From the NCBI GenBank assembly GCA_002713215.1, contig PAVO01000019.1:248001-312000 (forward strand): a DNA stretch of 64,000 nt, in the 5' to 3' direction. The notes below the pieces were generated by a model. That model ran no database searches, was not told the DNA's origin, and was given only the letters and a program-made list of their open reading frames with translations. Shown here one piece after another: positions 1 to 64,000 of this stretch; positions within the stretch are counted from its first letter, which is position 1, and each line of letters starts with the position of its first letter. The position numbers and the translations under genes are program-made. This DNA comes from Crocinitomicaceae bacterium (GTDB lineage: Bacteria; Bacteroidota; Bacteroidia; Flavobacteriales_G; Salibacteraceae).

Positions 1-3000
1 TTCCATCCCAGGATACACCGGCATCATTTGTCTCCCATATTACTGTACCAGTACGATCATATACCTCAAGCTTAAATTCAAGAAACCGTTCCAGCGTTGA
101 AACGCCCCAAAGTTCATTATCACCGTCGCCGTTGGGCGTAAACGAATTAGGTACCCATACTTGGCTACAATCATCAAAACGTACGTATACCTCATCAATA
201 TCGGCGCCGCAATCATTAGTGAGTACCAGAGAATACAAGCCTGTAGTTCGAGCCGGATAAATGGTGTCTTCAGATCCATCTTGCCACAAGTATTTTACTT
301 CCAAAGAAGATGATCCGTTAAAATTAGGGTCTAGGAGAAGTGTTTCTCCTACACATAATGTGGTATCTGGAGTTTGAATTCCAAAATCGATAACGGGGAA
401 TAAATCTTCTCGAATTATGGTCTCTGAGGAGTCATAGCAGAAAGGCGATTCAAAATACCGAGTAAGAACTTTATACTTTCCGGGTTGTGTAATTAATTGG
501 GATGTAACCGTTGTATCGGCAATTGTATCACCAGGTTGAATCATTGGGTTCATTAAAGAATCGTCCTTGCCTGCAATATCAAATACTTTATACCACCAAT
601 AGTGTACATAGCCTGGTTTATTTGCATCCAACTTTACTGTGGTTCCTTTACAAAGGATGGTGTCTCCAGTCCAATCGATGTGTGGCTGTGAGATTTCAAT
701 GACTTCCTTTTTACCCACATTAAAACACCCCTGGTTATTGGTAACGGTCACCAAATAATCGCCACCTTCTACAACAATAATTTGGCGGGTAGAATCTCCG
801 GTAGACCAAGCATAACTGACATAATTCCCCAGAGGATCTGCGTCGAGTGTATCACGGAAGAAACGTCTGTTGGCTTCACAATATTTAGTTTGTGCAAACA
901 CAACAATAGGTAGTGGAATTTCTTTCACTTCTACGTCATCTGTATTTGTACAGCCGTTAATATCAGTAATTCTTACCCTAATTTTAGCAGAAGTATCCTT
1001 TACGAGAATTATTTGGCCCGTTGTAGGTAAAACCACAGGTACCCCACTCTTCATGTCAAACCATTCGTATTTGACAAACCCGGCACCAGCGTTAATTAAC
1101 AAATTGAATTTATCACCTGCGCAAAACGAAGTATCTGGCCCAAGGCTTACGGAAGGTAAGAAATTAGCATTGATAGAAATAGTATCATTCCCTTTACAGC
1201 CATTGCTATCAGTAACAATTACAGAGTACACTCCCTGTAGGGTAACATTAACTTTTCGTGCCAGTGTTGAGTCACCCTGCGGACCATGAGACCATTTATA
1301 ATAGTTATAACCAGGCCCTGCATCTAAGGTGTCGTTTACAGGTGTTCCCGCACAAAATTCTTTATCGGGTCCAAGGTTAGGAATTGGAAGTAAGAATTTA
1401 GCAATTACTTTGGTGTCAGCACCTTTACAGCCATTTTTGTCAACAACTCCAACACTGTATGAGCCAGGAGTAGATACCTTTAAGGTTTGGGTAGTGTCTG
1501 TCGTACTCCACAAATAGGTTTGGTAATTTGCACCCGCATCAAGTGTAATCGTGTCACCAGCACAAAAACCGGTATCCGGACCAAGGTTGATTACAGGTAA
1601 TGTATCGTGCATTATGGCTACACTATCGGTGTTCCTACACGTCGTGTTTTTGTCCACCAAGGTTACCCGGTAAGTAGTGTCATTCTTTACCCACATAGTA
1701 TCCTGAACTCCCAGATTCACACCATCCCAAATTTTGGTATAATTCGTATCAGAGTTTACCGAAATTAAGATACTATCGTTTAGACAAATGGTAGTGTCTA
1801 AGGTGATATTAACCGATGGAAGAGTATCTATTCCTACTTTCAACGAATCCTGATTTAGGCAAGTATTGGTATCTCTCAGAACCAGGGTATTGGTGCTGGC
1901 TGCCTTAACGATTAGAGTATCATACCCCTTCACAAATGGACCGCCATTCCAACTGTATTCCATGTTGGTATCAGTAACATAATTATGTAGAAAAACTGAG
2001 TCAAGGTTGCAAATGTTGGTGTCACCAGGGAATCCATTCCTTAAAATGTTGACAACGGGCAAGGTATCGTTGGATAGATTAAAAATGTCTGAACTACTGC
2101 AGCCATTGGAATCTATGACAATTACGTTATACGTCTGAGGCGAACTCACTTTTACAGCTTCGGTGGTATCGCCCGTAGACCAAACTATGGAACGATATCC
2201 GGAACTAACCTTTAGTGTTATCGTGTCAAACTGGCAAATTGAGGTGTCTTTGCCGAGATCCACGATCGGAATGGTATCCCATATAACGTTTACGGTGTCG
2301 TAAGCGGGGCAGTTATTGGTATCACGGCCATAATAATGATACGCCCCGTTGGTATCGGCAGAAACCGAAGCGTTGATTATCGTATCTACATGAATTATCC
2401 ATTGGTGGTAGTTAAATCCGAAAGGACCATTGAAAGAGAAAATGGTACCTGCGCATACAGAGGTATCATTAGCAATGTTCACTACTGGAAGGCTAACCTT
2501 GGTAACCTTACGACTTTGAGTCAATTTACAACCCGTACTATCGGTAATGGTAAGTTGAACCACTTCTGTTGTGTCCGTTTGGTAAGATGTCCCTGTAGAA
2601 GCGTCGTGCCACAGATATTGGTATGCAGGTTTGGTAACATCCGGTTTAACAGTTACGGTATCACCTGCACAAACTGTAGTATCGTTTCCTAAATCGAATA
2701 CGGGAATTGTATGTACATACAAATTAAAAGTATCGGTATAAGAACAACCATTTGAATCAGTTCTTTGGCCCCAGTATTGAGTGTCCGCAAACCTTATGGA
2801 ATCTCGTTGTCCTGTTTTTGTGCTTTTCCATAAATATTTATAGAGACCTGCGCCTGCATCCAGAACTTTTACGGAATCAGAGCAGATGGTGTCGGTGGTT
2901 CCAAGTGAAAAAGTAGGTAATGTATCAATTTTAGCATAAGCGGAATCAATCGCGGTACAACTGTATCGATCCGTGACGGTCACGTTATAATAAGCAGAGC

Positions 3001-3718
3001 TTGAAGGAGAAACTTTAATACTGTCGTTTGTACTGGAATTTGACCAGGAATAAGAATATGCCTGAGACCCCCTGGTAACATTAACGGTAAGGTTAGCTGT
3101 ATCGTTTAGGCAAACCGTATCATTTACCATAGATATGTTCATACATAACGAAACTTTAATAACTGCCGGAAGGGTCATTGTACAGGCCGTATCGTTCCAT
3201 TTACCTGAATCGGCTCCAGTAACAAATAGTTGAACACAATCATCACCTGCACCTACACCATTTGGACGGCCTGTTTTCCAGTTCGAAAAGGTAGAATCGG
3301 TCCCATCTGTCCAGACGAAATGACCTTCAGTAGTTTTATCATTGAACCCAATCCAAACACTTCCTGTGATGCCCTTGTTCGCAGCCCACTTTGTAATGCT
3401 GTCATTTTCGGCCTGGGAATGAATGGAAGTTAAATGTGCGCCCAGGTTATTGGCCCAGTTTTCAGCACTGTCTGCCGTTACCGCATTAGGTAACAGGTAA
3501 TATAAGTCACAGCTATCACTACCACAGCCCAAAAATGTAGCCGTCGGAGTAAATGCAGTTGAAATACTGGTAAGATTACAGGTGCTGGTAGCTTTTTTGC
3601 ATTGGGCACTTGCCGAAATGGAAAAAATTAACGGCAATAAAAGTGCGAACAACCCTTTACCATGAAGGTATCTAAGAGGTCTGTTTAAATCAAAAGATTT
3701 AGGTATTTTCTTGTTCAT
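1..3718 (-). CDS. Secreted C-type lectin / Ig-PKD repeat adhesin with CHU_C domain (3' partial)
   Basis: The ATG at 3718 opens a frame that runs off the left edge, so the C-terminus is missing. A signal peptide spans about residues 1-38, ending SISASAQ. A C-type lectin fold follows at about 55-185: WIGF, EGHFVWTDG, NWKTGRPNG, DDC and WNDTAC are all visible. After it come about 13 repeats of roughly 70-80 residues, each carrying a motif like DTTVCAGDTVTL, which are typical of Ig/PKD-like repeats in Bacteroidota surface proteins. The last residues, FTPNGDGDNELWGV then YDRTGTVIWETN and SWDG, are the start of a gliding-motility-associated C-terminal (CHU_C) domain, a T9SS sorting signal. It is probably a cell-surface or secreted carbohydrate-binding adhesin; the ligand is unknown. 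Many short plus-strand frames inside it are shadows. Confidence 0.88.
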   Translation of the reverse strand, partial: MNKKIPKSFDLNRPLRYLHGKGLFALLLPLIFSISASAQCKKATSTCNLTSISTAFTPTATFLGCGSDSCDLYYLLPNAVTADSAENWANNLGAHLTSIHSQAENDSITKWAANKGITGSVWIGFNDKTTEGHFVWTDGTDSTFSNWKTGRPNGVGAGDDCVQLFVTGADSGKWNDTACTMTLPAVIKVSLCMNISMVNDTVCLNDTANLTVNVTRGSQAYSYSWSNSSTNDSIKVSPSSSAYYNVTVTDRYSCTAIDSAYAKIDTLPTFSLGTTDTICSDSVKVLDAGAGLYKYLWKSTKTGQRDSIRFADTQYWGQRTDSNGCSYTDTFNLYVHTIPVFDLGNDTTVCAGDTVTVKPDVTKPAYQYLWHDASTGTSYQTDTTEVVQLTITDSTGCKLTQSRKVTKVSLPVVNIANDTSVCAGTIFSFNGPFGFNYHQWIIHVDTIINASVSADTNGAYHYYGRDTNNCPAYDTVNVIWDTIPIVDLGKDTSICQFDTITLKVSSGYRSIVWSTGDTTEAVKVSSPQTYNVIVIDSNGCSSSDIFNLSNDTLPVVNILRNGFPGDTNICNLDSVFLHNYVTDTNMEYSWNGGPFVKGYDTLIVKAASTNTLVLRDTNTCLNQDSLKVGIDTLPSVNITLDTTICLNDSILISVNSDTNYTKIWDGVNLGVQDTMWVKNDTTYRVTLVDKNTTCRNTDSVAIMHDTLPVINLGPDTGFCAGDTITLDAGANYQTYLWSTTDTTQTLKVSTPGSYSVGVVDKNGCKGADTKVIAKFLLPIPNLGPDKEFCAGTPVNDTLDAGPGYNYYKWSHGPQGDSTLARKVNVTLQGVYSVIVTDSNGCKGNDTISINANFLPSVSLGPDTSFCAGDKFNLLINAGAGFVKYEWFDMKSGVPVVLPTTGQIILVKDTSAKIRVRITDINGCTNTDDVEVKEIPLPIVVFAQTKYCEANRRFFRDTLDADPLGNYVSYAWSTGDSTRQIIVVEGGDYLVTVTNNQGCFNVGKKEVIEISQPHIDWTGDTILCKGTTVKLDANKPGYVHYWWYKVFDIAGKDDSLMNPMIQPGDTIADTTVTSQLITQPGKYKVLTRYFESPFCYDSSETIIREDLFPVIDFGIQTPDTTLCVGETLLLDPNFNGSSSLEVKYLWQDGSEDTIYPARTTGLYSLVLTNDCGADIDEVYVRFDDCSQVWVPNSFTPNGDGDNELWGVSTLERFLEFKLEVYDRTGTVIWETNDAGVSWDG

Positions 3719-3794
3719 CCCTGCCAATCCGCTGCGCCCAAAAATACTAAACATAATCACAATTCCAATCTGCATTTTCCAATGCCGGGTTTCT

Positions 3795-3802
3795 TAATTT
3801 TG
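3795..3802 (+). promoter_or_regulatory. Candidate -7 element for the ArsC-family gene
   Basis: TAATTTTG matches the Bacteroidota sigma-A -7 consensus TAnnTTTG and lies 24 nt before the ATG at 3827. No TTG was seen at the usual distance upstream, so this is a weak call. Confidence 0.3.
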
Positions 3803-3826
3803 AATAAATTTTAAAAAGATTATTCA

Positions 3827-4171
3827 ATGAGTTTCAAAATATTCCATAACCCTAGATGCAGTAAGAGCAGAGAGACACTAAAGACTTTAACCTCTGCAGG
3901 AATTAACCCCGAAATTATCGATTATTTGACCAACCCTCCAACAGAAACTGAATTGAAAGACATTATTCATAAACTAGGAATTAAGCCTTACGAGTTAGTT
4001 AGAAAAGGAGAAGCCATTTATAAGGAAAACTACAAGGGAAAAGAGCTAAATGATGATCAATGGATACAAGCTATGACCTCAAATCCAAAGCTAATAGAGC
4101 GCCCAATTGTCACTAAAGGAGACCAGGCAATAATTGGAAGGCCACCCGAATTGGTTAAAACATTGATGTAA
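3827..4171 (+). CDS. arsC: ArsC/Spx-family arsenate reductase-like protein
   Basis: A 114-residue thioredoxin-fold protein of the ArsC/YffB family. The HX3CX3R motif of glutaredoxin-linked arsenate reductases is intact: His7, Cys11 and Arg15 in HNPRCSKSR. Near the C-terminus RPIV and IGRPPE match the family's anion-binding and closing segments. Length is normal for the family. It stands alone, with no arsR, arsB or other arsenic gene nearby, so a general thiol-redox role is as plausible as arsenate detoxification. The next gene on this strand is fumarase, about 290 bp downstream with a minus-strand small gene between. The family is certain; the substrate is inferred only from the family name. 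Confidence 0.85.
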   Translation: MSFKIFHNPRCSKSRETLKTLTSAGINPEIIDYLTNPPTETELKDIIHKLGIKPYELVRKGEAIYKENYKGKELNDDQWIQAMTSNPKLIERPIVTKGDQAIIGRPPELVKTLM

Positions 4172-4183
4172 ACAATGTTTATC

Positions 4184-4339
4184 TTATTCGGTATCTCCAG
4201 TGTCCGTTTTAGGGTTGTAAGTAAAGGTTTCGATGAGTTGCATAGTTACCCAATAAGGTAAAAAGCATGCTAGAAATATCAAAGTGAAAAATGCTCCGCC
4301 AACAACCACTAAAAAAAAGAGTACCGCTAAAATCTCCAT
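4184..4339 (-). CDS. Small membrane protein, 51 aa, unknown function
   Basis: Read directly from the sequence: ATG at 4339, stop TAA at 4184-4186, 51 codons. The first 30 or so residues are almost wholly hydrophobic (LAVLFFLVVVGGAFFTLIF, then a second short apolar stretch ending LPYW), followed by a polar tail ending KTDTGDTE. This looks like one long or two short membrane helices with a soluble acidic tail. It fills the otherwise empty gap between the ArsC-family gene and fumarase, on the opposite strand to both. No family is recognised. Good membrane-protein composition and exact fit to the gap support it, but it is short and could still be chance. Confidence 0.5.
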   Translation of the reverse strand: MEILAVLFFLVVVGGAFFTLIFLACFLPYWVTMQLIETFTYNPKTDTGDTE

Positions 4340-4395
4340 CAACAATAAATTTAAGCGCCAAATTTAGGATAAAACATTTTAGAACAATGGCTTTT

Positions 4396-4422
4396 TTGCA
4401 ATTTGCCCTTAACGTAATTTTG
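4396..4422 (+). promoter_or_regulatory. Candidate promoter of fumarase gene
   Basis: TAATTTTG at 4415-4422 fits the TAnnTTTG -7 consensus, with TTG at 4396-4398 as a possible -33 element, 16 nt away (the usual spacing is near 19). It lies 37 nt before the fumC ATG. Confidence 0.4.
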
Positions 4423-4459
4423 TACTTCAAATATTGAAGAAAAGTCAACTTGATAACAG

Positions 4460-5863
4460 ATGAGCTATAGAATTGAGCACGATACAATGGGTGAAGTGCA
4501 AGTCCCGGCAGAGAAATATTGGGGTGCCCAGACAGAAAGATCCAGAAACAATTTTAAAATAGGTGATTACAAACAGCAAATGCCGCTTGAGGTGGTTTAT
4601 GGTTTTGCTCACCTAAAGAAGGCTGCTGCACATGCCAATTGTGAATTGGGTGTATTGCCTCAGGAAAAAAGAGACGCTATTTCTAAAGTATGTGATGAAA
4701 TATTGGATGGAAAGCTCGATGACCAATTCCCTTTGGTGATCTGGCAGACTGGCTCTGGTACACAGTCCAACATGAATGTTAATGAGGTAATTTCAAATCG
4801 CTCTCATGTCCTATTGGGAAATGAGCTAGGTTCTGGAGAACCTTTGATTCACCCGAATGACGATGTCAATAAATCACAGTCATCAAATGATACATTTCCA
4901 ACCGGGATGCACATTGCATGCTACAAGTTAATCGTGGAGACTACAATTCCCGGGGTAGAAAAATTAAGAGATACCCTAAAAGCAAAGAGTGAAGCATTTA
5001 TGGGTGTCGTGAAAATTGGCAGAACGCATTTGATGGACGCCACCCCACTTACTTTGGGACAGGAATTTTCTGGTTACGTATCGCAATTAGACCATGGCCT
5101 TAGGGCATTGAGAAACTCATTGGCCCATCTTTCTGAATTAGCACTTGGAGGTACTGCCGTTGGCACAGGGATTAATACACCGGAAGGATATGCTCCTTTG
5201 GTGGCAAAAAAAATTGCTGAGTTTTCAGGATTGCCATTCGTTTCTGCAGAAAACAAATTTGAAGCTCTGGCCGCCCACGATGCAATTGTAGAATCGCACG
5301 GTGCGTTGAAACAATTGGCAGTTTCTTTAATGAAAATTGCTAATGATATTCGTTTATTGGCCTCTGGCCCAAGAAGTGGAATAGGTGAGATTATTATACC
5401 GGCAAATGAGCCAGGGTCTTCTATTATGCCAGGTAAGGTTAATCCAACCCAGGCCGAGGCAATGACCATGGTTTGCGCTCAGGTAATTGGAAACGATGTA
5501 GCCATAAGTGTTGGTGGAATGAACGGCCATTACGAGCTCAACGTATTTAAACCGGTAATGGCACATAATTTACTAACCAGTGCCAGATTAATCGGAGATG
5601 TTTGTGTTTCCCTCAACGACAACTGCGCCATTGGAATTGAGCCCAATTACCCAATTCTTAAGAGAAACCTGGATAATTCGCTGATGTTGGTTACGGCATT
5701 AAACACAAAAATTGGTTACGAAAAGGCGGCTAAAATTGCCAAGACGGCATACAACAATGGAACAACCTTGAAGGAAGAAGCCATTAATTTGGGATACCTT
5801 ACTGCTGAAGAATTTGATCTTTGGGTTGACCCTTCCAAAATGATTGGGAATTTGCCCGGTTAA
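4460..5863 (+). CDS. fumC: Fumarate hydratase class II
   Basis: Interconverts fumarate and L-malate in the TCA cycle, in the cytoplasm, as a homotetramer that needs no iron-sulfur cluster. The 467-residue length is standard. Visible family marks are [13 protein letters not shown] near residue 100, the active-site helix [15 protein letters not shown] near 187-201, and the fumarase/aspartase signature [11 protein letters not shown] near 318-328. Its stop overlaps the stop of the convergent guanylyltransferase gene: the palindrome TTAA at 5860-5863 ends both. No TCA neighbours are present. Confidence 0.97.
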
Positions 5864-6924
5864 TTCTCTAATCGATTAAGGTTCTTAACAAGAGCCTTAA
5901 TTTTTTGTTCATCATTCTTGTTGCAAATAAGTAGGGTGTTTTCGGTGTCTACTACAATGAGGTCACCTAATCCTTGAACTACAATTTTTTTGTTTGGGCT
6001 TGACTTTATAATGGAATTATTGGTTTCACTTAGAAAGTGGTTTGATCCCAAAGTTGCATTTCCATTATCATCTTTATCAAGTTTGTCATAGAGTGAGCCC
6101 CATGTTCCTAAGTCCGACCATCCAAAATCACAAAGCATGACATCGATATTATCAGAACGCTCCATAACTCCATAATCAATTGAAATGTTTTCGCAATTAG
6201 GGAAGTTATTTTCAATAAATTCATTTTCGTTTTTAGTGTTGAAATAGGTTTTCCCTTCTTCAAAAATGGAGGCCATGTCAGGTAAGTGCATTTCGAAAGA
6301 GTTTACGATTGACTTAACACTCCATAAAAAGATACCCGAATTCCAAACAAAATTTCCCTGGGCAAGATATTCTTCCGCCTTTTCAATGGATGGTTTTTCT
6401 CTAAACTGGCTCACAGGTTTTATTATAGTTGATGGATCACTGCCCTGGTATTCAATGTAACCATATCCGGTATCGGGGCGTGAGGGTTTAATACCCAGAG
6501 TAAGAATTCGGCCCGACTCAACGTGCTTAAGTCCTTGTTCAATTCTTTCGGCAAATTCTTTAATGTCTGTTATCAAATGATCACTGGGCGCAACAACTAT
6601 GTTGGCATTTTGGTTCAATTCTAGGATCTTATAGCTGGCATAAGCTATGCACGGTGCAGTATTTCGCATTACGGGCTCACAGAGTATTTGTGAATCATCC
6701 AATTCGGGTAAATGTTCATTTACCAAAGTCTTGTAATTCTTGTTGGTAACGATGAAAATGTTGCTGGTTGGAATAAAGTCATTAAATCGTTCAAAAGTCT
6801 GTCGGATTAGACTTTTTCCAGTTCCCAGAATATCTAAAAACTGTTTGGGGTTTTCTTCTCTGCTCCAGGGCCAAAACCGACTGCCAATACCGCCGGCCAT
6901 AATTATGCAATAGTTGTTATTCAT
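5860..6924 (-). CDS. manC: Mannose-1-phosphate guanylyltransferase
   Basis: Makes GDP-mannose from mannose 1-phosphate and GTP, the precursor for fucose, rhamnose and mannose units of surface glycans. The 354-residue protein has the nucleotidyltransferase N-terminus [21 protein letters not shown] and the FREKP active-site motif near residue 173. It is the single-domain form: the C-terminal phosphomannose isomerase domain of long bifunctional ManC proteins is absent. It is convergent with fumC, sharing a TTAA double stop, and is followed upstream by a short gap to the SprT-like gene. No glycan operon surrounds it. Confidence 0.92.
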
Positions 6925-6945
6925 AATGAATTTTTCGATGTCAAA

Positions 6946-7566
6946 TTAAGGGATTTCCAGAGGAATAACCTCGGCATTTTTATGCACCAGGTATTGTTTA
7001 CCAGTATTTAATTCCTTGCAAACAAAACGGGTCCTTCTCAATTGCCCTTTCTTAAAATGCTTTTTCCCAATTCGAAATATCGAGTTAGGGTTCAATGATT
7101 TTAGCAATGGTTTGTTAACGTTTATCGGGTCATCATGCAACCGCAGCGCTTCATATAACCTGGGATCGGAAAAAGTACTGGCTTTTGGATTTGTAAGATA
7201 CTTTTTCAACGAAGGGATGAGGTCACTGGGAAATGTACCCAGGCTTAATTCTTCCTGAAGTAAAAGTGCAAATGCGGTCTTCCATTCTTTTCCATGAGGA
7301 GAGACGCTTCCCTTATGAAGTTCAAATATTTGAAGATGAGCGTACTCATGGAGAAAAGTAATTAAAAATGCAAAAGGGTTTAGGGTGCCATTAACCGTTA
7401 TTGTATGATGTTTAACATCGCCTTGAGGTGGACGATAATCACCAAACTTTGATTTTCTATGCCGTGTAATTTTCAGTAGCAGATTTTTCTTATTGATTAA
7501 GGCATGTATTCTTTCTGCTGTACCTTCAGGCAAATGGCGTTGAAGCTCGCTGATTGGGTCACTCAT
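6946..7566 (-). CDS. SprT-like zinc metalloprotease domain protein
   Basis: A 206-residue SprT-like protein. The zinc motif HEYAH is at residues 73-77 within a helix of hydrophobic residues, and SPHGKEW about 15 residues later supplies the likely third ligand, as in SprT/Spartan proteases. Relatives act on DNA-protein crosslinks in eukaryotes; the bacterial role is poorly defined. The ATG at 7566 overlaps the stop of the small lipoprotein gene upstream (ATGA), so the two are probably translationally coupled. Cytoplasmic: no signal peptide. Confidence 0.82.
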   Translation of the reverse strand: MSDPISELQRHLPEGTAERIHALINKKNLLLKITRHRKSKFGDYRPPQGDVKHHTITVNGTLNPFAFLITFLHEYAHLQIFELHKGSVSPHGKEWKTAFALLLQEELSLGTFPSDLIPSLKKYLTNPKASTFSDPRLYEALRLHDDPINVNKPLLKSLNPNSIFRIGKKHFKKGQLRRTRFVCKELNTGKQYLVHKNAEVIPLEIP

Positions 7567-7721
7567 TTTCTAATTTTATACCTGGTTTTTTTCTGCTTTT
7601 GCTGTTTCCCAAAGGTTGGGCAATCGCAATCTTTTTTAGTTCCCTTGCAACTTTGAATGGTAAGTGTGAAGGTGGAGAGAACAAAAATGAGTAATAAAGT
7701 TCGGGAAATATTCAATTTCAT
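7563..7721 (-). CDS. Small lipoprotein, 52 aa, unknown function
   Basis: Read directly: ATG at 7721, stop TGA at 7563-7565, 52 codons. The N-terminus is a clean lipoprotein signal (KLNISRTLLLIFVLSTFTL, then a lipobox TIQSC with the acylated Cys at about residue 25). The mature part is only about 28 residues: a Cys-rich stretch (KKDCDCPTFG) and then a very basic tail of Lys, Arg and Gln. The stop overlaps the next start as ATGA, coupling it to the SprT-like gene. The lipobox plus the overlap make it a likely real gene. Function unknown; the basic tail might touch peptidoglycan or LPS, which is speculation. Confidence 0.65.
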   Translation of the reverse strand: MKLNISRTLLLIFVLSTFTLTIQSCKGTKKDCDCPTFGKQQKQKKTRYKIRK

Positions 7722-7754
7722 TGCCTGCAAAATTAGCTGAAACTATTCAAGTAT

Positions 7755-7762
7755 TAGATTTG
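7755..7762 (+). promoter_or_regulatory. Candidate -7 element for mlaE-mlaF
   Basis: TAGATTTG fits TAnnTTTG and ends 10 nt before the ATG at 7773. No good -33 TTG at the normal distance was seen. Confidence 0.3.
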
Positions 7763-7772
7763 TGGTTCAAGA

Positions 7773-8513
7773 ATGAAGATTTTATATCATATTGGCCATT
7801 ATGCGCTTTTTCTTAAGAAAAGTTTTGAAAAACCGGAAAGAAGATCAGTATACTGGAAGTTGTTCATTGATGAAATCGTCAAACTTGGTATTGGCTCTAT
7901 AGGAATTATCATCATTATTAGTGGCTTCATGGGAATGGTAATTACCATTCAAACGGCATCGCAAATCGATGGTAATTTCATTCCGGATTACCTGGTGGGA
8001 TGGACAACAAGACAATCCGTCATTTTGGAATTTTCTACAACCATGCTGGCTTTAATTTTAGCGGGAAAAATTGGTTCTAATGTTGCCTCTGAGATTGGCA
8101 CCATGCGAGTTACCGAACAGATTGATGCGTTGGAAATAATGGGAATTAATTCGGCGGGTTATTTGGTTATTCCTAAGATTTATGCCTTCATGATCATCAT
8201 GCCTTTTTTGGTTGTAATTAGCATGTTTACCGGAATCTACTTCGGATATCTGATATGTGAACTGACAGGCATTATATCACCAAGTCAATACCTATTTGGC
8301 CTTCAATATGATTTTAGACCTTTTGACGTGAGTTACGCCTTTATCAAAAGCATTGTTTTTGCCTTTGTTATTTCATCGGTGTCATCCTACCATGGATACT
8401 TTGTTGGTGGAGGAGCGTTGGAAGTTGGAAAAGCCAGTACTCGGGCTGTGGTATACAGTAGTATTGTGGTTTTGGTAATGAATTATTTAATAACCCAAAT
8501 GTTGCTTATATGA
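7773..8513 (+). CDS. mlaE: MlaE-family lipid transport permease
   Basis: Inner-membrane permease of the Mla/MCE lipid transporter class, which moves phospholipids between inner and outer membranes. The 246-residue protein has the MlaE pattern: a glycine- and isoleucine-rich first helix (GIIIIISGFMGMV), the conserved stretch ALILAGKIGSNVASEIGTM near residues 107-125 containing the GxxxxxE region, and further membrane helices to the C-terminus. It overlaps the ATPase gene by ATGA (8510-8513), a coupled pair. The substrate-binding MCE protein MlaD is not in the adjacent sequence. Confidence 0.92.
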   Translation: MKILYHIGHYALFLKKSFEKPERRSVYWKLFIDEIVKLGIGSIGIIIIISGFMGMVITIQTASQIDGNFIPDYLVGWTTRQSVILEFSTTMLALILAGKIGSNVASEIGTMRVTEQIDALEIMGINSAGYLVIPKIYAFMIIMPFLVVISMFTGIYFGYLICELTGIISPSQYLFGLQYDFRPFDVSYAFIKSIVFAFVISSVSSYHGYFVGGGALEVGKASTRAVVYSSIVVLVMNYLITQMLLI

Positions 8514-9271
8514 TCGAGGTAAAAGGATTGTCAAAGTCATTTGGAGACAATCACGTTTTGAAAAATGTGAACTTATTATTTGAACAAGGGGTTCCAAATC
8601 TAATAATAGGGGCATCTGGTTCAGGAAAAACAACCTTGGTAAAGTGCATCGTAGGACTTCATGAGCCTGATGTTGGAACCATTTCTTACGATGGACGAAT
8701 TTTCAATCAAATGAATAATTCTGAACGTAAGAGCATAAGAAAGGAAATTGGATTTTTGTTTCAGGGCAGTGCTTTATTTGACTCGATGTCAGTAGAGGAA
8801 AACGTGATGTTTCCACTGCGAATGTTTTCTCACTCGACTTTGAAGGAAATGAAGTCCAGGGTTGAGTATTGCTTAGAAAGAGTTGATTTAGCAGGAACCA
8901 ATTCCTTGATGCCAAGTGAATTGAGTGGAGGAATGAAAAAACGGGTTGGAATTGCACGTGCAATTTCATTCAACCCGAAGTATCTATTTTGCGATGAGCC
9001 AAATTCGGGCTTAGATCCGCATACGGCTTTAACCATAGACCGACTTATTGATGATATTACCCGGGAATCAGGTATTACAACCATTGTAATTACTCATGAC
9101 ATGAATTCCGTACTTGAAATTGGAGAACGATTGTCATTCATATATCAGGGAGATCTTCTTTGGAAGGGATCGAATAAGGAAATCTTAAGGACCGACTGTA
9201 CTGAACTGACCGACTTTATTTATGCCTCTGAATATATGAAAGAGGTCAGGCGCCACCTGATTAGCGAATAA
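8510..9271 (+). CDS. mlaF: MlaF-family ABC transporter ATPase
   Basis: ATPase partner of the preceding MlaE permease. The 253-residue protein has Walker A GASGSGKTT near residues 34-42, signature LSGGMKKRV and Walker B YLFCDEP, followed by NSGLDP. The DEPNSGLDP form is characteristic of MlaF-type ATPases. The start overlaps mlaE by four bases, and a bidirectional terminator lies about 95 bp after the stop, so the transcription unit is just these two genes. Confidence 0.93.
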   Translation: MIEVKGLSKSFGDNHVLKNVNLLFEQGVPNLIIGASGSGKTTLVKCIVGLHEPDVGTISYDGRIFNQMNNSERKSIRKEIGFLFQGSALFDSMSVEENVMFPLRMFSHSTLKEMKSRVEYCLERVDLAGTNSLMPSELSGGMKKRVGIARAISFNPKYLFCDEPNSGLDPHTALTIDRLIDDITRESGITTIVITHDMNSVLEIGERLSFIYQGDLLWKGSNKEILRTDCTELTDFIYASEYMKEVRRHLISE

Positions 9272-9366
9272 TATTCCTTTCGACAGTAATTGCGACAATC
9301 TAATTTACCACTCGGTTTTCTTCCTTGGTTTTCGCAAGAATGGTTTGGCTGGACTTCGAAATAGTG

Positions 9367-9403
9367 AAAAAAAAAGGAGCTCCACATTGGAGCTCCTTTT
9401 TTT
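9367..9403. terminator. Bidirectional intrinsic terminator
   Basis: GGAGCTCC (9376-9383), loop ACATT, GGAGCTCC (9389-9396), flanked by nine A on the left and seven T on the right. It can stop mlaEF from the left and the T9SS protein gene from the right, which converge here. Confidence 0.88.
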
Positions 9404-9426
9404 AAGTGTTTACTAGATTATAATTA

Positions 9427-12400
9427 TTACTCAACAATTATTTTGTAAGACTCGGTTTTCTCTCCATTGCTAATGCTCAAGAAATAGACACCATTGTCAG
9501 ACAATTGAACTGTGTTCAGGTAGTTGCCATTGATAGAAACAACTTCATCATAAACAACCTGACCTAACATGTTCTTAACTTCAAATGTGTAATCACCAGC
9601 ATCCGTATTAACCATAGAAACTTTAAAAGTTCCATTGTTAGGATTCGGGAAAACTCTTAGTTCATAGTTTTCACCAAAAGTTTCAAATCCAACAGTGTTA
9701 TCAATGGTATAAGCTTTATTAGCAACACACGCGTTGTCATCTTGAACTTTCAAATTATAAACGCCTTGAGTTCTTTGATTGTCATAAGCAGAGTTTCCTG
9801 GGTTTCCACCGATTATGAAATCATTGTTAGACTCAACTGTACAAGGATCACCACTACTGTTTGTCCAGGTATGTAGATATCCGGCAGAAGAAGTACCACC
9901 TTCAACGTAAGGTGAAATTGTTACGGTACCTTTATCTGTATCCTTAGTGACTTTCGTATCAGTTGAACCAGTACCTTCAGCATTTACCTTAAGTACATTA
10001 GGCTCATTTACAGTATACGTTTCAGTGAAAGTACAGTTATTAGCATCAGTAACGGTAACCGTTACCGGACCACCGGCTAAACCAGTTACAGTACTACCTG
10101 AACTACCATCAGGCCAACTAATCGTTAATGTACCAGTTCCGCCAACAGGAGTAATTACAACTGACCCGTCTTTATCACCGTTACAAGTTACATGAGTAAC
10201 TGTATTTGAACTTACAGATACAGCAGCTGTTGGACCGGTAATGTCATAAGTTTTAGTTTGCAGACATGGAGGAACTCCTTTGTCAGCTATCTGAACCGTA
10301 TATTTTCCAGACTCAACACCAGCAAGAAGTGAATCTGCGCTAGTTGCACCAGCACCGACCTTCACTGTATCTCCCTTAGAATCGAACCAGGTAATAGTAT
10401 AACCAGGGCCTGCAGCACCAGCAGTTAAGTTAAACTGTACTTCACCTTCACCTTTTCCTGCACAAACAACATTTTTGGTGCTTTCATTTTTCAACACTGG
10501 AGCACCAGCATCAGAAACTGTAGCAGCAGATACTTGAGCACATCCATTTCCATCAGTAATAGTTACTTGATAAATTCCTGAAGGAAGATTTGAGATTGTT
10601 TTACTTGTAGGTGTTCCTGCTGCACTCCAAGCGTATCGATATGATCCTGAACCATTAGTTGGATCAACGGCAGTTGCAGTACCATCAGACGCACCACAAG
10701 AAGTGGTTGCAGTAGCAGTAGCCGAACCATTTAGGGCAGGACAAACATTTGGAGTTACATTCAATCGAACAAATTGTTTGTTAGTACTGTAGCCCCAGTT
10801 ACCCCATGAGCCACCTTGCTCTTGTCTTAGGAAGTTATGAGATTGCATCCCATCTCTTCCTTCCAGACTTACGAAGATAGTATCCGTTCCAAAAAACTGA
10901 TCAGCAACAAAAGTTGCAATTAATCCACCGGAATTAACCGTGTCCATTACACCTGTAGCATTTCTTTCAACTTTCAATGAAATCCAGCTACCGGTGGTTC
11001 CAATTTGAGAGTAAAGATCTTTAATTGGAATTTTCTTAGAGGAGAATAATGGCGTATTAACAATAGTTTGAACTCCATTACTACCTAATCCATTTGTTCT
11101 ATATACGTGGCACTGAACAGACCCAGCTTTGTTTGTTCTACGAGCGTTAGCTTCATCCATATAGAAACTTACAGAAGTAATGGTGTCAATCTCTACTGTT
11201 TCATAATACGTACCAACTTCATATTGTTGTACAACACTTGGGTTGTAATAAACTACAGATGCAGATCCTGGATTTGCACGATCCCTGGCGTAAACTGAAT
11301 CCGTAACGTCTACAATATGATGCAAGGTGTCATTAGCAGTTCGAACCAAAATACTATCTGAAGTACAGAAAAGCTTAGCGTCATAACTACCCATTCCTCC
11401 GGAAAACTTAAATGAAGATTTGGTAACTGTAATATCATTTGAATCAACAGAACAAACCGGTAGGTTTTTTGGAGTTGATTTGGCCGTTTCTTTAAATCCA
11501 CCAGGGCCATCCAATTCAAGGTTTAACCTAACGTTTTGTTGAGCGGCTGAACCTGAATTTTGATATTTGCCAGCGAAACCAAATTCCATTTTGTTAGCCT
11601 GCTTCATAGGGATTCTACTATAGATATCACTATAATTCAAATATGTAGTATCAGTATACATGGCGCCAAAAGATTCAACCATGTCGATGTCATTGTATTC
11701 TCCTTCCTGGATTTTAATGTCATCAACTTGCCAGAAATAGTGAGAAGCACCTGCCCAATGAATTCTAATTTTTGGACTTGAAGCACCACCAATTACACAA
11801 CCAAGGCTAATTCTTTCCTTGTATGCATAACCTTCTGGCTCAGAAGGCCCTTTAAAATGATCCGATGAGGTAGTATTAACCGGTACACCGTGATCAACTC
11901 TTACTGTATCCCAGGTAGTTCCGTTTTTAGATGCCAAAATATACATTTCAACATTAGAGAAAGGTCTCCAGTAGTGCTCAAATGTCATTGAAACCGACGT
12001 AACTCCAACCAAAGATGGAAGCGGAATTTCTACATAGGCATCAACCGTTGAGAAGCCCGCACTTGAGCCAGGGTTCATCAAATCCGAATCCAGGATCATA
12101 AATCCATTGGAACCAGTTGTTGACCTAATTGCCGCAGTACCTCTAGCATATTGCCCCTGTGACATTTTATCAGTCCAGGCCCAACCACCAGAATGCGATG
12201 AATTAGTTTTTACAGTCCAACCCGATGGGATTTTACCACTACCAAAATCTTCATTAACAAAGAACCGTCCGGGAGCAGCTAAGGCTCCTTTGTCAGCTTT
12301 CTTCTTCTTTCCCGTCGTCACATCAACAGGAGCCTCTTCATACACATACTCTTCTTGAATATTATTAACTCCCGAACCAATTTGACTTTGCCCAAAAGCA

Positions 12401-12450
12401 GTAATACCGGCGAAAAGTACAGTACCTACTAGTAAACTTACTTTTTTCAT
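9427..12450 (-). CDS. T9SS-secreted protein with jelly-roll domain and SprB repeats
   Basis: A 1007-residue secreted protein. It has a signal peptide at 1-20 ending AFGQ. A jelly-roll type domain at about 65-250 (FVNEDFGSGKIPSGW, then FWQVDDIKI) resembles the choice-of-anchor J/MAM class found in T9SS cargo. A large unassigned middle part spans 250-570. Three SprB-like repeats lie at about 575-860, each with a C-x-G-x-x-x-G opening and GxYxVTVTDxxxC close. A type A T9SS sorting domain ends the protein (VFPNPNNGTFKV, MLGQVVY, GVYFLSI). It is a paralogue of the next gene upstream, which lacks the jelly-roll domain. Role: surface or secreted, possibly adhesion; no catalytic motif seen. Confidence 0.9.
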   Translation of the reverse strand: MKKVSLLVGTVLFAGITAFGQSQIGSGVNNIQEEYVYEEAPVDVTTGKKKKADKGALAAPGRFFVNEDFGSGKIPSGWTVKTNSSHSGGWAWTDKMSQGQYARGTAAIRSTTGSNGFMILDSDLMNPGSSAGFSTVDAYVEIPLPSLVGVTSVSMTFEHYWRPFSNVEMYILASKNGTTWDTVRVDHGVPVNTTSSDHFKGPSEPEGYAYKERISLGCVIGGASSPKIRIHWAGASHYFWQVDDIKIQEGEYNDIDMVESFGAMYTDTTYLNYSDIYSRIPMKQANKMEFGFAGKYQNSGSAAQQNVRLNLELDGPGGFKETAKSTPKNLPVCSVDSNDITVTKSSFKFSGGMGSYDAKLFCTSDSILVRTANDTLHHIVDVTDSVYARDRANPGSASVVYYNPSVVQQYEVGTYYETVEIDTITSVSFYMDEANARRTNKAGSVQCHVYRTNGLGSNGVQTIVNTPLFSSKKIPIKDLYSQIGTTGSWISLKVERNATGVMDTVNSGGLIATFVADQFFGTDTIFVSLEGRDGMQSHNFLRQEQGGSWGNWGYSTNKQFVRLNVTPNVCPALNGSATATATTSCGASDGTATAVDPTNGSGSYRYAWSAAGTPTSKTISNLPSGIYQVTITDGNGCAQVSAATVSDAGAPVLKNESTKNVVCAGKGEGEVQFNLTAGAAGPGYTITWFDSKGDTVKVGAGATSADSLLAGVESGKYTVQIADKGVPPCLQTKTYDITGPTAAVSVSSNTVTHVTCNGDKDGSVVITPVGGTGTLTISWPDGSSGSTVTGLAGGPVTVTVTDANNCTFTETYTVNEPNVLKVNAEGTGSTDTKVTKDTDKGTVTISPYVEGGTSSAGYLHTWTNSSGDPCTVESNNDFIIGGNPGNSAYDNQRTQGVYNLKVQDDNACVANKAYTIDNTVGFETFGENYELRVFPNPNNGTFKVSMVNTDAGDYTFEVKNMLGQVVYDEVVSINGNYLNTVQLSDNGVYFLSISNGEKTESYKIIVE

Positions 12451-12491
12451 ATATCCACTTGTTATTTAAAAATTATTTTTCGCAAAAACCG

Positions 12492-12499
12492 CAAATGTA
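12492..12499 (-). promoter_or_regulatory. Candidate -7 element for the 9427-12450 gene
   Basis: On the minus strand this reads TACATTTG, a match to TAnnTTTG, about 42 nt upstream of the ATG at 12450. At the -33 position the bases are TTT rather than TTG, 19 nt away. Confidence 0.35.
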
Positions 12500-12786
12500 A
12501 CCCAATTATCCTATAAATAAACCGCTTATACGCATTTGCAATATCAAAAACATTACAAATCGGAAATTTAGGGGTTGGGTGATAATGTGAATTCCTTTAA
12601 GAGAGAAGCCCATTATTATGACGTTAAGCGGTTACTTTTTGCATTTGACTCACCACTTAATAACTGTAACTTACACGAAATCAAAAGTTTATAATCACTC
12701 ATGTCTGTTCTTGTTGTCGGATTGCTTAAATGAGTCCGGTTGATGTACCGTCACTACTAATTTATTAAACGGATGCCAAATAGAAT
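12500..12786. other. Gene-free stretch between the T9SS paralogues
   Basis: With the promoter region this forms a gap of 336 bases (12451-12786). It is AT-rich, has no plausible reading frame and no clear terminator. It presumably holds the 3' untranslated end of the upstream paralogue and the promoter region of the downstream one. Nothing else is seen. Confidence 0.5.
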
Positions 12787-15075
12787 TTATTGACTAATAA
12801 TTTTCTTGGTTACATTATGATTAGCATGCTTCATGCTTAGAAAATAGATTCCTTGTTCGAGTTGTAAGGAAACAGAATAGTTAGTTTCATTAATTTCCTG
12901 CATTGATCTGACCACTTGTCCAAGGTTGTCCCGTATTACAATTGTAAAATGTTCTTTTCCGGGGTTAGTGACAGAAATTCTAAATGCCCCTCGATTGGGG
13001 TTTGGAAATACATTCAATGATAGCTCAGTGTTTTGCCCTTCAATAATTGAAGTATTTAGCGTATCGATGGCGTAACACTTGCTTGCAGTACATCCGTTAT
13101 CATCTTGTACCGTCACGCAGTAAACACCATTATTTTCCTGACCTAAGCCCATTCCTTCTCCGATTTTTACTTCACCGGTTCTGGAACCGGTAATCCTGAG
13201 AGGGTCTCCGCTTGAATTGGTCCATGTGAACAAGTATCCAGCGCTTGCACTTCCACCAGTTGCTTTGGGAACAATAGTTACGACTCGTGGACTGCTGTTG
13301 TAATGAAAATTGCCCTGAGCTAAAACTAACTTAGGGGGCTGGGTAACCTCAATACTATCAATAATTGAACAACCATTAGCATCGGTAATTGTAACTTGTC
13401 TGATTCCGGCTGTTAGACTGTCAATGCTTTTCCCAGTTCTTCCACTGGGCCACTGTACCGAAATTGGTGAAGTACCACCTTTGGGTACAATTGTAATTGA
13501 ACCCGTTGTGTCCCCGAAGCAAGCTACGTGGTTTACGTGCCTATTATCAATTCCCAACGTTTTGGCAGGGCCCAATATTTCATATGTTCGGGTTACCATA
13601 CAGGGAGGGGTGGACTTGTCTGTTACTTCCACCTTATATTTTCCCGGTTCCATACCGTTTAGGCAAGAATCGACTTGTGTAACTTTCCCACCTGCGCTAA
13701 TTTGCGAGCCGTTTGAATTGTACCAACTAAAGGTATATCCCGGGCCGGAAGAACCCGAACCCAAATTGAAACATATTTTACCCTGCGCCATACCGAAACA
13801 GGTAACATTGGTTATTATCGCATTACTAATAACCGGAGCTCCTGTATCTCTTATAGTTATAGAAACTTCCTGCCTGCAACCACTGGTGTCGGTAATGGAT
13901 AATTCATATATGCCTGCTGCCAGGTTTGAAATTGACTTCGAAGTTGGAGAACCAGTAGTATTCCATACATATCTATAGGGGCCTGAGCCATTGGTTGGGT
14001 CAATGGCCGTTGCAGTTCCTGTATTTGATCTGCATGCTGAAGTATTTGTTGAAATGGCGGACCCGTTTAAAAGCGGGCAATTCGTTGGTTTTACATTAAG
14101 CCTAATGTATAAAGATCTACCGTAGTTGCTCCAGTTACCCCATTTTGTTAATTGTCTTTGTCGAAGTAGGGTAGGAGAATAATTATGAATTGCTTTGGGA
14201 GTTGTGGTATAGAATGTGTCGGTTCCTAAAACCTGATCAACATACAGGCTTACTAAATAGGCACCGGTACTAAGTGTGTCAGATACTTTTGCGGTATCAT
14301 TTCTCGCCACCTTTATCGTGATCCAATTGCCATTAGGCCCTATACTTGAATATAAATCTCCAAGTTGGATTTTCTTAGACGAAAAAATTGGCGTTTGCGG
14401 TTTCTGTACAACATTACCGGTTGAATCAACTTTGATTCGATAAATGTTGCATTGAATATTGGCTTTTTTATCCGTTCTTCTTGCATTGGCTTTATCAATA
14501 AATACACTTACCGAAGAAAGGGTGTCGTCCATGGTTAGTTCGAAAATGGTCCCATACTCAAATTCAGATATTACAGAAGGGTTATAATAAGTAGCCAATT
14601 CAATCCTTGGGGTTCCGTTATCACGAGAAAAAGTTGTATCGGATACCTCCAGATTCATGGTTATTGTATCTTCTGTAGATCTAACCAGAACGCAATCCGA
14701 TGTGCAATACATCTTAGCTTGGTAAAGCCCGGTGCCACCTGATAATGAGTAGTTGGATCTTATGGTAGAGTTGGAATCGGCAGCACCAATTGGCAGATTT
14801 GTTCTTGAGGAAATACCTGCGTCTCTGAAACCACCAGGGCCCAACAACTCAAGGTTTACCTGAGCATTGGGTTGAATTGTTGTACCCCCATTGAAGTATT
14901 TTAATGAAAACCCGGTTTTCATGTGATAAGCATGTCTCATCGGGACTAGACTGTAGGATTGAAAATAGCTAAATTCCGGAGAATTTGATACCGCCATCTG
15001 ACTGGGGCGAATAATGTTTTGACTGTTCGAGAGAAGTGGGAAGAGGGCAACTAAAAGTATGAGTAATCTGCGCAT
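12787..15075 (-). CDS. T9SS-secreted protein with SprB repeats (paralogue, no jelly-roll)
   Basis: A 762-residue secreted protein paralogous to the 1007-residue product of 9427-12450. It has a signal peptide at 1-18 (LLILLVALFPLLSNSQ), then directly the middle domain shared with the paralogue (both carry MxxxxKMEF/MKTGF-type openings, a phrase like NLELLGPGGF, and DxANARRTDK), then three SprB-like repeats (e.g. VACFGDTTGSITIVPKGGTS), and a type A T9SS sorting domain (VFPNPNRGAFRI, NLGQVV, GIYFLSM). The N-terminal jelly-roll domain is missing, so it is a shorter version of the same architecture. Function unknown beyond being a secreted or surface protein. Confidence 0.88.
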   Translation of the reverse strand: MRRLLILLVALFPLLSNSQNIIRPSQMAVSNSPEFSYFQSYSLVPMRHAYHMKTGFSLKYFNGGTTIQPNAQVNLELLGPGGFRDAGISSRTNLPIGAADSNSTIRSNYSLSGGTGLYQAKMYCTSDCVLVRSTEDTITMNLEVSDTTFSRDNGTPRIELATYYNPSVISEFEYGTIFELTMDDTLSSVSVFIDKANARRTDKKANIQCNIYRIKVDSTGNVVQKPQTPIFSSKKIQLGDLYSSIGPNGNWITIKVARNDTAKVSDTLSTGAYLVSLYVDQVLGTDTFYTTTPKAIHNYSPTLLRQRQLTKWGNWSNYGRSLYIRLNVKPTNCPLLNGSAISTNTSACRSNTGTATAIDPTNGSGPYRYVWNTTGSPTSKSISNLAAGIYELSITDTSGCRQEVSITIRDTGAPVISNAIITNVTCFGMAQGKICFNLGSGSSGPGYTFSWYNSNGSQISAGGKVTQVDSCLNGMEPGKYKVEVTDKSTPPCMVTRTYEILGPAKTLGIDNRHVNHVACFGDTTGSITIVPKGGTSPISVQWPSGRTGKSIDSLTAGIRQVTITDANGCSIIDSIEVTQPPKLVLAQGNFHYNSSPRVVTIVPKATGGSASAGYLFTWTNSSGDPLRITGSRTGEVKIGEGMGLGQENNGVYCVTVQDDNGCTASKCYAIDTLNTSIIEGQNTELSLNVFPNPNRGAFRISVTNPGKEHFTIVIRDNLGQVVRSMQEINETNYSVSLQLEQGIYFLSMKHANHNVTKKIISQ

Positions 15076-15204
15076 GGCTAATCAAAGTAAAATAATGAAA
15101 CGTGATAATCATTGTAAGTTTCTACCTCACACCATCATCTCATCATTTTCCGCGCCTCAAAATCAGTTTGAAGCAGAAACTCTAGAGACACTGACAGAAA
15201 GTTT

Positions 15205-15879
15205 TTATTTAAGTTGGGTTAATCCGTCCTTTAGACGAATAATGCGCTGGGCACGACCAGCAATATCCTCTTCGTGAGTTACCATAACTATAGTATTACC
15301 TGCATCATTAATCTCATCAAACAGATCCATGATTTCATGGGAGGTTTTTGAATCCAAATTACCTGTAGGTTCATCGGCAAGAATTAAACTGGGGTTATTT
15401 ACCAATGCCCTGGCTATGGCAACCCGTTGTCGTTGTCCACCCGATAGTTCATTGGGTTGATGGTTTATGCGGTCGGCCAAGCCAACCGTGTTCAATACTT
15501 CTTCCGCTTTTTTCTGCCTTTCCTGCTTGGGAATGCCGGCGTATATCAAAGGTAGTGCTACGTTATCGAGTGCCGTATACCTTGGAAGCAAATTAAAAGT
15601 CTGGAAAACAAATCCAATTTCCTTGTTTCTGATTTCTGCCAGTTGGTCATCGATCAATTGGCTAACCTTTTGCTTGTTCAGCCAATATTCTCCAGCTGTT
15701 GGCGTATCCAAACAACCCAGGATATTCATGAGAGTAGATTTTCCTGAACCTGAGGTTCCCATCAGGGCAACGTATTCACCTTTATCAATTGAAATGGTAA
15801 TGCCCTTTAGTGCCTCAACCGTTTCTTTTCCTACCCTAAAATGCCTCTTTAAGCCAACTGTTTCAATTATGGTATCCAC
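15205..15879 (-). CDS. LolD/MacB-type ABC transporter ATPase
   Basis: A 224-residue ATPase of the LolD/MacB/FtsE-like family, which drives lipoprotein release or periplasm-facing export. Walker [10 protein letters not shown] near residues 41-49, signature LSGGQRQRV, Walker [14 protein letters not shown] and the H-loop VTHEE are all present. The start is GTG at 15879 since no ATG precedes the domain. No matching permease is next to it: left is a T9SS cargo gene, right is a divergent EamA transporter. The partner must be elsewhere, so the substrate cannot be assigned. Confidence 0.88.
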
Positions 15880-15883
15880 GGTT

Positions 15884-15891
15884 CAAAAGTA
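15884..15891 (-). promoter_or_regulatory. Candidate -7 element for the LolD-like gene
   Basis: Minus-strand TACTTTTG fits TAnnTTTG and lies only 4 nt before the GTG start, which would give a nearly leaderless transcript. No -33 TTG is visible, so confidence is low. Confidence 0.28.
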
Positions 15892-15940
15892 GGTTTATAG
15901 ACTAAAACGAAAATTAAAAAAGGACTGACGGTTGTTCGGC

Positions 15941-15948
15941 TATTTTTG
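15941..15948 (+). promoter_or_regulatory. Candidate -7 element for the EamA gene
   Basis: TATTTTTG fits TAnnTTTG, 55 nt before the ATG at 16004. No TTG was found at the usual spacing. Confidence 0.3.
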
Positions 15949-16003
15949 CGCGAATTAAACCGGGATAATTGAAATTGGAATCAAATCCAGATTCTTAGCT
16001 GAA

Positions 16004-16903
16004 ATGAATTGGAACATTGACACCCCTTCGAAGCAGTTTTCAACACTAGCAGTATTGGCTATTGTGTGGGGCTCGTCATTTATTTTAATGAAACGTGGTC
16101 TTGAGTTTTATTCTTCCATCCAGGTAGCTGAGTATCGATTATTTGTAGCAGGTATAAGCCTGCTGCCAATAGCACTGCGTCATTTGAATAAATTTCCTAA
16201 AAAAAGGAAGCAACAACTTGGAATCTTGTTTGTTGCCCTTTTCGGAAATTTTTTTCCAGCATTTTTATTTGCAGAGGCTCAAACTAAGTTACCTAGTGGT
16301 GTTACAGGGATGCTGAACAGTCTTGTTCCTTTATTTGCACTGATTATCGGGTTGATTGTTTTTAGAACGAAATCAGGAATTAATCAATTTTTGGGTGTCG
16401 CCCTTGGTTTAGTTGGTGCAATTACATTAATCTATTTTACTTCCAATGGCGAACTGGGAAACATTCCATTCTCCTATTCCCTTATGGTTGTCTCGGCAAC
16501 CGTATGTTATGCTATAAGTGTAAATACCATTAAGGCCTGGTTGCACGAAGTCCCCTCCGTATTGATAACTGCTTTTGCCTTTGTTTTTCTTGGGCCATTT
16601 GTTACTGTTGGTTTGTTTGTTGAAGATTTTTGGAGCTTGCCATTTTCTTCTACTGCACATATGGGTGCACTTGGGTACCTGACCATTTTGGGCGTGGTTG
16701 GAACGGGAGCGGCCGTGCTTTTGTTCAATCAATTAATCAAGTTTACGAGTGCTCTCTTCGCTTCATCGGTTACCTATTTAATACCTATTGTAGCATTAGC
16801 CTGGGGGATATTGGATGGTGAGTCCATTTCCCTTTTTCAACTTGCTGGTTTGCTGTTGATACTTGGAGGAGTTTATCTGGTAAGCGTTAGAAAGACAAGT
16901 TGA
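16004..16903 (+). CDS. EamA-family (DMT superfamily) transporter
   Basis: A 299-residue inner-membrane protein with about ten hydrophobic helices arranged as two EamA repeats (about 15-145 and 160-292). The first repeat starts with the typical IVWGSSFILMKRGL and the link region carries PSGVTGMLNSLVPLFALIIG. EamA proteins export or take up amino acids, nucleosides or other small metabolites; nothing here fixes the substrate. It is a single gene between a divergent ATPase and rplU. Confidence 0.85.
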   Translation: MNWNIDTPSKQFSTLAVLAIVWGSSFILMKRGLEFYSSIQVAEYRLFVAGISLLPIALRHLNKFPKKRKQQLGILFVALFGNFFPAFLFAEAQTKLPSGVTGMLNSLVPLFALIIGLIVFRTKSGINQFLGVALGLVGAITLIYFTSNGELGNIPFSYSLMVVSATVCYAISVNTIKAWLHEVPSVLITAFAFVFLGPFVTVGLFVEDFWSLPFSSTAHMGALGYLTILGVVGTGAAVLLFNQLIKFTSALFASSVTYLIPIVALAWGILDGESISLFQLAGLLLILGGVYLVSVRKTS

Positions 16904-16941
16904 AACCGCGATATCATGGTTATTGTTACCATATTTGAATA

Positions 16942-16954
16942 GGGTTAAAAACCC
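16942..16954 (+). terminator. Weak hairpin after the EamA gene
   Basis: GGGTT-AAA-AACCC sits 38 bp after the EamA stop. The T tract is poor (GCTTGTTTC), so it may be a weak terminator; it immediately precedes the rplU -33 element. Confidence 0.3.
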
Positions 16955-16956
16955 GC

Positions 16957-16986
16957 TTGTTTCAATTAAAAAAAGAATTACTTTTG
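16957..16986 (+). promoter_or_regulatory. Bacteroidota-type promoter of rplU-rpmA
   Basis: TTG at 16957-16959, exactly 19 nt, then TACTTTTG at 16979-16986. This is the full TTG-N19-TAnnTTTG consensus of the Bacteroidota primary sigma factor. The expected transcript start leaves a leader of about 35-40 nt before the rplU ATG at 17029. Confidence 0.78.
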
Positions 16987-17028
16987 CCGTCCGAATTTTT
17001 TCGGGTGATAAATAATTAAAATTTAACG

Positions 17029-17589
17029 ATGTACGCAATTGTAGAGATAGCAGGGCAACAATTTAAAGTCCAAAAAGATCAGCAGTTATTCGTTCACCGT
17101 CTGGATGCTAAAGAAGGAGACAAAATGTCTTTTGATAAAGTTATGCTTACAGATGATAACGGAAAAGTAACTGTTGGCGCCCCGGTTATAGAAGGTGTGG
17201 CAGTAAATGCCAAAGTAGTAAAGCACCTTAAAGGAGATAAAGTTCTTGTCTTTAAAAAGAAAAGAAGGAAAGGATACCAAAAAAGCAACGGTCACCGTCA
17301 ATACTTTACTGAGCTTTTGGTAGAAGGCATTGGTGCAGCTAAGAAAAAAGCAGCAGCTCCTAAGAAGGAAGCCAAAGTTGAGAAAGCTCCTGCAACTGAA
17401 GCTAAAAAAGCAGCAGTGAAGAAAGCAGCTCCTAAAAAAGCGGCAGCCAAGCCTGCAGCTAGTACCTCTACTAAAGCTACAGGGGGCACACAGAAAAAGA
17501 CAGCGGCTCCTAAAGCTGAAGCAAAGAAGAAGGCAGCTCCTAAGAAGGCAGCAGCCAAGAAGAAGGACGAAACTAAGAAAGAAGATTAA
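17029..17589 (+). CDS. rplU: 50S ribosomal protein L21 with Lys/Ala-rich tail
   Basis: Binds 23S rRNA in the large subunit. Residues 1 to about 103 are a normal L21 ([14 protein letters not shown], then [15 protein letters not shown]). The protein continues to 186 residues with a tail made almost only of Lys, Ala, Pro and Glu, in PKKAAAK-like units, resembling the tails of histone H1-like proteins. Standard L21 is about 103 residues. The frame is continuous and rpmA follows after 31 bp, so the tail is genuinely encoded. Its role is unknown; extra rRNA contact is a plausible inference. Confidence 0.95.
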
Positions 17590-17620
17590 TCAGCTGTTAG
17601 CAGCTTAATAATATTAACTC

Positions 17621-17881
17621 ATGGCTCATAAGAAAGGTGTAGGTAGCTCGAAAAACGGTCGCGAATCGGAAAGTAAACGACTCGGAGTAAAACTAAGTGG
17701 TGGTCAACTTGCCAAAGCAGGTAACATCATTATCCGTCAGAGAGGAACTAAATATAAAGTAGGTAGAAATGTAGGTCTTGGAAAAGATCACACCATTTTT
17801 GCACTTATAGATGGAAAAGTTGTTTTCCAGAAAAAACAAGACAATAGATCGTACGTTTCGGTTGATCCTGTTCAGGGATAG
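17621..17881 (+). CDS. rpmA: 50S ribosomal protein L27
   Basis: 86-residue L27, whose N-terminus reaches the peptidyl transferase centre. The start [16 protein letters not shown] is the classic sequence without a cleavable leader, followed by GxIIxRQRGTKxxxGxNVGxGKDHT. It is co-transcribed with rplU from the promoter at 16957 and ends at the terminator near 17908. Confidence 0.98.
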
Positions 17882-17907
17882 GCTGGCTACGTCATAAAAT
17901 GGATTAG

Positions 17908-17944
17908 AATCCCTCCTTGGCTCGGCCTAGGCGGGATTTTTTTT
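17908..17944 (+). terminator. Intrinsic terminator after rpmA
   Basis: AATCCC (17908-17913) pairs with GGGATT (17933-17938), with more partial pairing inside the loop, followed by a run of T to 17944. It closes the rplU-rpmA unit. Confidence 0.75.
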
Positions 17945-17989
17945 GATCGATAAACAGGTAGAAAAGATTCCAATTAATAAAATTGCATC

Positions 17990-19258
17990 ATGCTTTTGAT
18001 TTCAAACATTAGAGAAAACCACGAAGAAATTGTTCAACGAATGAAGTTGAGAAACGTAGACGTTGAGCATGTAGTAGAAAAGATACTTGCCGTTGACAAA
18101 AGAAAGCGGGAAGTACAAAAACGTTATGAGGATAATCAGCATGCCATCCACATAAGTTCAAAAGAAATTGGTGATTTATTTAAGGCTGGTAACAAGGAAG
18201 AAGGAAATGCACTAAGAGAAAAAGCAGGATCACTGAAGGAAGACAACAAGCTGCTTCACGAAGAAGTAAACCGTCTGGATGAAGAGTTGTTGGAACTAAT
18301 GTATCAGATTCCAAATGTTCCTCACGAATCTATCGCTCCGGGTAAAGACGATTCCGATAATGTGGAGATTAGTAAATGGGGAGAAAAACCAAACCTCAGC
18401 CAAAATAAGGAACACTGGGTGTTAGCCCGCGAATACGGTATAATTGATTGGGAGCTTGGCGTAAAAATAACCGGGGCAGGTTTTCCTGTTTATCGGGGCA
18501 AAGGGGCAAAATTACAGCGAGCCCTTGTTCAATTCTTTTTAGATGAAGCTGAAGATCATGGGTATGAAGAAATTAATCCTCCTTTTTTAATCAATGAAGC
18601 AAGTGGATATGGTACGGGGCAGCTGCCTGATAAAGATGGGCAAATGTACCATACCGAAAGAGACCACTTATATTTAATCCCCACTGCCGAAGTACCTATA
18701 ACTAATATTTATAGAGACACTATAATTAAAGAAGCAGATTTTCCGTTAAAGAATGTGGCATTTTCACCATGCTTTAGAAGAGAGGCCGGAAGTTATGGAA
18801 AGGATGTAAGAGGATTAAACCGATTGCATCAATTTGAGAAGGTGGAAATAGTCCAAATCGTTCATCCTAACAAATCTTTTGAAATTTTAGAAGAAATGGT
18901 GACCCATGTTAAAGGATTATTGGAGAAATTGGGCCTCCATTATCGGGTGGTCCGATTGTGTGGTGGAGATTTAGGTTTTGCGTCAGCTTTAACCTATGAC
19001 TTTGAAGTCTGGAGTGCGGCTCAAGAGCGTTGGTTGGAAGTAAGTTCGGTGAGTAACTTTGCTTCTTTTCAGGCAAATAGAATGAAATGCCGATTTAAGG
19101 ATAGCAATGGAAAAACTCAATTGGTACATACATTGAATGGAAGTGCAATGGCTTTACCAAGAATTATGGCAGCAATTATTGAAAATTATCAGACTGAAGA
19201 GGGAATTGTAATTCCAGAATGCATTCAGAAGTATTTAAAATTTGATATACTGAATTAA
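17990..19258 (+). CDS. serS: Seryl-tRNA synthetase
   Basis: Charges tRNA-Ser (and tRNA-Sec where present) with serine. At 422 residues the length is normal. The N-terminal coiled-coil arm spans about 25-110. Class II motifs follow: TAEVPITN near 232, motif 2 FSPCFRREAGSYGKD near 259-273 and motif 3 NGSAMALPRIMAAIIENYQ near 384-402, with the conserved Arg in PRI. It starts 45 bp after the rpmA terminator; a lipoprotein gene follows 8 bp after its stop and may be co-transcribed. Confidence 0.97.
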   Translation: MLLISNIRENHEEIVQRMKLRNVDVEHVVEKILAVDKRKREVQKRYEDNQHAIHISSKEIGDLFKAGNKEEGNALREKAGSLKEDNKLLHEEVNRLDEELLELMYQIPNVPHESIAPGKDDSDNVEISKWGEKPNLSQNKEHWVLAREYGIIDWELGVKITGAGFPVYRGKGAKLQRALVQFFLDEAEDHGYEEINPPFLINEASGYGTGQLPDKDGQMYHTERDHLYLIPTAEVPITNIYRDTIIKEADFPLKNVAFSPCFRREAGSYGKDVRGLNRLHQFEKVEIVQIVHPNKSFEILEEMVTHVKGLLEKLGLHYRVVRLCGGDLGFASALTYDFEVWSAAQERWLEVSSVSNFASFQANRMKCRFKDSNGKTQLVHTLNGSAMALPRIMAAIIENYQTEEGIVIPECIQKYLKFDILN

Positions 19259-19266
19259 TATTAATA

Positions 19267-19809
19267 ATGAAAAAATTTATAGCTCTTATATTAGCAGGTG
19301 CATTGATGGGTTGCAGTTCTAACCCAAATGAGGAGTCCATTAAAATAGTTGATTCACTTTTAGTTAAGGTTAAACAAGCGGACGAAGAGCTTTCGTCAGT
19401 GAACATTAATGGAATAACCTCCTATGTTGATACCATAACCTTTGATGTAAAGTTTATTCAACAGGAGTATAAGGATACGATGACGTTGGACTTAGCAACC
19501 AAGGTCGATGTTTATCACCGTTTGGTTAAATCGATTTACAAGTTTGAAAAAAACTATAATGCGCAAAAGGACGATATAGCATACAGTAAAAAGCAGTTGC
19601 TAAACCTAAAATCGGATCTCAATAGTGGTGTAATGGACTCAGGTTTATTGGCCATGTATTTACCTGCGGAGACCGAAGCTGTTAACCGTTTATTGGAAAG
19701 TAATAGCAGTTTGAAAATTTGGTTTGAAAATATTGAAAGTGGTTATTCAAGCCGTCGACCTTCTATTGATTCATTAATTCAGGTAATTAAAGAAGAAGAA
19801 GGGTATTAA
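19267..19809 (+). CDS. Putative lipoprotein, unknown function
   Basis: 180 residues. A lipoprotein signal is clear: KKFIALILAGALMGCSS with the lipobox LMGC and acylated Cys at 16. The mature part is polar and mostly helical in composition, possibly coiled coil, with no recognised domain. The stop overlaps the start of the next gene as TAATG, so it is coupled to the TPR protein. The two may act together in the periplasm; this is inference from the overlap. Confidence 0.75.
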   Translation: MKKFIALILAGALMGCSSNPNEESIKIVDSLLVKVKQADEELSSVNINGITSYVDTITFDVKFIQQEYKDTMTLDLATKVDVYHRLVKSIYKFEKNYNAQKDDIAYSKKQLLNLKSDLNSGVMDSGLLAMYLPAETEAVNRLLESNSSLKIWFENIESGYSSRRPSIDSLIQVIKEEEGY

Positions 19810-21635
19810 TGAAATGGTTATTGGGCATAGGATTGTATCTGATGGTGCTGGGTTTACCAGTAACAACCTATTCCCAGGCAACAACCGATAGTCAGCTAGC
19901 TGCCCACTACTATCAAAACAAGGAATATGATAAAGCAGCTATGTATTACAAGCGGCTTTATTACAATGACCATTCTACTTTTCACTATAACTATTTCCTT
20001 AAGTGCTTGTTGATTCTGGAAGACTATGATGTTGCCGAAAAATTGGTAAAAGGACATTCAAGAATAAATCCGCAAGACTACAAAGTACGTGTTGATTTGG
20101 GGGTTGTTTATACCAAACAAGGCAACGAGAAACAGGCAAAAAAAGAATATCGAAAACTAATCGATAAAGCCATTCCGGCCTATCAACCCATCAATGAACT
20201 GGCCATGGCCTTTGTAAATATTGAAGAATATGAACTAGCTCTCCTAACCTACAAAAAGGGAGCGACTTCTATGCAGGGAAATTACCCTTTTAATATTGAG
20301 TTAGCCGAGGTTTATGCTCAAATGGGGGATTATGATAACATGGTTGCTCAGTTGTTGGGAATGCTTGAAATAAATCCAGGCTACCTGGGTGCGGTCCAAA
20401 GCTCCTTAACCAAATATGCCTCTTATGAAAAGGATACACCACAAAATAGAGCCCTTAAAAGTGAATTAATCCGAAAAATAAACCAGCATCCAAATCAGAC
20501 TCTTTACTCCGAGCTGTTGCTTTGGTTGTACCAGCAGGAAGGAAATTGGAAGGGTGCGTATATACAAACAAAATCACTGGATAAAAGAAAAAGAGTACAG
20601 GGCCAGCTTGTTTTTGCATTAGGAGAAACCTTGCTAAATAATGAACAATACGATTTGGCAATTGAGGCCAGCCAGTATGTAATTGACTTGGGAAGGGATA
20701 AGCCATTTTACATTGATGCCCGGGTTCTTATTTTAGAAAGTAGAAATCAAAAAATCACCCGACAGGGGAATTATTCTACCGAAGATGTACTCCTATTGCT
20801 TAACGATTACAACCAAACGCTCGATGAACTTGGAAAAAATGTGAGTACCGTAAGCCTGTTAAAAGAAAAAGGCAGTATCCAGGCATTTTATCAGCATGAA
20901 CTGGATTCAGCGCTAAATACCTTTGAAGAAGCATTGGAAATTCCGGGCGTGAACGAACAGGATCGAGCCTATATAAAACTTGAATACGGAGATGCGCTTT
21001 TAGCTGCAGGATATATATGGGATGCTTCCCTGGCTTATGGTCAGGTTGATAAGGCGTTTAAATATGACCGATTGGGAGAAATTGCCAAGTATAAAGGAGC
21101 AAGAATAAATTTCTATACAGGAAACTTTTCTTTGGCCAAAGCACAACTTGATGTACTTAAAGGGTCAACATCGAAATTGATAGCCAATGATGCAATGCAA
21201 TTATCAATTCTAATTACTGATAACTCAACGGTAGATACAACAACTAAACCCATTAAATTATACGCCGATGCTGACCTGTTGATTTTACAAAACAAAGTCG
21301 ATGAAGCGGTGATAAAATTAGACTCGATTGATAACCAATATCCTGGTCATGCATTGGCGGATGATATTCTTTACCTGAGGTATGAAATAGCGTTTAAAAA
21401 GCAAGACTATAAAGGTGCAGCTCAATTTTTGGAGAGCATTGTAGCCGCCTATAGCTATGATATACTGGCCGATAAGGCCATTTTTAAGTTGGCAGAGCTT
21501 AACGAACATCAATTTGCGGATCATGAAAAAGCCAAGGAATTGTACCAGGTAATCCTGTTGGATTACAAGGATAGCTTATATGCCACTGAAGCAAGAAAGC
21601 GCTATAGAAAACTCAGAGGAGATCAAATTAATTAA
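19809..21635 (+). CDS. Secreted/periplasmic TPR-repeat protein
   Basis: 608 residues with a signal peptide at about 1-24 (LLGIGLYLMVLGLPVTTYSQ). Helical tetratricopeptide-type repeats run through nearly the whole mature protein; clear examples are AAHYYQNKEYDKAAMYYKRL, the ELAEVYAQMGDYDNM region and, at the C-terminus, FKLAELNEHQFADHEKAKEL. TPR arrays mediate protein-protein binding. No catalytic motif is seen. It is coupled to the lipoprotein upstream and followed 2 bp later by the DUF4286 gene. Confidence 0.85.
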   Translation: MKWLLGIGLYLMVLGLPVTTYSQATTDSQLAAHYYQNKEYDKAAMYYKRLYYNDHSTFHYNYFLKCLLILEDYDVAEKLVKGHSRINPQDYKVRVDLGVVYTKQGNEKQAKKEYRKLIDKAIPAYQPINELAMAFVNIEEYELALLTYKKGATSMQGNYPFNIELAEVYAQMGDYDNMVAQLLGMLEINPGYLGAVQSSLTKYASYEKDTPQNRALKSELIRKINQHPNQTLYSELLLWLYQQEGNWKGAYIQTKSLDKRKRVQGQLVFALGETLLNNEQYDLAIEASQYVIDLGRDKPFYIDARVLILESRNQKITRQGNYSTEDVLLLLNDYNQTLDELGKNVSTVSLLKEKGSIQAFYQHELDSALNTFEEALEIPGVNEQDRAYIKLEYGDALLAAGYIWDASLAYGQVDKAFKYDRLGEIAKYKGARINFYTGNFSLAKAQLDVLKGSTSKLIANDAMQLSILITDNSTVDTTTKPIKLYADADLLILQNKVDEAVIKLDSIDNQYPGHALADDILYLRYEIAFKKQDYKGAAQFLESIVAAYSYDILADKAIFKLAELNEHQFADHEKAKELYQVILLDYKDSLYATEARKRYRKLRGDQIN

Positions 21636-21637
21636 GA

Positions 21638-21937
21638 ATGATAGTTTACAACGTAACCGTTAAAATCGAGCATTCAATTCATGACGAATGGCTTGCCTGG
21701 ATGAAAGAAGTACACATTCCGGATGTTCTTAACACCGGGCTTTTCGAAGACAACAAAATGATGAAGGTACTTGTTGACGAAGAAGACGGAGTAACCTATT
21801 CCATCCAATACCGCACTACATCTTGGGAGAAACTGGACGAATATCAAAAAAACCATGCACCTTCATTGCAAAAGGAACATACCAGCCGCTACGAAGGAAA
21901 ATTTGTAGCATTTAGGACGCTGTTGGAAGAGGTATAA
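21638..21937 (+). CDS. DUF4286 family protein
   Basis: 99 residues, a small soluble ferredoxin-like or ABM-like protein. The order IVYNVTVKIEHSIHDEWLAW, HIPDVLNTGLF and YEGKFVAFRTLLEEV matches the DUF4286 family, which is common in Bacteroidota and often lies next to rsmA. Function is unknown. The stop overlaps the rsmA start as TAATG. Confidence 0.82.
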   Translation: MIVYNVTVKIEHSIHDEWLAWMKEVHIPDVLNTGLFEDNKMMKVLVDEEDGVTYSIQYRTTSWEKLDEYQKNHAPSLQKEHTSRYEGKFVAFRTLLEEV

Positions 21938-22704
21938 TGGGAGTTAGGCCAAAAAAGCACCTCGGCCAGCATTTTTTGACCGACGATTCCATTTCTTTCC
22001 GAATTGCTGATGCTTTAAATTGTGGTTCAAACGACCTGGTTCTTGAAATTGGGCCTGGAACGGGTGTATTAACCCGATTCTTAATCGAAGAAGATTATAA
22101 GCTCAACCTCTGCGAAATTGATAATGAATCGGTAGAATACCTGAATGAGCATTATCCTGAATTGAAGAACCGTATTCTTAATGAGGATTTTCTTAAGATC
22201 GATTTATGGGATCGTTTCAAACAACCCATTCACATCATTGGCAATTTCCCCTATAATATCTCAACTCAAATTCTATTCAAAGTATACGACAACAAGGATG
22301 TTGTTCCCCAGGTTGTCGGAATGTTTCAAAAAGAGGTAGCCAAAAGAATTGCATCTGGTCCGGGAAATAAACAATATGGAATCTTAAGTGTTTTGCTTCA
22401 GGCATTTTATAAAATAGACTATTTGTTCTCCGTTCCTCCCGGATCCTTTTATCCTCCCCCGAAGGTAGAATCAGGTGTGATTAAATTAGTAAGAAACCAA
22501 GTCGAAGACCTTAAATGCTCAACTCCTTTTTTTAAAACAGTTGTAAAAACTGCTTTTAATCAGAGGAGAAAGACACTCCGGAACGCACTAAAACCATTAC
22601 TGGTTGATAAAAACAAGGACGATATTCCGTTCCTTGATAAAAGAGCCGAACAGCTTTCCGTTCATCAGTTTGAAGAGCTTGCCGCATTGTTGGAAAAGTC
22701 ATAG
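21937..22704 (+). CDS. rsmA: 16S rRNA dimethyladenosine transferase
   Basis: Dimethylates two adjacent adenines near the 3' end of 16S rRNA during 30S maturation (KsgA). The 255-residue protein shows KKHLGQHFLTD at the N-terminus, the SAM motif LEIGPGTGVLT near residues 38-48, the catalytic NFPYNIS near 104-110 and the C-terminal NQRRKTLRNALK. Length is normal. Coupled by TAATG to the DUF4286 gene. Confidence 0.97.
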   Translation: MGVRPKKHLGQHFLTDDSISFRIADALNCGSNDLVLEIGPGTGVLTRFLIEEDYKLNLCEIDNESVEYLNEHYPELKNRILNEDFLKIDLWDRFKQPIHIIGNFPYNISTQILFKVYDNKDVVPQVVGMFQKEVAKRIASGPGNKQYGILSVLLQAFYKIDYLFSVPPGSFYPPPKVESGVIKLVRNQVEDLKCSTPFFKTVVKTAFNQRRKTLRNALKPLLVDKNKDDIPFLDKRAEQLSVHQFEELAALLEKS

Positions 22705-22721
22705 CAGAAATTTTACATTTG
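22690..22721 (+). promoter_or_regulatory. Candidate promoter of mgtE
   Basis: TTG at 22690-22692, 21 nt, then TACATTTG at 22714-22721, a good match to the Bacteroidota consensus. It overlaps the end of rsmA. The leader then carries a small imperfect hairpin (CTAA with TTAG) before the ATG at 22765. Confidence 0.55.
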
Positions 22722-22764
22722 CGATCTAAGAGGCTAAGCGTCTTTTAGCTTGATTTGTAGGATT

Positions 22765-24120
22765 ATGCAATTTGAACTCACCAGGGAATTTATCACTGAG
22801 CTTAAAGAAGCGATTGACTCTTCTGATGAGATTCGTATTCTTGATCTAATAGGTGAGCTACATCCTGCTGATATAGCGGAAATATTAAATGACCTACCTT
22901 CTCAACAGGCCAAGCGGTTGCTGCAATATGTAGATGCTGAAAAAGCATCTGAAGCTGTAGCGGACTTGGATGAAGAGGATCAAAGGCAAATCCTGGAAGA
23001 GTATTCGCCTACCGAGATTGCCGAAACATTTATTGAGAATCTGGATTCCGATGATGCGGTGGATCTTCTCCAGGAACTTCCGGAGGAGAAGAAGGAGGAG
23101 GTTATTGGATTGCTTGATGATTTACAGCAAGCAGGTGATATTGTGGACCTTCTCAATTATGAAGAAGGTACAGCCGGTGCAATTATGGCCAAGGAATTGG
23201 TTTCAATTGATTCCAACTTATCGGTTAAGGATGCATTGGTAGAGCTACGAAAGCAAGCCGATGAGGTTGAACAGATTTATACGGTTTACGTTATCGATAA
23301 CAATCAGCGACTATTGGGCCGATTATCCTTAAAAAAGTTACTTGTATCTAAGACCAACGCCAAGATCGAGAACCTCTATGTTCACGGAATTAAGTCGGTA
23401 AAGGCAACTGATAACCAGGAGGAGGTTGCGCATATTATGAAGAAATATGACCTGGTGGCTCTTCCGGTAGTTGATGATCTGGGAAGGCTTGTGGGTAGGA
23501 TTACTATTGACGATGCTGTTGATGTTCTTTCGGAGGAAGCAGAAAAAGATTATCAAATGGCGTCCGGGCTATCAGAAGATATTGAATCGACAGACAGCGT
23601 TTGGATGATTACCCGAGCCCGATTGCCGTGGTTAATTCTTGGACTACTAGGAGGGATTCTTGGAGCCCGGGTTATTGCCATTTATGAAAGTGAACTTCAC
23701 GTATACCCCGAGATGGCCTTTTTTATTCCATTAGTTGCTGCAATGGCCGGTAATGTTGGAGTTCAGTCTTCAGCGATAGTGGTAAAGGGGTTGGCAAATA
23801 ACACCTTGGGATTAGGAGGTCTGGGCCAACAATTATTCAAGGAATTTACGGTGGCCCTGATTAATGCAGCAGTCTGTTCTGTAATGTTATTCATATACAA
23901 TACAGTATATAGTAGTTCAAACGAGTTGAGCTATACAGTCAGTTTGGCGCTATTGGCCGTAATTGTTTTTGCGGCACTTTTTGGAACCCTGGTGCCTATG
24001 GTACTGGACAAGTATAAGGTTGATCCGGCTTTGGCAACAGGACCATTCATTACCACGGTTAACGATATTACCGGCCTCCTCATTTATTTTGCCATTGGTA
24101 GGATGATGTATGGAATGTAA
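22765..24120 (+). CDS. mgtE: MgtE-type magnesium transporter
   Basis: Inner-membrane Mg2+ channel gated by cytoplasmic Mg2+. The ATG at 22765 is preferred over an upstream TTG at 22750, because MQFELTREF begins the domain. Order: MgtE N-domain of acidic helical repeats (about 10-125), two CBS domains (about 130-250), a connecting helix, then five membrane helices with the signature LVAAMAGNVGVQSSAIV near residue 325 and the pore region GPFITTVNDITG. Length of 451 residues is normal. Confidence 0.95.
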   Translation: MQFELTREFITELKEAIDSSDEIRILDLIGELHPADIAEILNDLPSQQAKRLLQYVDAEKASEAVADLDEEDQRQILEEYSPTEIAETFIENLDSDDAVDLLQELPEEKKEEVIGLLDDLQQAGDIVDLLNYEEGTAGAIMAKELVSIDSNLSVKDALVELRKQADEVEQIYTVYVIDNNQRLLGRLSLKKLLVSKTNAKIENLYVHGIKSVKATDNQEEVAHIMKKYDLVALPVVDDLGRLVGRITIDDAVDVLSEEAEKDYQMASGLSEDIESTDSVWMITRARLPWLILGLLGGILGARVIAIYESELHVYPEMAFFIPLVAAMAGNVGVQSSAIVVKGLANNTLGLGGLGQQLFKEFTVALINAAVCSVMLFIYNTVYSSSNELSYTVSLALLAVIVFAALFGTLVPMVLDKYKVDPALATGPFITTVNDITGLLIYFAIGRMMYGM

Positions 24121-24132
24121 AATACTAGTATC

Positions 24133-24678
24133 ATGTCAAAACCTTCGGTAATTGCTGTCTGTAAAAGTGGAAGCCATTCTATGGCTAAACCAAATGTGGG
24201 AAGCATTGAACTAATTAAAGGGATTGGTATTAAGGGTGATGTTCATAGTGGTACTGAAGTGAAGCATCGTTATTTAGCAAGAAAGGATCCCCATAAGGAG
24301 AATTTAAGACAGGTTCATCTAATCCACACGGAACTCTACAAAGAGTTAGGAGAAAAGGGATTTCATATTTCACACGGTGAAATGGGAGAAAACATTACTA
24401 CTCAGGGAATAGACCTTTTGAATTTGCCTAGGAATACCATTCTTAGAATTGGGGACGATTGCAAATTAAAAGTTACCGGGCTTCGAAATCCTTGTAATCA
24501 ATTAAATGGTATTCAACAGGGTTTAATGCAAGCCGTTTTGGGTGCTGATAAGAAGGGGAATTTAATCCGAAAAGCGGGTATTATGTCGGTGGTGGTTAAT
24601 GGAGGAATAATTAAACCAGGGGATAGAATTAACATCGATTTACCCAATCAACCTTTTGAGCCATTGGAACCAGTGTAA
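24133..24678 (+). CDS. MOSC domain protein
   Basis: 181 residues comprising one MOSC domain, the sulfur-carrier fold of molybdenum cofactor sulfurase C-termini. Visible are GIKGDVHSG, MGENITTQGIDLLNL and the conserved Cys in TGLRNPCNQLNGIQ, which in relatives carries or receives sulfur. There is no N-terminal beta-barrel or ferredoxin, so this is the YiiM-like short type. It starts 12 bp after mgtE and converges on the alpha/beta hydrolase. Substrate unknown. Confidence 0.88.
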   Translation: MSKPSVIAVCKSGSHSMAKPNVGSIELIKGIGIKGDVHSGTEVKHRYLARKDPHKENLRQVHLIHTELYKELGEKGFHISHGEMGENITTQGIDLLNLPRNTILRIGDDCKLKVTGLRNPCNQLNGIQQGLMQAVLGADKKGNLIRKAGIMSVVVNGGIIKPGDRINIDLPNQPFEPLEPV

Positions 24679-24711
24679 CTAAAAATGAATCAAAACAGAA
24701 TTATTCTTAAC

Positions 24712-25599
24712 CTAGGAATTTTTGGCCTTCGCCTGATCCTCTTCTATATCCTTTAGTGTCTCCTCTAATATTTGATTAAAGCGCTCGGGCTTTTCTATCA
24801 TTGGATAATGACCTACCTGGTCCATAAAACGGATGCTGTACCCTAAGGGACAGGCTACTCCCAATGCCGCAGTATCCGTTGGCCAATAGCTACTATTGAT
24901 TATGTGAATTGGTGCAACCATTTGTTTTAAAAACCGGATATCCTCCTGATAATCGGTGTACAATAGTTTTAGAATTGGAATGGCAACCTTTGGATCGGCA
25001 GCCTTTACATCCTTAATTACCCGATTGCGCACTTCAGCCGAGGTAAATGGAGCAAATAGAAAGTCGTTGGCATAAAGTTCAGCAGTAATACCAAAATTCC
25101 GATCCATTAATTCAAAGAAACGATCAGCTTCTTGTTGAATTGAATCGTTAAATTCAAGATCTACATCCTTAAAGTTTTCTACTCCAATTAGGGCCTTTAT
25201 TTTCTTGGGCTCCATTCTTGCCGCACGAACGATCACTTCTTCTGAAATAGAGTGACCAATTAAGACCACATCTTTTAGGTTCAGCTCATTAATGACAGCC
25301 GTAACATCCCGGGCAAAATTGACAGGAGTCCAGTTTCTTCTTATAGAACCGGACATTCCATGACCCGCTAAATCAATGGTAATTACTTTGTGTTTACCCT
25401 TAAAATACTCTACCTGATTGTCCCAATAGCTCTTATTGGTACACCAACCATGTACAAAAACAAGAGCGGGAGCACCGCGCCCGCTCTCTGAGTAAGATAT
25501 TGATGTATTGTCAAACGAAATTGCAGTATTGGGATCTCCACCACAAGAGACCATAAACAGTGCCCATAGAAGGGCAACTCCTGCAAGTTGGTTTTTCAC
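24712..25599 (-). CDS. Alpha/beta hydrolase lipoprotein with altered nucleophile elbow
   Basis: 295 residues. Lipoprotein signal with lipobox ending FMVSC (Cys at 19), then an alpha/beta hydrolase fold: FVHGWCTNKSYW (oxyanion region), VITIDLAGHGMSG, nucleophile elbow GHSISE near 117-122 and a C-terminal VGHYPMIEKPERF with the catalytic His. The usual GxSxG elbow is GHSIS here, with the second glycine replaced by serine; the nucleophile Ser itself is kept. It is anchored in a membrane and probably faces the periplasm. Substrate unknown. It lies 4 bp after the DUF2911 gene, likely one operon. Confidence 0.85.
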   Translation of the reverse strand: MKNQLAGVALLWALFMVSCGGDPNTAISFDNTSISYSESGRGAPALVFVHGWCTNKSYWDNQVEYFKGKHKVITIDLAGHGMSGSIRRNWTPVNFARDVTAVINELNLKDVVLIGHSISEEVIVRAARMEPKKIKALIGVENFKDVDLEFNDSIQQEADRFFELMDRNFGITAELYANDFLFAPFTSAEVRNRVIKDVKAADPKVAIPILKLLYTDYQEDIRFLKQMVAPIHIINSSYWPTDTAALGVACPLGYSIRFMDQVGHYPMIEKPERFNQILEETLKDIEEDQAKAKNS

Positions 25600-25603
25600 G
25601 CTT

Positions 25604-26461
25604 TTATTTACCGCCTTTTAGTTCTTTTAGAAGAGCTTCATTCTTCTTTACGTATTCGTCGTACTCTGCCTTAATCGAGAGTTCCTTAGACCTTTCTGCG
25701 GCTTTAATGGCTTCAGCTTTTTTTCCGGCTTTCGCATAAATAAGCGCTTGCCAGTGAACAACCCAGAATTTTGGTTTTTCCTGATCCATTTCAACCGATT
25801 TTGTAATCCAGGTAACCGCTTGTTTTATATCTTTATCGTTGTTATAATAGTATTTGGCAGCTGCATAATAATCACGCGAACTGACCCCAGCCATGGTTTT
25901 ATCGATCATATTCATTACTTCACTGTCCACATCGACAGTAACTGAAAAAGAAACCGATGTGTTTTCCCAAAGCATTTGAACGTTTAGCGAATTGTCCTTT
26001 ACATCGGTGAAGTTAAAAGTGAAAGTTTCAACTTTCTCTGAATAGGATGTTGGTTTAACCGTGATTCGAAGGGCATCTTCTTCCTGCTTGTAATTGGGAG
26101 GCCTGGTAGCGGAGTTATTTGAGAAGATTATAGTCCATTCATCTTTTCCAGGAATAGTAAGTATGGCATATTTACCTGCTTTCAAATCTTGACCTTCAAC
26201 CTTTACATCACTGGAAAACTTAATGGTAGTGGCTGCATTTGCACCGGTTCTCCACATTTTGTCAAAGGGTACCAACCCACCATAAATGGTTCTTCCTTTT
26301 ATTCCTGGCCTGGAGTATTTGATCGAAACTTTTGAGAGTCCCAGGTCTTGTCTAACAGTCGCTCCCGGACTTGGAGCCGGTGTTTTTATCTGGGCAAAAA
26401 CAGCGGTAGAAAAAAGCATTGAAAGTAGAATAGTGGTACTTACGGATAATATAGATTTCAT
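25604..26461 (-). CDS. DUF2911 family secreted protein with C-terminal TPR-like part
   Basis: 285 residues from the ATG at 26461; a longer start is possible, but this one begins the signal peptide MKSILSVSTTILL...AVFAQ. A DUF2911 domain follows (PSPGATVRQDLGLSKVSIKY, GLVPFDKMWRTGANAATT, YAILTIPGKDEWTIIFSN). The last 110 residues are helical, with KAGKKAEAIKAAERSKELS resembling a TPR unit. DUF2911 proteins are frequent in Bacteroidota; function unknown. It is upstream of the hydrolase in the same unit and 11 bp after the dehydratase gene's end. Confidence 0.85.
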   Translation of the reverse strand: MKSILSVSTTILLSMLFSTAVFAQIKTPAPSPGATVRQDLGLSKVSIKYSRPGIKGRTIYGGLVPFDKMWRTGANAATTIKFSSDVKVEGQDLKAGKYAILTIPGKDEWTIIFSNNSATRPPNYKQEEDALRITVKPTSYSEKVETFTFNFTDVKDNSLNVQMLWENTSVSFSVTVDVDSEVMNMIDKTMAGVSSRDYYAAAKYYYNNDKDIKQAVTWITKSVEMDQEKPKFWVVHWQALIYAKAGKKAEAIKAAERSKELSIKAEYDEYVKKNEALLKELKGGK

Positions 26462-26493
26462 AACGAATTTTATTTTATACAAGGGTACGAAAA

Positions 26494-27432
26494 TTAGAAA
26501 TAAGATTTACCTAAATCAATGTTTCCACCACTAAGAATTATTCCAACCTTCCTATGATTAAATTGGCTTTTGTTTTTAATAAGTGCGGCAAGGGGTACAG
26601 CAGCCGAAGGTTCAATTATAAGTTTCATTCGTTCCCAGATTAGCCGCATGGCGGTTATAATTTCACTATCATCAACCGTAAGTATGTCCTTAACATGCTC
26701 TTGAATTATAGGGAAATTGGTTGTCCCAAGTGATGTCAACAGGCCATCAGCTATTGTGTCAGGTTGAACAGAAGGAATTAATTCACCCGCATCAAAACTT
26801 TGTTTTGCGTCATCGGCTCCAGAGGGCTCGGAGCCAAATACTTTAACATTGTTCCCAAAGAGAAGGGCAGAAAGCGCCGTCCCCGCCAATAGACCGCCGC
26901 CACCTACCGGGCAAATGATGGTGTCTAAACCGGGATATGATTCCACTAATTCTTTTGCGGCAGTTGCTTGTCCGGTAATAATAAATTCATGATCGTAAGG
27001 AGGAACGAATACGGCATTTGTTTCCGTTTGGATATTGTTTAAAGTTGTTTCTCTGGCTTTTAGATTGGGTTCGCAAAAAGTAATTTTAGCTCCGTAGGAC
27101 TTAACGGCATCAATTTTAACCAGGGGTGCATTTTTGGGCATAACAATGTAAGCTGTGGTACCAAGGGTTTTAGCTGCTAATGCTACAGCCTGAGCATGAT
27201 TACCGGAACTATGCGTACATAATCCCTTGCTTCTTAACGATTCTGGAGTTTGGAGGGCAAAATTGAAGGCCCCGCGTGCCTTAAAGGCTCCTACTTTCTG
27301 AAAATTCTCACATTTAAAATAGACCTCCGAATCGAGGAGGGAATTTAGCTGGGAGGAGCTTAATACAGGTGTATTATGCACATAGGGTTTAATTCTGGTA
27401 GCAGCTAATTCTATGTCCTTTTTTGAAATCAT
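26494..27432 (-). CDS. PLP-dependent threonine/serine dehydratase or serine racemase-like enzyme
   Basis: 312 residues of the fold-type II PLP family. Lys51 in FKARGA forms the Schiff base, SGNHAQAVALAAK binds substrate carboxylate and PLP, and PVGGGGLLAGTALS holds the phosphate. There is no C-terminal ACT regulatory domain, so it is not the biosynthetic IlvA. Likely reactions are threonine to 2-oxobutyrate, serine to pyruvate, or serine racemisation; sequence alone does not decide. A 133-bp inverted-repeat element lies just upstream of its start. Confidence 0.88.
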   Translation of the reverse strand: MISKKDIELAATRIKPYVHNTPVLSSSQLNSLLDSEVYFKCENFQKVGAFKARGAFNFALQTPESLRSKGLCTHSSGNHAQAVALAAKTLGTTAYIVMPKNAPLVKIDAVKSYGAKITFCEPNLKARETTLNNIQTETNAVFVPPYDHEFIITGQATAAKELVESYPGLDTIICPVGGGGLLAGTALSALLFGNNVKVFGSEPSGADDAKQSFDAGELIPSVQPDTIADGLLTSLGTTNFPIIQEHVKDILTVDDSEIITAMRLIWERMKLIIEPSAAVPLAALIKNKSQFNHRKVGIILSGGNIDLGKSYF

Positions 27433-27450
27433 TGAGAAAAAAACACGGTG

Positions 27451-27583
27451 TTGTAGAATAATGTGGAAAACTGGAATAATCCATTGGGTTTCCTCATTCC
27501 TGCAACCGAAGTAATTCCGAATATTATGTTTGAGATTCCTGTTTCCGCTTCGCTACACAGGAATGACAATGCTTATTCTACAA
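27451..27583. repeat. Short inverted-repeat element (MITE/REP-like)
   Basis: TTGTAGAATAA at 27451-27461 and its perfect inverse TTATTCTACAA at 27573-27583 bound a 133-bp non-coding unit. Inside, ATTCCTGT (27535-27542) pairs with ACAGGAAT (27557-27564), and TCATTCCTGC occurs again near 27494. This resembles intergenic palindromic repeat families whose units read ATTCCTG...CAGGAATGAC. It sits between the dehydratase start and the terminator of the EGF-like gene. Whether it is repeated in the genome cannot be seen here. Confidence 0.55.
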
Positions 27584-27588
27584 TACTC

Positions 27589-27611
27589 AAAAAAACCCCC
27601 GCATTGCGGGG
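27589..27611 (-). terminator. Intrinsic terminator of the EGF-like lipoprotein genes
   Basis: CCCCGC-ATT-GCGGGG (27597-27611) preceded on the plus strand by a run of A (27589-27595), which is the U tract in minus-strand transcription. It lies 21 bp after the stop at 27633. Confidence 0.85.
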
Positions 27612-27632
27612 ATTTAAACCAAAAAACGCCTA

Positions 27633-28211
27633 TTATTTAATTCCTTTAAAAACTGAAACGCCAACTGGTATGACAGTTGGACTGGTAACCATATTAAAAG
27701 AAATTTCAAATTTGCCATTTGAATAAAATCCATTACCAGTAATTCTAGCATGCGTAACTTGAGGATACGTAGGAATTGAGATTGGAATTAACTCCTCTGT
27801 GATTGTTATTGAATCTTTCGCTGTAAGTACTCCTTTAATTGAGATAGTCATGGTTTCGTTACCCGGGAATGTTGACACCATACTAAAGGCCTGTCCGGTG
27901 GCATCTGTTCCATGATTTGAAATTGTAGTAACTGTTCCGTAAGCATCCTTGTCAAATTCTAACGTACCCGAATAGCTTCCTGCAAGGTCATTTCTAATTT
28001 CATTATCGCATACTGCACCATCATAAAATTCGGTACAAGAGCATGCTCCATTAGCCGTGCTACTGGTTCCACCATTTAGACATACGTCACTACAATCTCC
28101 TGTTTTCTTATCACAAGATGCGCTGTTTAAACAAGTTTTGTCTTTACACTTATTACAAGACGAGAAAAATCCTAAGGATATTACTGCTAAGGCTAAAAAT
28201 AATTTATTCAT
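27633..28211 (-). CDS. EGF-like lipoprotein (paralogue 2)
   Basis: 192 residues. A lipoprotein signal (NKLFLALAVISLGFFSSC) has its Cys at 19. Cys-rich EGF-like segments follow to about residue 75 (CKDKTCLNSASC, then CLNGG and CSCTEFYDGAVC). A beta-rich C-terminal domain of about 115 residues has a SYSGTLEFD start and many Thr and Ser residues. It is closely similar to the gene upstream in the signal peptide and Cys pattern, with one more EGF-like unit. Located 26 bp after it and followed by a terminator, so the two form an operon. Outer-membrane-anchored; role unknown. Confidence 0.78.
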   Translation of the reverse strand: MNKLFLALAVISLGFFSSCNKCKDKTCLNSASCDKKTGDCSDVCLNGGTSSTANGACSCTEFYDGAVCDNEIRNDLAGSYSGTLEFDKDAYGTVTTISNHGTDATGQAFSMVSTFPGNETMTISIKGVLTAKDSITITEELIPISIPTYPQVTHARITGNGFYSNGKFEISFNMVTSPTVIPVGVSVFKGIK

Positions 28212-28237
28212 AGTTGTATTTTTATTTGTTTACTAAT

Positions 28238-28759
28238 TTACTGTTTTGTTCCTGTAAATGTTAAGGTACCGGTTAAAGTATTCCCTAATACGGTTCCGGA
28301 AAAAGTTGCATTAAGTGTGAGGGTAGTACTTGAGAAGGTGCCGGTACCATTCATAGTAACATTTCCGCTACCTTCATTAAAAGTAGCATTAACCTTATAG
28401 TTGGTGTTGCTTGTTAAGGTTACTGGTACATCCGGATCTGCAGCTGTACCATCACCCTTCACAACCAACATACTTGGATCGGTCCCTGAAATTGAGACTT
28501 CTATTGTATCAGGAGAGGTTTCATTATCAGTATTTCCACCAACGGTAACACTTTGAACACTAGTACCTATGTATTTTCCTACATAGGAATTTCTTACTTG
28601 AGATTCACATTTTGTACCACTATAGAATTGGGCACAATTACAATCTCCAACCTTTTTTTCACAGGTTGCACCATTTTTACAATCGGCATCTTTACATTTA
28701 TCACAAGAGGAAAAAAATCCGATTGAAACAAATGCCAAGGCAAAAAATAATTTATTCAT
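28238..28759 (-). CDS. EGF-like lipoprotein (paralogue 1)
   Basis: 173 residues. Lipoprotein signal NKLFFALAFVSIGFFSSC, then one EGF-like unit (CKNGATCEKKVGDCNCAQFYSGTKCE) at about 25-52 and a Thr/Gly-rich beta domain to the end (NVTMNGTGTFSSTTLTLNATF is typical). A tandem paralogue of the 27633-28211 gene. The second domain looks like the lipocalin-like or YceI-like beta domains seen in small Bacteroidota lipoproteins, but no family is certain. Confidence 0.78.
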   Translation of the reverse strand: MNKLFFALAFVSIGFFSSCDKCKDADCKNGATCEKKVGDCNCAQFYSGTKCESQVRNSYVGKYIGTSVQSVTVGGNTDNETSPDTIEVSISGTDPSMLVVKGDGTAADPDVPVTLTSNTNYKVNATFNEGSGNVTMNGTGTFSSTTLTLNATFSGTVLGNTLTGTLTFTGTKQ

Positions 28760-28784
28760 CGCAGTTCTATGATTAATTAGCTCT

Positions 28785-28792
28785 CAAATCTA
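28785..28792 (-). promoter_or_regulatory. Candidate -7 element for the EGF-like lipoprotein pair
   Basis: Minus-strand TAGATTTG fits TAnnTTTG, 26 nt upstream of the ATG at 28759. The -33 element is not evident. Confidence 0.35.
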
Positions 28793-28806
28793 AACAATTA
28801 TTCGAA

Positions 28807-29241
28807 TCAGGACTTACCGGTGTGTCCAAACCCACCAGCTCCACGAGCAGTGTCAGATAGTTCTTCCACCTGTTGCCATTCAATCTGTTCATACTTTGCC
28901 ACTACCAATTGGGCAATTCGCTCACCATCTTCAATTCGAAATGATTCCTTGCTGCAATTAACCAGTATAACTCCAACTTCACCTCGATAATCGGCATCGA
29001 TAGTTCCGGGAGAGTTCAATACTGTGATTCCATGTTTTGCGGCCAATCCACTTCTCGGACGAACCTGAGCTTCGAACCCTGGAGGCAATTCCAGAAATAT
29101 TCCTGTAGGAATAATTACTCTTTCGAGTGAGCCCAAGTTGATTTCGGAATCAATGTTTGCCTTAAGATCTAAACCAGCAGCATTTTCTGTAGCATATTGA
29201 GGCAATGGGTGTCTGCCTTTGTTAATCACTTTAATTTTCAT
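28807..29241 (-). CDS. dut: dUTP diphosphatase
   Basis: Hydrolyses dUTP to dUMP, keeping uracil out of DNA and feeding dTMP synthesis. The 144-residue trimeric type shows all five motifs: [43 protein letters not shown] and the C-terminal [12 protein letters not shown] that closes the active site. The stop-start overlap with the flippase gene (ATGA at 29238-29241) shows translational coupling. Confidence 0.97.
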
Positions 29242-30737
29242 TGAGGTAACAAATTGTTTTTTGATTTTTTTTCGATGAATACCAGCGCAAGTGCAAAGCC
29301 TAGTGTTATAAATGCTGCAATTACCCAGTGTAGTGCAGGGAACGTGGTTTGTAGCTCAACACCACCTAGGTAGAGTAAAAGAGAAAGTGTTAGGTATCCT
29401 AAGACTTTAGGTACGTTATATGGAATTGGGTAATGTTTTTGCCCGAGGATATAAGAAGAAACTACCATGGAGGCATATACAATTAAAGTTACCCAGGCCG
29501 AACCAACATATCCATAAATAGGAATGAGAATTATGTTTAGGCAGATTGTAATTAATGCGCCTCCAATAGCAATGAATGCTCCATACTTAGTTTTATCACT
29601 CAGTTTGTACCAGATAGACTGGTTATAGTAGATACCCAAGCATACATTGGCCATTAGCAGTACGGGAACAATTTTTAAACCGACCCAAAACTGATCGTTA
29701 GGGATAAAATGTTTTATCAAGTCAATAAATAACATTACGCCAAGAAAAATGGTGGAGCAAACTATCACAAAATAATTCATGATGAGTGCGTAAGTATTCT
29801 TGGAGCCTTTTTCTTTCTCCTGTGAAAAGAAGAAAGGTTCGGCCGCATAGCGATAGGCCTGGATAAAAAGCGTAATAATAATACTAACCTTATAACAGGC
29901 ACCATAAATCCCAAGTTGAGTCATGGTAGCCTCTTCACCCAGTTGATTAAAAAGCAGGTACTTGATTAAAATTCGATCAAGTGTCTCATTTATTATTCCG
30001 GCCAAACCAGCTATAAGCAACGGTAAAGCATAAACAATCATTCCCTGCCATAGGCGGTTATCAAACTTACCAGGAAGCTTTACCAGCCAGGGAAGAAGGA
30101 GTGCTATTTTAACCAGGCTGGCAACCAAATTGGCGATAAACACATATCCTACACCAATGTCAGGATCGTAAAATGTATCGACAATCCAGTTGATATTTCC
30201 ACTCTTGTATAAAGGCATGCAATAGGCAAGAAAAAAGAGATTGAGACCAATGTTTACCCCAACATTTGCCAGATTAACAGAAGCAAACTTTAAGGGCATA
30301 TTTAGGCTTCTAAGTCTTGCCATCGGAATAGAAGAAAGGGCATCCATTCCCACAATGATTGCAAACCAAACGATGTATTCACTGTGGTTGGGATATTTCA
30401 TAACATCGGCAAGCGACTGTCGGAATACAATGGCTAGGCTAATAAATAACAACGATGTTGTAAATACGCTCCTAACTACGGTCGTAAATACATTTACTTC
30501 TTTTTCCTTGTTTTTATTGGCGTAACGGAAATAAGCGGTTTCCATTCCATAGGTAAGTAGAATCACCAGGAAGGCCACATAAGAATACATTTCAGTAATG
30601 ATTCCATATTGGGCCACGGTAAAGACCTCCTTGCCAGTATGCAGTGGTGTAAGTAAGTAGTTTAGAAATCGTCCTAGAATGCTACTTAGGCCATAAATTG
30701 CGGTTTGTCCCGCAAGTCTTTTTAAAGTGCTCGACAA
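29238..30737 (-). CDS. Oligosaccharide flippase (Wzx/MATE-like)
   Basis: 499 residues, strongly hydrophobic, with about 14 membrane helices, in the polysaccharide biosynthesis (Wzx/MurJ-like) superfamily. The N-terminus [20 protein letters not shown] is typical, as are the polar loops between helices. Such proteins flip lipid-linked sugars across the inner membrane. In many Bacteroidota this gene precedes dut, as here. No sugar transferase is adjacent, so the cargo is unknown. The ATG codes SSTLKR directly after the promoter-poor 90-bp gap to the CHU_C gene. Confidence 0.85.
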
Positions 30738-30826
30738 TTTGGATGCTTAATTCTCAAAAATGAGAAACTTAAACCCTCAATGCATGTTGCCCCCTTCTAT
30801 TTTTTTAACATCTAAAGGAGTACAAA

Positions 30827-32983
30827 CTATCTTACCAGGTAAACGTTGTTGGAATAAAAGTGGAATTCGTTCAGAAAATCCTTTGCCCTAATTTTATACA
30901 CATAGGTACCTATTGGGGCATCACCTTTATCTTTCTTTCGGCCATCCCATCCACCATTTAAGTCCGTGGTATGAAAAACCACGGCTCCCCATCGATCATA
31001 AATGGTAAACTCAATTTCCTTAACCCCTATCAGAATTGGCTTATAGACTTCATTGAGTCCATCTCGATTAGGAGTAAAGGTTGAAGGAATAAAAAAGGCA
31101 AATTCATTTTCAACTTCTACGTAAGTTGATGCTGTGTCAATGCACCCGTTGCTATTTTTTACAATTTGACTGACTTTAAATTTCCCAGGCTTACTAAATG
31201 TATGCTTACTGTTGCAATCGGCAGTTAATTTCTCATCACCAAAATACAGCAGGCAATTTCCCCGGTTATACGATTTGTCAATTACAGACACCTCTGCGTT
31301 AAATATGCTCACCTTATTTTCCGAGATATCAAAGCCAGCAATCGGCCCGGAATAAACATCGATAATTTTAAACTGCGATGGCAAAGTATCCTTACAACCA
31401 TCGGTAGTATAGGCTATATGTTCAATAATATACTCTCCAGGCTCGGTAAACGTAAATCGCTCAATCGAATCGTAATAAGTCCTGTTATCTACTTTCCAAA
31501 TGGTCTGCACATCTGTCCAGGCTTTACTTCGATCTTCCAATTGAACCTGGAGTGGGGTACAACCTCGATTGTTTCTTATAAAAAAGTTGGGCTCCAGATT
31601 AGGATATACAATGGCATATTTGGTAACGCTCGACGTACATCCTTTATGTTCCATTCTTAAAGTGATTTTATACCTGCCTGTATCTGAAAACGTTATATCT
31701 TTTGGGTTTTTTATGTTGCTGGAATCAGGGCTTGCTCCCCCAAAAGTCCATTTGATGTCTGTATAGTTTTGAAATTTACCTGCTGCATAAAAGTCAAATA
31801 CGGGATCAGAAATACACTTTCCAGGAATGTTCTGTATATCCGCTTCAAGACTATGATAGATAGTAATTTCTTTGGTAAATGTATCGGCACATCCCCATCC
31901 CGGATTAGCAATTAGTCGGATATTATAAGTTCCTGAATCCGGAAATACATAATGCCCCGTAAACAGGGTACTTGTATCCAGACTAGTGCCGGAGACACCA
32001 AAATCCCATAAAAAGGTATTGGCACGCTTACTATTATTCGTAAAAGTCAGGTCCAGACCATTGCACTTCGATGGTGCAAATAACGAAGCCACCGTTCTTG
32101 AAATACAAGCTTTAACGTTAACCTGGTATTCCCTTCGTGTCATTCCTACAAACTTCCCATTTCTATATTCACTTACACAAACACCAAAAACATACTGGCC
32201 CAATTGATTGGGAGTGCCTTTGAGAAGTCCGCTTGAGTCGTTAATTGTGAAGGGAATTGAAGCCGCAATTGGATTAATGGTGGTAAATCCGGTACCCCAT
32301 ATCACTTTGGTGTAGGGAGGTGCTGAAGGTGTGTCTGGTTTTGGGGAATTAATTCCTGAGCCAAAAGTATTGGTACCTCCACCATGCAAAACATCACACA
32401 ATTCATAAACCAGGGAGTCACCATCGAGATCAATGGCTGAATTATCAAATTTAAAATCAGATCCGAGGCAAATAGCCAACGGGGGCCTGTTTTTGAAGAC
32501 AGGTGAACTATTGTTGGCAACACTATCTCTTGATGGTATGTTCGTGGTAATTGTTGAGCCCCAGTCTTTTGGTGTAATTATGTTCCTAATGGAGTTATTT
32601 CTACAACATCGTTGCCAGGAGATGGTATAACCAAAGCGGTTTTTGGGCAATGAAATAGTGGTTTCGTAGTATCCACGTTCTACGCAAACCCCGGAGGGCA
32701 CAGAATAGCAGGAATCATAAATGTCTGAGGGAATATTGGTAACTGTTAAAGGGTAAAGGTGTAATAGTTTGTACAGTTTACCAGCACTGTAGATCGAAAT
32801 ATTAGCAGGGCTATCAAAAGGAGGAATCCCATTAAAACAATCTCTGTAAACCACCAGAGATATTTTGTAATCCCCGTTGCCCAAATATTCATAATACATT
32901 TCTCCACCGACTATGTGAGTAGATTTTCCATTAAAGGGAAAAGCAACCAAGGCAATTAATAATATGAAAAACAGTCGTTTCAA
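30827..32983 (-). CDS. Secreted PKD-domain protein with CHU_C (T9SS) C-terminus
   Basis: 718 residues. A signal peptide at 1-21 is followed by a conserved N-terminal region (THIVGGEMYYEYLGNGDYKI, VVYRDCFNG), widespread in Bacteroidota cell-surface proteins. Then come several PKD-like domains (FLWDFGVSG, IKWTFGGASPD, motifs of the W-F-G type) at about 320-590, and a CHU_C domain from about 630 (FIPSTFTPNRDGLNEVY, YDRWGAVVFH, GTYVYKI). The CHU_C domain directs T9SS export and surface attachment. The role is probably adhesion or structural; no enzyme motif is seen. Confidence 0.88.
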   Translation of the reverse strand: MKRLFFILLIALVAFPFNGKSTHIVGGEMYYEYLGNGDYKISLVVYRDCFNGIPPFDSPANISIYSAGKLYKLLHLYPLTVTNIPSDIYDSCYSVPSGVCVERGYYETTISLPKNRFGYTISWQRCCRNNSIRNIITPKDWGSTITTNIPSRDSVANNSSPVFKNRPPLAICLGSDFKFDNSAIDLDGDSLVYELCDVLHGGGTNTFGSGINSPKPDTPSAPPYTKVIWGTGFTTINPIAASIPFTINDSSGLLKGTPNQLGQYVFGVCVSEYRNGKFVGMTRREYQVNVKACISRTVASLFAPSKCNGLDLTFTNNSKRANTFLWDFGVSGTSLDTSTLFTGHYVFPDSGTYNIRLIANPGWGCADTFTKEITIYHSLEADIQNIPGKCISDPVFDFYAAGKFQNYTDIKWTFGGASPDSSNIKNPKDITFSDTGRYKITLRMEHKGCTSSVTKYAIVYPNLEPNFFIRNNRGCTPLQVQLEDRSKAWTDVQTIWKVDNRTYYDSIERFTFTEPGEYIIEHIAYTTDGCKDTLPSQFKIIDVYSGPIAGFDISENKVSIFNAEVSVIDKSYNRGNCLLYFGDEKLTADCNSKHTFSKPGKFKVSQIVKNSNGCIDTASTYVEVENEFAFFIPSTFTPNRDGLNEVYKPILIGVKEIEFTIYDRWGAVVFHTTDLNGGWDGRKKDKGDAPIGTYVYKIRAKDFLNEFHFYSNNVYLVR

Positions 32984-33141
32984 AATGAAAATAGTGCACT
33001 AATTTAGGGCTTAATCTTGGATATTAATTTTAAAAACGACTAAATGGTATTATGAGTTTGTATAAATTGGTTTATTCAAGACATAAGCCCAAATAATTGA
33101 GCTTAATATTTAACTATTTTCGAACTCTCAACTTTAAATAA

Positions 33142-34656
33142 ATGAAGAAGATATTTGCTTTATCGGTAGCTCTAGGGGTATTCTTATTTACTAGTGCTCA
33201 GGAACTTGATATGGGAAGGGTCCATGCAAACGTGTCAAAGGCAAGGAAGGAACACAAAATTCCAGGGCTAGCAATTGGCATAGTTAAAAATGGTGAGATT
33301 ATTTTCCAACAAGGATACGGAGTAACTAAAATGGGGGAGGCCCAAAAAGTTAATACGTCGAGTATGTTTGGTATTGCTTCGTTGAGTAAAGCATTTACCG
33401 CTGCGGCAATGGGCATGCTTGTCGACGACGGAAAAATAAAATGGAGTGATAAAGTAACAGACATTCTTCCCAATTGGAAGCTTCATGATGAGGCTGTTAC
33501 CTCTATGTTTACAATAGAGGATTTAATGTGTCACCGAAGTGGCCTAAAAACCTTTGATGGTGATTTGTTGTGGTATGGTAGCAATTATTCCAGGGATGAG
33601 ATTATTACCAGAATCCGTCATCTTCCATTGAGCTACGATTTTAGAGCTGGATACGGATACCAAAATATCATGTACATTACTGCTGGCCAGGTTATAGAAA
33701 AGGTAAGTGGAATGTCCTGGGATGATTTTGTTACAACCAGAATCCTAAAACCATTGTCCATGTTTAAAACCAACACCAGTATCACCAAATACAAGGAAGG
33801 ACAAAACATTGCTTACCCGCATTTAAAAGGTGTACCACAAAGCTTGCTCAATTATGATAATTCCGGAGCAACGGCTGCCATGAATTCCAATGTAGTAGAT
33901 ATGCAGAAGTGGATCATGTTTTTGTTAAGCAATGGAATTTATCATGGCGATACTTTGCTACAGCCCAGCACCCTGAAAAAAATATGGTCAGTACACAACC
34001 CTTTGGCGGTAAGTGCTTTTGACGAGCGAAATGGAACTCATTTTAAGGGCTATGGAATGGGATGGTTCTTAATGGACTATCAGGGCATGAAAGTGGTAAA
34101 TCACGGAGGTGGATTGCCCGGGTACATTACTAAAGTCGCTCTGATTCCGGAAAAAAACATGGGAATTGTTATTATGTCTAATGATATGAGTCCAGTCTGT
34201 ACAGCTATCATGTACGAGATTCTTGATATGCTAGCCGGAGAGAAAAACGCCAAAGACTGGAGCCTAGATTTTGCAAAATATGGGACGAGGTATGATAGCC
34301 TGGAATTGCAAAAGGTAGAGAAACAAAACCAGGCTAGAAATAAGGAAACGACTCCAAGCGTTGAGCTACTTTCTTATGCCGGAACTTATACCGATTCCTA
34401 TTATGGAAATGCAACACTTTCAGTTTTGGGTAAAGGAAAAAAGGCCAGACTTCAATTGGTTTTAGAACCGGCTAAAGAACTTTTTACAGCAACGTTAGAC
34501 CACTGGGAAAATGACACTTTTGTATTTAATTTTAATGATGAATTCTTGCCCCGAGGATTCGCAAAATTTGAGTTATCGGATGGAAAGGTTGTAGGATTTA
34601 CCATTGATCTTTCAAATCCGGATTTTCACTTTTCTAACCTGAATTTTAAGCGGTAG
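33142..34656 (+). CDS. Secreted serine hydrolase of the beta-lactamase/D-Ala-D-Ala peptidase family
   Basis: 504 residues with a signal peptide at 1-19 (FALSVALGVFLFTSAQ). Catalytic SxxK is Ser80-Leu-Ser-Lys83, the second motif is Y-Q-N near 172-174, and HGGGLPG near 322 is the third motif in place of KTG. The C-terminal 110 residues are a DUF3471-like beta domain. Family members include esterases and D-amino-acid-active peptidases, so the substrate is open. It is the only plus-strand gene in this stretch and converges on the EnvC-like gene with a 4-bp gap. Confidence 0.88.
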   Translation: MKKIFALSVALGVFLFTSAQELDMGRVHANVSKARKEHKIPGLAIGIVKNGEIIFQQGYGVTKMGEAQKVNTSSMFGIASLSKAFTAAAMGMLVDDGKIKWSDKVTDILPNWKLHDEAVTSMFTIEDLMCHRSGLKTFDGDLLWYGSNYSRDEIITRIRHLPLSYDFRAGYGYQNIMYITAGQVIEKVSGMSWDDFVTTRILKPLSMFKTNTSITKYKEGQNIAYPHLKGVPQSLLNYDNSGATAAMNSNVVDMQKWIMFLLSNGIYHGDTLLQPSTLKKIWSVHNPLAVSAFDERNGTHFKGYGMGWFLMDYQGMKVVNHGGGLPGYITKVALIPEKNMGIVIMSNDMSPVCTAIMYEILDMLAGEKNAKDWSLDFAKYGTRYDSLELQKVEKQNQARNKETTPSVELLSYAGTYTDSYYGNATLSVLGKGKKARLQLVLEPAKELFTATLDHWENDTFVFNFNDEFLPRGFAKFELSDGKVVGFTIDLSNPDFHFSNLNFKR

Positions 34657-34660
34657 GGGG

Positions 34661-35866
34661 CTATTTAAATTTATAGAGCCACCCGGAAGGATTTAGTGTA
34701 GTTTGTCCTTTCCATAGTTCAAAATGAACTTCGGTTACCCCTTTAGAGTTATCGGTGATGGCTACTCCCAAATCTTGTTTAAGTTCTACCTGATCTCCTT
34801 TTTGAACAAAGACATCTGAAAGATTTGAATAGACCGAAATATATTCTCCATGCCTTATCATAATGGCCTTACCCATACCTGGTAAAACAATGACGCCAGA
34901 TACAACACCTTTAAAGACTGCCCTTGCTGAAGATCCTTTTTCGGTGCTTATATCCACACCGTTGTTCACGATATAAATTCCTCTAAGCTCAGGATGTTCG
35001 TGTTTTCCGTAATACTCAGTAATTACCCCCTTAGCTGTTGGCCAGGGTAATTTGCCTTTGTTATTTTCAAAGTTTGATGAGAGTGCTTTGGCTTCTGGCG
35101 TAAGTCCGTATTTTCCTTTGGCTGCATTTTTAGCAATTTCTTCTTTAATGATTTTTTGAATAGCTCGTTGCAGTTGTTTGGACTTCTTTTGCTTCTTTTT
35201 GATTTCTTTTTTAAGCTCTTTTTCTTTTGAATTCAGTTTATTAAAGACCCGCTGCTTCTCCGTTCGGTCGCCATCCAAATTGAGCATTTCATTTTCAATG
35301 GACTTTATCTTCTGCTCTTTTTCAATTTTAGCATTTTCAAGCTCTACGATATTTTCGTTTAGTTGCTTCTTGGCTTCCAGAATTGCAGCGGCCTGATTTT
35401 TTCTAAAAACCGAATACTGCTGCAGGTATTTCAGCCGCTTATAAGCCTGATTAAAACTTTCGGAGGCAAAAACAAACATTAACTTGTCATATGAACTCCG
35501 TGTTTTATATGCGTGATAAATCATCTTGGCATATTCTTCTTTAAGCGCCTGAAGTTCTTCTTCTCGTAACTGTATTTCTCTATTTTTATCAGTTATTTGC
35601 TCTTCAATAAGTTTGGTTTCATTGCGAAGGGTTTTAATCAATCGTTCGCGGTTGGCTATTTTTTTTCGCAAGAGCGATAATTGGTTTAGGGAGGCCGATT
35701 TGCTTTTCCGGGTTTCTTTTAAAAGCTTGTTTTTGTAATCAATCTGTTTGGTTATTTCAGAGCGCTCTCGCTCCAGGGTCTTTCTACTTTTTTGCGCAAT
35801 AGAGGTATAGCTTAAAAGGCTTAGAAAAACAGCAACGAAAAGAGAAACCTTAAAAAATCGGTTCAT
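34661..35866 (-). CDS. EnvC-like murein hydrolase activator, degenerate LytM domain
   Basis: 401 residues with a signal peptide at 1-24, a long coiled coil (about 28-250, rich in Glu, Lys, Arg and Leu) and a C-terminal LytM/M23 domain (about 285-400). In active LytM enzymes zinc is held by HxxxD and HxH. Here the first His is Asn (NNGVDIS) and the HxH reads EVH, so two of the ligands are lost. Like EnvC, it probably activates amidases at the septum rather than cutting peptidoglycan. Start overlaps the DUF4292 gene's end. Confidence 0.87.
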   Translation of the reverse strand: MNRFFKVSLFVAVFLSLLSYTSIAQKSRKTLERERSEITKQIDYKNKLLKETRKSKSASLNQLSLLRKKIANRERLIKTLRNETKLIEEQITDKNREIQLREEELQALKEEYAKMIYHAYKTRSSYDKLMFVFASESFNQAYKRLKYLQQYSVFRKNQAAAILEAKKQLNENIVELENAKIEKEQKIKSIENEMLNLDGDRTEKQRVFNKLNSKEKELKKEIKKKQKKSKQLQRAIQKIIKEEIAKNAAKGKYGLTPEAKALSSNFENNKGKLPWPTAKGVITEYYGKHEHPELRGIYIVNNGVDISTEKGSSARAVFKGVVSGVIVLPGMGKAIMIRHGEYISVYSNLSDVFVQKGDQVELKQDLGVAITDNSKGVTEVHFELWKGQTTLNPSGWLYKFK

Positions 35867-36674
35867 ATTTCGAAGATATGGTAAAAGGAAACCGCATATC
35901 CGGTTTGGATTCTACTTTTAAATACTCCGATGTGAATTTCGTTTCTTCGTCGTCTCTAAGAATATACTCTGCGCCATTGGGGATTGCGTGGCCATTAACC
36001 ATAATGGTATCCGAATACATGGTGGTGAAATGTTTTTTGGTTTTGTATTCGGCAATCTTGCTTTTTTTTACACGATAGGTTGAAGGGTCAATCCACATTT
36101 GAGTCTTTTGTTGTTTCAACTGACGTTCACCACTACCGTCGTCAAACCAAATGTTGTTGAGTGACGCAATAATAATGTTCCCCCTACTGGTATAAGCCCG
36201 AACTTTTACTGCGCTGTCCAGTCTAAATGGATTTCCCAATAAGATGGATTGAATTAGATCAAAATTCAATGGAACCTTAAATCGGTTTTCAATGTAGCGG
36301 TAGTCTCCCAAGTAGTACTTACCATTTTTCCGGTCAATCATTTTTACACTATCCGGAAGTAATAAGAGGCGGGCAACTTCAACTTTATAATAGGTTGCAG
36401 AAATCCATATTATACTGTCCTTCTTCATTCGGATATGCATTTTGAATGAATCGGATAGTTTAGGAGTTTTAAAATAGACCTTGCTTTTTATTGAAATGGA
36501 TTCCGGGTTGGATTTGTTGGCATAAAGCGAGTCTTCCAAGGACTCAAACTTTTCTTTGCCCATCAAGGCCTGAACATCCACCTTCTGTATTTTCTTTTTC
36601 GTTTTACAGCCGGTTAGTAGGGCTAAAACAACAATAAACAGAATAAAATGAAGTGGAGTTTTGGACTTACTCAT
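35850..36674 (-). CDS. DUF4292 lipoprotein
   Basis: 274 residues from the ATG at 36674; a GTG upstream would add 16 residues but has no signal sense. The lipoprotein signal ends LLTGC (Cys about 23). The mature protein is beta-rich and matches the DUF4292 family (VYFKTPKLSDSFKMHIRMKKDSIIWISATYY region; LLLPDSVKMIDRKNG), which has an LolA/LolB-like look. Its place between a TPR gene and an EnvC-like gene is a recurrent Bacteroidota arrangement. It overlaps the TPR gene's end by 8 bp. Confidence 0.85.
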   Translation of the reverse strand: MSKSKTPLHFILFIVVLALLTGCKTKKKIQKVDVQALMGKEKFESLEDSLYANKSNPESISIKSKVYFKTPKLSDSFKMHIRMKKDSIIWISATYYKVEVARLLLLPDSVKMIDRKNGKYYLGDYRYIENRFKVPLNFDLIQSILLGNPFRLDSAVKVRAYTSRGNIIIASLNNIWFDDGSGERQLKQQKTQMWIDPSTYRVKKSKIAEYKTKKHFTTMYSDTIMVNGHAIPNGAEYILRDDEETKFTSEYLKVESKPDMRFPFTISSKYEPIF

Positions 36675-38409
36675 GCAATCGTTTTGAGTCAATCTTTTTT
36701 TCGAGTAAATTGCTACCACCACCTAGTTCCTTAGCTTTCAACCAATAGTTTATGGCTGCTTCGGTTTCGTTTAATTTAAATAGTATGTCACCGTAATGCT
36801 CCACAATTACACCTTCTTTATCGCCATCATTTTCCATGGCCATACTCATCCATTTCTTGGCTTCTTCATAATCTCCTTTTTTGTAAAGTACCCAAGCATA
36901 GGTATCAAGATAGGTGGACGAGTTTGGTTGCGAGTCAACTGTCTTTTTGGACATTTCTGCGGCCTTGTCCAGATTTTCTCCTCGAATAGATAAGTAGTAA
37001 CTGTAATTATTTAGAACCAGAATATCGTTTGGATTTATTTTCAAAGCCTTTTCAAAATAGGAATCCGAAAGTTGATGTTTGTTCAGGTTGTGATAGCCAT
37101 CTCCCAGGTTTGTATAAAACTGTCCAAGCAGGTTATTGTTGTCAATCACAAAATCTTTACCGGTTTCTAACGCATCAACGCCGTCCTGGTATTTTTTCAG
37201 TTGCAGAGCTGCAATACCCCTGAAATAATAAATTGTAGGTTGAGAAGGAAAGTATTCCAATGCTTTTTCAGTTCCTTCAAACACTTCTTGCCAATTGTTA
37301 TTTTCAGAATGTAAAATGAAGGTTTGGCTCCAAACCAAAAATTGATTTGGTTCAAGTTCCAGACTTTTATTATATGCTTCTAATGCTCCGTTATTATCTC
37401 CGTTTTGGAAAAGTAAATCGGCCTGCACCGCCCAGGATTTAGGATCCTTAGGGTGGGTTTCAACCATAATTTGGGCCAATTCAATTCCAAAGGGATTAAC
37501 CTGACCATCCGGAACATTGTTGTACGCAACTTGACTAAAGAGAATTCGAGCCTTTGAGTTAAAATCGAGGTCAGGGTTTGAAAAGGCCTTTTTCATGGTT
37601 GCTTTCCCTTTTTCAATTTCTCCACCTTCATAATAATAAGTGGCCATTGATAATTGGACAAACGAATTATTGGGATCTATTTCCAATAATTTTTGATAGG
37701 TTTCTATGGCTTCTGCCTTTTGTCCATTTTGTGTGTACAATTTGGCCAGTGCAGTGTAATATCTATTAGTGTTGGGGTAACGATCAATTAGTTTTTGAGC
37801 TTCTTCAATGGCCCTGTCATATTTGCGTTGGCTAACGTAAATCTTTTGTTTTTGAGTACTTGTAAATTCCAGAACCCCAAATTGCTCTTCGGTTCTATTG
37901 TAAACTCTTATAGCAGACTTCAGATCATTTTGGTACAAGTACATATTGGCCAAAACTTCATAATAAGCCAATTCATTTGGATGTTGTTTTATTAACTCTT
38001 CATAAGTCTCAGCACCCAAGTCATATTGTTTTTGAGTTTCGTACAGAACGGCCAAGCCCTGTTGATACCACTTGTTGCCTGGGTCCAGGTCACGTGCCTT
38101 AATCATCAAGTCAGTTGCCTCGGTAATTTTATGCGCATTAGTTAGAAGCAGTGCAAGTTCATAATAAGAAGCCGCATGTTGAGGGTCAATAGATATACAT
38201 TTCTTGAAAAGCAATATCGCTTTCTCATTGTTGCCAAGCATTTTTTCTTTATTGGCCTCAAAGAAGTTGTTTTTCAATTCAATTACTTGCTTTTCGGTAA
38301 GCTCCGGAACACCCTTATTCTTTTTCTTTTTTGGATGAGCAGACAGCGGATTAGCCAACAAAAAGTTGATCATCAATAAAGCCAATAATATGTATCTACC
38401 TGTTCTCAA
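36667..38409 (-). CDS. Periplasmic TPR protein
   Basis: 580 residues with a signal peptide (RYILLALLMINFLLANPLSA) and TPR repeats over almost all the mature chain, such as AASYYELALLLTNAHKITEA and YYTALAKLYTQNGQKAEAIE. The likely start is TTG at 38409, overlapping the upstream stop as TTGA; the next ATG at 38370 would remove the basic n-region. It lies between the nucleotidyltransferase and DUF4292 genes, with overlaps on both sides, so this is an operon. It is probably a scaffold for envelope assembly; inference. Confidence 0.87.
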   Translation of the reverse strand: MRTGRYILLALLMINFLLANPLSAHPKKKKNKGVPELTEKQVIELKNNFFEANKEKMLGNNEKAILLFKKCISIDPQHAASYYELALLLTNAHKITEATDLMIKARDLDPGNKWYQQGLAVLYETQKQYDLGAETYEELIKQHPNELAYYEVLANMYLYQNDLKSAIRVYNRTEEQFGVLEFTSTQKQKIYVSQRKYDRAIEEAQKLIDRYPNTNRYYTALAKLYTQNGQKAEAIETYQKLLEIDPNNSFVQLSMATYYYEGGEIEKGKATMKKAFSNPDLDFNSKARILFSQVAYNNVPDGQVNPFGIELAQIMVETHPKDPKSWAVQADLLFQNGDNNGALEAYNKSLELEPNQFLVWSQTFILHSENNNWQEVFEGTEKALEYFPSQPTIYYFRGIAALQLKKYQDGVDALETGKDFVIDNNNLLGQFYTNLGDGYHNLNKHQLSDSYFEKALKINPNDILVLNNYSYYLSIRGENLDKAAEMSKKTVDSQPNSSTYLDTYAWVLYKKGDYEEAKKWMSMAMENDGDKEGVIVEHYGDILFKLNETEAAINYWLKAKELGGGSNLLEKKIDSKRLHE

Positions 38410-39410
38410 TTTTCTACTGTGCTATAATCACTAATGCTTAAATCTATTGCGCTTCCATTGACCTTTGCAAATGCTCCAACCATTGAATTATCAATTATAC
38501 TATTTCCAATACGCGTGCCTTCCTGGATAATGGAATTGGTGATTACCGTATTGGTCAATTTGGTATTACCACCTAAACTAACGTGAGGGCCAACAATGGC
38601 ATTTGTCAATTCTACATTTTCTCCAATATAACATGGAGGTATAATCATCGAATTGGTTCGACTTACTGATTCAGGCACCTTAAGTTCCGCTTTGATATTT
38701 TCGAGTACCCGCTGGTTGGAATAAACCGTAGCATTCTTATTACCACAATCCAACCATTCGTTAACTTTTCCCGGTGAAAAGTGCATTCCCTTGGCTGTCA
38801 TATTCCTAAGTGCATCGGGGAGTTGGTATTCACCATCGTTCATGATGTTATTATCGATCAGGTAGTTCAGTTCTTCTTTCAATACCTGACCATCTCTAAA
38901 ATAATAAATACCAATCATGGCAAGGTCAGAAACAAACTCTTGCGGTTTTTCTACAAAGTCAGTAATTCGGTTGTTTTCATCCACTTTTACAACTCCAAAG
39001 GCACTTGGGTCATCGATTTGACTTACCCATAAGATTCCATCTTTCTCCGTCTCTAATTTGAAGTCGGCTCGAAATAAAGTATCGGCGAAAGCAATAATCG
39101 TTTTTCCAACCAGGCTTTCTTCTGCACATAAAATTGCATGTGCTGTTCCCAGGGCTTCTTCCTGGTAGCAAATCTTCCCTTTTGCACCAAGGGAAGTGGC
39201 AAGATTGAGCAACTGTTGCTCCACGGCGTCACCAAAATGCCCAATAATAAAGGCTATTTCATCCACCGGCTCGGTGCACAAACCTGCTATATCTTCAACC
39301 AGGCGTTGTACGATTGGTTTTCCCGCCACATTTATCAAAGGTTTAGGAACCGTTAAGGTGTGAGGGCGCATGCGCTTCCCCATTCCCGCCATTGGAATTA
39401 TAATATTCAT
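38406..39410 (-). CDS. Sugar-phosphate nucleotidyltransferase with beta-helix
   Basis: 334 residues. The N-terminal nucleotidyltransferase domain has MNIIIPMAGMGKRMRPHT and the KPLINVAGKP loop, and VEKPQEF near 177. The C-terminal part has left-handed beta-helix hexapeptide repeats (GENVELTNAIVGPHVSLG and following). It resembles glucose-1-phosphate thymidylyl- or uridylyltransferases with an acetyltransferase-like tail. The activated sugar is not determined. First gene of the envelope operon ending at 34661. Confidence 0.88.
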   Translation of the reverse strand: MNIIIPMAGMGKRMRPHTLTVPKPLINVAGKPIVQRLVEDIAGLCTEPVDEIAFIIGHFGDAVEQQLLNLATSLGAKGKICYQEEALGTAHAILCAEESLVGKTIIAFADTLFRADFKLETEKDGILWVSQIDDPSAFGVVKVDENNRITDFVEKPQEFVSDLAMIGIYYFRDGQVLKEELNYLIDNNIMNDGEYQLPDALRNMTAKGMHFSPGKVNEWLDCGNKNATVYSNQRVLENIKAELKVPESVSRTNSMIIPPCYIGENVELTNAIVGPHVSLGGNTKLTNTVITNSIIQEGTRIGNSIIDNSMVGAFAKVNGSAIDLSISDYSTVEN

Positions 39411-39453
39411 ATATTACCTATTTAAGCTTTAGTAAGGTCTGAGCCTAGGCGGG

Positions 39454-39461
39454 CAAAGATA
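39454..39461 (-). promoter_or_regulatory. Candidate -7 element of the nucleotidyltransferase operon
   Basis: Minus-strand TATCTTTG fits TAnnTTTG, 44 nt before the ATG at 39410. The -33 element is unclear. It lies in the 120-bp gap after the flexirubin locus. Confidence 0.35.
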
Positions 39462-39530
39462 GCCGATTAACAAAATGGAGTATAAGGGCCATTTTAAGTT
39501 TTTACAAAGGGTTGTTAAAGATGAGTTACA

Positions 39531-41060
39531 TTATAATATTGGGCTTGAACCATCGACAGACTTCACCTTTTTCACCAGATAATCAAGCCCAATTATTTCG
39601 CCACAGGTTTTGAGGGCACTTATACTAACTCCCAATATTCCATGAAGATTTAAATTCTGTCCTGTAAGATAAAGGCCTTTTACTCGAGTGCTTGGCTTAA
39701 ACATGCTACTCAACGGAGAGTTACAATCATTTTGGATTCCATACATGCTACCATCAGGTGAACCAATATAATCGCGGTGAGACAGGGGAGAAGAGGTATA
39801 AATATGTTCGGTATTATCTTTCACCTCAGGCAAAACTTCATAAAGCCGATCAAGAATCTTTGCTGCTTTTTGTTTTTTAAATTCTTCGTACGATTCACCT
39901 CTAAAGGTAGGTGTTGCCACGGTATTAAATGTATTCGCCCATTCCTCAACGTCTTCATTATTCATATACACCAATATGGAAAGTCCACTGGCAAACTCTT
40001 CTGATTTCTTTTTGCTAGGGCAGGAGACCATTATCGCTTTAGGCCAGGAATCCTCAGTATATTCATTAGTATGCCATACATCGGGTTGGGTGAAGTGGTA
40101 TATGTTATGCTTTAAGTATTTTATTTTATTGGGTGTAAGTACCAAATGCACTGAGAAAGAGGCTATGGAATTGGGAGTTAGTTTTATTCGTTGCAAGGTG
40201 GCATTTCTTACTCCACCGTCCACCCAATTGTAGGTACTAAGAGGGTGGGCATTAGAAATAACATTAGGCGCCAAATAATTTTTACCATCAGCGGTAGAGA
40301 CACCGGTAACCTTTCCATCTAGTGTATTTATCTTATTTACTTCTGAATATCGCTTAATGGTTCCTCCTAAACGACGGATGCTTTTAGCCAATAACTGGGC
40401 AATCTGGCTGCCACCACCTTTTATCTTATGAGAACATTTTATATATGAGTTGCAAATCAGGGCATGGACATAAAACGGAGTCTTTTTGGCATCTCCTGCG
40501 TACAAAAAGTTATTACCGGCAAGTACGGCTCGAAGTGTTTCATTTTCGGTGCAAGAGTCAATAAAGTCTTTTGCGTTTAGAGTTAAGACTTCTTCAGTTG
40601 GTTTAACTTCTTCATTTCTTAAATTGTAAAATGGGAATTGCAGGCAACTCCATTTCATTTTGTCAATGTATTTCCTTATCCCTTCCCGCTCCTTTGGGAA
40701 TTGACTAACCAGGGAATTTTCAAAGGCCTCATATCCTTGTGCCCATGGATATTTTACCGGATTACCCTGGAATGAAATAATATCAAACCCATTTGGGTCC
40801 ATTTCCTCCAACTCCAGGCGGTTCATAATGCCGTGGTAGCTTAAAATGTGATTTAAGTTGTGTCCTTTATTAAGGCCGCCAATATAGTGAACCCCTGTAT
40901 CGAATATTACTCCGTTTCGTGCAAAAACCTGAAGGTTTCCTCCAATTTGATTGTTCTTTTCCAGCACCAAAACCTTATGCCCTTCCATAGCCAGTGTATT
41001 GGCACAGAGCAGACCTCCCAGACCGCTTCCAATTATTATGGTGTCGAAATTGTTATCCAA
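39531..41060 (-). CDS. FAD-dependent desaturase/isomerase-like oxidoreductase (CrtISO/phytoene desaturase family)
   Basis: 509 residues. The N-terminal dinucleotide-binding motif is IIIGSGLGGLLCANTLAMEG with the acidic end VLEKNNQIGGN. GVHYIGGL and a C-terminal GLYLTGQNLNLHG resemble carotenoid isomerase/retinol saturase-type enzymes. It may act on the polyene chain, for example in isomerisation or reduction; inference from the locus. The start is TTG at 41060, as there is no ATG before the FAD motif, overlapping the MMPL gene by 8 bp. Last gene of the flexirubin run. Confidence 0.85.
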   Translation of the reverse strand: MDNNFDTIIIGSGLGGLLCANTLAMEGHKVLVLEKNNQIGGNLQVFARNGVIFDTGVHYIGGLNKGHNLNHILSYHGIMNRLELEEMDPNGFDIISFQGNPVKYPWAQGYEAFENSLVSQFPKEREGIRKYIDKMKWSCLQFPFYNLRNEEVKPTEEVLTLNAKDFIDSCTENETLRAVLAGNNFLYAGDAKKTPFYVHALICNSYIKCSHKIKGGGSQIAQLLAKSIRRLGGTIKRYSEVNKINTLDGKVTGVSTADGKNYLAPNVISNAHPLSTYNWVDGGVRNATLQRIKLTPNSIASFSVHLVLTPNKIKYLKHNIYHFTQPDVWHTNEYTEDSWPKAIMVSCPSKKKSEEFASGLSILVYMNNEDVEEWANTFNTVATPTFRGESYEEFKKQKAAKILDRLYEVLPEVKDNTEHIYTSSPLSHRDYIGSPDGSMYGIQNDCNSPLSSMFKPSTRVKGLYLTGQNLNLHGILGVSISALKTCGEIIGLDYLVKKVKSVDGSSPIL

Positions 41061-44000
41061 TTTTCTTTTTAATGATTACCAGGTCTTCACCTACTTGTTC
41101 TCTTTCCGATTCAACCAATTCGGGTAGCTGTTTGAATTGGGCTAAAATTAAAGAACATGAATCGTTCATTTTACCATAAGCCTCATTGACGATGAAATTT
41201 AAATCTTCCTGCTCCAATTGTACAAGCTCGGCACAAATGATAACGTATTCTAGGTTAGAATAATCAACATCATTTTGCATCAGTTGTAAATTACTCTGTT
41301 CATTTTTATTGAATGAGAAACAATTTGAAGCAATTTTTAGTTCATTTTCATTTTTAAAAAGGCCAGTTACCAAACGCTTTGCATTTCTGTAGGTAAGAAA
41401 CATAGCCAATAAGCCCAATCGATCTCCAATTACCAGGCTCTTGCATTTGTCAGGGAGGAAGTTATTGATGGCATCAAATACGTGATGATGTGTATTTAAT
41501 ATAGAACGACATTCTTTTTCAAGATCATTGCCTTTATAAAGGTAATTATTCAGTAACTGCCTTTTGTAGAAATTCACATGCTCATAATCCTGTCTTACCT
41601 GGTAAAACTCCTTTTTGAAGTACCTGGAAATCGATTTGTATCGTTCCCTACCATTCTCTCCCCAACTTAAGTCGTTGTGTTTAATGGTGGGTAATGTCAA
41701 GACCTGAACAAGCTGGCTGTTTTTTACAATAAAGTCATCGCCCTTTGACAAAGTTTGACCGTAGCCATGTAATATAATAGGAACAATGTCGAGTTGAAGT
41801 TCCTGGGCAATGTAAAAGGCCCCCTTATGAAATCGGCTCAATGCTGGTGTTGTACTGCGTGTTCCCTCAGGAAAAATACAGATGTTATATCCATCTTCTA
41901 TTTTTTTCTTCAGGTGGGGCAGTGCGTCATCAATACCTTTGGAAACCGGATAAAAACCAATGTACTGGACTACTTTTCCAAAGAACGGTGAATTATAAAC
42001 CCAATCATTAGTAACTAAGATATTTTTGGGATACATCCCCAAAAGCACCAGGATGTCAAGAAAACTTTCATGGTTGGCAATGATGATAGAAGGCTTAGCA
42101 AAACGTTCTTTAGAGGGAAATTTAAGTGTTTGGGGAATCTGTACCTGGCTTGCGGTTATTATTCTAAGCCATTTTGAAGAATACCAATTGACCAATTGCT
42201 TTTTGAATTTCTTTTTTACAGGAATCAAAGGCAAAATAAGATAGCCCATGATGAATGCTATGATACAACCCAGCACAAAAAAAGAAAAGGTTAAAATCGT
42301 ATTGATTAAGGTATAGGTAGTGTAGGGCTCAACACCTCGCTGGCTACGATTTACTATCAAGGTGCGAATCAAGAAGGTTTGTAATGTAAACGAGATTAGT
42401 ACGGCAATTCCAATTCCAAGAATGCTTATAAATGCCATAGAATACAGGGCGGGGTGTTTGGCCAATATTAAAGCCCCAACTCCGCAAACGGTGGTTAGTG
42501 CAGAAAGCAGAATAGACACCTTGTAAATGGAAACTTTCCTTTCCCCGGTTTTTAATTCATGGAGCAGGCCGGAAGTGATAAAAATGGCGTAGTCTATTCC
42601 CAGCCCAAATACCAGACTCGAAACAATGATGTTGAATATATTGAACTGAATGTTGAACATACTCATGATTCCAGTTACCCAAACCCAACTAATCACTACC
42701 GGTAATAAGGTTAGAAATGCCAATAAAGTATGCCTGAAAAAAAGAATTAGAATGATGAACACGGCAAGCAGGGAGGCCCAGATCAAACTAGAAAAGTCTT
42801 TTTGAAGTGAGGTAACTATGCTGTTGGTAAAAGCTGCCTTATCGAAAACAAAAACTTCCTTTTGGTTGAGGTACTCTTTAACTTCTTTAATCGGTTCATC
42901 TTTAATCCTTAGTGGATTAAAAACGACATGTAGACCATCTTTTTCTCCGATGAAGGCTCCAACATTTAGAGCTTTTAATTCGAGTAGATCATCGAGGGTG
43001 TAAGGTTGGAAATTGCTCCAGATAAATAAGGGGAAACGTTTAAACGCTGTAGGCTTAAACTTGTATTGTTCACCTGATGCAGCAAGTGCATCCATGGTTC
43101 TTCTAACCCTGGCGTCGGTCCAAAAAGTTTTCCAGCGTTGCCGCCTCTTGTTTTGTTCTTCTTCCGGGAGTAGTAAAACGGAGCTGTTTGCAAATTCAAG
43201 GGTTGAAAATTTATCCTTAAGGGTGTTCAAAGATTTCCCAACCTCTAAATTGTTGCGCAATGCCTCCTCTTTTGATGCTCCTTGTGCTATTAAATAGACG
43301 GTTTTTTCCGAATACCCGTTTATTGCACTAAGCCTGGTTTGTGCTGCGCCTAATTCATCGGACAAATAGTTCATCTTTTGCATGTCACCATCGAAGCGAA
43401 CATTTTTAAAGAAGAACAGACAGATTATGGTTATTACCACTACCGACCCAAGAACGATGAAATTATTATGGATTGGATACTTGCCAATTTTTGACAGAAT
43501 ATCGCCCTTTGGCTTTTCGGGGTTTGTCTTAAAGGGTTTAATTACCTGTGAAAGAACGATCAGTGTAGCAAATGCAGCACCTATAACGCTAAGCCCTGCA
43601 AATAACCCCAAATCTGTCAGTGCATCCGATTTCACCAAGGTCAGGCACAGGAAGGCAGAAGCAGTGGTTAGGCAAGAGGTAAGAATGGGCCGAATGGTCG
43701 CAGAAAGTACTGCCCTGGTATCGTTTTCTTCCTTAAAGTGATTTAGAAAATGCAGGCTAAAATCGATGGTAATTCCTACGATCATAGAACCAATTCCCAG
43801 TGATATGGCTGAAATGGTTCCCTTGTATAAGTAGAGTACCGATAGCGCAAATAACCCTCCAAATAACATGGGAGTAAACAGGTACAGAATGGTAGCAATT
43901 TTCCGGAAATAAGTGGTTAGAAAAATGAGTAAGAGGGTAAACGCAATGGCTACGGTTGTTTGGATATCTGATTTTATCCGCTGAGCATTACCAACTGCTA

Positions 44001-44760
44001 CAGCTGTGGTTCCAAAGTATTCACCACGCACGTTGGCAGAGTTTAGAACGGCAAGCGATGAATCTATGCTGGACAGCAGTTGGGCATTTTCTGTAGTTTC
44101 ATTGGGTTCATTTTTTGGAATAACCCACATTAATAAGTGCTTATGATCCCTGGATAAGAAATATCCCTGGTACACTTCAATGTTGTCGTCTAGCTTTAAT
44201 TGAGCCAATTTGTTTAATCCCAGCGAGGTTAGGTTTAGGGGGTCTTTTAAGAATAGAGGGGCGCTCCATGCTCCTGCAGGAGTCATTAAAAGTTGATAGC
44301 CATTGGTAACCGATTGATCTATGTTTTCCTTGGTTAATCGATCGGCAATTGAATCATAATCCGATTCTTCCAATAGAAGGGGAAGATGATCCTGTACAAA
44401 TGAAAAGATCTTGTTTTCCTGTTCTTCAGATAGTTTGTACTCCAATTCCCGAATTAATCCTGAATCAGGGCTGTTGTTCAGAATATTGGTGAGCGAATCG
44501 GCATAGTTGGTAAGTAACTCAGGGTTTTCCTCTTCGGAGTATACATGAATAAACAACCGATCCATGAACCCGGATGACTCAATGGTTTGATTAATTCTCA
44601 TAATGTTGGCCTTGTCGGGCAACATTCTGGAAATGTTTTCTTCAAATTCCAGCCGTGAAGCCAACCATCCGAAAAGAAATAAAACCGAAACCAGGATTAA
44701 AGCAAATAGTGCTCTCCTGGTTTTAAAGTAGAGGTAAATATTTATAAAAACCTTTTCCAA
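41053..44760 (-). CDS. MMPL exporter-PlsC acyltransferase-methyltransferase-like fusion
   Basis: 1235 residues with three parts. Residues 1 to about 835 are an MMPL/RND-type exporter with about 12 membrane helices in two sets and two large periplasmic loops. Residues about 880-1075 are a PlsC acyltransferase with NHESFLDIL (catalytic H-x4-D) and FPEGTRS. The last 150 residues have a Rossmann-like look (KSLVIGDRLGLLAMFL, RLVTGLFKNENELKIASNCF) of a methyltransferase, but the glycine-rich SAM loop is replaced by IGDRLG. The MMPL part probably exports the pigment or its lipid-linked form, as in aryl polyene loci. The start is TTG at 44760, directly after an in-frame stop. Confidence 0.88.
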   Translation of the reverse strand: MEKVFINIYLYFKTRRALFALILVSVLFLFGWLASRLEFEENISRMLPDKANIMRINQTIESSGFMDRLFIHVYSEEENPELLTNYADSLTNILNNSPDSGLIRELEYKLSEEQENKIFSFVQDHLPLLLEESDYDSIADRLTKENIDQSVTNGYQLLMTPAGAWSAPLFLKDPLNLTSLGLNKLAQLKLDDNIEVYQGYFLSRDHKHLLMWVIPKNEPNETTENAQLLSSIDSSLAVLNSANVRGEYFGTTAVAVGNAQRIKSDIQTTVAIAFTLLLIFLTTYFRKIATILYLFTPMLFGGLFALSVLYLYKGTISAISLGIGSMIVGITIDFSLHFLNHFKEENDTRAVLSATIRPILTSCLTTASAFLCLTLVKSDALTDLGLFAGLSVIGAAFATLIVLSQVIKPFKTNPEKPKGDILSKIGKYPIHNNFIVLGSVVVITIICLFFFKNVRFDGDMQKMNYLSDELGAAQTRLSAINGYSEKTVYLIAQGASKEEALRNNLEVGKSLNTLKDKFSTLEFANSSVLLLPEEEQNKRRQRWKTFWTDARVRRTMDALAASGEQYKFKPTAFKRFPLFIWSNFQPYTLDDLLELKALNVGAFIGEKDGLHVVFNPLRIKDEPIKEVKEYLNQKEVFVFDKAAFTNSIVTSLQKDFSSLIWASLLAVFIILILFFRHTLLAFLTLLPVVISWVWVTGIMSMFNIQFNIFNIIVSSLVFGLGIDYAIFITSGLLHELKTGERKVSIYKVSILLSALTTVCGVGALILAKHPALYSMAFISILGIGIAVLISFTLQTFLIRTLIVNRSQRGVEPYTTYTLINTILTFSFFVLGCIIAFIMGYLILPLIPVKKKFKKQLVNWYSSKWLRIITASQVQIPQTLKFPSKERFAKPSIIIANHESFLDILVLLGMYPKNILVTNDWVYNSPFFGKVVQYIGFYPVSKGIDDALPHLKKKIEDGYNICIFPEGTRSTTPALSRFHKGAFYIAQELQLDIVPIILHGYGQTLSKGDDFIVKNSQLVQVLTLPTIKHNDLSWGENGRERYKSISRYFKKEFYQVRQDYEHVNFYKRQLLNNYLYKGNDLEKECRSILNTHHHVFDAINNFLPDKCKSLVIGDRLGLLAMFLTYRNAKRLVTGLFKNENELKIASNCFSFNKNEQSNLQLMQNDVDYSNLEYVIICAELVQLEQEDLNFIVNEAYGKMNDSCSLILAQFKQLPELVESEREQVGEDLVIIKKKIG

Positions 44761-44763
44761 ATT

Positions 44764-45954
44764 TTACTTTCGCATTGACTTATAGCTGGATAATGCCAAA
44801 AAAGTTACCAATCCACCGACAATTGAGAATAGAGTAGCGAAAATAAAACTTCCAACAACGAAAAGCAGGATATGATCTTGAAACATTTCCCAATTTATGC
44901 CATTGCTAAAGTCAAAGGATACTCGTTGTCCAGTGACTATTTCTCCGCATTTTATTCCGGCCAAAACAATAAACGGAATAAGGGGAGGCATGCTCACATT
45001 TGAAGCCAGAAATGCAATGGTTTTGTTGAGCCTGAATACAATGGCCAGGGCAATTACAAGGGCGGTTTGAAAGCCCCATACAGGAGAACATCCAATAAAG
45101 ATTCCCAGCATTACAGAAAACGTTTTTTTGGTAATGCTGTCCTGGCTCTTTAGTATGTTTTCGAAGAAAAAATCCTTAAGGCTTTTTTTTTTAAATGTTC
45201 TAATGATGTTTCTGGGCTTGTAGTAAAGCAAGGCCAATGTAACCAGGTAGGTGTTTAATATGCTTATTCTGGTAAAATCTTTAAAGGGTCTGAAATGGGT
45301 TACCCTTTCTTCAGGATTGTAAAGAACTTTTATCGGAACCGAAGTTACGGGGATGTCATTCCAGGCTGCTTTTACCATTACCTCAATTTCGAACTCAAAC
45401 TTCTTGGTATAGAAATTCAGTTGAGCGAGTTTTTTTACAGGATAAAGGCGGTATCCGGATTGGGTGTCTGGAAGGTTTATTCCGGTTTCGAACCGGAACC
45501 AAAAATTTGAGAATTTATGTCCAAAATTACTTTTACCAGGAACGGTATCCTGATCCATGTTTCGCGAACCAACGATCAAGCTCCCTGGTATTTCTTTCAA
45601 TTTGTTGATGAAATTTGGAATATCCTCGGGGTAGTGTTGTCCATCCGAATCAATGGTTATTGCATAATCAAAGCCCAATTCCACAGCTTTTTTAAAACCT
45701 ACCTGAAGCGCATTTCCCTTACCCTGATTTGGGGTGTAACTTATAAGTTGAATGGACCCTTTGTATCCCTGTAATATGGAGAGTGAAGAATCTGTGGCAC
45801 CATCGCAAACAACAATTACGTCGTTTGACCATTCCAGGGCACCATCAACAACACGTTTAAGGGTTTTCTCGTTGTTGTAGGTTGGAATTAGGACACAACA
45901 TCCCAGTTCCTGCAATAATTTTTGTGAAAGTGACTTTTCCAAGTGCCCTTGCAA
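44764..45954 (-). CDS. Family 2 glycosyltransferase with C-terminal DUF2062
   Basis: 396 residues. The GT-A domain at about 18-230 shows VLIPTYNNEKTL, VCDGATDSS and the DxD-like ITIDSDGQHYPED. A DUF2062 membrane domain lies at about 260-390 (GIFIGCSPVWGFQTALVIALA, SMPPLIPF). The combination is known from aryl polyene and flexirubin loci. The acceptor is unknown; transfer of a sugar or a related group to a membrane-bound intermediate is inferred. Start is TTG at 45954: no ATG or GTG precedes the catalytic domain. Confidence 0.87.
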   Translation of the reverse strand: MQGHLEKSLSQKLLQELGCCVLIPTYNNEKTLKRVVDGALEWSNDVIVVCDGATDSSLSILQGYKGSIQLISYTPNQGKGNALQVGFKKAVELGFDYAITIDSDGQHYPEDIPNFINKLKEIPGSLIVGSRNMDQDTVPGKSNFGHKFSNFWFRFETGINLPDTQSGYRLYPVKKLAQLNFYTKKFEFEIEVMVKAAWNDIPVTSVPIKVLYNPEERVTHFRPFKDFTRISILNTYLVTLALLYYKPRNIIRTFKKKSLKDFFFENILKSQDSITKKTFSVMLGIFIGCSPVWGFQTALVIALAIVFRLNKTIAFLASNVSMPPLIPFIVLAGIKCGEIVTGQRVSFDFSNGINWEMFQDHILLFVVGSFIFATLFSIVGGLVTFLALSSYKSMRK

Positions 45955-45957
45955 TTT

Positions 45958-46326
45958 CTAGATTACACGAAAGGTACCACTAAACTTAAGCCCAACCGTA
46001 TCTCCAAATTTGGATACGTTTTTAATCTTGTATTTGTCTTCCCGTTGTTCGATGCTAATCTCCATATCCAGGATAGGATCTGTTTCAGGGTTTATTATGG
46101 CCATAAACTTGACATTGTCAGCCGATTCCAAAAACAGTTTTTTCTCCAGCAGCTCCTGGCTTATTTCTTTAATGGTTTGAATCATGGATACGCCTGGGGT
46201 AATTGGATTTCCGGGAAAGTGGCCTTTAAAAATCTCATGAGATGGATTAAGCTCGATCTGCCAACTGGCCTTTCCGTCCTGGAGTGATTCTTTATGTAAT
46301 ACCGAATAGAAATTTTTTAGCAACAT
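45958..46326 (-). CDS. FabZ-type 3-hydroxyacyl-ACP dehydratase
   Basis: 122 residues from ATG 46326; a TTG at 46332 overlapping the previous stop (TTGA) would add two residues. A hotdog fold with the true FabZ/FabA motif IFKGHFPGNPITPGV near residue 35, including the catalytic His and the following Glu-bearing helix region (MIQTIKEI). It would dehydrate 3-hydroxyacyl-ACP to the enoyl form that gives the conjugated polyene, like ApeI in aryl polyene clusters. Confidence 0.87.
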   Translation of the reverse strand: MLLKNFYSVLHKESLQDGKASWQIELNPSHEIFKGHFPGNPITPGVSMIQTIKEISQELLEKKLFLESADNVKFMAIINPETDPILDMEISIEQREDKYKIKNVSKFGDTVGLKFSGTFRVI

Positions 46327-46328
46327 AT

Positions 46329-46961
46329 TCAATTAGCTTTAACTAAGGTCATGGATAGCTCTGATTTATGGTCTACCACTTTAATTCGTTTGGGAAACCC
46401 ATTAACTATATCCAAGTAGTGAACAATTACCAAAGTCTCCTTTTTTGAGGTATATATGGTTTTATAGGGTACCGTTTTAGTATTGTCTGTCCAGTAAACG
46501 TAAATCTTGTTTTCAGAATTTCCCATTATAGTATGAGGTCTTTCCTCTCGGGATACCATGGCAGGGCTATCCATGTGTACTAGTGCAAGGAACGCTCTAA
46601 AGTTTCGTTCAAGAATTTTCTTAACCACTTTGCGGTCCATTTTAGTCAAACAATACTCCCAGCCAATAGTGGAGTCAGAAATTTCAAGGGCATAGAGCTT
46701 AAAGTCTGAATCCGTGGTATAGGCTAGTTTATAATGGCCTCTATTCAACCTTTTTACAAAAAGTTTACCGTTGTACGTTTGATCCTGAAAGGTGAGATTG
46801 GAATTATAGACCTGGAGAGTGGTTACGTTACTACGATCGTTTTTTTGGTCCTCAACAGAAACCTCGTCATAAATTACCCGATGTTCGGGAAGCGGTTTTC
46901 CTCCTGAACAGGAGTATATTATTGTGCTAAGGAGTGAACAGAGAATTACTAAGGGTTTCAT
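46329..46961 (-). CDS. Outer-membrane lipoprotein, unknown (LolB/ApeN-like role suspected)
   Basis: 210 residues. A lipoprotein signal ends STIIYSC (Cys 18). The mature chain is beta-rich, with FVKRLNRGHYKLAYTTDSDF and RHTIMGNSENKIYVYW-like stretches; no family is recognised with confidence. The position next to a LolA-like gene suggests a LolB-like or aryl-polyene-locus lipoprotein partner for trafficking the pigment to the outer membrane; inference. It overlaps the LolA-like gene's end by 35 bp, with no later in-frame Met in the signal. Confidence 0.7.
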   Translation of the reverse strand: MKPLVILCSLLSTIIYSCSGGKPLPEHRVIYDEVSVEDQKNDRSNVTTLQVYNSNLTFQDQTYNGKLFVKRLNRGHYKLAYTTDSDFKLYALEISDSTIGWEYCLTKMDRKVVKKILERNFRAFLALVHMDSPAMVSREERPHTIMGNSENKIYVYWTDNTKTVPYKTIYTSKKETLVIVHYLDIVNGFPKRIKVVDHKSELSMTLVKAN

Positions 46962-47556
46962 TTATCCTTTTATTTTTCAAAGTTATAAATGAATAGTCAT
47001 CGGAAGCCTCAATCATCTTTATTTGGCTAACAGACATGTCTTTTTTATCAAACCAAATAATTATTTCGGTCATCACATCACTCAATGCCCTGGACTTTGG
47101 TTTTAGATTAAGGCGATACATGGTTGAGTTTTCCGATAAAGTACTTTCAAAATCGGGGTGATTGGCTATTTCACCATTGATGCTCCCCAGCATTATTTTA
47201 TTTATTTCACTGAAGGTTTTGTTTTTAGAAGCATCGATGGTTGACTTTTTTCCATTCATGAAGGTTATTATTTGGTTGTTATTGATGACCAGGTAATAGG
47301 CAGTCGGTGTCTGGTACTCCCAGCGAACCTTATTGGGCTTGGAGAAATAAAATATACCGGTACTTTTCACTTCTTCTTCCATAAAGCTTAAGTACTTGGT
47401 TTGGTTGAAATTGGCAGTTACAGTGCTCACCTTGTCTGATGCCTTTTTAAGTGCAGCCTTAAATTGGATTTTGCTGTCCAGTTTGGTAAAACCTTGCCCG
47501 GACAGGGTGCTGGAAAACACAGCAACCAGTGCCATTAATAAGAGATTAGTCTTCAT
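46927..47556 (-). CDS. LolA-like outer-membrane lipoprotein carrier
   Basis: 209 residues from ATG 47556 (a TTG upstream adds five residues but spoils the signal peptide). Signal peptide ending STLSGQ, then a LolA-type half-barrel: ANFNQTKYLSFMEEEVKSTG, FYFSKPNKVRWEYQTP and the later IIWFDKKDMSVSQIKM. LolA binds lipoproteins in the periplasm; copies in aryl polyene loci are thought to carry the lipid pigment. Between the deacetylase and the lipoprotein gene, overlapping both. Confidence 0.86.
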   Translation of the reverse strand: MKTNLLLMALVAVFSSTLSGQGFTKLDSKIQFKAALKKASDKVSTVTANFNQTKYLSFMEEEVKSTGIFYFSKPNKVRWEYQTPTAYYLVINNNQIITFMNGKKSTIDASKNKTFSEINKIMLGSINGEIANHPDFESTLSENSTMYRLNLKPKSRALSDVMTEIIIWFDKKDMSVSQIKMIEASDDYSFITLKNKRINETLSNSLFTP

Positions 47557-48322
47557 AAGCTTTTTCCTCAATTAGTTCTGGTAAAGGAACAACCTGCAAA
47601 CCAAGTTTTTGGGTTCTAATCAAAAACTCTTCCAAAACATCGCAGGACCAATCCAAATTATCGTGGAACAAAACTATACAGCCGTCTTTAAGGTTTTCAG
47701 TACTCCGGTTAACAATTTCTAAAACATTGTTATTCATGGTATCCAGTGACCGGATATTCCAACCAATAGAAAGCATTTTGGTTCTCTTTATTGCTTTTGC
47801 CAAATGGTAGGTCGTAACCCCATAAGGAGGGCGAAAGAATCGAGGACGCTTACCAATAATTGATTCTATGGTATTGTTGGCCAATTCAATTTCATTGATC
47901 CATTTTTTTGTAAATAAAAAATCAATCCACTTGTCGTGGCTAAAAGAATGAGAGCCAATGGTATGCCCAGCTCTATCAATTTGCTGCAGGATTTCTTTGT
48001 ATTCCTCAGCGTTTTTACCAATGCAGAAAAAGCTTGCTTTAGCATTGTATTTGTCAAGCAATGCCAGCACCTTAGGAGTTATGGTGTTGTTAGGGCCGTC
48101 GTCGAATGTAATTGCAATTCCTTTTTTTTTGGGTTTGCCACTGACAATTGATTCGAGGAAAAAATTTTGTTCAATATGGAAGGAATTATAAGTAACATAC
48201 AATCCAAATATCAGGATAGGAATGATTACCCAAAACGGAGAAGCATCATTAAGAACCAGAAATACTACGAGAACCACAGTAGAGGCCCAAAAAGCAATGC
48301 TCTTCCTTACGTAGGCGCTCAT
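47546..48322 (-). CDS. Membrane-anchored polysaccharide deacetylase-like protein
   Basis: 258 residues. Two N-terminal membrane helices (about 10-60) carry a NodB-type deacetylase domain: ITFDDGPN near 70, the metal-binding SHSFSH near 122-127 and RPPYG near 164. Metal-dependent carbohydrate esterases of this fold remove N- or O-acetyl groups from glycans. Its job in pigment synthesis is unknown: it could remove an acyl or acetyl group from an intermediate. Its start overlaps the CLF-like gene's end by ATGA. Confidence 0.85.
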   Translation of the reverse strand: MSAYVRKSIAFWASTVVLVVFLVLNDASPFWVIIPILIFGLYVTYNSFHIEQNFFLESIVSGKPKKKGIAITFDDGPNNTITPKVLALLDKYNAKASFFCIGKNAEEYKEILQQIDRAGHTIGSHSFSHDKWIDFLFTKKWINEIELANNTIESIIGKRPRFFRPPYGVTTYHLAKAIKRTKMLSIGWNIRSLDTMNNNVLEIVNRSTENLKDGCIVLFHDNLDWSCDVLEEFLIRTQKLGLQVVPLPELIEEKAYED

Positions 48323-49356
48323 TTTTTCAGTAAAATAAAACTATGGTCAAGGTTATTGTAGTGGTTGTAAATTAGGATGTTATTAAATTCTTTTTTGTTC
48401 TTGCCTTTGATTTGAACCACTTCTGGTAAATGTTGATCGGCCAATACTTCGCAAGCCAACCACAAAGCAAAAGAGGATGCCGTATGATATTCACCAACAA
48501 GATGCTTAAAGGCACCAATACTTGAATTTGGAAAGATTTCTTCCAGGTTAGGGTAGAATTGGTCAAACTTTTGATCTCCGTTATAACCAGCAAGAACCAA
48601 GTCAACGCTGTGCTCTTTGGCGATGGAGCCCAATTTTTGTTTAACAGCTTCCTGACCCGGTTTGTAGAGCATTTCAACCAATTCGACTGCTCCGTAAGTA
48701 TTTTCATTTTTCCGGGAAGAAAGAGAAAAACTAGCTACCCCTTCACCGTAAACGGTTCCTTCTGTAGTGTTGTCAAGCAGGTTCAATACGTTTATTGGTT
48801 CTTGTACATTCCAGTTGATTCGTTGAAATACCTGTCTCGTATGTGCGGTCATTTCATCAATCCCAAACACCAAAACATTGTTTGCTCTTTCTTCTGCAAA
48901 GGTTAATTCAGCGTCTACCAAAGCATTTTCGAAGCTGAAACCACGGTGGCAATAGGTAAAATTGTATGCGTTACATTTCAACATAAGAGCAACCTGTCCA
49001 GCAACTGTATTGTGCGTGCTTTGGATAAAAGATGTGGGAGTAAGAAATTGCTCATCATTTTTAATAAGTGCTTCAAGAAACTTTTCAGAATCCTCCTGAC
49101 AGCCTAATCCGGTCGCACCAATTATGGCCTCCGGCATTTCCACATTTGCATCTCTAAGCGCATCTGTACAGGCGACAATTCCCATCTTTATTGCCTTACC
49201 CATTCTTCTTATTTTAACGGGAGAGATGTATTCCTTGTAATTGGGTTTAATTACACTGGTTTGAAGAACCTCTTCAACCACCGGGTTGGCGAAAAGGGGT
49301 TTAGACTTGGTGTCCTGGGGTGCTACACAGCCAATTCCGTTAATGTACATTTTCAT
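48319..49356 (-). CDS. Chain-length-factor-like beta-ketoacyl synthase
   Basis: 345 residues, shorter than a full ketosynthase (about 410). The N-terminal ketosynthase domain is recognisable (INGIGCVAPQDT, ATGLGCQEDSEKFLE, STHNTVAGQVALML), as is the later FKHLVGEYHTASSFAL. At the nucleophile the sequence is YNFTYCHRGFSFE in place of TACASG; a Cys is there, but the context differs. The HGTGT catalytic His is replaced (LAGYNGDQ). It most likely partners an active ketosynthase as a chain-length factor, as ApeC does in aryl polyene synthesis. Follows the ketosynthase gene with an ATGA overlap. Confidence 0.82.
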   Translation of the reverse strand: MKMYINGIGCVAPQDTKSKPLFANPVVEEVLQTSVIKPNYKEYISPVKIRRMGKAIKMGIVACTDALRDANVEMPEAIIGATGLGCQEDSEKFLEALIKNDEQFLTPTSFIQSTHNTVAGQVALMLKCNAYNFTYCHRGFSFENALVDAELTFAEERANNVLVFGIDEMTAHTRQVFQRINWNVQEPINVLNLLDNTTEGTVYGEGVASFSLSSRKNENTYGAVELVEMLYKPGQEAVKQKLGSIAKEHSVDLVLAGYNGDQKFDQFYPNLEEIFPNSSIGAFKHLVGEYHTASSFALWLACEVLADQHLPEVVQIKGKNKKEFNNILIYNHYNNLDHSFILLKK

Positions 49357-50558
49357 ACCTCAGACTTTGAAAAGATTAACGAAGTACAATTGCCTCCAAA
49401 TCCAAATGAATTAGACAGAACATGATTAATCTCCAACCCTTTTTGAGCGTTGGTTTCCGGGATCATGTTCAACCCTTCAATTGGGTTTTTGAAATTCAAA
49501 TTGGGATAAATACAACCTTCCTGTATGGCCAATACTGAATAAACAGCCTCTAACCCTCCTGCGGCAGCCAGCGTGTGACCGGTAAATGATTTTACGGATG
49601 AAAAGGGAGGGAGTTCATTGGGGAAAATTCTCCTTATTGCAGTACCCTCGCTCTGGTCATTATTCTCAGTTCCGGTTCCGTGAACATTAATGTAGTTTAT
49701 TTCAGAAGGGGACACTCCGCCGACCTGGAAAGCAGCATTCATGGCAAAAAAAGCTCCATTTCCTTCTGGTGAACTTGCCGTTTGGTGGTGTGCGTCATTT
49801 GCATTGCCATATCCCCTAATTTCGGCAAGGGTGGTTTTGTTTTCAGCCTCAACAACATCTTCCGATTCAAGAATAATAAACCCGGCTCCCTCACCTAAAT
49901 TTAGCCCAGCTCTTGTGGCATCAAATGGCCTGCTGTGTTTAGAATCTAAGATCATTAGGGTATTAAACCCATTCAAGGTAAACTTAGAAAGGGCATCGGT
50001 TCCTCCAACAACCATTCGATCCATTTTCCCTGCTTTGATGAGTCGTGCTCCCATCATAATTGCATTTGGAGCAGATGAACACGCGGTTGAAATTGTCCCC
50101 AGATAATCTTTGATCCCTAAATAATCGGCAATTTGCTCCGTACTGTCAGCACAATCGTGGGTTTCTATCAGGTCCAGATGTTCGTCTTTGTCGAGGTAAT
50201 CGTAGTAGTACTTTTCGGTTTCACCCATTCCGCCAACACTGGTTGCAGATATAAGGCCCGTTTTCCAGGCAGAATTGTCGGAAAGGTTGGCATGCTTATA
50301 GGCTTCTTTTGCGGCCATCAGTCCCAACAAGGTGGTTCGAGTATACGCACCATCGGGATCAATACCCAACTCAGTAATCAATTCTGTATTTGATTTTTTA
50401 ACCTCTCCAACCATCAAATGGTTGTTGCGAGTCTCAAATAGACTTACAGGAGCAATTCCGTGTTCAGAATTGAGTAAGGAATTAAGGTTTTCCCTGGCGT
50501 TTGAGCCTATAGCTGAAATTGCTCCCAGCCCGGTAACAAAAACCCGTTTACCAGCCAA
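49353..50558 (-). CDS. Beta-ketoacyl-ACP synthase (FabF-type), likely polyene ketosynthase
   Basis: 401 residues with the intact triad: Cys in ISTACSSAPNA near 160, His in NVHGTGTEN near 295, His in TGHTLAAAG near 330. Condenses malonyl-ACP onto the growing acyl chain. Next to the CLF-like gene, it probably forms the heterodimer that lengthens the aryl polyene. The start is TTG at 50558: no ATG lies upstream in frame and the motif VTGLGAISAIG follows at once. Confidence 0.9.
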   Translation of the reverse strand: MAGKRVFVTGLGAISAIGSNARENLNSLLNSEHGIAPVSLFETRNNHLMVGEVKKSNTELITELGIDPDGAYTRTTLLGLMAAKEAYKHANLSDNSAWKTGLISATSVGGMGETEKYYYDYLDKDEHLDLIETHDCADSTEQIADYLGIKDYLGTISTACSSAPNAIMMGARLIKAGKMDRMVVGGTDALSKFTLNGFNTLMILDSKHSRPFDATRAGLNLGEGAGFIILESEDVVEAENKTTLAEIRGYGNANDAHHQTASSPEGNGAFFAMNAAFQVGGVSPSEINYINVHGTGTENNDQSEGTAIRRIFPNELPPFSSVKSFTGHTLAAAGGLEAVYSVLAIQEGCIYPNLNFKNPIEGLNMIPETNAQKGLEINHVLSNSFGFGGNCTSLIFSKSEV

Positions 50559-50562
50559 GCTC

Positions 50563-50820
50563 TTATGCGTTTTTGTGCTCGGTTATGAATTCGGCAATTG
50601 AACGAATCGATAAGAATATTTTTTGACCTTCCTTTGGGTCTTCTATTTTTATTCCGTAGTGTTTTTCCAATAATACGATTAATTCCAGTGCATCAATTGA
50701 GTCAAGCCCAAGTCCATCTCCGAAAAGCGGATCATCAGCATCAATATCTTCAGGAGACATGTCTTCAAGGTTTAATTGATCTATGATTTGTTCCTTTAAA
50801 TTTTTAATTAAATCTTCCAT
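50563..50820 (-). CDS. Acyl carrier protein
   Basis: 85 residues, acidic, helical. The phosphopantetheine site is Ser41 in GLGLDSIDALEL. Lies between the half ketosynthase and the active ketosynthase, so it presumably carries the polyene chain. One of two ACPs in the locus; the other is at 60414. Confidence 0.94.
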   Translation of the reverse strand: MEDLIKNLKEQIIDQLNLEDMSPEDIDADDPLFGDGLGLDSIDALELIVLLEKHYGIKIEDPKEGQKIFLSIRSIAEFITEHKNA

Positions 50821-50823
50821 TAC

Positions 50824-51435
50824 TTATCTATTGTAAATACGCTCAATTGAGGTAGTATTAAGTGGGCAAATGCCCTTTTTTTTCTCTGCCAAAAACAGAC
50901 AAGAGTCGTACTCTTCTCCATCTACATTAACCCACCCAAAAAGGCAAGTTTCTGATTTATTAAGTTTCATTTGATCCGTGACATAAGACGCAAAAAACGA
51001 AGCGTCAAATTTATCAAAAATGAAGAAATTATTAGGCCCTTTTATCTTCTGTTTAATAGCGATTTCGCCAACCACAATATTTGGAAGTGTGTAAACAAAT
51101 ATTGCCGGGCTGGGAAAATAATCATTGCGATTTTGAATTGTATTTTGATGTTCCCGATCGGTGTCTAAACTGGCCGCGTTGTTGGCCAAATAAATTCCGA
51201 TCTTATCCGGAGAGTATTCTTCACTAATTTTTTGGTCGGAGAGTAATAGCTCACTGGTTACAAGACCAAGCTTGCTTAATCGATCCATTTTAAAAAACTT
51301 GGGATAGCCGATTTTTTGATCGCGATACAGCTCTTTTATAAATTCATCATACGATGTTGAAGAACTAAACACTTCCTGTCCATTGACCCAGGCTTTTCCA
51401 TTACGGATAACACTATATGAGGTAATTTCTGCCAT
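50824..51435 (-). CDS. Half-length ketosynthase-like protein without catalytic Cys
   Basis: 203 residues. It aligns with the first half of a ketosynthase: RDQKIGYPKFFKMDRLSKLG, IGIYLANNAASLD, and FVYTLPNIVVGEIAIKQKIKGPNNFF, which is the segment just before the nucleophile. At that position the sequence is DKFDASFFA instead of TACASG, and the protein ends where the second half would begin. There is no frameshift: the ends are clean, TAATG overlaps the previous gene and the ACP follows 4 bp later. Probably a non-catalytic partner or decoy for a ketosynthase. Confidence 0.7.
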   Translation of the reverse strand: MAEITSYSVIRNGKAWVNGQEVFSSSTSYDEFIKELYRDQKIGYPKFFKMDRLSKLGLVTSELLLSDQKISEEYSPDKIGIYLANNAASLDTDREHQNTIQNRNDYFPSPAIFVYTLPNIVVGEIAIKQKIKGPNNFFIFDKFDASFFASYVTDQMKLNKSETCLFGWVNVDGEEYDSCLFLAEKKKGICPLNTTSIERIYNR

Positions 51436-52556
51436 TAATTCTTTCTGAAAATTAGTGCATTATTACCTCCGCCAAAACCAGATCCTGTTTTTAGTGCATA
51501 CTTTAATTCAGACGAATGGGTTGTCTCAATCACATTTAAAGGCTGACTTGTACCCTCATTCATATAACCAAGGGATTTTATTAAAACATTTTTCTGAAGA
51601 CAAATAATTGTCAATATTGTTTCTATAACCCCTGCAGCACCCAGGGTATGTCCGATATAACCCTTGTAACTATTCAAAGGGGTTTCGTTAATGAAAGCCC
51701 TGCCAAATGCAATCGACTCCATTTCGTCATTATAATTAGTGGCTGTGCCATGGGCCGAAATGTAGTCCAACTCTCCGGCATCGATTTGTGCCTGGTTCAA
51801 TGCATTCAAAGTGGCAAGGTATAACCCTTCACCTGTTCTTGATGGGCCTGAAATATGGTTAGAGTCATTGCTGGTGGCGCTCCCAATGAGTTGGATGTTT
51901 GAATTGCTATTACTGGATAGTACAACACATGCTGCGGCTTCTCCTAAGTTTATTCCGTCTCTATCTTTGTCATAGGGAGCACATGGGCCTTCGCTCAGGG
52001 CATGAAACGACCTAAACCCTGAGATAACAAATTCAGTAATTACATCCCCACCACAAACTACAATGTTGTTGTATCGCTTGGTTTGTAAAAAATCACTTCC
52101 AAGTTCCAGGGCGCACCCGCCCGAAATACATGCGTTGCTTACAACAAGCGGTGTGTTGGAAGTTTTAAAATAGTCTCCAATGTGCTTAGATAAGGCTCCC
52201 AGGTAACTTCTGCTTTTATTGAACCCTTTATAGTCGTGGTCTTCCAGAAGGTCAATATTTCCTTTTGTGGTACTTAATATTAAAAGCGTTTTTTCACTTT
52301 TCAAATCAACCCTGGATTTAGAAACGGCATCTTCGATGGCTCGAATCATCATACTTTCCAGGCGGGTGTGGTGGCTTACCTTAATTTTTGAAAAAAGCGA
52401 GTTTTCAATTTTGGCCAGGTAAGTGGGAGTTGGTGAGAGGGTTGAGTTTGAATTGAGTTGAACTGCTGAGTTTCCTTCTTTTATTTGTTGAAAGCTCAAT
52501 TCGGAGCCTATTCCATAAGGAGATACAATGCTATGGTCTGCAATTGAAACCATCAT
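51435..52556 (-). CDS. Beta-ketoacyl-ACP synthase (FabF-type)
   Basis: About 373 residues from Met at 52556 (or 52553; MMVSIADH). A longer TTG start at 52610 would overlap the thioesterase by 53 bp and is rejected. Catalytic Cys in VSNACISGG, His in SAHGTATNY and His in YIGHTLGAAG are intact, so it is a working elongation enzyme. Second of three canonical ketosynthases in the locus. It is coupled to the half ketosynthase by TAATG. Confidence 0.88.
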   Translation of the reverse strand: MMVSIADHSIVSPYGIGSELSFQQIKEGNSAVQLNSNSTLSPTPTYLAKIENSLFSKIKVSHHTRLESMMIRAIEDAVSKSRVDLKSEKTLLILSTTKGNIDLLEDHDYKGFNKSRSYLGALSKHIGDYFKTSNTPLVVSNACISGGCALELGSDFLQTKRYNNIVVCGGDVITEFVISGFRSFHALSEGPCAPYDKDRDGINLGEAAACVVLSSNSNSNIQLIGSATSNDSNHISGPSRTGEGLYLATLNALNQAQIDAGELDYISAHGTATNYNDEMESIAFGRAFINETPLNSYKGYIGHTLGAAGVIETILTIICLQKNVLIKSLGYMNEGTSQPLNVIETTHSSELKYALKTGSGFGGGNNALIFRKN

Positions 52557-52557
52557 G

Positions 52558-52983
52558 TTATTCAATAAGTCCGACTTTTTTTCTCCATTCAGTAAAAAAT
52601 GCAGGTTCAACGTAACTTAATTCGCGGGTAAACGAAGTGAATACCTGAATCGTTTTTGCTGTTGCTAATAACTCACCGGTTCTTATATTGAACAACCGAT
52701 AGTTAAATACTAATTTAGCGGCAGTCGTGTCATGATAGGTAGTTTCAACATCTACTTCATCTCCGTACTGCACTGCAATTTTATAATTGATATCACATTT
52801 AACAACCGGAATCGCAAAATTGTTGGCCTTGAAGTCCAAGTAAGTGAGTCCGTGTTTAGCTCCGAAATCTTCTCGTCCGTCTTCCAGGTACTTAACAAAG
52901 TGTCCGTGCCATACAATACCTAGAGAATCTACCTCGTTAAATCTTACTCTGATTCTCTTTGTTGTTGTCAGCTTTTTAGACAA
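52558..52983 (-). CDS. 4HBT-family acyl thioesterase
   Basis: 141-residue hotdog thioesterase of the YbgC/4-hydroxybenzoyl-CoA type. RFNEVDSLGIVWHGHFVKYLEDGREDF near residues 14-40 holds the catalytic Asp (EVD) and typical pattern. It could release chains from an ACP, or edit stalled chains. Start is TTG at 52983, with no ATG before the conserved Asp. It sits between the ABC-2 permease and the ketosynthase. Confidence 0.87.
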   Translation of the reverse strand: MSKKLTTTKRIRVRFNEVDSLGIVWHGHFVKYLEDGREDFGAKHGLTYLDFKANNFAIPVVKCDINYKIAVQYGDEVDVETTYHDTTAAKLVFNYRLFNIRTGELLATAKTIQVFTSFTRELSYVEPAFFTEWRKKVGLIE

Positions 52984-54261
52984 TTAATCTCTTTTTAAAG
53001 TTGAAAGCGCAAATGTAATCCCAAATAGTGTGATTAAAATGGAGGCCGGAATCAATAATTCATAAATAGTGGAACCTCTTACAATTATGCTATAATATCC
53101 TTCTAAGGCCCAATACAAAGGCGAAAACTTCGCAACTATTTGAAGCAAACTTGGCATTACAAAAACCGGGACCCAAACTCCGCCTAAGGCAGCCATAATT
53201 ATAACGGCAATACTACCAAAGGATGCTGCTTGGTCCCTTGTCTTACTCCATTTACCAATAAGAATTGCCAAGCCGGCAGAAGCTAAGGATATAGGAATGG
53301 TAAACAGCAGCAACAATCTGAAAGATCCATTAATCACCAATTCGGGAAGTCCCAATATTGGCATAAGCCAAAACCCCAGGGCCAAAATAACCACCAGCTG
53401 AATTTCACTGATAAACACATAGGTGAGTGCTTTTCCTAAAACCAGAAGTCCGGTATGGACGGGTATTGTTCTGAGTCGCTTATTTACTCCACTAATTCGT
53501 TCTTCTACTATTCGCTGAGAGAATGAAATAATTATAAAAAACATGGCGAAAATTGACCAGGCCGGAACGTTGTGCTGAACCGATGATGGGAGCGATCCGC
53601 TACCACCTTTAAAAATGTACTCATCTTCAAAACCTATTATCGGTTTTAATTTCAACTCTGAATTGCCAGAGGGATTATAAGGAAATCGGGCTGCTAGCTT
53701 TGATCGAAAAGCCTGAAAGCTATATTGTGTCTCTAACTCATTAATAATTCCCATAATTCCATTGGAGATGCTGGTTTTGAACGTGGCTTTTGTAAGGGGA
53801 TCAAATATTAAATTGACTGTGATGGGTGAATTCGAAACGGTCATTTGGTTTGAATCAGCTAGCCCAAAATCAGCTAAAAGACTGTCTACTCGTCCTTTGA
53901 TTCTGGATTTAAATTTCTTATGGAAATCCTTAGGAATAATTATTCCGACCTGATATTCTCCATCAGAGATCAGTCCTTTTCCCAGTTCAGCATTAATTGG
54001 CTTATCGCCTAAGGAATCTACCAACTCGAAATAGCCCGAAGTCTCCAATTCTGATTTAATGGAATTAGAGCTTTTTGTATCGTCGTTGTCAATCCAGATT
54101 ACCTGAACCTTTTCATTGGAAAAAACGCGAAAGGCGGCATCCTGAATGTAGGTCATCACCACAACCAACAGGGCAGGCATTATAAAGAGTAGTGCAAGAC
54201 CTGCCTTGTCACGAAGCAGAAGCAGCAATTCCTTTTTTATTTCAGCCCAAAGAATTTTCAC
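52984..54261 (-). CDS. ABC-2 type transporter permease
   Basis: 425 residues. An N-terminal helix (LALLFIMPALLVVVMTY) is followed by a long extracytoplasmic segment (about 40-230) and then five helices, including GGVWVPVFVMPSLLQ. This is the ABC2_membrane/DrrB-like layout. Start is GTG at 54261, three bases from the ATPase stop. With the ATPase it probably exports or flips a pigment intermediate. Confidence 0.88.
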   Translation of the reverse strand: MKILWAEIKKELLLLLRDKAGLALLFIMPALLVVVMTYIQDAAFRVFSNEKVQVIWIDNDDTKSSNSIKSELETSGYFELVDSLGDKPINAELGKGLISDGEYQVGIIIPKDFHKKFKSRIKGRVDSLLADFGLADSNQMTVSNSPITVNLIFDPLTKATFKTSISNGIMGIINELETQYSFQAFRSKLAARFPYNPSGNSELKLKPIIGFEDEYIFKGGSGSLPSSVQHNVPAWSIFAMFFIIISFSQRIVEERISGVNKRLRTIPVHTGLLVLGKALTYVFISEIQLVVILALGFWLMPILGLPELVINGSFRLLLLFTIPISLASAGLAILIGKWSKTRDQAASFGSIAVIIMAALGGVWVPVFVMPSLLQIVAKFSPLYWALEGYYSIIVRGSTIYELLIPASILITLFGITFALSTLKRD

Positions 54262-54263
54262 AA

Positions 54264-55013
54264 CTACAAATCCCGATAATGTGATCCGGTTAACTCAAGG
54301 AAAACCTGTTGCAACCCCTTTCCCGAATCCTTTAACAAATCACCCATCTTACCATGGATCATTTTCTCACCTTTATCTATGATAAGAATTTCATGGCAAA
54401 AGCTCTCAGCTTCAGCCAATAAATGAGAGGTATAGATTATGGTAATCTTTTCTTTCTCGTTTAACTCAGTTAGGTATTCAAGAATCGCGTTCCGACTTTG
54501 GACATCAATTCCTTCTGTTGGCTCATCCAAGAAAAGTAGCTGCGGTTTATGAATAAGGGCCGCGATTAGGTTTAATCTTCTTTTCATTCCTCCACTAAAC
54601 CGTTTTACCGGTTTATTTCGAACGTCCCAAAGTCCAAATTTTTCGAGCAGTTCTTTGGATCGTGTCTTAAATTTTTCGCCACTTATACCGTAAAGCGAAG
54701 CAAAATAACTAAGGTTTTCTAGTGGAGTCAGTAATTCGTATAGAGCAATTTCCTGTGGTGCTACGCCTATTTTTTCCTGGAGTTCATTGCGATACAGGTC
54801 TTCTGTGTTTTCACCCAGAATTTTAACCTGACCCGATGTTCGGTCAAATAACCCGCTGAGAATGGAAATGAGTGTAGTTTTTCCGGCACCGTTAGGGCCT
54901 AATAAGCCATATATACTACCCTTTTGTACCGTAAGAGAAACTGAGTCCAATGCCTTATAGCCGTCCTTGTATACTTTGGTCAGGCCTAGAACATCTATTG
55001 CAGTTTCTGGCAT
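54264..55013 (-). CDS. ABC transporter ATPase
   Basis: 249 residues. Walker A GPNGAGKTT near 40-48, signature FSGGMKRRL, Walker B LLFLDEPTEGID. DrrA-like type that partners ABC-2 permeases; the permease follows at 54261. Overlaps the BtrH-like gene by 1 bp. Confidence 0.93.
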   Translation of the reverse strand: MPETAIDVLGLTKVYKDGYKALDSVSLTVQKGSIYGLLGPNGAGKTTLISILSGLFDRTSGQVKILGENTEDLYRNELQEKIGVAPQEIALYELLTPLENLSYFASLYGISGEKFKTRSKELLEKFGLWDVRNKPVKRFSGGMKRRLNLIAALIHKPQLLFLDEPTEGIDVQSRNAILEYLTELNEKEKITIIYTSHLLAEAESFCHEILIIDKGEKMIHGKMGDLLKDSGKGLQQVFLELTGSHYRDL

Positions 55014-56011
55014 TAGATTGCCTTTTTTAGACCGGTAAAGATTTCTTTTTCCATGTCAGCAATTTGCAACAGGATGTCGGCACTGGCCGCATAATTCTCA
55101 CCGGATTTTTCCCTGGCTTTATATATTCTGGCCGAACTTATCGCAAACTCCCGCCAAAGATCGCCACAAGCAGTCATTTGTTCTGAGAGTTCGTCCAAGG
55201 CACTTATTCCCAAGACCTGGGCTGCTTCCTGAAGAAATGCAGCATACATAAAACGAAAACCAGCACCCCCAGTTCCAATTTCTTCCTGCATTCTGATAAT
55301 GGCACCAAGGTATAAAGCGGCCTTCTTATTTCCATGTTTGTCTGGCCACTTTCGAACATCTCCTGCTAGTTTTTTAATGCCTTTTACTCCAAAAAATGGA
55401 ATGGGAATTCCAAGCATATCACTACAGGCTTTCTTAATTCCTTTGCTTACAGCGACTTCCAGATTTACACTTTCAGGTACGTTAACCGGATAATAGATTT
55501 GCCCTTTCGGCGCAAATATTCCTTTAGCAAACCTCACACGTTGCAATTCTTTGCTCGTAAGCGTAGTAGAGGTTTCCATTACCGGATCGCTTATCAGGTA
55601 ATTATCACCTTCTTTTCCAAATACAACCAGGTTGTGTGCATTAAAATGAAATCGGTAAGGATCGGGAAAATAAGACAGGTGAAATACACCTACTTGTAAC
55701 CCAACCGGCTTCCCTTGCTCCAATGCCTCATCCAAATCCCGCATGGCTTTTTTCGGATTGCGGTATTTCTTACGATAGATACTTAGCCCCAAATTTTTAG
55801 CGGCTCGTTTAAACACCAAGCCTGGCATTGGTCTAAAAGACGAACCAGGAGCATGATTTACTTTAACAAACGGCAAGTATGAAAAGAAGATTCCTGCTCC
55901 CATGCCAAAAATTAGTGGCTCACTGGCGTCAATTCCGTAGAATTTGAACAAATTCGACGTTACCCCATTTTCGCAATGGGCAGATTGGTGGTGTTCAAAA
56001 TTTAATTGCAT
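55013..56011 (-). CDS. BtrH-like acyl-ACP transferase (BtrH N-domain plus DUF4872)
   Basis: 332 residues. The N-terminal half has the papain/C39-like BtrH pattern: Cys13 in AHCENGVTSNLFKFYG, His126 in NAHNLVVFG and Asp142 in ISDP give a Cys-His-Asp triad. The C-terminal half (about 165-332) fits DUF4872. BtrH of butirosin synthesis moves an acyl group from an ACP to an amine. In this locus it is a candidate for transferring the aryl polyene from its ACP to the dialkylresorcinol, making the flexirubin ester. That role is inference. Confidence 0.82.
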   Translation of the reverse strand: MQLNFEHHQSAHCENGVTSNLFKFYGIDASEPLIFGMGAGIFFSYLPFVKVNHAPGSSFRPMPGLVFKRAAKNLGLSIYRKKYRNPKKAMRDLDEALEQGKPVGLQVGVFHLSYFPDPYRFHFNAHNLVVFGKEGDNYLISDPVMETSTTLTSKELQRVRFAKGIFAPKGQIYYPVNVPESVNLEVAVSKGIKKACSDMLGIPIPFFGVKGIKKLAGDVRKWPDKHGNKKAALYLGAIIRMQEEIGTGGAGFRFMYAAFLQEAAQVLGISALDELSEQMTACGDLWREFAISSARIYKAREKSGENYAASADILLQIADMEKEIFTGLKKAI

Positions 56012-56012
56012 A

Positions 56013-56417
56013 TCAACTTGTGGGGAAATCTTTTAAGTCTGAGAATTCTATTCTTAGAATTTCGGCATATTCTTTAAGAACATCGTCTTCCAATTTATTA
56101 AAGAATTTTGGCTTCATGTGACGTTTGACAACCCGTTTGGATAGTTCCATATAATCGGCAAGCAATGCTGCGTCCATGTACCTTGCTTCCATGAAATAAG
56201 CCAGTGGACTTAACTTACCTTTAATAACCTTTTCTTTTACTTTTTCTGCGCGTTCATTAAAAAAATCGAGTGCGTGCTGAAGTGCAGCGTTTTTTGGATC
56301 CCAGCCGGTACTTAACCCCGTTATATAATTACCATTTTCATCAACTGCATAACATAAATCTCGTGTTTTGCCTTCGAGTAAATTGGCGTCATCTTGTGGA
56401 ATTTGATCTTTTTTCAT
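56013..56417 (-). CDS. Unknown small protein in the flexirubin locus
   Basis: 134 residues, soluble, no signal peptide. It begins QIPQDDANLLEGKTRDLCYAVDENGNY. The second half is helical, with LAYFMEARYMDAALLADYMELSKRVVKRHMKPKFF, where ADYMELSKRVVKRHMK reads like a helix-turn-helix of the XRE kind, ending AEILRIEF. No family is recognised with confidence. It lies 1 bp before the BtrH-like gene and 98 bp after the dehydratase, behind a possible promoter. It may be a locus regulator, or a partner of BtrH; both are guesses. Confidence 0.7.
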   Translation of the reverse strand: MKKDQIPQDDANLLEGKTRDLCYAVDENGNYITGLSTGWDPKNAALQHALDFFNERAEKVKEKVIKGKLSPLAYFMEARYMDAALLADYMELSKRVVKRHMKPKFFNKLEDDVLKEYAEILRIEFSDLKDFPTS

Positions 56418-56433
56418 AGGTGAAAATCCTTAG

Positions 56434-56441
56434 CAAAAGTA
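56434..56441 (-). promoter_or_regulatory. Candidate internal -7 element in the flexirubin locus
   Basis: Minus-strand TACTTTTG fits TAnnTTTG, 16 nt before the ATG at 56417. No TTG sits at the standard -33 distance. Confidence 0.35.
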
Positions 56442-56470
56442 ATAAAAGTGGAGGTGAGAATTTAAAGGGA

Positions 56471-56505
56471 GAAAATTCAGGAATTTAAGGGAATAAAGCC
56501 TGAAT
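56471..56505 (-). terminator. Candidate weak terminator inside the flexirubin locus
   Basis: On the minus strand ATTCAGG pairs with CCTGAAT across a 17-nt loop (56475-56505), followed by TTTTC. It lies just after the stop of the 56516 gene. The stem is short and the U tract poor, so termination may be partial. Confidence 0.35.
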
Positions 56506-56515
56506 ACCTGATTAT

Positions 56516-56989
56516 CTATTCAGGATATATAAGAAATAGTTTGAACTCACCGTGGGCTAAAACTTCAGCTCCTGAGCTTATTTTCCCAATGCAAAAAACG
56601 ACTTCTGTCTGCCCCGATTTAATGCTTTTGAGTAATACAGTTCTGGTTTCTAATTTTTCGGAATAATGGGGAATCCTCTGTATCTGAATCTTTTTGATGG
56701 AGCCCATATAGCCCATTGGCGGTTGATAGCTTCCCATTTCGGGTTCCTTACCAGTAAAATAGGCAAACCCGGCACTTAACGCGGCGGTTTGCGCGAGGTT
56801 TTCCAACAAGCCGGTTTCAGAAAGGTACCCGTTCTCAATTAGCAAATGGTCCTTTGGTATTTTGAATTGAGTAATGGCCCGATTCCCTACCATTTCGACA
56901 AGATGACTAATTAAAACGAAAGGATGTTGATGGGGCAGGAGTTTGGTCACATTGCTTCCATAGTACTGTTCCTTATCAAACAATGACAT
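56516..56989 (-). CDS. Hotdog-fold dehydratase-like protein, ApeP-like (copy 2)
   Basis: 157 residues. It opens NVTKLLPHQHPFVLISHLVEM and has ETGLLENLAQTAALSAGFAYF, the hotdog helix carrying a conserved Glu. It has no GHFPGxPxxPG motif of FabZ, so it is the COG4706-like type found in aryl polyene loci. The sister gene lies just upstream (56992), about 2 bp apart, and the two may form a heterodimer. Role: dehydration of a 3-hydroxyacyl-ACP is likely but could instead be structural. Confidence 0.8.
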   Translation of the reverse strand: MSLFDKEQYYGSNVTKLLPHQHPFVLISHLVEMVGNRAITQFKIPKDHLLIENGYLSETGLLENLAQTAALSAGFAYFTGKEPEMGSYQPPMGYMGSIKKIQIQRIPHYSEKLETRTVLLKSIKSGQTEVVFCIGKISSGAEVLAHGEFKLFLIYPE

Positions 56990-56991
56990 AA

Positions 56992-57441
56992 CTACTCCTT
57001 TGCGACCACTGTTTTCATTTCAATTGAGGCAATTGGTTTTCCTCCTATGGTCATTTGACCTTTTGCCATAGTAACCCCAAACATTTCATGAATTACTTCT
57101 ATGGTCGTCTCAATGCGTTCACCAATCTTGGGAAGGTCGTTAATTTTTAGTTTTTTGAAGCTTCCAATATATCCTACCGGTGCAGTTTGTTTGAGTAAGT
57201 AATAGTGATACCCGATCCTCAGCGCTATGGTTTGGGCAAAATTCTCTATTAATCCGGGTTCTGTGAAATATTCCTCGTTGGTAAGAATGTTATCGTTTGA
57301 AATGGTTAATGCGGATGTCGTTTTGCTATTGTCCCAATGAACCAATTCATCCATCATAACCATGGGATGACGTTGGGGTATAAATTGAAGTAGTTTTTCC
57401 CTTCCTGTTAGAGGACCTTCAAATAAAAGTTCATCCTCCAT
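56992..57441 (-). CDS. Hotdog-fold dehydratase-like protein, ApeP-like (copy 1)
   Basis: 149 residues. FIPQRHPMVMMDELVHWD gives the conserved His-Pro, and EPGLIENFAQTIALRIGYHYY the helix with Glu; GYIGSFKKLKINDLP is shared with copy 2. COG4706-like hotdog, used as an aryl polyene dehydratase in other bacteria. Stands between darB (8 bp) and copy 2. Confidence 0.82.
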   Translation of the reverse strand: MEDELLFEGPLTGREKLLQFIPQRHPMVMMDELVHWDNSKTTSALTISNDNILTNEEYFTEPGLIENFAQTIALRIGYHYYLLKQTAPVGYIGSFKKLKINDLPKIGERIETTIEVIHEMFGVTMAKGQMTIGGKPIASIEMKTVVAKE

Positions 57442-57450
57442 GTCAATAGC

Positions 57451-58587
57451 TTAAACTACTGTTAATAAGGCATACGCATACTGAAATCGTGCACTTTCAG
57501 GGACACAAAGGAAAATTCGCTCACCCTTTTTAAGCCTACCGGAATACAATAATTCCTCCAGCATAAGGTAGATAGAGGCGGCACCAACGTTTCCAACTCT
57601 TGATAAATTGGTAAACCATTTGTCTTCGGTTATTTCTTTTCCCAGAACTGCTAGTTCATCATGAAGCATAGACCGAAAGAATTCGGAAGAAATGTGAGGA
57701 AGGAAATAGTCAATGTTGTCTGGAGTTAACCCTCTTTTGTCCAGGGTTTCTGCAAAAAACTTGCCTCCTAAACGCATTATGTTTTCGCCTAGCAACCGAA
57801 CGTCTTGCTTAAATGCAAAGATTGAATCATTCATCCATTGAGCTTCTTCTAATTCAGACCAGCCCGAAAGGGATCCATCCTCATTCTTTACTGCTCCGGC
57901 ATACATACAAGATTCCAACTCATTGGCGTACGACTTAATGTCAATGAATTCTATTTTCAGTGACATGTCTCCTCTTGGTTCAGCTTCAAGCAGTGCTGCT
58001 CCTGCGCCATCAGAAAGCATCCAGCGAAGAAATTCCTTGTCAAATGCCAAAATTGGTTTTTCATTTAATGCCTCAGTATTTTCCGCTTCTGCTTTAAAAT
58101 TTTTGGCCATTAACCAGGTAGAGCATCTTTCTGACCCTGTTGAAACAGCATGTTCCTTATCACCAGATCCAATAGCCATGTATGCACATTTAAGCGCCTG
58201 CATTCCGGTAACACATGCTCCCATAAAAGAATTAACTTCAACAGATTTGCTATTTAGTTCGCCATGAACCATCACTGCATGAGATGGAAGAAGTTGATCT
58301 GGAGTAGAAGTACCGGAAGCTATTAAATCAATATCATCTACTTTAAAATTATCCGATTCTAACCCCTTGATGGCCTTTGCAGCCATTCCGGCATTGGTGT
58401 CCGTTATATTTAGGTTTTCGTCGATAGCGTAGTATCGATTTTCAATTTTATTGCTTCGGAGCACAACCGATTTCGATCGTGCTGGTTTGTCATATACATA
58501 TCCAAGTCGATCTTCTATTTGATCGTTGCTAACAGGTTTATTAGGAAAGAACTTAGAAATTTTATTGATATATACGGTTCTTGACAT
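57451..58587 (-). CDS. darB: DarB, KASIII-type ketosynthase for dialkylresorcinol
   Basis: 378 residues. FabH-like fold with the KASIII triad: Cys125 in FMGACVTGMQ, His near 293 in FLPHISSEF, and Asn in SRVGNVGAAS near 327. DarB joins two beta-ketoacyl units and leads to the 2,5-dialkyl-1,3-cyclohexadione that is then aromatised. The neighbour DarA supports this over a fatty acid FabH. Known from dialkylresorcinol and flexirubin clusters. Confidence 0.9.
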   Translation of the reverse strand: MSRTVYINKISKFFPNKPVSNDQIEDRLGYVYDKPARSKSVVLRSNKIENRYYAIDENLNITDTNAGMAAKAIKGLESDNFKVDDIDLIASGTSTPDQLLPSHAVMVHGELNSKSVEVNSFMGACVTGMQALKCAYMAIGSGDKEHAVSTGSERCSTWLMAKNFKAEAENTEALNEKPILAFDKEFLRWMLSDGAGAALLEAEPRGDMSLKIEFIDIKSYANELESCMYAGAVKNEDGSLSGWSELEEAQWMNDSIFAFKQDVRLLGENIMRLGGKFFAETLDKRGLTPDNIDYFLPHISSEFFRSMLHDELAVLGKEITEDKWFTNLSRVGNVGAASIYLMLEELLYSGRLKKGERIFLCVPESARFQYAYALLTVV

Positions 58588-58615
58588 TCTCTTTAGTTAC
58601 CTTTTCTCACGTACT

Positions 58616-59527
58616 CTATACACCCGAATAATAGGCCAGCTTTTTAGCGGTAGCTTTTCTCCTTAAGATAGCCGCAAAAGTAGATAAAATTGATATTAGT
58701 GGTGACAGGAAAAGAATGACAAAATAAAGGTATATTTCGAATAGAAATAGGGTGACTTTTCGTCCTAAACTCCCCTCTATACCTGACCAATTAATGATTT
58801 TCGCCCACACCTTAAAAACTTTCTTCGCCTTTGTCTCCATCGAAATGATCTCAAATTTTAGAGCAACTGCACCTTTTGAGACCAAATTTCTTTGAAGGAT
58901 GGGCAAATTATTACTTTCTAAACAGGTTTTTATTTCTTCGCCATAGCGTTTTCCATCTTCAATGTCCTTATTTTTTATTCCCGGTTTTGGAAACAGGTTT
59001 AACAAACGATCTGTTTTACCATGAAATAACCAATAAATAATAGTTACAACGCTAACCAGATTTGGAGACTTGTCTACTAAGGCAATGTTTCCGACTAATT
59101 TAGCATTAAGTGCCTGAAGTTTTTTCTTAATGGATTCATGAGCCATTACCCACATATTCCTTCCACCAATAACAGTGAGAACATTCGAATTGTTGAGCAA
59201 TGAAGATGCTTTGGGTGAATCTAAGAACGAGGTAAACGGCACAGAGGGAGAAAGGAACCAAACCTGATAGCCCAAAATAATTAGATCATACTGGTCGTGT
59301 TTGGTTTCAAAAGGCTTTAGGGTGTGTGGCTTTTCCTGAACGGAATCGGGCATAATTCCAAAAAACTCTTTTCTGTTCCAGGGAAATGGGAAGGGTTTTT
59401 CCATTTCTAATTTAAGGTACTCTATTTCGTAAGAAGAATCAGCAAGGAAAGGTCCTGCAATTTTTTCAAGAATTTTCAGCAGTTGCCCGGTTTGGGTATA
59501 GTAGACTATGAGGATTTGTTTTTTCAA
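58616..59527 (-). CDS. darA: DarA, dialkylresorcinol aromatase/condensing enzyme
   Basis: 303 residues. The N-terminus ILIVYYTQTGQLLKIL is a flavodoxin-like FMN phosphate loop. Further marks are DLIILGYQVWFLSPSVPFTSFL and GGRNMWVMAHESI. Two hydrophobic helices near the C-terminus (about 255-290) suggest membrane contact. DarA works with DarB, most likely oxidising the cyclic dione to the resorcinol, which fits a flavin fold. Start is TTG at 59527, right after the acyltransferase stop. Confidence 0.87.
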   Translation of the reverse strand: MKKQILIVYYTQTGQLLKILEKIAGPFLADSSYEIEYLKLEMEKPFPFPWNRKEFFGIMPDSVQEKPHTLKPFETKHDQYDLIILGYQVWFLSPSVPFTSFLDSPKASSLLNNSNVLTVIGGRNMWVMAHESIKKKLQALNAKLVGNIALVDKSPNLVSVVTIIYWLFHGKTDRLLNLFPKPGIKNKDIEDGKRYGEEIKTCLESNNLPILQRNLVSKGAVALKFEIISMETKAKKVFKVWAKIINWSGIEGSLGRKVTLFLFEIYLYFVILFLSPLISILSTFAAILRRKATAKKLAYYSGV

Positions 59528-59528
59528 C

Positions 59529-60407
59529 CTAGTTAGGTGTATTCCAAAATTGATAATAATTAAACCATTGGTAAGGATAATGGTTCAATTGTTTTTCAAC
59601 ATTTAGAATAAAATCACCTAAAATCTCTTCTGGTTTTAGGCCTACACCACTAGCTTCGTGACAGCTAAACTGGTAATGCGTTGCGGTATCCTTCATCGCG
59701 AAAACAAACAAAACCGGGACCTTAAGTTTGCTGGCAATGTCGAATACCCCTGCCGGAAATTGAGCTGGTTTGCCAAAGAAATTGGCGGTGTAAGTTTTTC
59801 CGCCCATGTGCCTGTCTCCTGTGAAACAAACCAGCTCGTTCTTTTTTACGGCTGCACCTATTTCAATCATGTGAGCTATACTGCCCTTCTTAATTTTAAT
59901 AAACTTTATCCTTTTATTAGAGCTGTCGTCAGCTAAAAATTGATCCAGCGTGTCATCTCCAGTATCAAGGGTAACCATATTCATGGGATTGTCAAGTTCT
60001 GCGTTAAGAAAATGTCCGGTTACTTCAAAGTTTCCAATATGGGCACTGATCATAACTCCACCTTTTCCGTTGTCTTCTGTTTTTTTAATGATTTCATTCT
60101 GATAAAAATCGAAAGTGAAAGAGTCTTGTAGTCCCATTGGAATAGCAAATCGATCTATGAGGGTCTGACCGAAAATAAAATAGTTTTTATAAATGCTACC
60201 CAAAGACTTTAGAACCCCATAGTTTCTAATCTTATGAAAATAGAAGAATAGAACTTTTGAAGACTTAAAAGAAAATAGAAAGTAATAAGCTGCAACGAAA
60301 AACAGTACGGAATATGCCGCCTTTATCCCGAAACGTTTTATGGTAAAAATAAAAATTTTGAAGCCCAGAGAGGTACCCTTAGATCGTCCAGTCCACTGCT
60401 CGGCCAT
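59529..60407 (-). CDS. LpxL/HtrB-type lysophospholipid acyltransferase-like protein
   Basis: 292 residues. An N-terminal membrane helix (about 27-48) is followed by the acyltransferase core, with the H-x4-E site in ISAHIGNFEV near residue 118 and later FTGDRHMGGK. Such enzymes use acyl-ACP to acylate lipids. Here it may transfer the finished acyl group to a membrane lipid or to the resorcinol; not decided by sequence. Overlaps none; ACP stop is 6 bp upstream. Confidence 0.83.
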   Translation of the reverse strand: MAEQWTGRSKGTSLGFKIFIFTIKRFGIKAAYSVLFFVAAYYFLFSFKSSKVLFFYFHKIRNYGVLKSLGSIYKNYFIFGQTLIDRFAIPMGLQDSFTFDFYQNEIIKKTEDNGKGGVMISAHIGNFEVTGHFLNAELDNPMNMVTLDTGDDTLDQFLADDSSNKRIKFIKIKKGSIAHMIEIGAAVKKNELVCFTGDRHMGGKTYTANFFGKPAQFPAGVFDIASKLKVPVLFVFAMKDTATHYQFSCHEASGVGLKPEEILGDFILNVEKQLNHYPYQWFNYYQFWNTPN

Positions 60408-60413
60408 ATGTAG

Positions 60414-60665
60414 TTATACGGTTTGGCTTACTTTATTTTCGATGTAATCGTAAAAATCTTTAAGGGTTGCAATGCTCACAAAATCTTCGCCTTTTACCTT
60501 GAACCCAAAGTATTGTTCTATAACCACAACTAAGTCAACATAATCCAAACTATCTAAATCTAATGTTTCTTTCAGATTAGCGTCTGGAACAATGATATCT
60601 TCATCAACTTCGAACTCCTCAACCAGGAATTCGTTCACCCGCATTTCAATTTCCTCTCGTGTCAT
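60414..60665 (-). CDS. Acyl carrier protein
   Basis: 83 residues from the ATG at 60665, four bases after the ketosynthase stop. A longer frame to 60758 was dropped since it overlaps the ketosynthase and adds a non-ACP leader. Phosphopantetheine Ser39 in LDLDSLDYVDL. Strongly acidic and helical, as usual. Confidence 0.93.
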   Translation of the reverse strand: MTREEIEMRVNEFLVEEFEVDEDIIVPDANLKETLDLDSLDYVDLVVVIEQYFGFKVKGEDFVSIATLKDFYDYIENKVSQTV

Positions 60666-60669
60666 TAGC

Positions 60670-61896
60670 TTATCTTTCAAACTTTTTGACGATGATGGAT
60701 GAATTAGTTCCACCAAAGCCAAAAGAATTCGACAAAAATACATCAATATTGTGTTCAAGAGTAGTTGCCTGAAGGTTCAACCCCTGAACGGCTTCATCAG
60801 GATTTTCCAGATTTATATTCGGTGCTACAAAGGAATTTTCCATCATTAGCATTGAATATACCAGTTCGCTTGCTCCTGCCATCCAACATTCATGGCCGGT
60901 CATGCTTTTTGTAGAAGAAACCGGTGGTTTAGATTTTCCAAAGACTGCGTTTATTGCCCGCCCCTCGTTGGCATCTCCTATAGGAGTAGAAGTTGCATGT
61001 GCATTTATATAGTCAATGTCAAACTCTGACATTCCAGCCATTCCCAATGCCATATTAAGTGATCGGGTTGGTCCATCAACGTTGGGGTTTGAGATGTGGT
61101 CACCATTCGAAGAAAAACCATAGCCCATTACTTCTCCGAGAATTTTAGCGCCTCTTTTCTCCGCAGATTCCAGGCTTTCTAAAATTAGTGTTGCTGCACC
61201 TCCGGAAGGAATTAATCCGTCTCTATCCTGGTCAAAAGGTCGTGAAGCTTTTGTTGGGTCATTTTCACGCGTTGAGAAAACGCCAAGGCCATCGAAACTT
61301 GCCATAGAATAAGCATTGATCTCCTGTGCACCCCCACAAATTACTATGTCTTCGTAGCCTTGTTTGATCATCATTAACCCAAGTCCAACAGAGTGCGACC
61401 CACTGGCACAAGCCGCACTAACGGTAAAATTGATTCCTTTCAACTTAAATATAGTTGCCAAATTCATGGTAACGGTTGAATTCATCGACTGGAATATTTT
61501 TCCGGAACCAACCATTGTCGTGTCCTTTTTCTCCCGAACAATGTCTATGGACTCCATTACTGCCCGAGCAGAGCTATCATTTCCAAAAATAATTCCCGCA
61601 ATGTTACTGTCCAGGTATTCTTGCGTAATACCAGCTTGATCTAATGCCTCCAGTGTGCTCATGTAGGCATATTCAACTTCTTCGGCCATACCAACACGTT
61701 GGCGTCGTTTCAATAACTTTTTAAGATCAGGCCTTTCCACCATACCCGTTAAGGCAGATCGAAAACCCATATCCTTACGCTCCCGATCAAAGATAATTCC
61801 CGATTTTCCTTCTCTAAGAGATTTGGTTACTTCTTCCCGGTTTGTTCCCAAGCAAGAGTAAATTCCAAGGCCGGTTATGACAACTCTTTTATCCAT
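60670..61896 (-). CDS. Beta-ketoacyl-ACP synthase (FabF-type)
   Basis: 408 residues with intact catalytic residues: Cys in VSAACASGSHS near 163, His in NAHATSTP near 300, His in MTGHECWMAGA near 335. It shares TAATG with fabG. Located first among the ketosynthases in transcription order, after the ammonia-lyase and ketoreductase, so it may start extension from the coumaroyl or acyl primer; inference. Confidence 0.92.
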   Translation of the reverse strand: MDKRVVITGLGIYSCLGTNREEVTKSLREGKSGIIFDRERKDMGFRSALTGMVERPDLKKLLKRRQRVGMAEEVEYAYMSTLEALDQAGITQEYLDSNIAGIIFGNDSSARAVMESIDIVREKKDTTMVGSGKIFQSMNSTVTMNLATIFKLKGINFTVSAACASGSHSVGLGLMMIKQGYEDIVICGGAQEINAYSMASFDGLGVFSTRENDPTKASRPFDQDRDGLIPSGGAATLILESLESAEKRGAKILGEVMGYGFSSNGDHISNPNVDGPTRSLNMALGMAGMSEFDIDYINAHATSTPIGDANEGRAINAVFGKSKPPVSSTKSMTGHECWMAGASELVYSMLMMENSFVAPNINLENPDEAVQGLNLQATTLEHNIDVFLSNSFGFGGTNSSIIVKKFER

Positions 61897-62624
61897 TACG
61901 AGTACATTCCTCCGTTTACATTGATTACTTCACCAGTAATATAAGATGCGCCGGGAGAAGCAAGAAAACCAACAACCTCGGCAACTTCTTCAGGTGTACC
62001 AAATCGATTAGCAGGGATTAATTTTTTGAGTTCTTTTTCATCCAGTTCAGCGGTCATATCGGAACGAATGAATCCTGGAGCAACTGCGTTGACCGTGATT
62101 TTTCGTTTGGCAACTTCCTGAGCCAGGGCCTTTGTGGCACCAATAACGGCACCTTTAGCTGCCGAGTAATTGGTTTGGCCTGAAGTTCCTTTTAAACCAG
62201 ATAGGGAAACCATATTAATGATTCGCCCCCCTTTGTTTCGAAGCATTTTTTCAAGCAGTGTTCTAGTAACGTTGTAGAACCCGTTTAAGCTTATGTTTAT
62301 AACGTTGTGCCAATCCGAATCCTCCATCCATACCATCAATACATCCTTAGTGATTCCGGCATTATTTACAATTACTTCTATAATATCTTCCGGATGGTTT
62401 TCCATCCAAGAAGAAAGTGCCTGATCAACGGCTTGTTTATCAGAAACATCAAACTTTAAAAGTTCGCCATTTCCTCCTGCTTCGGTAATTAACTGAATTG
62501 TTTCGTCTGCAGCGGTTTTGTTTGATTGGTAGTTTACTATAACGGGATACCCCATAGTAGCAAGCTTTACACAAACCGCTCTGCCGAGCCCACGAGATCC
62601 ACCGGTTACCAAGGCATATTTCAT
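61896..62624 (-). CDS. fabG: 3-oxoacyl-ACP reductase (FabG-type)
   Basis: 242-residue short-chain dehydrogenase. NADPH-binding TGGSRGLGRAVC at 7-18, NNAGITKD, catalytic Ser-Tyr-Lys in SLSG and NYSAAKGAV, C-terminal INVNGGMYS. Reduces 3-oxoacyl-ACP during polyene extension, with the hotdog dehydratases. Start after the ammonia-lyase stop by 3 bp; stop overlaps the ketosynthase start. Confidence 0.93.
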   Translation of the reverse strand: MKYALVTGGSRGLGRAVCVKLATMGYPVIVNYQSNKTAADETIQLITEAGGNGELLKFDVSDKQAVDQALSSWMENHPEDIIEVIVNNAGITKDVLMVWMEDSDWHNVINISLNGFYNVTRTLLEKMLRNKGGRIINMVSLSGLKGTSGQTNYSAAKGAVIGATKALAQEVAKRKITVNAVAPGFIRSDMTAELDEKELKKLIPANRFGTPEEVAEVVGFLASPGASYITGEVINVNGGMYS

Positions 62625-62627
62625 ATT

Positions 62628-64000
62628 CTAAATATCCTTTTTAATTAAATACTCTTTTACTTTTCTCACCTCATCGTACTTAGGATGATCTTCAATAAAC
62701 GTAGGGAATACCTCTCGAATCTCGTCATATACCTGTCGGGACGTGTCCGATAGTTTATCCTTACAATCTAAAATATCAACAGCCATTGTCATTGACATGT
62801 AAAGGATCGAAAGTACCTCAAATGAGTTTTCAATAACCTTCTTAGTAATCAAAGCAGCATTAGTTCCCATACTAACAATATCTTGGTTGTCATTGTTGTT
62901 TGGGATACTATGTACATACATAGGATTACTTAGCATTTGATTTTCCGCTGTTGTACTTACAGCTGTAAATTGAACTCCTTGCATGCCAAAGTTAAAGCCT
63001 AGTTTTCCTCTATTAACAAATGGAGTAAGAATATTGTTCAGATTGTGGTTCATTAAAAAATTTAGTTGTCGCTCGGCAAGCATAGAAGCCTTAGTACATG
63101 CAATTTTTAATTTATCCATTTCAAGGGAGACATAATCTCCGTGAAAGTTTCCGCCATGGTAAACATTTTGTGTGTCTACATCTATAATAGGATTGTCATT
63201 CCCGGAATTAATCTCTTCGGTCAATACTTTTTTCGAAAAGGAAACCGTGTCTAATACCGGCCCTAATATCTGTGGAACACACCTTAAAGAATAATACTCC
63301 TGTACTTTTTCTTCAAAAACTTCTTCTTTATGCTCTCCCTGATATAAATGATCCTTTCTGCTTTTGACCATTTTACTGCTGGTTAAATAAGATGACATTA
63401 AGTCGGCAATCTGACGTTGTCCTTTATGGTATTTAGCCCTGTTTAGTTCCTTGGAGTAATGGTCGTTGTACGTCCCAACCAGTTCATTAATCAAGCACGA
63501 TGCCTCAACTCCCCAGCGAACAATTTTTCTCGCAAGGGTAACATTAATTAGCCCGATACCGGTCATACAACTGGTTCCATTCATTAGGGCGAGCCCTTCC
63601 CGATTTTTGATTTCCAGTTTACTAATGTTCAACTCGGCAAATACATCCTCGGTCTTTCTACGCTGTCCATTATAAAAACATTCTCCTTCACCGATTAGAA
63701 CTAAAGCTAAATGTGCCAATTGGACCAGATCTCCGGAGGCCCCAACTCCTCCATGCTCAAAAATGAGTGGAGTAACGTTCTTATTGATAAGTTCACACAG
63801 AACCTCCAACGTTGAAATATGAATTCCTGAATAACCCTGAGCCAGGGTATTTAATCGTGCAAGCATGGTGGCTCTTGCATACAGAGGTTCAAGTGGTGTA
63901 CCCGTGCCTGACGCGTGGCTTCGAATCAAGTTGTACTGAAGTTCTTTTCTGTCAACATCTTCTATTCGATATTGAGCCATTGGGCCAAAGCCGGTATTTA
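62628..64000 (-). CDS. Tyrosine/histidine ammonia-lyase of the flexirubin type (5' partial)
   Basis: The N-terminus lies beyond the right edge: the frame reads VNTGFGPMAQYRI without a stop at 64000, where VNTGFG is the conserved loop of the family, so ATG 63980 is not the start. ASG in VGASGDLVQLAH is the self-forming MIO cofactor. NNNDNQDIVSMGTN is the second signature. The substrate-selecting pair is Ser-His in NLIRSHASGTG, the same as I recall for the tyrosine ammonia-lyase of the Flavobacterium johnsoniae flexirubin locus. It would turn tyrosine into p-coumarate, the polyene starter. Confidence 0.9.
   Translation of the reverse strand, partial: NTGFGPMAQYRIEDVDRKELQYNLIRSHASGTGTPLEPLYARATMLARLNTLAQGYSGIHISTLEVLCELINKNVTPLIFEHGGVGASGDLVQLAHLALVLIGEGECFYNGQRRKTEDVFAELNISKLEIKNREGLALMNGTSCMTGIGLINVTLARKIVRWGVEASCLINELVGTYNDHYSKELNRAKYHKGQRQIADLMSSYLTSSKMVKSRKDHLYQGEHKEEVFEEKVQEYYSLRCVPQILGPVLDTVSFSKKVLTEEINSGNDNPIIDVDTQNVYHGGNFHGDYVSLEMDKLKIACTKASMLAERQLNFLMNHNLNNILTPFVNRGKLGFNFGMQGVQFTAVSTTAENQMLSNPMYVHSIPNNNDNQDIVSMGTNAALITKKVIENSFEVLSILYMSMTMAVDILDCKDKLSDTSRQVYDEIREVFPTFIEDHPKYDEVRKVKEYLIKKDI

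Follow-up and report, generated by a model that had tools for sequence, protein, structure and literature searches.

The locus studied here raises the question of which enzyme forms the ester that joins the two halves of flexirubin, a 4-hydroxyphenyl polyene and a dialkylresorcinol. Flexirubins have long been used as chemotaxonomic markers of Bacteroidota (PMC3992019), and within the literature searched we found no experimental identification of the joining enzyme and, besides the ligase-like FlxW, no published proposal for this step. We examined the window, by which we mean the whole 64,000-nucleotide stretch of DNA analysed here, and conclude that the protein DarH is probably the acyltransferase that joins the two halves. 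Support for this role, which is good for its genomic and structural part, comes from the family of DarH, the fold predicted for it and the conservation of its key residues, and from the genes around it and the set of genomes that carry it. The literature searched, which excludes most subscription papers and all preprints, yielded neither a biochemical nor a genetic test of DarH. The genes, domains and codons concerned lie in the window as follows.

55013..56011, minus strand: DarH, 332 aa, a BtrH_N plus DUF4872 cysteine acyltransferase (ORF, PF14399, PF16169, NF053550)
55583..55978, minus strand: BtrH_N papain-like domain of DarH, residues 12–143 (Pfam)
55031..55552, minus strand: DUF4872 domain of DarH, residues 154–327, with a conserved GTGG-x-x-F-R motif (Pfam and alignment)
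55973..55975, minus strand: Cys13 codon, presumed nucleophile (sequence and alignments)
55634..55636, minus strand: His126 codon, aligned with CtaG His128 (sequence and alignments)
55586..55588, minus strand: Asp142 codon, aligned with CtaG Asp144 (sequence and alignments)
56013..56417, minus strand: DarG, 134 aa, adjoining DarH, with a weak Xre-like helix-turn-helix resemblance, a partner candidate (family match and model)
52984..55013, minus strand: two ABC-2 transporter genes downstream of DarH, a possible exporter (Pfam and neighbourhoods)
54264-55013, minus strand: the ABC-2 ATPase of this pair
52984-54261, minus strand: the ABC-2 permease of this pair
57451..58587, minus strand: DarB, ketosynthase of the dialkylresorcinol half (NF053539, 560.8 bits, cut-off 550)
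58616..59527, minus strand: putative DarA (so labelled because it adjoins DarB)
50563..50820, minus strand: acyl carrier protein, possible polyene donor (sequence by eye)
60414..60758, minus strand: second acyl carrier protein, possible donor (sequence by eye)
59529..60407, minus strand: LpxL-like acyltransferase, a rival candidate (family match)
41770..42105, minus strand: PlsC-like domain, residues 886–997 of an MMPL-PlsC fusion at 41053-44760, a rival candidate (family match)

The neighbourhood of DarH is a flexirubin locus: FlxA, DarB, LolA2 and LolB2 all score over their NCBIfam cut-offs, and the placement of the gene inside a pigment locus, first made in a sequence-only reading of this DNA, holds. 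DarH itself starts with an ATG at 56011 and is flanked by the genes for DarG and the ABC ATPase. DarG exceeds the cut-off of the broader DarG_fam model (151.9 bits against 70) and falls short of that of the flexirubin-DarG equivalog (159.2 bits against 170); its matches to Pfam are all under cut-off, and its predicted structure (pLDDT 85.6) returned weak fold matches, none at E ≤ 0.001, many of them to Xre-type helix-turn-helix proteins. DarG could thus be a regulator or a partner. No NCBIfam model names the putative DarA gene, so that this label is drawn from its position beside DarB; the co-occurrence counts given below are independent of it. To the right of the window follow, in order, a halogenase-like gene, a C45/AAT acyltransferase and FlxY. 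The competitors that the sequence-only reading had listed, the LpxL-like and PlsC-like proteins, are indeed in the locus, and to these must be added the C45/AAT acyltransferase beside FlxY, which lies outside the window and which that reading omitted.

Both domains of DarH are recognised well above threshold, BtrH_N at 163.8 bits (E 3.2e-48, cut-off 29.7) and, C-terminal to it, DUF4872 at 205.1 bits (E 8.6e-61, over the gathering score), and E-values of this size exclude a chance match. The protein had been treated as unnamed; it is in fact a member of a family that NCBIfam already calls 'BtrH-related acyltransferase DarH' (equivalog NF053550, DarH_acyl), which it matches over positions 1–325 of 325 at 482.6 bits against a cut-off of 300. 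Nothing in its sequence sets the DarH of the window apart from this family, for whose name no tested reaction was found in the literature searched; what is new here is the comparative case for the step that DarH probably catalyses and a natural locus without its rivals. One BtrH_N protein, DarH itself, was found in the window's genome, and DarH had no match in PHROGs and no relative among the phages searched. None of the proposed catalytic residues Cys13, His126 and Asp142 varies among the 60 aligned orthologues (the window's protein and those of 59 of the 80 loci fetched), nor among the 13 sequences of a second alignment, in which homologues of 24–30% identity are included; together with the Pfam assignment, this bears out the earlier description of this open reading frame as a BtrH-type protein carrying these three residues.

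The earlier assignment of a BtrH fold is likewise borne out by structure prediction. An AlphaFold2 model built from 60 sequences reached a pLDDT of 91.8 and a pTM of 0.89, and its top-ranked whole-chain matches in both Foldseek and VIA-align were CtaG, AziU3 and CcbD. These three account for all of the best 19 PDB rows in Foldseek (E 6.9e-10 to 6.0e-07), and their VIA-align matches span 291–306 residues, with Z 23.9–24.7 over 291–295 residues at an rmsd of 3.5–3.8 for CtaG, Z 23.5 for AziU3 and Z 21.8–22.1 for CcbD. The next VIA-align rows, the ComA peptidase domain and others, drop to a Z of about 14 and cover the N-terminal domain of DarH only. On its model, then, DarH shares the two-domain, whole-chain fold of carrier-protein-dependent cysteine acyltransferases. 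Cys13 is predicted to open a helix (13–24) and His126 a strand (126–134), and Asp142 would come directly after the strand 137–141, a predicted arrangement that places the three residues as in the papain-like members of this group, with the equivalence of the cysteine judged by fold position.

Sequence comparison with these structures reaches less far. A PDB search with the single DarH sequence gave no match at E up to 1; the top PDB matches of the full DarH profile were mostly designed coiled coils, which we rejected and which disappeared when the N-terminal domain was used alone. That N-terminal profile placed a C39-like peptidase and AziU3 first and reached CtaG at E 0.04, in a weak alignment that sets His126 and Asp142 on CtaG His128 and Asp144 (134 and 150 renumbered by hand to 128 and 144, assuming a six-residue tag). 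CtaG variants named in PDB titles are C11A, H128A and D144N. The pairing of the histidine and aspartate with those of CtaG therefore combines a weak profile alignment with a strong fold match. Towards the other end of DarH, R287, R295 and R300 are invariant and position 298 is K or R in all 60 aligned orthologues. These residues (K298 in DarH), which might form a basic docking patch for the carrier protein, lie in the C-terminal region, as do the arginines 312–324 with which CcbD binds its carrier protein (PMC12945683), the two groups being matched only by counting from the C-terminus.

The chemistry known or proposed for these relatives frames what DarH may do. CcbD and LmbD, condensing enzymes of lincosamide biosynthesis (PDB 7yn1, 9dkr; Z about 22 over the whole chain), take an acyl group from a carrier protein and join it in an amide by a ping-pong transfer through a cysteine (PMC12945683); we propose such a transfer for DarH, from which they differ in a Cys-His-Glu triad, an amine acceptor and the amide product. 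CtaG of closthioamide biosynthesis (PDB 9qvj and variants; whole-chain Z about 24, with the aligned His128 and Asp144) has been proposed to move hydroxybenzoate from the carrier protein CtaH to tri-beta-alanine on CtaE (PMC6772006); its acyl group has a 4-hydroxyphenyl end, as proposed for the DarH substrate, whereas its identity to DarH is 11–12%, its proposed acceptor sits on another carrier protein and its product is an amide. BtrH of butirosin biosynthesis, described as an acyl carrier protein:aminoglycoside acyltransferase (PMC10318531), is like DarH as judged by the BtrH_N domain profile and differs from the proposed DarH reaction in its aminoglycoside acceptor. The acceptors in the known CcbD, CtaG and BtrH reactions are amines, not phenols, and ester formation by DarH would be a new twist on the amide chemistry of this fold.

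A similar gene order is found in Azoarcus sp. BH72, whose pigment arcuflavin has been proposed to be a polyene-resorcinol ester (PMC3949708). There, darA and darB are followed by a hypothetical gene, a BtrH-like gene, an ABC ATPase, two inserted genes, an ABC permease, an acyl carrier protein and a ketosynthase (PMC3949708). The BtrH-like product, DarE, is listed as a 'BtrH-like peptidase', and we liken it to DarH by this gene table rather than by sequence; unlike in the window, the polyene genes of Azoarcus are unlinked (PMC3949708). The name darH is used in that paper for a different gene, one with a PilT domain (PMC3949708, Table 1). Within the literature searched this was the only source to mention flexirubin and BtrH together, and its available text assigns no step to the gene; BtrH goes unmentioned in a paper on a flexirubin cluster of Dyadobacter (PMC9606717).

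We next consider how constant the neighbourhood of DarH is, using the 80 most similar, all on contigs titled as Bacteroidota, of at least 560 candidate loci with a DarH relative. Within the fetched flanks, 74 of these best 80 loci hold a relative of DarA or DarB together with at least two polyene core genes. DarG is present in 77 and the ABC ATPase in 79 of the 80, and since both share the DarH neighbourhood they could account for part of the presence pattern described below. Relatives of the two acyl carrier proteins occur in 73 (50563..50820) and 62 (60414..60758) of these best 80 loci, and an LpxL-like gene occurs in 63. In the remaining six loci the fetched flank lacks one or both of the two gene sets, resorcinol and polyene: two begin near a contig end (L091, L095), one has resorcinol genes and no more than one visible polyene core gene (L096), and in three the genes around the DarH-ABC block are, by eye, apparently unrelated (L106, L109 and L165), for several kilobases on both sides in L106 and L109. 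The last two loci speak against a joining role for DarH. More distant DarH homologues that score below the cut-off (L025–L028, 152–186 bits) had no other flexirubin-locus relatives around them except for one generic reductase match beside the gene of L027.

Presence across genomes was followed in 296 genomes of the window's phylum, each at least 90% complete, which were searched for DarH, DarB, LolA2, DarA and FlxY; all counts are raw genome counts that ignore kinship. DarH scored over its cut-off in 23 of them, spanning 10 genera, and the putative DarA, at 204 bits or more, was found in the same 23. This agreement extends below the genus level: among the 17 genomes of genus g6, DarH and DarA are both present in 10 and both missing in 7. 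DarB accompanies DarH in 23 of 23 genomes (22 over the cut-off, and G017 at 519 bits). FlxY was over its cut-off in 25 of the 296, namely the 23 DarH genomes plus G118 and G238, and LolA2 in 23, namely 21 DarH genomes plus the same two. In these two genomes, which carry polyene genes, neither DarA nor, at E ≤ 0.001, BtrH_N had a match. Among 14 control genomes, neither DarH nor DarB exceeded its cut-off in any, LolA2 did so in Bacteroides ihuae and FlxY in one. In G017, DarG and DarH lie on a different contig from DarA and DarB, and the 20 kb fetched there hold no further relative of the locus; DarH is kept there although split from DarA and DarB, and its retention is therefore not simply a matter of operon linkage.

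Several weaker matches were set aside from these counts. One further DarA match (G194, 22 bits, with three stops) was dropped as spurious; DarB-like proteins of 380–499 bits, under the cut-off, in G238, G254 and G276, which gave no DarA match, were taken to belong to other pathways. A DarB-like fragment in G219 and an additional copy in G182 were treated in the same way. Eight plasmids carry DarB-like ketosynthases and were left out of the counts; three of them, from Bacteroides, Prevotella and Pseudoalteromonas, showed no BtrH gene and no obvious DarA in the stretches listed, for which the gene tables are incomplete. The resorcinol clusters of Pseudomonas are not known to contain a BtrH gene.

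What step, then, does this pattern leave to DarH? Its position inside a DarA-DarB-DarG-DarH-ABC block and a presence equal to that of the putative DarA would also fit a role within the resorcinol branch, in which DarH acylates or processes a DarB intermediate or protects the resorcinol instead of joining the halves. A foreign host that expressed darA and darB, however, produced the flexirubin resorcinol (earlier work, as cited in PMC3992019, section 4), and DarH therefore seems dispensable for that half. The polyene ligase FlxY also accompanies DarH in all 23 genomes, a second point against such a role; since no genome among the 296 has DarA without the polyene marker FlxY, it is the published heterologous expression only that opposes it. 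We consider a resorcinol-branch role quite unlikely. The polyene genes of G118 and G238, in the absence of DarH, suggest in turn that DarH is dispensable for the polyene half. With the resorcinol made on expression of darA and darB and polyene genes present without DarH, joining is the step left for it.

Other acyltransferases of the locus might form this ester, and the LpxL and PlsC families make oxygen esters of acyl chains. The LpxL-like protein, the PlsC-like protein or both could therefore join polyene and resorcinol, leaving DarH another job such as editing or loading; both genes lie within the window's locus, and the frequency of the LpxL-like gene in the loci surveyed above speaks for them as well. 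Searches for the two in the same 13 genomes, which included 7 of the 23 DarH genomes, found the LpxL-like gene in six of these seven and full-length MMPL-PlsC in six of the seven. Against their forming the ester, the LpxL-like gene occurs in G118 and G238, where DarA was not found, and MMPL-PlsC is full length in G238, while in G118 the match covers its MMPL part only and contains one stop. The polyene cluster of E. coli, in whose gene table no resorcinol genes appear, also points to a different task: its apeD and apeJ are linked to lipid anchoring, their mutants giving late intermediates that were read as polyene acids not properly anchored to lipid, and the authors proposed ApeD and ApeJ as the anchoring enzymes (PMC8253772). 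By analogy, these intermediates would be in keeping with LpxL- and PlsC-like genes that serve in lipid anchoring, and that these form the flexirubin ester is, in our estimate, unlikely.

The C45/AAT autoproteolytic acyltransferase adjoining FlxY could instead form the ester in the periplasm or outer membrane. It has an AAT domain (79 bits), scores 235.8 bits against a C45-family cut-off of 85, and has an N-terminus that by eye resembles a lipoprotein signal; among 31 genomes searched, long matches (at least 480 bits) were found in 22 of the 23 DarH genomes. Long matches are equally present in G118 and G238, both without the putative DarA, so that this protein tracks the polyene and not the resorcinol, and we regard it as a very unlikely ester-former.

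DarH is set apart from these candidates by G099, the only genome known here to lack the rivals (its assembly is in 80 contigs). Its compact flexirubin-type locus (L069, L172) reads DarA, DarB, DarG, DarH, ABC, ABC and ACP, and on the other strand a dehydratase, three ketosynthases, a short ketosynthase-like protein, a second dehydratase, a reductase, TAL and FlxY, followed by a holo-ACP-synthase-like open reading frame and two esterase-like ones, these last three named by eye. The genome thus has resorcinol and polyene genes, and gave no match to the LpxL-like gene or to MMPL-PlsC and a weak 28-bit match to C45/AAT; the thioesterase of the flexirubin locus had no match in the G099 locus at E 1e-4. 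Neither the LpxL-like gene, nor MMPL-PlsC, nor C45/AAT is therefore present wherever resorcinol and polyene genes occur together. DarH is the only acyltransferase recognised in the G099 locus, whose open reading frames were not scanned against family libraries. LolA2, described in 2025 as conserved in makers of flexirubin-type pigments (PMC11885536), is absent from G099, which may for this reason not make or export its pigment in the usual way.

G099 also bears on the proposal, made in 2014, that the ligase-like FlxW joins the halves. This was put forward in PMC3992019 (section 4) as a suggestion without a test, and in the G099 locus the only adenylate-forming enzyme recognised is FlxY, whose counterpart in Chitinophaga pinensis is a 4-coumarate CoA ligase (PMC3992019). 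A joining role for FlxW appears highly improbable.

We therefore return to DarH, whose candidacy as the ester-forming enzyme, raised from sequence before, is strengthened by its co-occurrence with the putative DarA in 23 of 296 genomes, by G118 and G238, by G099 and by the fold match. That the donor is carrier-bound and the acceptor the resorcinol, that an ester and not an amide is formed, and in which order the steps run are all inferred. In the mechanism that we propose, an acyl carrier protein bearing the finished 4-hydroxyphenyl polyene would dock on the C-terminal helical domain of DarH, and Cys13, activated by His126 and Asp142, would take over the polyene as a thioester. A phenolic hydroxyl of the dialkylresorcinol supplied by DarA and DarB, deprotonated by His126, would then attack this thioester, and the flexirubin ester would leave.

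The comparison of genomes puts DarH clearly first among five suspects and names a compact natural locus that lacks the rivals. If DarH does join the halves, a fold that makes amides in antibiotic pathways would also make aryl esters. A broader reading, which we offer tentatively, is that DarH is an aryl-ester-making enzyme of the BtrH fold that off-loads a finished type II polyketide from its carrier protein directly onto a phenol, and that the LpxL-like, PlsC-like and C45 proteins, present in most flexirubin loci, may serve a second, lipid-anchored polyene product like that of clusters lacking resorcinol genes. Flexirubin bacteria would in that case obtain two polyene products from a single locus, and G099, which has DarH only, would make flexirubin alone.

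Three genes lie at or beside the flexirubin locus, one next to the candidate ester-forming acyltransferase DarH and two in L170, the stretch just right of the window:

Window 56013-56417: DarG, adjoining DarH
L170:3047-4759: C45/AAT autoproteolytic acyltransferase, between the halogenase-like gene and FlxY, the polyene CoA ligase
L170:1793-3040: tryptophan-halogenase-like FAD enzyme, adjoining the flexirubin locus

The C45/AAT acyltransferase, which carries a lipoprotein-like signal as judged by eye, accompanies the polyene genes in 24 of the 25 FlxY-positive genomes, whether the putative dialkylresorcinol protein DarA is present or absent. A compact flexirubin-type locus occurs in genome G099 (L069, L172); within the stretch seen, it has no relative of the Lol, LpxL-like, MMPL-PlsC, C45, glycosyltransferase or deacetylase proteins.

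DarG is the neighbour of DarH in 77 of 80 loci, the best 80 of at least 560 candidates. It bears a weak likeness to an Xre-type helix-turn-helix protein that has an N-terminal extension, an unusual likeness for a biosynthesis protein. In metagenome-derived genomes, apparently unrelated genes flank the DarH-ABC blocks of L106, L109 and L165.

Related genes also occur on plasmids. DarB-like ketosynthases lie next to regulators in Bacteroides and Prevotella (L083, L084), with no resorcinol partner among the genes listed in these incomplete tables. In Haladaptatus, the following gene lies beside those for kynureninase, indoleamine dioxygenase and a benzoate-CoA ligase:

L087:8001-8981: BtrH-domain protein, Haladaptatus plasmid

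These neighbours suggest a possible acyl-transfer pathway in haloarchaea.

A relative of the halogenase-like enzyme in L170 was found within the fetched flanks of 29 of the same best 80 DarH loci, and the presence of this enzyme beside the locus suggests that the product may be a chlorinated flexirubin.
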